Shown: one piece after another, positions 1 to 13,611 of the stretch
How the letters are laid out: every line of letters begins with the position of its first letter
Position numbering within the stretch: position 1 is the stretch's first letter
NCBI GenBank assembly: GCA_030695265.1
Contig: JAUYTA010000700.1
Span: forward strand, 1-13,611
Source of the DNA: Bacteroidota bacterium
GTDB taxonomy: Bacteria > Bacteroidota > Bacteroidia > Bacteroidales > Prolixibacteraceae
Direction: 5' to 3'
DNA: 13,611 nucleotides
The notes under the pieces: model-generated
The model's input: only the letters and a program-made list of their open reading frames with translations
Databases searched by the model: none
Told to the model about the DNA's origin: nothing
Program-made: the position numbers and the translations under genes

Positions 1-479
1 TCAATTGAACGGATCAGAATCGGGATGATTAGAAAAGTTACAGTCAGAATACCGGCCAGTAATGACGACCGTAATCCGAGATAAACCATCAGGGTAAATC
101 CAAAAGCGCCGTAAACAATGGATGGAATTCCGAACAGGACATCAAACGATAAGCGAGTAAATTGTGCCAGTCGCGAGTTTTCAGGCAAATAGAGGTTAAT
201 GTACAAAACGATCGGCAGACTGAAACTCAGTCCCAAAGTAATTGATCCGATCACAATGTACAACGATCCAATAATCGCGTTCAGCAAACCACCTTCCTTG
301 CCAATGTAAAAACCACCACCCGGGATTTTAGAAACCATGTCCCAACTCATTGCCGGAAGTCCACGTTTGACAACTGCAAAAATGATCATCAAAAGAGAAA
401 CAACAATGACCATCGTGGCACCCATCATCAGCCCTTTGAATATCTTTTCCTCTAATTTTATAATTCTGAAATGTTTCAT
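1..479 (-). CDS. pstA: PstA-like ABC transporter permease, 3' end beyond the window
   Basis: Inner-membrane permease of a PstSCAB-type anion importer, pairing with PstC. Only the first 159 residues are present; the reading frame is open to the left edge. The protein starts MKHFRIIKLEEK, has a membrane segment at about 18-38, a periplasmic stretch with PGGGFYIGKEGG (53-64), and then further membrane segments. GIPSIVYGAFG (117-127) is the PstA/PstC family signature and matches the GIPPVVYGVWG of the neighbouring PstC. The ATG at 479-477 is the first plausible start and lies 18 nt after a 22-codon ORF that overlaps the pstC stop. A pstB ATPase gene is expected further left but is not visible. 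Family assignment is firm; the substrate is inferred from the operon and is uncertain, because the binding protein is divergent. Confidence 0.93.
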   Translation of the reverse strand, partial: MKHFRIIKLEEKIFKGLMMGATMVIVVSLLMIIFAVVKRGLPAMSWDMVSKIPGGGFYIGKEGGLLNAIIGSLYIVIGSITLGLSFSLPIVLYINLYLPENSRLAQFTRLSFDVLFGIPSIVYGAFGFTLMVYLGLRSSLLAGILTVTFLIIPILIRSI

Positions 480-497
480 GTGAATATTATTTGTTTT

Positions 498-566
498 TTA
501 ATTGACACATGGAACTCCCAAATAGTCATTCTCCTGTTTGATAATGTTTTCTAATGGTCGTTTCAT
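498..566 (-). CDS. 22-residue ORF between pstC and pstA
   Basis: Small ORF starting MKRPLENIIKQE and ending GVPCVN before a TAA stop. Its ATG overlaps the pstC stop codon in an ATGA arrangement, which is the classical layout for coupled translation, and it ends 18 nt before the pstA ATG. Composition is protein-like (charged N-terminal helix, then a short YLGVPC tail with one Cys), but at this length chance cannot be excluded. It has no match to a family I recognise. It could be a tiny transporter subunit, a translational relay keeping ribosomes moving from pstC to pstA, or spacer. Support is the ATGA junction and the in-frame length only. Confidence 0.45.
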   Translation of the reverse strand: MKRPLENIIKQENDYLGVPCVN

Positions 567-1474
567 AATGCAAAATTCTTTTCAATCCGGATTAAAACCA
601 ATCGTGAAATAGCATTAAAAGCAAGGATTATTACAAATAAGAGCAAGGCTGAAAGCATAAGTGCCGCATCGTACATCGGGATCGACATCATTTCGCCGTA
701 ATTGTTTGCAATGAGTGCAGGCAAGGGATAGGCAGGATCAAAAAGATTTTTTGGCACTTCCGAGACATTTCCGCAGACCATCAGCACGGCAATTGTTTCG
801 CCAAAAGCCCGCGAAAGAGCCAACACCACTGCGGCTGCCAGTCCCGGAAACGATTTGCGCAAAACTACTTTCTTGATGGTTTGCCAGTTTGTTGCACCCA
901 ATGAAAGCGAGGCTTCGCGCAATCCGCCGGGCAAGGCATCGAAGATTTCAATAAATACAGAAATCATCAATGGAATGATCATGATTGCCAGTACAATTCC
1001 ACCGGCCAGCACGCTATACCCGGTTGAAAACTCGACAAAATGTGGAGCAAGTGTTTCTGATATAAAAGGCACCACCACTAAAATACCCCAAACGCCATAA
1101 ACTACCGGCGGAATTCCGGCCAATACATCAACCATCGGGAAGACAATCTTTTTGATGTATGGATGGGCATATTCCGAAAGGTAAATTGCAGCAAGTAAAC
1201 ACAGCGGCAGCGAAAGAAATATAGCGAGTCCGGTAACCCACAAGGTTCCCATTATAAACGGGTAAAAACCAAATTCTCCCTTTAATGGCCGCCAGCTTTC
1301 ACCGGTCAAAAGGGACCACAACGATTGCTGATCCAAAATCGGCACCGATTTTAAATACAGGCTGATGCCGATGATGACAGCAAATGACAAAGAAATCAGT
1401 GTCAGGAAAAGCATTGAATTCCTGATCACCAATTCCTTTATCTGGCGGTATTTATTGTATCGAATTTTATCCAT
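563..1474 (-). CDS. pstC: PstC-like ABC transporter permease
   Basis: Inner-membrane permease partner of PstA, 303 residues, the usual PstC length. Membrane segments are visible at about 19-41, 73-100, 110-136, 153-178, 210-234 and 268-294. GIPPVVYGVWG (120-130) is the PstC/PstA signature, and EASLSLGATNWQTIKKVVL (187-205) is the cytoplasmic EAA loop that docks on the ATPase. The ATG follows the TAG stop of the pstS-like gene with no gap and there is no clear Shine-Dalgarno sequence, so translation is probably coupled. The 3' end overlaps a 22-codon ORF by ATGA. The protein looks intact and complete. Confidence 0.95.
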   Translation of the reverse strand: MDKIRYNKYRQIKELVIRNSMLFLTLISLSFAVIIGISLYLKSVPILDQQSLWSLLTGESWRPLKGEFGFYPFIMGTLWVTGLAIFLSLPLCLLAAIYLSEYAHPYIKKIVFPMVDVLAGIPPVVYGVWGILVVVPFISETLAPHFVEFSTGYSVLAGGIVLAIMIIPLMISVFIEIFDALPGGLREASLSLGATNWQTIKKVVLRKSFPGLAAAVVLALSRAFGETIAVLMVCGNVSEVPKNLFDPAYPLPALIANNYGEMMSIPMYDAALMLSALLLFVIILAFNAISRLVLIRIEKNFAL

Positions 1475-2434
1475 CTATTTTATTTGTTCTAGTCCTGCTG
1501 CAAGTTTTTCTTTCGAAAGATTGATATACCCACTGTCGAACACGTATTTCTGACCTTCGGTGAGCGACCACCGAATGAATTCAACAAGTTCGTTTTTTAC
1601 CGGTTTTTTTAATGTTACAAAATACAGGTCGCGTGCCGGTGGTGAGGGATATTTGCCTGATGCAATCGCGTTAACAATTTCATCCATTGTACCATAAAAA
1701 TTTTCCTCCTGATCTATTTTCCCGTTGTTGTTGATGTCCAGCGGAACCACTTTAATACCCGGATTGGGTTTTTTAGTTTTCGCATCGTAGGCATAACCAA
1801 TGTTGTTGAATGCAATTCCCGATGGGTCTTTCGAAACAGCCTGTGCCAAACCGGGATCACCAAAAACGCCCACACCCAGAAGGTCTTCCTGCTTTTTACC
1901 CAGGTATGCGGCCCAGGTTTCGGCAGCGCCACAAGCATCAGAACGGGTATAAACACGTATTGGAACTGCGCTTTTTGTACCGAGTGCCTGCCCCCAGGTT
2001 TTGGTCTTACCCGTTATGAAGATGTTAACAGCAGCTTCACGATCCAGTCCAATTGTAAGGATGTCTTTGATATTAGGGTTCTTTTCACTGATTGTTGGAA
2101 CCACCGCATCTTTACTTAGCGCAATTGCATAAGCACCTTTCTTCAATTCGTCAGGGTTTATTTCACGTGAAACCAAACCGATATCTACCATATTTGAAAG
2201 CACATCGGTAATACCTTTTCCGGCACCTCCGGCTGAAATATCAATTTTTACTCCCGGATGAATTTTTTTGAATTCTTCGGCCCATTTTACTGTAAGCGGA
2301 TATAGTGCAAATGCACCGGAAATACTGATGTTCCCTTTTAAAGCCTCCTTGGGCTGACTATTCACTTTTGATATTGAAAGTGAACCAATCACTAACAGTG
2401 CAAAGAAATAGGAGGTTAATTTTTTCATAATCAT
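1475..2434 (-). CDS. pstS: PstS-like periplasmic anion-binding protein
   Basis: Periplasmic solute-binding protein of the PBP-like-2/PstS family, 319 residues. A Sec signal peptide covers about 1-26 (KK, hydrophobic core, cleavage near VNSQ) and there is no lipobox Cys, so the mature protein should be soluble. A second ATG at residue 3 (MKKLTS) is an equally good start. The fold signature is SGAFALYPLTVKWAEEF (38-54), SAGGAGKGITDVL (67-79) and VDIGLVSREI (83-92). By eye, the phosphate-binding R-A-D-G-S-G-T segment of E. coli PstS corresponds to R-S-D-A-C-G-A here (164-170), so a Ser and a Thr ligand become Cys and Ala. Residues 233-244 form an EF-hand-like calcium loop. Abuts pstC directly. 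Family is secure; phosphate specificity is not. Confidence 0.9.
   Translation of the reverse strand: MIMKKLTSYFFALLVIGSLSISKVNSQPKEALKGNISISGAFALYPLTVKWAEEFKKIHPGVKIDISAGGAGKGITDVLSNMVDIGLVSREINPDELKKGAYAIALSKDAVVPTISEKNPNIKDILTIGLDREAAVNIFITGKTKTWGQALGTKSAVPIRVYTRSDACGAAETWAAYLGKKQEDLLGVGVFGDPGLAQAVSKDPSGIAFNNIGYAYDAKTKKPNPGIKVVPLDINNNGKIDQEENFYGTMDEIVNAIASGKYPSPPARDLYFVTLKKPVKNELVEFIRWSLTEGQKYVFDSGYINLSKEKLAAGLEQIK
1703..1738 (-). other. EF-hand-like Ca-binding loop within the PstS-like protein
   Basis: Codons 233-244 read DINNNGKIDQEE. This fits the 12-residue EF-hand loop pattern: acidic or amide ligands at positions 1, 3 and 5, Gly at 6, a hydrophobic residue at 8, Asp at 9 and Glu at 12. 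It is followed by aromatic NFY. Calcium binding is inferred from the motif only; the flanking helices of a full EF-hand are not evident, so it may be a dockerin-type isolated loop. Confidence 0.6.
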
Positions 2435-2496
2435 ATTTTAAATTTGTTATTTGTTTCTTTTCTTCTGCCTTCTAACTTTTTAACTTCTGACTATCC

Positions 2497-3636
2497 TTAA
2501 AATCCAATCTGAAGCTGGGCGTTGGCAAAATTGTTATCAATGCTTGTTCCTTCTTCCTGCTTGATGGAGTAGTTGACCAGCAATTTGGTATTTGCATTGA
2601 AGTTATAATTTGCACCTAACACCACCCAGGTTGAAGCATCATCAGCTTTGGCCTTATCTGCATCATAAAAATCATACTTGGCTACCACTTGTACTTTTTT
2701 CTGAAGAAAATAATATGCTCCCAGAACATAGTAACCTTCGCGTTCGGTCAAATCATCCTTGCCATAAATGTATTCACTGCGCAGAGAGAAATTTTTAAGA
2801 TCGTAGCTCAGATCGAATCCCAAACGATCGCGGTTGACTATTTTTGAAGGAGTAGTTACGACCGTTCCGGTTTTTACTTCAGGCACAAAACGTGAACCAT
2901 CATACCATGCGCCACTAAATGCCAGACCAGTTACCGGATAAAAAATAAGGCGTGCTGCATAATCCTTTTCCTCATCTTTATCAGCAGTATTAATTCCTGA
3001 ACCGTTGTAAACACCCAATCGGTAATCCACCACCGGACGGTTTTTCAATTTCAGAAGTGTACCACCAAGCAGAATACCTATGTCGCGTCCATTCTGGTTG
3101 CCACCCACGTCTTTTCCACGGGCAGTTAAAGCTTCTACTGCCTGCGAACGGTCTATCAGTTCCAATTTAGGCGAACTTGTAAGGTTTTCGAGCGAGAATG
3201 GGATTTTTGCCTGACCAAAAGTGATATTCAAATAATCGTTCACTTTTAATTCAGCATAGGCATCAATCAGTTTCGGCGATCCGGCCAAATCGAATTGTAA
3301 CCGATACCCCCAGTATGGTGAAATGTTTCCTTTTAAATCAATACGTGCCCGGCGGATATCGAACCCATCAATTGCACCTGTTTGTTCCAGTGCCTGATAA
3401 CGTATTTGTGTATAGCCTGCAAGAGTGATTTTTTTCGCCGCATTTACCGGAAACGCCTTTACCTTGGCCAGATTTGCCTGCGTAGCAATAGCAGCTTCCG
3501 CACGAATTGAATCAGCTTCCTTTTGTGCGATAAGATTTTTCTGAACCAAACCATTCAGTATATCATCGGTCGATTGCGAACTTGAAGTAAGGACAAAAAC
3601 CACAAGCACTATTATTAATAAGAGTAATTTTTTCAT
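2497..3636 (-). CDS. OprO/OprP-like outer-membrane porin
   Basis: Outer-membrane channel of the phosphate-selective porin O/P family, 379 residues. A signal peptide spans about 1-20 (MKKLLLLIIVLVVF). Residues 22-60 form a polar helical, probably coiled-coil segment (STDDILNGLVQKN, EADSIRAEAA), which is a trimerisation-type N-terminus often seen in this family. The barrel begins near 70 (ITLAGYTQIRYQA). Family hallmarks are FDIRRARIDLKGNI (92-105) and GQAKIPFSLENLTSSPKLEL (141-160), and the last residue is Phe (LQIGF), the outer-membrane insertion signal. It is first in the operon, 62 nt before the PstS-like gene, so it probably supplies the same anion across the outer membrane. The channel may not be phosphate-specific. 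Confidence 0.9.
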   Translation of the reverse strand: MKKLLLLIIVLVVFVLTSSSQSTDDILNGLVQKNLIAQKEADSIRAEAAIATQANLAKVKAFPVNAAKKITLAGYTQIRYQALEQTGAIDGFDIRRARIDLKGNISPYWGYRLQFDLAGSPKLIDAYAELKVNDYLNITFGQAKIPFSLENLTSSPKLELIDRSQAVEALTARGKDVGGNQNGRDIGILLGGTLLKLKNRPVVDYRLGVYNGSGINTADKDEEKDYAARLIFYPVTGLAFSGAWYDGSRFVPEVKTGTVVTTPSKIVNRDRLGFDLSYDLKNFSLRSEYIYGKDDLTEREGYYVLGAYYFLQKKVQVVAKYDFYDADKAKADDASTWVVLGANYNFNANTKLLVNYSIKQEEGTSIDNNFANAQLQIGF

Positions 3637-3677
3637 TCTTTCTATATTATCTATTGATTTACTGTATAATTCTTCAA

Positions 3678-3720
3678 TTTTTGGACTTCATTTTCTGAAG
3701 TTAAACCCAACAGCCAAAAA
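3678..3720 (-). promoter_or_regulatory. Two-part hairpin in the porin mRNA leader
   Basis: On the minus-strand transcript, TTTTTGG pairs with CCAAAAA and, inside it, ACTTCA pairs with TGAAGT around a GAAAA loop. A 12-nt bulge sits on the 5' side. The structure lies about 41 nt before the porin ATG. It lacks a following U-run, so it is not a plain intrinsic terminator. It may affect leader stability or translation. Confidence 0.35.
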
Positions 3721-3797
3721 TACATACTCCAATAAAGCATCATGATTAATCCATAATTGGATAATTTAGGACTGAGACTGAAATTTAATAGGAGGAC

Positions 3798-3815
3798 CCA
3801 TTAAATATTTAATGG
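3798..3815. promoter_or_regulatory. Perfect 18-bp palindrome, possible operator
   Basis: CCATTAAATATTTAATGG is a perfect inverted repeat with no spacer, between the Cys-rich leader ORF and the porin gene. It could be an operator or an RNA hairpin of weak, AU-rich stability. No regulator can be assigned. Confidence 0.35.
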
Positions 3816-3871
3816 TTTTCAAATGGAAAGGACTAATTAATCGAATTGGATCTAATGAAAATGATTAGTAT

Positions 3872-4003
3872 TTAGCTGCACATTCGCATTCGGAGAGTCG
3901 AACTACACAATTGGAGGCAACAACAACAACGGCCAGCATTGTGGTTGCCAGTACCGTTCATCCGGAGTAAATTCTGATTGGATATTTGTTGCGTTTTGTT
4001 CAT
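3872..4003 (-). CDS. Cys-run leader peptide, 43 residues
   Basis: An ORF starting MNKTQQISNQNLLRMNGTG, with AGRCCCCLQLC in its middle (Cys at 26-29 and 33) and a sixth Cys near the end (MCS). GATAAAGAG directly precedes the ATG and is a weak ribosome site. The four Cys codons (TGT TGT TGT TGC, at 3917-3928) lie in the 3' arm of an RNA hairpin at 3916-3949. It is the only ORF of note in the 604-bp gap before the porin operon and reads in the operon's direction. Cys-run upstream ORFs that sense cysteine are known in mycobacteria. By analogy this could be an attenuator for the porin-Pst-like operon, but no terminator is obvious downstream. It may also be a non-functional chance ORF. Confidence 0.5.
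   Translation of the reverse strand: MNKTQQISNQNLLRMNGTGNHNAGRCCCCLQLCSSTLRMRMCS
3916..3949 (-). promoter_or_regulatory. RNA hairpin overlapping the leader Cys codons
   Basis: In the minus-strand transcript, GGCAAC pairs with GTTGCC and, after one mismatch, ACAA pairs with TTGT; two G-U pairs may extend it. The loop is about 8 nt. The 3' arm contains the Cys codon run of the leader ORF, so a ribosome slowed at these codons would open the stem. Confidence 0.45.
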
Positions 4004-4026
4004 CTCTTTATCGTTTAATGACTTTA

Positions 4027-4034
4027 CAAAGATG
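4027..4034 (-). promoter_or_regulatory. Possible -7 box for the leader and porin-pst operon
   Basis: CATCTTTG on the minus strand matches the Bacteroidota -7 consensus TAnnTTTG except at the first base. It lies 23 nt before the leader ATG. No -33 TTTG is seen at the usual distance, which would fit a promoter that depends on an activator. Confidence 0.35.
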
Positions 4035-4056
4035 AAACAGAAAAGTAAGTCAGGAA

Positions 4057-4097
4057 ATACCTTGTTTCGGGTAAATTATATACCACAAATGAGGTAT
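4057..4097. promoter_or_regulatory. Two tandem TACC-N8-GGTA dyads
   Basis: ATACC-8nt-GGTA at 4057-4073 and ATACC-8nt-GGTAT at 4080-4097 repeat with a 23-bp offset, about two helical turns. They sit between the leader ORF (minus) and the Crp/Fnr gene (plus), so a bound dimer could control either. No protein can be assigned. Confidence 0.35.
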
Positions 4098-4170
4098 TTT
4101 AAGTATAAATACTGAACTCAATTTTTCAAAAATACGTTTTAATACGACTATAAAATCTATCGACTTAAAG

Positions 4171-4178
4171 TACTTTTG
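4171..4178 (+). promoter_or_regulatory. -7 box of the first crp/fnr-type gene
   Basis: TACTTTTG matches the Bacteroidota -7 consensus TAnnTTTG exactly. It is 62 nt before the ATG of the Crp/Fnr gene. No clear -33 element is seen. Confidence 0.5.
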
Positions 4179-4240
4179 GTATCAGGTCTATGTTCATTGA
4201 CCAACAAAAATTCAGGATTCCATACTAAAAAAATCAGGCT

Positions 4241-4930
4241 ATGTTTTTAAATGAAACCAAGCAGGAGTATTCCTGGTTCAGAAGAATTTCGTCGCAATTC
4301 ATTGCTGAAAAAGACTTCGAAAAATTAGAAAGAACCTCGGTTAAACTCAATTTCAGGAAAGGGGAAACCATTTTGAAACAGGGCGGAATTCCCAATCACA
4401 TAGCATATCTCGAAAAAGGGATTGTGAAATTCAACTACGAAAGCGAATCTGGAAAAAACCTGATTCTGACCATTGTTTCGGCTCCAAAAATTTTGGGTGG
4501 AGCCAACCTTTTTTATAAAGACAATAATCTTTTTTCACTCATAGCTGTTGAAGATTGCGAGGTCATAATGATTGACTCCAAAGTGATCCAGGATGTACTA
4601 ATAGACAATTCGAAATTTGCCATGATGATGTTTCAGGTGGCTTCTGAAATGTTTAAAAAATCGGTCATGAACTTTATAAGCCTGGCACACAAGCAAAAGG
4701 AAGGACGGATCGCCGACATTTTTTTGTACCTGGCTGATGAAGTTTACCACAATTCTACTTTTCTCCTTTCGCTAACCCGAAAAGAAATTGCCGAATTTGC
4801 AGGTTGTTCCACCGAAAATGTGATTATGACTTTATCCAAATGGCAAAACGAGAAAATTATTACTTTGGTTGGGAAGACAATTGAAATCAAAGACATGAGT
4901 AAATTGAAGTATATCAGCAAAATAGGATAA
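4241..4930 (+). CDS. Crp/Fnr-family transcription regulator (first copy)
   Basis: Cytoplasmic DNA-binding regulator, 229 residues. An N-terminal cyclic-nucleotide-binding-type beta barrel (about 20-118) includes FRKGETILKQGG (38-49) and AVEDCEVIMI (102-111). A long dimer helix follows (120-150), then GRIADIFLYL (155-164) and a C-terminal winged helix with LTRKEIAEFAGCSTENVIMT (178-197). The phosphate-binding-cassette residues of cAMP-binding Crp are not apparent, and there is no N-terminal Cys cluster, so neither cAMP nor an Fe-S cluster is supported; the signal is unknown. It is divergent from the leader-porin-pst operon and shares a 237-bp upstream region with the leader ORF, which makes control of that operon plausible. 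It is a paralogue of the regulator at 10287-10982. Confidence 0.9.
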   Translation: MFLNETKQEYSWFRRISSQFIAEKDFEKLERTSVKLNFRKGETILKQGGIPNHIAYLEKGIVKFNYESESGKNLILTIVSAPKILGGANLFYKDNNLFSLIAVEDCEVIMIDSKVIQDVLIDNSKFAMMMFQVASEMFKKSVMNFISLAHKQKEGRIADIFLYLADEVYHNSTFLLSLTRKEIAEFAGCSTENVIMTLSKWQNEKIITLVGKTIEIKDMSKLKYISKIG

Positions 4931-5126
4931 GGATGTTAACCTGCTCGAAATCGTCAGGCTTTTTGAAGGAAGCATTGCCATGTTGAAATGCACTTCAGAA
5001 AAATACTACGAAGCCTGCGAACGTTGCAAAGACGAAGAGAATTGTTCCATCCGCAAAACATCTAAAGACATCAGGACTTATACGTATAACGAACTGGCAG
5101 CAACTTCATTGGAAATGCTCATCTGA
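4926..5126 (+). pseudogene. C-terminal remnant of an Rrf2-family regulator
   Basis: The reading frame, +1 relative to the upstream crp gene, is open from its stop codon and encodes about 66 residues. It reads DVNLLEIVRLFEGSIAMLKC, then YYEACERC and KDEENCSIRKTSKD, and ends LAATSLEML. This matches the C-terminal half of Rrf2/IscR-type proteins (LLDIIEAIEGPIAL, CERxxxCPLR, then the TLADL-like end) and keeps four Cys of the kind that bind an Fe-S cluster. The N-terminal winged helix is absent. The internal ATG at 4980, with GAAGGAAG seven nt before it, could allow a 48-residue Cys-rich protein (4980-5126) to be made. I read it as a decayed gene, with possible survival as a mini-protein. Confidence 0.6.
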
Positions 5127-5207
5127 TTAATGCATATTTTCCTGTAACCAAACCAGTCAATTTCATACAGAAACCATTGCTTAATTTTTGAACTTTTCCT
5201 GAAGAAC

Positions 5208-5222
5208 AATGCAGGCTGCATT
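5208..5222. promoter_or_regulatory. Palindrome upstream of the tcdA promoter
   Basis: AATGCAG-G-CTGCATT is a perfect 7-bp inverted repeat with a single central base, ending 35 bp before the -7 box of tcdA. It is placed like an activator site. No regulator is assigned. The rest of 5127-5307 holds only the promoter box. Confidence 0.35.
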
Positions 5223-5257
5223 TATGCAATGACACTATACGCGCTTCACTTTTTTTA

Positions 5258-5265
5258 TACATTTG
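5258..5265 (+). promoter_or_regulatory. -7 box of the tcdA unit
   Basis: TACATTTG is an exact TAnnTTTG match, 42 nt before the tcdA ATG. It would start the tcdA-methyltransferase-zinc-ribbon transcript. Confidence 0.55.
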
Positions 5266-5307
5266 CAGCCGCGTTTAATGAATTGAATCACATTAATCAA
5301 GGGAATA

Positions 5308-6108
5308 ATGGCTATCGAGAAGGGAATATTTCAGCGTACCGGGTTACTGTTGGGAAAAGAGGTGATGGAAAAGATTGCATCGAAAAACGTGATCATCTTC
5401 GGAATTGGGGGAGTTGGAAGCTGGTGCGCCGAAAGCCTTGTGCGAAGCGGAATCCGAAGGTTGACCATTGTAGATTCCGACCTGATTTGCATCACCAACA
5501 TCAACCGGCAATTGCATGCCACCACCCAAACTGTTGGCGAAGTAAAAACTGATGCGCTTAAAAACCGTTTGCTTGAAATCAATCCTTCGGCCGAAATTCA
5601 AACCATTCAGAAAATATACGATCCTGAAAGCTCCGATTCATTCGAACTTGATTCATACGATTTTATCATCGATGCCATCGACAGTTTGAGCAATAAAATC
5701 CATTTGATCCGGCAAGCAACCCGAACCAATGCTGTTTTCTTTTCTTCAATGGGCGCTTCGCTGAAACTTGACCCGACAAAAATTCGCGTGGCTGAATTCT
5801 GGAAAGTAAAAGGTTGCCCGCTCGGACACATCGTCCGCAAGAAGATCCGCAAAGGCGATTTGCCAGCCAAAAAATTTATGTGCATTTACAGCGAAGAACT
5901 GCTCGAAAACAAAGGAGCAGGTTCGTCGTGCGGAACCGACAAATGTTTGTGCCCCAAATTAAAAAATGCACCGGGTGATCCTGATTTGGCTGATCATGAA
6001 TGGTGCAGCCAGAAAGCGGTGATCAACGGAACCGTGGCACATATCACAGCCATTTACGGATTTACGCTTGCAGGATTGGTTATTCAAAGCATTTACAATG
6101 AAGAATAA
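5308..6108 (+). CDS. tcdA: tRNA threonylcarbamoyladenosine dehydratase
   Basis: E1-like enzyme that uses ATP to cyclise t6A at position 37 of ANN-decoding tRNAs to ct6A; cytoplasmic, 266 residues, close to E. coli TcdA. The N-terminus IFQRTGLLLGKEVMEKI matches the family opening. The nucleotide-binding loop is GIGGVGSWCAESL (32-44), followed by IVDSDLICITNINRQLHA (54-71) with the conserved Asp and N-x-N-R-Q, and DAIDS (122-126). KLDPTKIRVAEF (153-164) and the GTVAHITAIYGF end (241-252) also fit. A Cys-rich stretch lies at 206-233 (SSCGTDKCLC and EWCSQ), with four Cys that could hold a zinc ion. First gene of a three-gene unit with an 11-nt gap to the next. ThiF/MoeB-like alternatives are less likely given the start and end motifs. 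Confidence 0.9.
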   Translation: MAIEKGIFQRTGLLLGKEVMEKIASKNVIIFGIGGVGSWCAESLVRSGIRRLTIVDSDLICITNINRQLHATTQTVGEVKTDALKNRLLEINPSAEIQTIQKIYDPESSDSFELDSYDFIIDAIDSLSNKIHLIRQATRTNAVFFSSMGASLKLDPTKIRVAEFWKVKGCPLGHIVRKKIRKGDLPAKKFMCIYSEELLENKGAGSSCGTDKCLCPKLKNAPGDPDLADHEWCSQKAVINGTVAHITAIYGFTLAGLVIQSIYNEE

Positions 6109-6119
6109 ATAAAAACATA

Positions 6120-6719
6120 ATGAGCGAATTTGACGCCCGTGCCCGCGAATGGGACAAAGATAAAATGCACATGGATCGTTCGCTGGCAATAGCTGCCGGA
6201 CTGGAAGAAATGATACCGCTTGAACCACGGATGAAAGCCCTCGAATATGGCGCGGGAACCGGGATCTTAAGCTTTCTGCTGAAGGACCGGTTTGCAGAGA
6301 TTACCCTGATGGACAATTCAACGGAAATGATCAAAGTTTGTGTTGAAAAGACTGAGTATCACAAAACCAAACACATTTTACCCATTTGTTTCGATCTGGA
6401 GCACAAGGACTATGATGGTCATTTCGATGTCATTTACAATCAAATGGTTTTACACCATGTTGTTGATTATGAAAGCATTATTGGAACATTCTATTCATTG
6501 CTAAATCCGAGCGGCTATCTGGCAATTGCCGATTTATATCCTGAAGACGGCTCGTTTCATGGCCCCGACGTTCAAGTTCATTTGGGTTTCGACCCTGAAA
6601 ATCTTACCGGAGTAATGAAACAGATCGGGTTTAAGAATATTAACTACAAAACTTGTTTCGAAGTAAAACGTGAATCGGGTTTAAAATATCCGGTATTTTT
6701 ATTGGTTGCCAACAAATAA
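6120..6719 (+). CDS. Class I SAM-dependent methyltransferase
   Basis: Cytoplasmic methyltransferase of 199 residues with one Rossmann-like domain. Motif I is LEYGAGTGILSF (41-52), the acidic residue at the end of strand 2 is in ITLMDNS (61-67), and a later strand has FDVIYNQMVLHHV (102-114), followed by GYLAIADLYPEDGSFHG (132-148). These are general features of small-molecule or protein methyltransferases of the Methyltransf_11/25 group; the YNQMVLHHV stretch in the motif IV region is common in that group. The substrate cannot be told. It is 11 nt behind tcdA and 9 nt before a zinc-ribbon gene, so it is probably co-transcribed. Whether it has a tRNA role with TcdA is not shown. Confidence 0.85.
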   Translation: MSEFDARAREWDKDKMHMDRSLAIAAGLEEMIPLEPRMKALEYGAGTGILSFLLKDRFAEITLMDNSTEMIKVCVEKTEYHKTKHILPICFDLEHKDYDGHFDVIYNQMVLHHVVDYESIIGTFYSLLNPSGYLAIADLYPEDGSFHGPDVQVHLGFDPENLTGVMKQIGFKNINYKTCFEVKRESGLKYPVFLLVANK

Positions 6720-6728
6720 ATCAGCCCA

Positions 6729-6878
6729 ATGGAATCAATTATTTTGAAATGCAAAAAATGCAATTGGCAAGGATCTCCCGAAGAAGTTGACTGGGAAATT
6801 GTTGAAACCTGCTCAGGAGATGATAAGGTTGAAGTTTGTCCCTCCTGCGGAAGTATGGAAGTATATCCCGTCAGATAA
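6729..6878 (+). CDS. 49-residue double-CxxC zinc-ribbon protein
   Basis: Very short gene, complete with ATG and TAA, starting MESIILKCKKCNWQGSPEEV and containing VCPSCGSMEVYPVR. The CKKC (8-11) and CPSC pairs form a zinc ribbon, and a fifth Cys lies in ETCSGDD. It is typical of small rubredoxin-like or zinc-ribbon helper proteins. It follows the methyltransferase by 9 nt in the same direction, so it belongs to the tcdA unit. Its stop is 3 nt from the end of the convergent gene. The product could bind RNA or a protein partner; nothing in the sequence fixes this. Confidence 0.7.
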   Translation: MESIILKCKKCNWQGSPEEVDWEIVETCSGDDKVEVCPSCGSMEVYPVR

Positions 6879-6881
6879 AAA

Positions 6882-7316
6882 TTAGCTTGTTAAAATCTTC
6901 TCCATTGAGTTTCGTTCCTTTTCTGTGAGCGAATCCATTTCTTTAAGTGCATGTTGGATTTTGGTTTTGAAATTCCAGCAAGTCATTTGACGCAACGAAA
7001 GCCGGCGGCCAAATTCATACGACGAAATATCCTCTTTTCCTTTGCAAACCTGATAAGCAATATAAAATGCTTTGCTGATAGGAAATTTCACGCCATGAAA
7101 TATGGTTCCGTTGGTCGCGGTTTCTTTGGCTTTACATTTCGTACAGCGACGCGAAAAGGGTTCCTGTCCGGCACACGAGTTGGTGTTTCCGCATTTCTTA
7201 CATACAAAACCATTTGTCCATTTTATTTCTGCCAGAAATTCCAGGCATTTTTCATCACTTTTGAACATCTCATCAAGCTGCTCAGGACCAAGGTTATTGC
7301 TGAAAATTTCACTCAT
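6882..7316 (-). CDS. Stand-alone zinc-ribbon/HTH protein related to the IS1595-type transposase N-terminus
   Basis: Protein of 144 residues. It opens with KCLEFLAEIKWTNGFVCKKC (23-42), a second pair RRCTKCKAKE (56-65), the phrase TATNGTIFHGVKFPISKAF (67-85), and a helical, HTH-like part (about 95-120; ISSYEFGRRLSLRQMTCW). This order is that of the zinc-ribbon and HTH N-terminus of IS1595-family transposases. The DDE catalytic domain is missing: the frame ends cleanly with a stop after 144 residues, and the 3' side is the neighbouring zinc-ribbon gene. No terminal inverted repeats were found. It is therefore either a domesticated DNA-binding protein or a remnant. It has its own start, with a -7 box at 7336-7343. 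Confidence 0.75.
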   Translation of the reverse strand: MSEIFSNNLGPEQLDEMFKSDEKCLEFLAEIKWTNGFVCKKCGNTNSCAGQEPFSRRCTKCKAKETATNGTIFHGVKFPISKAFYIAYQVCKGKEDISSYEFGRRLSLRQMTCWNFKTKIQHALKEMDSLTEKERNSMEKILTS

Positions 7317-7335
7317 ATACTAATTCTTATTGGTG

Positions 7336-7343
7336 CAAATGTA
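7336..7343 (-). promoter_or_regulatory. -7 box for the zinc-ribbon/HTH gene
   Basis: TACATTTG on the minus strand, an exact TAnnTTTG match identical to the box before tcdA, lies about 20 nt before the ATG at 7316. Confidence 0.5.
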
Positions 7344-7405
7344 AATAAATTAGTGTCATTGAAATGATTTAAGTGTTACTAATGCGATTCACAACTTTCT
7401 TTTAT

Positions 7406-7413
7406 TAGTTTTG
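7406..7413 (+). promoter_or_regulatory. -7 box for the DUF6132-type gene
   Basis: TAGTTTTG, an exact TAnnTTTG match, lies 26 nt before the ATG at 7440 and is divergent from the box of the zinc-ribbon/HTH gene about 63 bp away. Confidence 0.5.
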
Positions 7414-7439
7414 CAAACAAACAATTTAGAAGATGTGCT

Positions 7440-7685
7440 ATGGAAAATAATTGCGAAGCCAAACCAAGACCACGAACAATCAAAGAATTTTTTACATCCT
7501 GGAATTTCTGGAAACCATTTTTAGCAGTTTCCATCGGTGCACTTGCCGGCTATTCGTATTATTACTTTGTAGGATGTACATCAGGAACTTGTGCGATTAC
7601 AAGCAGTCCGTTTATGAGTACATTCTGGGGAGGAATGATGGGTTTCTTTTTGGTGAACAGCCCGTGCAGCAGAGGAAAATGCTAA
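7440..7685 (+). CDS. DUF6132-type small membrane protein
   Basis: Protein of 81 residues resembling the DUF6132 family of Bacteroidota. A basic N-terminal tail (KPRPRTIKEFFTS) is followed by two hydrophobic segments (about 25-43 and 56-72) separated by a loop with GCTSGTCAITSSPF, the feature I recognise as typical. The short C-terminus has NSPCSRGKC with two Cys. It sits in the cytoplasmic membrane with a periplasmic or cytoplasmic loop that carries a Cys pair. The function of the family is unknown; membership in thiol or redox loci is a guess. It is monocistronic, with its own promoter box and a possible terminator just after it. Confidence 0.7.
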   Translation: MENNCEAKPRPRTIKEFFTSWNFWKPFLAVSIGALAGYSYYYFVGCTSGTCAITSSPFMSTFWGGMMGFFLVNSPCSRGKC

Positions 7686-7736
7686 TGATTATCAGTTTAG
7701 CCCAAATCCTGTCCTATTTCAGTAATTAGCATTTTT
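7676..7736 (+). terminator. Possible terminator after the DUF6132-type gene
   Basis: AAAATGCTAAT (7676-7686, overlapping the stop codon) is complementary to ATTAGCATTTT (7725-7735), which ends in a T-run. The loop of 38 nt is long, so the assignment is tentative. Confidence 0.35.
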
Positions 7737-7845
7737 GAAGCATTCACTCGTGAGATTTATAAACTGTGAATTTTAGCAAAAATGAAGTAGGTATTTTATA
7801 ATAAATATTTACTTTCGTGTCACAAAATTAACAATTGAAAATACG

Positions 7846-7857
7846 ACCCCAAGGGGT
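7846..7857. promoter_or_regulatory. ACCCC-AA-GGGGT palindrome
   Basis: Perfect 5-bp inverted repeat with a 2-bp centre, lying between a TTG and a TAnnTTTG box upstream of the TonB receptor. It may be an operator in the promoter spacer. The T-rich stretch after it (TTTTATTTTT) allows a terminator reading as well. Confidence 0.4.
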
Positions 7858-7859
7858 TT

Positions 7860-7867
7860 TATTTTTG
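7860..7867 (+). promoter_or_regulatory. -7 box of the TonB receptor gene
   Basis: TATTTTTG is an exact TAnnTTTG match, 37 nt before the ATG at 7905. A TTG at 7835-7837 lies 22 nt upstream and may serve as the -33 element. A rival, less exact box TACTTTCG is at 7810-7817. Confidence 0.45.
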
Positions 7868-7904
7868 GACTATTGGTAACACGAATTTAGAATTACGTAG
7901 CACT

Positions 7905-10283
7905 ATGAAAAATTATCTTCTTCTTCTGTCAATATTATTTACACTTTCAGCCTACGCACACAATGCCGGGAGTATCTCCGGAACCGTTTCTGATGCTAAA
8001 AGTAAAATGCCAATCATTGGGGCAAATATCCAAATTGCCAATTCGTTAATTGCTACGAATACTGATTTGTTTGGGAATTTTGAACTCAAAAATATTCAAA
8101 TCGGCACTTATGAATTAGTTTTTTCATTTCTTGGCTATCAAACAATTGTCAGAAAAGTAGAAGTTAAAGAAAATGCCACAACAACTTTAAAAATCGAACT
8201 CAACGAATCTGTGATTGGATTAAACGAAATCACGGTAGAAGGCATTCGGCCAATATCCGCCGCGTCATCAAAAGAGATCAGAGCAATTGACATGCAGTTG
8301 AAACCCTTTCGATCGGCACAGGATATGTTGTTCATGACACCGGGATTATTTATCGCCCAGCATCAGGGTGGCGGAAAAGCAGAACAGATTTTCATACGTG
8401 GTTTTGATTGCGACCACGGCACTGATATTTCGATAAATGTTGATGGAATGCCCGTAAATATGGTTACACATGCGCATGGCCAGGGTTATGCCGATTTACA
8501 TTTTCTGATTTCAGAAACGGTTGATCAGATGGAAGTTAATAAAGGACTTTATTTAGCCAGCATTGGCGATTTTTATACTGCCGGAGCAGTAAACTTTAAA
8601 ACCAAAGATGTTCTTGAAAGCAACCTGGTAAAATTGGAAACCGGACAATTCAATACTCAAAAATATACTTTTATGTTCCAGCCTGATAAAGGCGGAATGC
8701 AACAAAACGGATACATGGCTATGCAATACCATCGCTCCGATGGACCCTTTGAAAGTCCCGCCAATTTTGGACGAATGAATGTATTTGGTAAATATTTCTT
8801 TCAGCTTACACCAAACAGCAAACTAACTTTTTCAGCAGGCGGCTTTTCTACCGGATGGGATGCTTCGGGACAAATTCCTGAAAGAGCAGTGGAACAAGGC
8901 ATTATTGGTAGATTTGGAGGAATTGACAACCTCGAAGGAGGTGTAACAAACCGGAAGAATATCAATGTCAATTACAAGTTTCTTTCCTCAACCGGTAACG
9001 AATTCGAAGTCAGTTCATTTTTCTCACAATACAATTTCAAGCTATATTCAAATTTTACCTACTTCCTCACCGATACGGTAAACGGCGACATGATTGAACA
9101 AAATGAACACAGAAACATGCAGGGGATTAATGCGAGTTACAAGTTTGCAACGTCGTGGCTGGGTTTCAGGCAAGTAAACAAAATAGGTGGGGGTTACAGG
9201 GGCGATTTAATCGACGTTCAATTGTGGCACAGTCCAAACCGGATAAGAATGAATGCGTTTACCAATGATGTTATTGATCAACAAAGCCTGAATAGCTGGT
9301 TTCAGCAGGAAGTAGTTTTTAGTCAGAAAATCAGGATGGTGTGGGGTTTGCGCCACGATTATTTTACATTTTCGAAGGATGATAACGTGGGTGCGTCGCT
9401 CGATACCATTAACAATGGCTTACCTCGTGCGTCGGGCATTTCTTTCCAATCGGTATTCAGTCCCAAATTAAATTTCATCATTTCACCCTCAAAGAACCTT
9501 GATTTATACCTAAACTTCGGACAGGGTTTTCACTCAAACGATGCAAGAGATGTTGTAATCGGATCCAGGGTAAAAGAGCTTTCAAATACATGGAAAAACG
9601 AGGGATTAAGCAATGACCAGATTGATGCCCGTTTGAATAAATACAATTTTGACCCGGGAATGCGCAACACAGGGACTTTGCCAAAAGCTACTGCCGGGGA
9701 GATCGGGGTAAAAAGCCGCCTGTTTAAGAAACTTCACTTATCGCTTTCAGCCTGGTATTTGCACCTTGATAAAGAATTCGTTTACACTGGTGATGGTGGA
9801 ATGGCCGAATTAAGCGACCCGACACAGCGTTTGGGAATTGATGCCGAAGCGCGTCTGGCAATTAAGCCCTGGCTTTGGGCCGATGTCGATATTTCATCGG
9901 CAAAAGCAACAATTATAAATCTTCCTGAAGGCGAAAACTATGTTCCACTTGCGCCAACTTTAACCGCTTCGGCTGGACTAAGCGTAATTCGCTCAAAAGG
10001 TTTCAGTGGAACAATCCGATTTCGGCACCTGAGTGACCGGCCTGCAAACGAAGACAATTCAATTGTAGCATTGGGTCATTCGCTGTTTAATTCAAGTCTG
10101 GCATATACTTACCGGCAGTTTACTTTTGCAGTTCATGGCGAAAACATTCTGAACAGTGAATGGAATGAGGCGCAGTTTGCCACAGAAACAAGACTTAAAG
10201 GAGAAAAAACAAGTGTTACAGACTTATGCTATACTCCCGGAAATCCAAGAAATTTTCAGTTTAGTGTAAGTTACAGGTTTTAG
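7905..10283 (+). CDS. TonB-dependent outer-membrane receptor with carboxypeptidase-regulatory-like domain
   Basis: Outer-membrane active transporter of 792 residues. Signal peptide about 1-18 (ending AYA-HN). A CarboxypepD_reg-like domain spans about 22-98 (GSISGTVSDAKSKMPIIGAN...), followed by LNEITVEG (106-113), which sits where a TonB-box-like motif is found in this group. The plug is about 115-230 and holds an unusual His/Asp run: FIRGFDCDHGTDISINVDG (163-181) and THAHGQGYADLHF (188-200). The beta barrel fills the rest, ending in Phe (SVSYRF) as required for outer-membrane assembly. No SusD partner lies next to it, so a SusCD glycan system is unlikely; siderophore, cofactor or metal transport is plausible but unproven. 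The Crp/Fnr gene converges on it with a 3-nt gap. It has its own promoter box. Confidence 0.9.
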   Translation: MKNYLLLLSILFTLSAYAHNAGSISGTVSDAKSKMPIIGANIQIANSLIATNTDLFGNFELKNIQIGTYELVFSFLGYQTIVRKVEVKENATTTLKIELNESVIGLNEITVEGIRPISAASSKEIRAIDMQLKPFRSAQDMLFMTPGLFIAQHQGGGKAEQIFIRGFDCDHGTDISINVDGMPVNMVTHAHGQGYADLHFLISETVDQMEVNKGLYLASIGDFYTAGAVNFKTKDVLESNLVKLETGQFNTQKYTFMFQPDKGGMQQNGYMAMQYHRSDGPFESPANFGRMNVFGKYFFQLTPNSKLTFSAGGFSTGWDASGQIPERAVEQGIIGRFGGIDNLEGGVTNRKNINVNYKFLSSTGNEFEVSSFFSQYNFKLYSNFTYFLTDTVNGDMIEQNEHRNMQGINASYKFATSWLGFRQVNKIGGGYRGDLIDVQLWHSPNRIRMNAFTNDVIDQQSLNSWFQQEVVFSQKIRMVWGLRHDYFTFSKDDNVGASLDTINNGLPRASGISFQSVFSPKLNFIISPSKNLDLYLNFGQGFHSNDARDVVIGSRVKELSNTWKNEGLSNDQIDARLNKYNFDPGMRNTGTLPKATAGEIGVKSRLFKKLHLSLSAWYLHLDKEFVYTGDGGMAELSDPTQRLGIDAEARLAIKPWLWADVDISSAKATIINLPEGENYVPLAPTLTASAGLSVIRSKGFSGTIRFRHLSDRPANEDNSIVALGHSLFNSSLAYTYRQFTFAVHGENILNSEWNEAQFATETRLKGEKTSVTDLCYTPGNPRNFQFSVSYRF

Positions 10284-10286
10284 AAA

Positions 10287-10982
10287 TCAACCTCTTTTGC
10301 TGATTTCTGACAAAGTGCTATGATTTAGAATGGTTACATCTTTCTCATTCAGTTTTATCAAGCCATCTTTCTCGAAGCTTTTCAGGAGTTTTACTGCACT
10401 CTCTGTTGAAATACCGGCAAAATCGGCCAAGTCTTTTCGCGACAGAAGTTGAAATATCTCCGGATTTTCGGCCTTCAGGCTATCTATATATAACAAAGTA
10501 TCTGCAATACGGCCATTCATCTGTTTGTACATTACCGTTCGAAGCGTATCGTAAAGGTTGGAATTTTGCTCAACGTACCGGCGAATTATTCCAAGCCCGA
10601 ATGTTCCGTTTTGCCTGATTATCTGCGCAATGGCTTCTTTTTCAACCAGGAAAACCTGACAATCGGTAAGCGCTACCGATGAATAATTGAATGTATTTTT
10701 CGCGAATACGGAAGATAATCCGACGAACTCACCCGGTTTGATGATTCTCAGGTTGAATGTTTTATTGTTGTCGCCCTCAACATATTGCCGGGCCAGCCCT
10801 TTTATCACAAAAAGCACATACGAAGCAAAAGTCCCCTGTTTGGTAAGGTTATCGCCTTTTCGAAACAATACCTGCGTTTTACTTGTCCTTACAAGCTCAA
10901 CCTCATCAGTGGTGAGCGTTTGAAAACATGGAGCCTGAAGATCGCAAAAAAAATCGGTGTCGGTTTCGAGAATGGGTTTCAT
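10287..10982 (-). CDS. Crp/Fnr-family transcription regulator (second copy)
   Basis: Cytoplasmic regulator of 231 residues. It contains a cyclic-nucleotide-binding-type barrel (about 20-125; FRKGDNLTKQG at 40-50) and a C-terminal winged helix (LSRKDLADFAGISTESAVKL, 180-199). N-terminal FFCDLQAPCFQTL (11-23) has a C-x5-C pair where FNR holds part of its 4Fe-4S ligands, but the third N-terminal Cys of FNR is missing. C108 (ALTDCQVFLV) occurs at the same place in the other Crp/Fnr protein here and falls a few residues before the FNR ligand Cys122, so an Fe-S cluster is doubtful. Convergent with the TonB receptor gene; its upstream region holds the nested palindrome at 11000-11085. Confidence 0.9.
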   Translation of the reverse strand: MKPILETDTDFFCDLQAPCFQTLTTDEVELVRTSKTQVLFRKGDNLTKQGTFASYVLFVIKGLARQYVEGDNNKTFNLRIIKPGEFVGLSSVFAKNTFNYSSVALTDCQVFLVEKEAIAQIIRQNGTFGLGIIRRYVEQNSNLYDTLRTVMYKQMNGRIADTLLYIDSLKAENPEIFQLLSRKDLADFAGISTESAVKLLKSFEKDGLIKLNEKDVTILNHSTLSEISKRG

Positions 10983-10999
10983 ATACTTTAATATTTTTT

Positions 11000-11085
11000 A
11001 ACCACATAGGCACAACTTGTCCCGATTGCTCGGGATAGTTCACATAGAAAATTTAGAACTATGTTTTCTATGTGTCTATGTGGTT
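11000..11085. repeat. Intergenic palindromic element interrupted by a smaller palindrome
   Basis: The outer arms AACCACATAG (11000-11009) and CTATGTGGTT (11076-11085) pair perfectly. Inside, CACATAGAAAA (11041-11051) pairs with TTTTCTATGTG (11064-11074). Without 11011-11040 these join into one 22-bp stem (with a G-T pair) around a 12-nt loop, so 11011-11040 looks like an insertion. The element resembles short intergenic repeats of Bacteroidota genomes. Confidence 0.75.
11011..11040. repeat. 30-nt insertion with its own palindrome in the larger repeat
   Basis: The stretch begins CACA and is followed by a second CACA at 11041, as a 4-bp direct duplication would leave. It carries TCCCGA-TTGC-TCGGGA (11020-11035), a perfect 6-bp stem, flanked by AACT and AGTT. 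Such TCCCGA/TCGGGA palindromes recur in Bacteroidota intergenic DNA. It looks like a REP-like unit placed into the arm of the older palindrome. Confidence 0.6.
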
Positions 11086-11210
11086 CATCTTACTACTTCC
11101 TGAATTAAAATGGTAAAGTTAGAATTATATCAATAAAAAAGTTGTCGCAGTTCAATTCAGGAGCCGATGTGCTTCACCCTGAAAATCTTTACTCGCCGTA
11201 TTTTCTGATG

Positions 11211-11218
11211 TAGTTTTG
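11211..11218 (+). promoter_or_regulatory. -7 box of the thioredoxin-like gene
   Basis: TAGTTTTG, an exact TAnnTTTG match, lies 28 nt before the ATG at 11246. It also argues against the upstream TTG start at 11216, which would fall inside this box. Confidence 0.55.
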
Positions 11219-11245
11219 CATCGTAACAATTTAAACAAAGCACTC

Positions 11246-11602
11246 ATGTTATATACCAATTTAAAACACATTGAAAGCGCCGCAGAACTTGCACAAATAA
11301 TCAGCGAACAAGAAAACGTAGTGGTTATTTGTGGCCGAATGGGATCCATGTGTGTTCCGGTTTACCGGATTGCCGAAGAATTGGAAAGCGAATATTCACA
11401 TGGAAAATTCTTCGACATGGAATTTGACAATCCTGAATCGCAGGTTATACGAGCTTTGCCTGAAGTTCGCGGTTTTATGGGAATTCCGTTTACCATTTAT
11501 TACAAAAACGGACATGTAGTGAAAGCGACAACAGGTATTCAATCGAAGGAGCAGATGACCGCAATTTTGGATCAGGAATTCGCCGCAACCGTAAATGCTT
11601 AA
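11246..11602 (+). CDS. Divergent thioredoxin-fold protein with altered active site
   Basis: Cytoplasmic thioredoxin-like protein of 118 residues, starting MLYTNLKHIESAAE. The order VVVICGRMGSMCVPVYRIAEELE (25-47 region) stands where the classical W-C-x-x-C sits, but the first active Cys is replaced by Gly and only the resolving-position Cys (C36) is kept, with an extra Cys seven residues upstream (C29). The cis-Pro is present in GFMGIPFTIYYKNG (77-89). I place the start at ATG 11246; the upstream TTG lies in the promoter box. The next gene, 33 nt on, is a regular thioredoxin, so this may be its partner or a specialised redox sensor. Its substrate is unknown. Confidence 0.8.
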   Translation: MLYTNLKHIESAAELAQIISEQENVVVICGRMGSMCVPVYRIAEELESEYSHGKFFDMEFDNPESQVIRALPEVRGFMGIPFTIYYKNGHVVKATTGIQSKEQMTAILDQEFAATVNA

Positions 11603-11635
11603 ATAATCAGAACAAACAAAATAAACAAAAGTAAT

Positions 11636-12055
11636 ATGCAAACAACATTTATTATCATCGGAGTTCTAATGGCAGCTTTCATCGGGTTCCGCTATTTTGC
11701 AATGGCAAAAATGAAAAACACTCCTTTGGTGGCCGACCACGAAAAAGTATTGACACTTACGGAACAAAATTTTCAGCAAAAAACAAAAGGCAAAGTGGTG
11801 CTGGTCGATTTCTGGGCAAGCTGGTGCGCGCCTTGTCGCATGATGGCGCCGGTTTTAAACGATGTTTCTGCTGAATTATCAGGAAACTCACATGTTGGAA
11901 AAGTTGACATTCAGCAATACCAGTCGCTAGCCAACAAATTTAAAGTTCGCAACATCCCAACAATGATCCTGTTTAAAAACGGCGCCGAAATCAACCGTTT
12001 TGTGGGAATCAAATCAAAAGAGTTTTTACTGAAAGAGATGGCGAAAGTTAGTTAG
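11636..12055 (+). CDS. Membrane-anchored thioredoxin
   Basis: Thioredoxin of 139 residues. An N-terminal hydrophobic segment (about 4-23; TTFIIIGVLMAAFIGFRYF) anchors it in the membrane, followed by a linker and the thioredoxin domain. The classical active site is WASWCAPC (60-67), with VDFWASWCAPCRMMAPV. The cis-Pro is in NIPTMILFKNG. The domain is probably on the cytoplasmic side or in the periplasm depending on topology; the positively charged residues AMAKMK after the segment favour the domain facing inward, which I cannot settle. It follows the divergent thioredoxin-like gene by 33 nt and precedes a CoA-disulfide-reductase-like enzyme, which fits a thiol or persulfide relay. Confidence 0.85.
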   Translation: MQTTFIIIGVLMAAFIGFRYFAMAKMKNTPLVADHEKVLTLTEQNFQQKTKGKVVLVDFWASWCAPCRMMAPVLNDVSAELSGNSHVGKVDIQQYQSLANKFKVRNIPTMILFKNGAEINRFVGIKSKEFLLKEMAKVS

Positions 12056-12084
12056 CAAGTCGATGCAATTGGATTTCATTATCA

Positions 12085-12204
12085 GTCATTCGGTAGTCAT
12101 TAATGGTCATAAAAAAGTCATTAAATCATTTCTGCTCACAGAAAATGACCTTGACCTTTCAATGACGCGAAGCAAATGACTATCAATGACACGCAGTAAA
12201 TGAC
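12085..12204. repeat. GTCATT repeat cluster with inverted copies
   Basis: GTCATT-type units start at 12085, 12096, 12106 and 12117 (10-11 bp apart), followed by inverted AATGAC units at 12144, 12161, 12175, 12185 and 12199. Two 24-bp tandem copies, about 12160-12206, match at 21 of 24 positions. The two halves can pair as a large imperfect hairpin. It lies in the 215-bp gap between thioredoxin and the flavoprotein gene. No gene is seen in the gap. Confidence 0.7.
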
Positions 12205-12270
12205 TAAAAACGACAAGAATCAAGAATCAAAAAATATCATAAATTTTAAATAAAAACAACAAATTAGAAC

Positions 12271-13611
12271 ATGGAAAAGATATTAATTATAGGGGGAGTG
12301 GCAGCAGGAGCAACTGCGGCGGCAAAAGTTCGCCGCATTTCTCCGACTGCACAAATTACAATGCTCGAAGCCGGACCTGACATTTCGTTCGCCAACTGCG
12401 GTTTGCCGTATTACATTGCCGGCGACATCAAAAGCCGTTCGAAACTGATTCTGCAAAGTCCTGAAAGTTTCAACGAGCAATACGGAGTTGAAGTGCATAC
12501 ACATACGATCGTTTCGTCAATCGACAGGGTTACACACAAAGTGAAAACCATGGACACCCGCAGCGGTGAAGTGAAAACGTTTGAATACACCAAACTAATT
12601 CTTGCTCAAGGTGGTCGTCCAATAAAACCAACATTGCCCGGTGCCGATCTCGATCATGTCTTCACGCTGTGGACATTGGAAGACATGGACAAGATTTCAC
12701 TCCATCTGGAAGAAAAGAAACCCAAAAACGCAGTCGTTGTAGGTGGTGGATTTATTGGTCTTGAAATGGTGGAAGCCTTGGTAAAAAGGGGCTTGAAGGT
12801 TAATGTGGTGGAAATGATGCCGCACGTAATGGCCATTATGGAAGCCGAAACGGCAGGATTTGTTGAGAATGAAATGCTTTCGTATGGCGTTGGTATTCAT
12901 ACCGGTGCAGGCGTTACCGAAATCATGCCGCGGACAGTAAAATTCGACAATGGGAAAGTACTTGATGCCGATATGGTTTTGCTGTCGATTGGTGTTCGGC
13001 CAACGTTGCAACTGGCAATTGATGCAGGTCTTGAAATTGGTGAGGCTGGCGGATTGCTCGTCAATGCACAATTGCAAACTTCCGATCCTGATATTTTTGC
13101 AGCGGGCGATATGGTCGAAATCGAACATCGCGTAACCGGTAAAAAAGTACGAATCCCACTGGCTGGACCTGCCAACCGTCAGGGACGAATTGCCGCCGAA
13201 AATGCCTTGGGCGGAAATCATGCATACAAAGGTTCAATCGGAACTTCAGTCGTTCGCGTTTTTGAGGCAGTAACCGGAATAACCGGTTTCTCGCTGAAAC
13301 AGGCTCGTGCAGCAGGATTGGATGCCGATGCGGTGGTGGTTCACAAAGAGCATCACACTTCCTATTATCCAGGCGCCGAAACTGTCACCACCATGTTGAT
13401 TTACGACCGCAACACCGGAATTATTCTCGGTGGACAAACGGCTGGTTACAAAGGAGCTGACAAACGTCTGGATGTAATTGCAACAGCAACTGCTGCAAAA
13501 CTGACCGTCAGTGATATTGCAGACATTGACTTTGCCTATTCGCCACCCATCGGAACAGCCAACGATGCCATCAACATGGCTGCCTATACCGCCGAAAACC
13601 GGATTTCAGGT
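12271..13611 (+). CDS. CoA-disulfide-reductase-like FAD-dependent oxidoreductase, 3' end beyond the window
   Basis: Cytoplasmic flavoprotein of the pyridine-nucleotide-disulfide family; 447 residues are present and the frame is open at the right edge. FAD-binding GGVAAGATAAAKVRR (8-22), the redox-active SFANCGLPYYIAG (39-51, Cys43) and the NAD(P)H-binding VVGGGFIGLE (156-165) are in order, followed by the FAD-anchoring DIFAAGD (274-280). SFxNCGLPY is the mark of CoA-disulfide reductase and NADH:polysulfide reductase-type enzymes, with a single reactive Cys. The C-terminal domain has HHTSYYPGAET (369-379), with Tyr residues as in that group. NMAAYTAENRISG at the edge resembles the phrase before a rhodanese domain in fusion enzymes, so a fused rhodanese may follow. 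The thioredoxin pair upstream suits a thiol-reduction role. Confidence 0.9.
   Translation, partial: MEKILIIGGVAAGATAAAKVRRISPTAQITMLEAGPDISFANCGLPYYIAGDIKSRSKLILQSPESFNEQYGVEVHTHTIVSSIDRVTHKVKTMDTRSGEVKTFEYTKLILAQGGRPIKPTLPGADLDHVFTLWTLEDMDKISLHLEEKKPKNAVVVGGGFIGLEMVEALVKRGLKVNVVEMMPHVMAIMEAETAGFVENEMLSYGVGIHTGAGVTEIMPRTVKFDNGKVLDADMVLLSIGVRPTLQLAIDAGLEIGEAGGLLVNAQLQTSDPDIFAAGDMVEIEHRVTGKKVRIPLAGPANRQGRIAAENALGGNHAYKGSIGTSVVRVFEAVTGITGFSLKQARAAGLDADAVVVHKEHHTSYYPGAETVTTMLIYDRNTGIILGGQTAGYKGADKRLDVIATATAAKLTVSDIADIDFAYSPPIGTANDAINMAAYTAENRISG

Follow-up and report, generated by a model that had tools for sequence, protein, structure and literature searches.

A conserved cysteine-run leader ORF in a sulfur/cysteine regulon of Prolixibacteraceae

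In a 13,611-nt stretch of Prolixibacteraceae DNA (the window), a short ORF containing consecutive Cys codons lies upstream of a porin gene and Pst-like transport genes. We found that this ORF is real, conserved and part of a sulfur/cysteine regulon. Judging from sequence comparison, it probably encodes a leader peptide through which a sulfur-assimilation operon senses the supply of charged tRNA-Cys. Together with a shared promoter element, the leaders described here would outline the sulfur/cysteine regulon of Prolixibacteraceae.

The leader ORF and its distribution

The ORF occupies positions 3872..4003 on the minus strand (43 codons from ATG, followed by TAA). Its 43-aa product, MNKTQQISNQNLLRMNGTGNHNAGRCCCCLQLCSSTLRMRMCS, contains four consecutive Cys residues, encoded by TGT TGT TGT TGC at 3917..3928 (minus), and two further Cys. 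The ORF is oriented towards the porin gene (2497-3636) and then the Pst-like genes. A first-pass annotation of the window had described these features, and the ORF list confirmed them. The pattern RCCCC, here CGNTGYTGYTGYTGY, occurred once in the window's own genome, and its reversed control occurred there three times. A single copy of the Cys run is no better than chance, and it is conservation that raises the leader above chance. No match was obtained in a protein-database search with the window ORF as the sole query or in a comparison of the ORF with Pfam and NCBIfam. Rfam covariance models, including riboswitch and leader families, likewise gave no match in the window at the gathering threshold.

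Searching 140 genomes of the family, we identified eight leaders, spread over six genomes from two Prolixibacteraceae genera; a weak match in G004 was rejected on reading. In the protein database, a profile search picked up one further leader-type peptide, of metagenomic origin. It also showed that one leader (G011, upstream of metY) corresponds to AQPE_4071, a hypothetical protein of Aquipluma nitroreducens, which is a member of the Prolixibacteraceae (Bacteroidota). All eight leaders are located directly upstream of metY (four), a porin-Pst-like operon (two) or a SusC/SusD operon (two). With the G008 version as query against 61 genomes including the window's own, five leaders were found at E <= 3.1e-8; 30 of the 61 genomes gave some match up to E 1, all matches other than these five leaders being weak. 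The 23 genomes of the window's genus contain six leaders in five genomes. Conservation of the Cys run and the start codon in close relatives had been proposed as a check, and both are kept in four genomes of the same genus. Three genomes with a close porin carry the porin operon without a leader (G001, which is 66% complete, G020 and G021).

The genes behind the leaders vary. The G008 leader, like that of the window, directly precedes the porin gene. In G003 and G011 the leader precedes metY, with the porin and Pst-like genes next, and in G018 it precedes metY and pstS, with no porin match. A second leader of G011, MKVSNKHNTYRISTSLFMLNSCCCCCPFTSRMRMCFS, is followed by SusC/SusD genes and a gene for a TlpA-like protein. 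G857, the representative of the other genus, has two leaders, one before SusC and one before metY, and the neighbours of these are orthologous to those in G011 (metY 87%, SusC 82% and SusD 88% identical). Two ortholog pairs, the metY leaders and the SusC leaders, thereby retain the Cys run and RMRMC across genera. The ATG of the G857 SusC leader is farther from its -7-like box than in other leaders, and the predicted start of this leader is less certain. The leader-bearing SusC/SusD operon (L062:9471-10706, L223) also encodes an AhpC/TSA (TlpA-like) protein that is 73% identical across genera. This operon may import a sulfur compound.

We also approached the leaders from their neighbours. Seven relatives of the porin with at least 49% identity were found besides that of the window. 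The leader is immediately upstream of the porin in G008 and ahead of metY in G003 and G011, and it is missing in G001, G020 and G021; at the seventh locus (G042), only 62 nt of upstream sequence are available, too few to decide on the presence of a leader. Leaders were present upstream of 3 of 30 metY homolog loci and 1 of 30 SusC homolog loci, with little or no upstream sequence at L138, L158 and L165. Loose regular-expression matches at two metY and three SusC loci were dismissed on reading. A scan of genome contigs with one short peptide pattern returned three loci, each of them one of the leaders described above. In a sample of 393 genomes of the order, the window's genome alone scored below E 1e-10, and the matches in 15 other genomes (E 1.6e-4 to 0.01) were rejected, the tail described below being absent from all. 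In a sample of 395 genomes of the class, the window's genome alone was found at E <= 1e-4. These nulls are soft: the G857 leaders score only 6.6e-5 and 1.2e-4, and equally diverged leaders would escape, chiefly in the class sample.

Promoter element, sulfur/cysteine regulon and Pst-like operon

Upstream of the leader, at 4055..4097 (minus), lies a 43-bp promoter/operator-like element, ATACC-N8-GGTAT-N6-TACC-N9-GGTATTT, which also precedes other genes, among them cysK and a sulfite-reductase-like gene. The arrangement ATACC-N8-GGTAT-N6-TACC-N9-GGTAT is common to five leaders and is one base longer in G018. The element of the G011 SusC leader is more degenerate (score 30.3 vs 59.6-61.4). In G857, the copy at the SusC leader is weaker (20.3) and the metY leader has a half match (4.6). 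The weight matrix was built from eight sites and is circular for those eight. It found the element before cysK (21.7) and a NirA/sulfite-reductase-like gene (19.6) of G003, and cysK sites in G008 and G010 were found by DNA search. The shuffle control gave zero matches over the threshold of 15 (295,338 bases, one strand, mononucleotide shuffle).

The product of metY scored above the cut-off for O-acetylhomoserine/O-acetylserine sulfhydrylase, and genes for cysK, a NirA/sulfite-reductase-like enzyme and uroporphyrinogen-III methyltransferase are located near metY. Because the promoter element is shared with cysK and the sulfite-reductase-like gene, we place the Pst-like operon of the window in the sulfur/cysteine regulon. 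The first-pass annotation had suggested that the leader would link cysteine supply to uptake of an anion. This is reasonable, since leaders precede sulfur genes and the Pst-like operon shares its promoter element with genes of cysteine synthesis. The other element-bearing genes have no Cys ORF; the element is often found without a leader, and the leader is an added layer.

A -7-like box, CATCTTTG, is found at 4027..4034 (minus), 23 nt before the leader ATG, and six leaders have such a box 22-25 nt ahead of the ATG. They match the TAnnTTTG consensus reported for a flavobacterium (PMC9723704). Genes of Crp type and Rrf2 type are both close to the element. The divergent Crp/Fnr-type regulator at 4241..4930 (plus) is a candidate for acting on it. 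The Rrf2 regulator at 4926..5123 (plus) is represented by its C-terminal half only and is whole in relatives. The remnant, which follows the Crp-type gene, corresponds to residues 70-135 of the G008 protein; either a deletion or an assembly fault would account for the halved gene.

Other genes behind the element were noted. In G018 (L064:6718-10676), the element lies 243 nt upstream of a gene starting MKRIRIQIFIALFLCTIAANGQEAIKISGTKFTYPIV, the product of which looks like a binding protein, and an 853-aa ORF is next. A protein of ~120 aa follows the sulfur promoter element or cysK at L194:1595-1951, L195 and L196:2566-2931, the G011 copy having no Pfam or NCBIfam match. In G011 and G003, a 119-aa gene follows the element; its assignment as HemD-like was rejected, the G011 copy being without a match in Pfam (E 1e-5) or NCBIfam (E 1e-20).

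The first gene downstream of the leader in the window encodes a porin (Porin_O_P; 2497..3636). It is followed by genes for a PstS-like substrate-binding protein (1475..2434), a PstC-like permease (563..1474) and a PstA-like permease (3..479), all on the minus strand. The last is cut by the contig end and was recognized by its place after PstC and a PstC-family match below the cut-off. A second PstC match over the family cut-off was present in six of the seven genomes examined, the exception being G018, and the Pst-like system of the window is thus a paralog. Comparison of the PstS-like protein with phosphate-binding proteins of the PDB gave modest scores (best E 1.6e-16) that do not settle the ligand. 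From regulon membership, we infer sulfate as the ligand. If this is true, a PstSCAB-type importer and a porin carry a sulfur anion, probably sulfate, and not phosphate.

The porin gene has an upstream region of its own. About 190 nt are common to the upstream regions of seven porin genes, some preceded by a leader and others not, and all seven contain a TAnnTTTG match. This box is TATTTTTG in six of them (3715..3722, minus, in the window) and TAATTTTG in G020. A palindrome-like sequence, CATTAAATATTTAATG, lies before the porin gene at 3799-3814 (minus); relatives have near copies, of which that in G020 is the most degenerate. A block TACAGTAAATCAATNGA is present in all seven regions, and both sequences are likely sites of another regulator. 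Given this promoter-like region of the porin gene, any action of the leader in the window would be limited to the transcript from further upstream, and the porin itself may be only partly affected. Against the earlier description of the ORF as the leader of a porin-Pst-like operon, a porin is not the typical first gene, metY standing behind four of the eight leaders, and in the window the porin gene has this conserved upstream region with its TAnnTTTG box.

Cys run, invariant tail and RNA structure

The eight genomic leaders have a common layout: a run of three to five Cys, four to eight residues, RMRMC, one or two residues and the stop. When nine sequences were aligned, the start, one Arg, three Cys and RMRMC were invariant. 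The N-terminal halves diverge and are unconserved in the SusC-type and other-genus leaders. Cys codons differ between leaders (TGC TGT TGC TGC TGT; TGT TGC TGC; TGT TGT TGT), and the G018 leader has just three Cys in its run. Because both run length and codon choice vary, we conclude that Cys itself is held.

RMRMC is encoded by a 14-mer, CGAATGCGAATGTG (3879..3892, minus), that is identical in all eight leaders. In a tail-anchored alignment these were 14 consecutive identical bases, with two other identical columns within the 60 surrounding bases. Both Arg codons of the tail are CGA in every leader; in eleven genes of the neighbourhood, CGA makes up 13% of the codons for Arg. The invariance of the 14-mer indicates that selection extends beyond the peptide and that the tail is held at the nucleotide level too. 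It needs more than Cys sensing as an explanation.

For the five closest leaders, in-frame pN/pS was 0.54, and the two alternative frames gave 0.91 and 1.43. The in-frame value was 0.56 after removal of gap columns, and 65 of 1000 column shuffles were equally low; by itself this test is only suggestive. The DNA alignment of these ORFs contains two gaps, each three bases long.

The first-pass annotation had placed the Cys run in the 3' arm of a hairpin (3916..3949, minus) that a stalled ribosome would open. The arms (3944-3949 with 3916-3921, GGCAAC/GUUGCC) are present in the sequence, but the hairpin was not supported as the working part: no compensatory change was found in the five close leaders, the N-terminal half of the ORF, which supplies the 5' arm, is unconserved in diverged leaders, and there was no excess folding. 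When 424 nt around the hairpin were folded, the Cys run paired elsewhere in the minimum-energy structure, with an energy z-score of -0.98 vs shuffles, and in six leaders the ORF folded no better than synonymous versions. Three stems were tested and rejected with zero two-sided changes in the five close leaders: the CUGGCAA:UUGCCAG stem of the first-pass annotation (87.5% of cells paired), a CUGGCA:UGCCGG stem (90%) and a stem between the TQQ-codon arm and the Cys run (96%), the TQQ arm of which is lost in diverged leaders. Pairing of this arm with the Cys run was above the synonymous average in five leaders (3-11% of 200 versions as high) and not above synonymous versions in the G011 SusC leader.

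Possible output steps were also analysed. We rejected the idea that the Cys run sequesters the gene start, because equally good or better pairing was seen for 31-95% of 81 background starts. The pairing of the metY start, ACAACACA, was striking at first sight, yet it was matched by other starts. As a sign of a Rho site, the C-over-G bubble between leader stop and gene did not stand out, being equalled or exceeded in 7-77% of 74 background regions (16% for the window). Both tests cover six leaders, the two G857 leaders being excluded from the former.

A hairpin of the tail and stop codon was compared with 60 downstream shuffles. As strong a hairpin was found in 0-2% of these for G003, G008, G011 and the G857 SusC leader, in 13% for the G857 metY leader and in 17% for the G011 SusC leader. 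It was no better than shuffles in the window (43%) and in G018 (98%). Compared with 91 other stop codons, 3-29% were as strong for the first six leaders, 79% for the window and 86% for G018. This hairpin was sought after several other structures, and G003 and G011 are closely related, so that it can be taken as no more than a lead.

In seven of the eight leaders, including that of the window, no terminator-like site in the direction of the gene was found between the stop codon of the leader and the gene. The G857 SusC leader has one terminator-like hairpin before SusC (L221:1373-1394; 7 pairs and a T-rich tail). A classical attenuator is possible at this leader, and one output step may not serve all leaders. 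In the window and G003, a weak terminator-like site lies within the ORF, the Cys run supplying its T-rich part.

Mechanism and relation to known leader peptides

The tail could itself be the active part, as a cis RNA element or through RMRMC-dependent arrest of the nascent chain, so as to halt or release ribosomes or bind a factor, with the Cys run only modulating its action. This would explain why CGAATGCGAATGTG is the sole block of identity when leaders are anchored at the tail, and both the uniform CGA codons and a tail/stop hairpin that beats nearly all shuffles in four leaders point the same way. However, the Cys run is conserved too, and the hairpin is moderate in two leaders and not better than shuffles in the window or G018. 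We regard this explanation as possible but doubtful.

A functional Cys-rich micropeptide for metal, redox or sulfide binding, with no action in cis, is improbable. The conserved start, Cys run and C-terminus and the low in-frame pN/pS are consistent with it, whereas the N-terminal half differs between genera, the tail is invariant at the nucleotide level, eight of eight ORFs are directly upstream of operons and the window ORF has no Pfam or NCBIfam match. We give the least credence to a chance or relic ORF without function, with the promoter element alone mattering. The Cys-run codon pattern is not rare in the window's genome, other element-bearing genes and the porin operons of G001, G020 and G021 do without a Cys ORF, and the coding signal was matched by some column shuffles, but run and tail are kept in eight leaders of two genera despite variable flanks.

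The most likely reading is a leader peptide that reports charged tRNA-Cys. The transcript would start ~20 nt before the ORF, as judged from the -7-like box, at a promoter with the sulfur-regulon element, and the leader would be translated. When Cys-tRNA is scarce, the ribosome is predicted to slow at the three to five Cys codons. When it is plentiful, the ribosome would cross the CGAAUGCGAAUGUG tail and stop one or two codons on. The position of the ribosome would decide whether the tail, or the stop-codon hairpin of several leaders, stays free, and this in turn would control how strongly metY, SusC/SusD or the porin-Pst-like anion importer is expressed. A stall may be coupled to expression through Rho, through translation or perhaps, in one SusC leader, through a terminator. 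Tentatively, we propose a cysteine-responsive leader class of Bacteroidota whose invariant CGAAUGCGAAUGUG/RMRMC tail, as an RNA element or an arrest peptide, may read out a stall at the Cys run in place of a terminator or a sequestered start. The 14-nt tail is a concrete signal and, unlike the hairpin of the first-pass annotation, the conserved part. The idea is testable because Aquipluma nitroreducens, among the carriers, is a named species and its genome is in a single contig.

In classical attenuators (trp, his, ilv), the leader peptide is rich in the amino acid that is sensed. The Prolixibacteraceae leader peptides are similarly enriched in the presumed sensed amino acid; in contrast to those attenuators, seven of the eight have no terminator-like site, the G857 SusC leader having one. 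In tnaC, which senses Trp, the outcome is tied to the position of the ribosome near the leader stop. The outcome could hinge on the same position in the Prolixibacteraceae leaders, which have no Trp sensor.

Clues to leader-peptide attenuation before amino-acid operons of a flavobacterium have been described, cysteine not being named there (PMC9723704). Among the literature matches listed, as judged by title and opening of the abstract, none concerned a Cys-run leader in Bacteroidota. In the sources available to us, cysteine leader peptides have so far come from Actinobacteria, and the eight Prolixibacteraceae leaders would bring a second phylum. For cys operons of Actinobacteria, poly-Cys leader ORFs were predicted by Seliverstov et al. 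2005 (PMC1262725), who name a tnaC-type, Rho-linked leader as a possible parallel; the Cys codons of these ORFs are clustered near the stop, and there is no conserved terminator. Such leaders have been tested in Mycobacterium smegmatis, where they are reported to be leaderless (Canestrari et al. 2020, doi 10.1111/mmi.14498). The Prolixibacteraceae leaders resemble the actinobacterial ones in being short ORFs with a Cys run near the stop, before sulfur/cysteine operons and without a conserved terminator. In contrast to M. smegmatis, a 5' UTR of ~20 nt is predicted for them from the position of the -7-like box, which in six leaders argues against a leaderless start. They also differ from the actinobacterial leaders in belonging to another phylum, in their invariant RMRMC/CGAATGCGAATGTG tail and in their targets, which are metY, SusC/SusD and porin-Pst operons.
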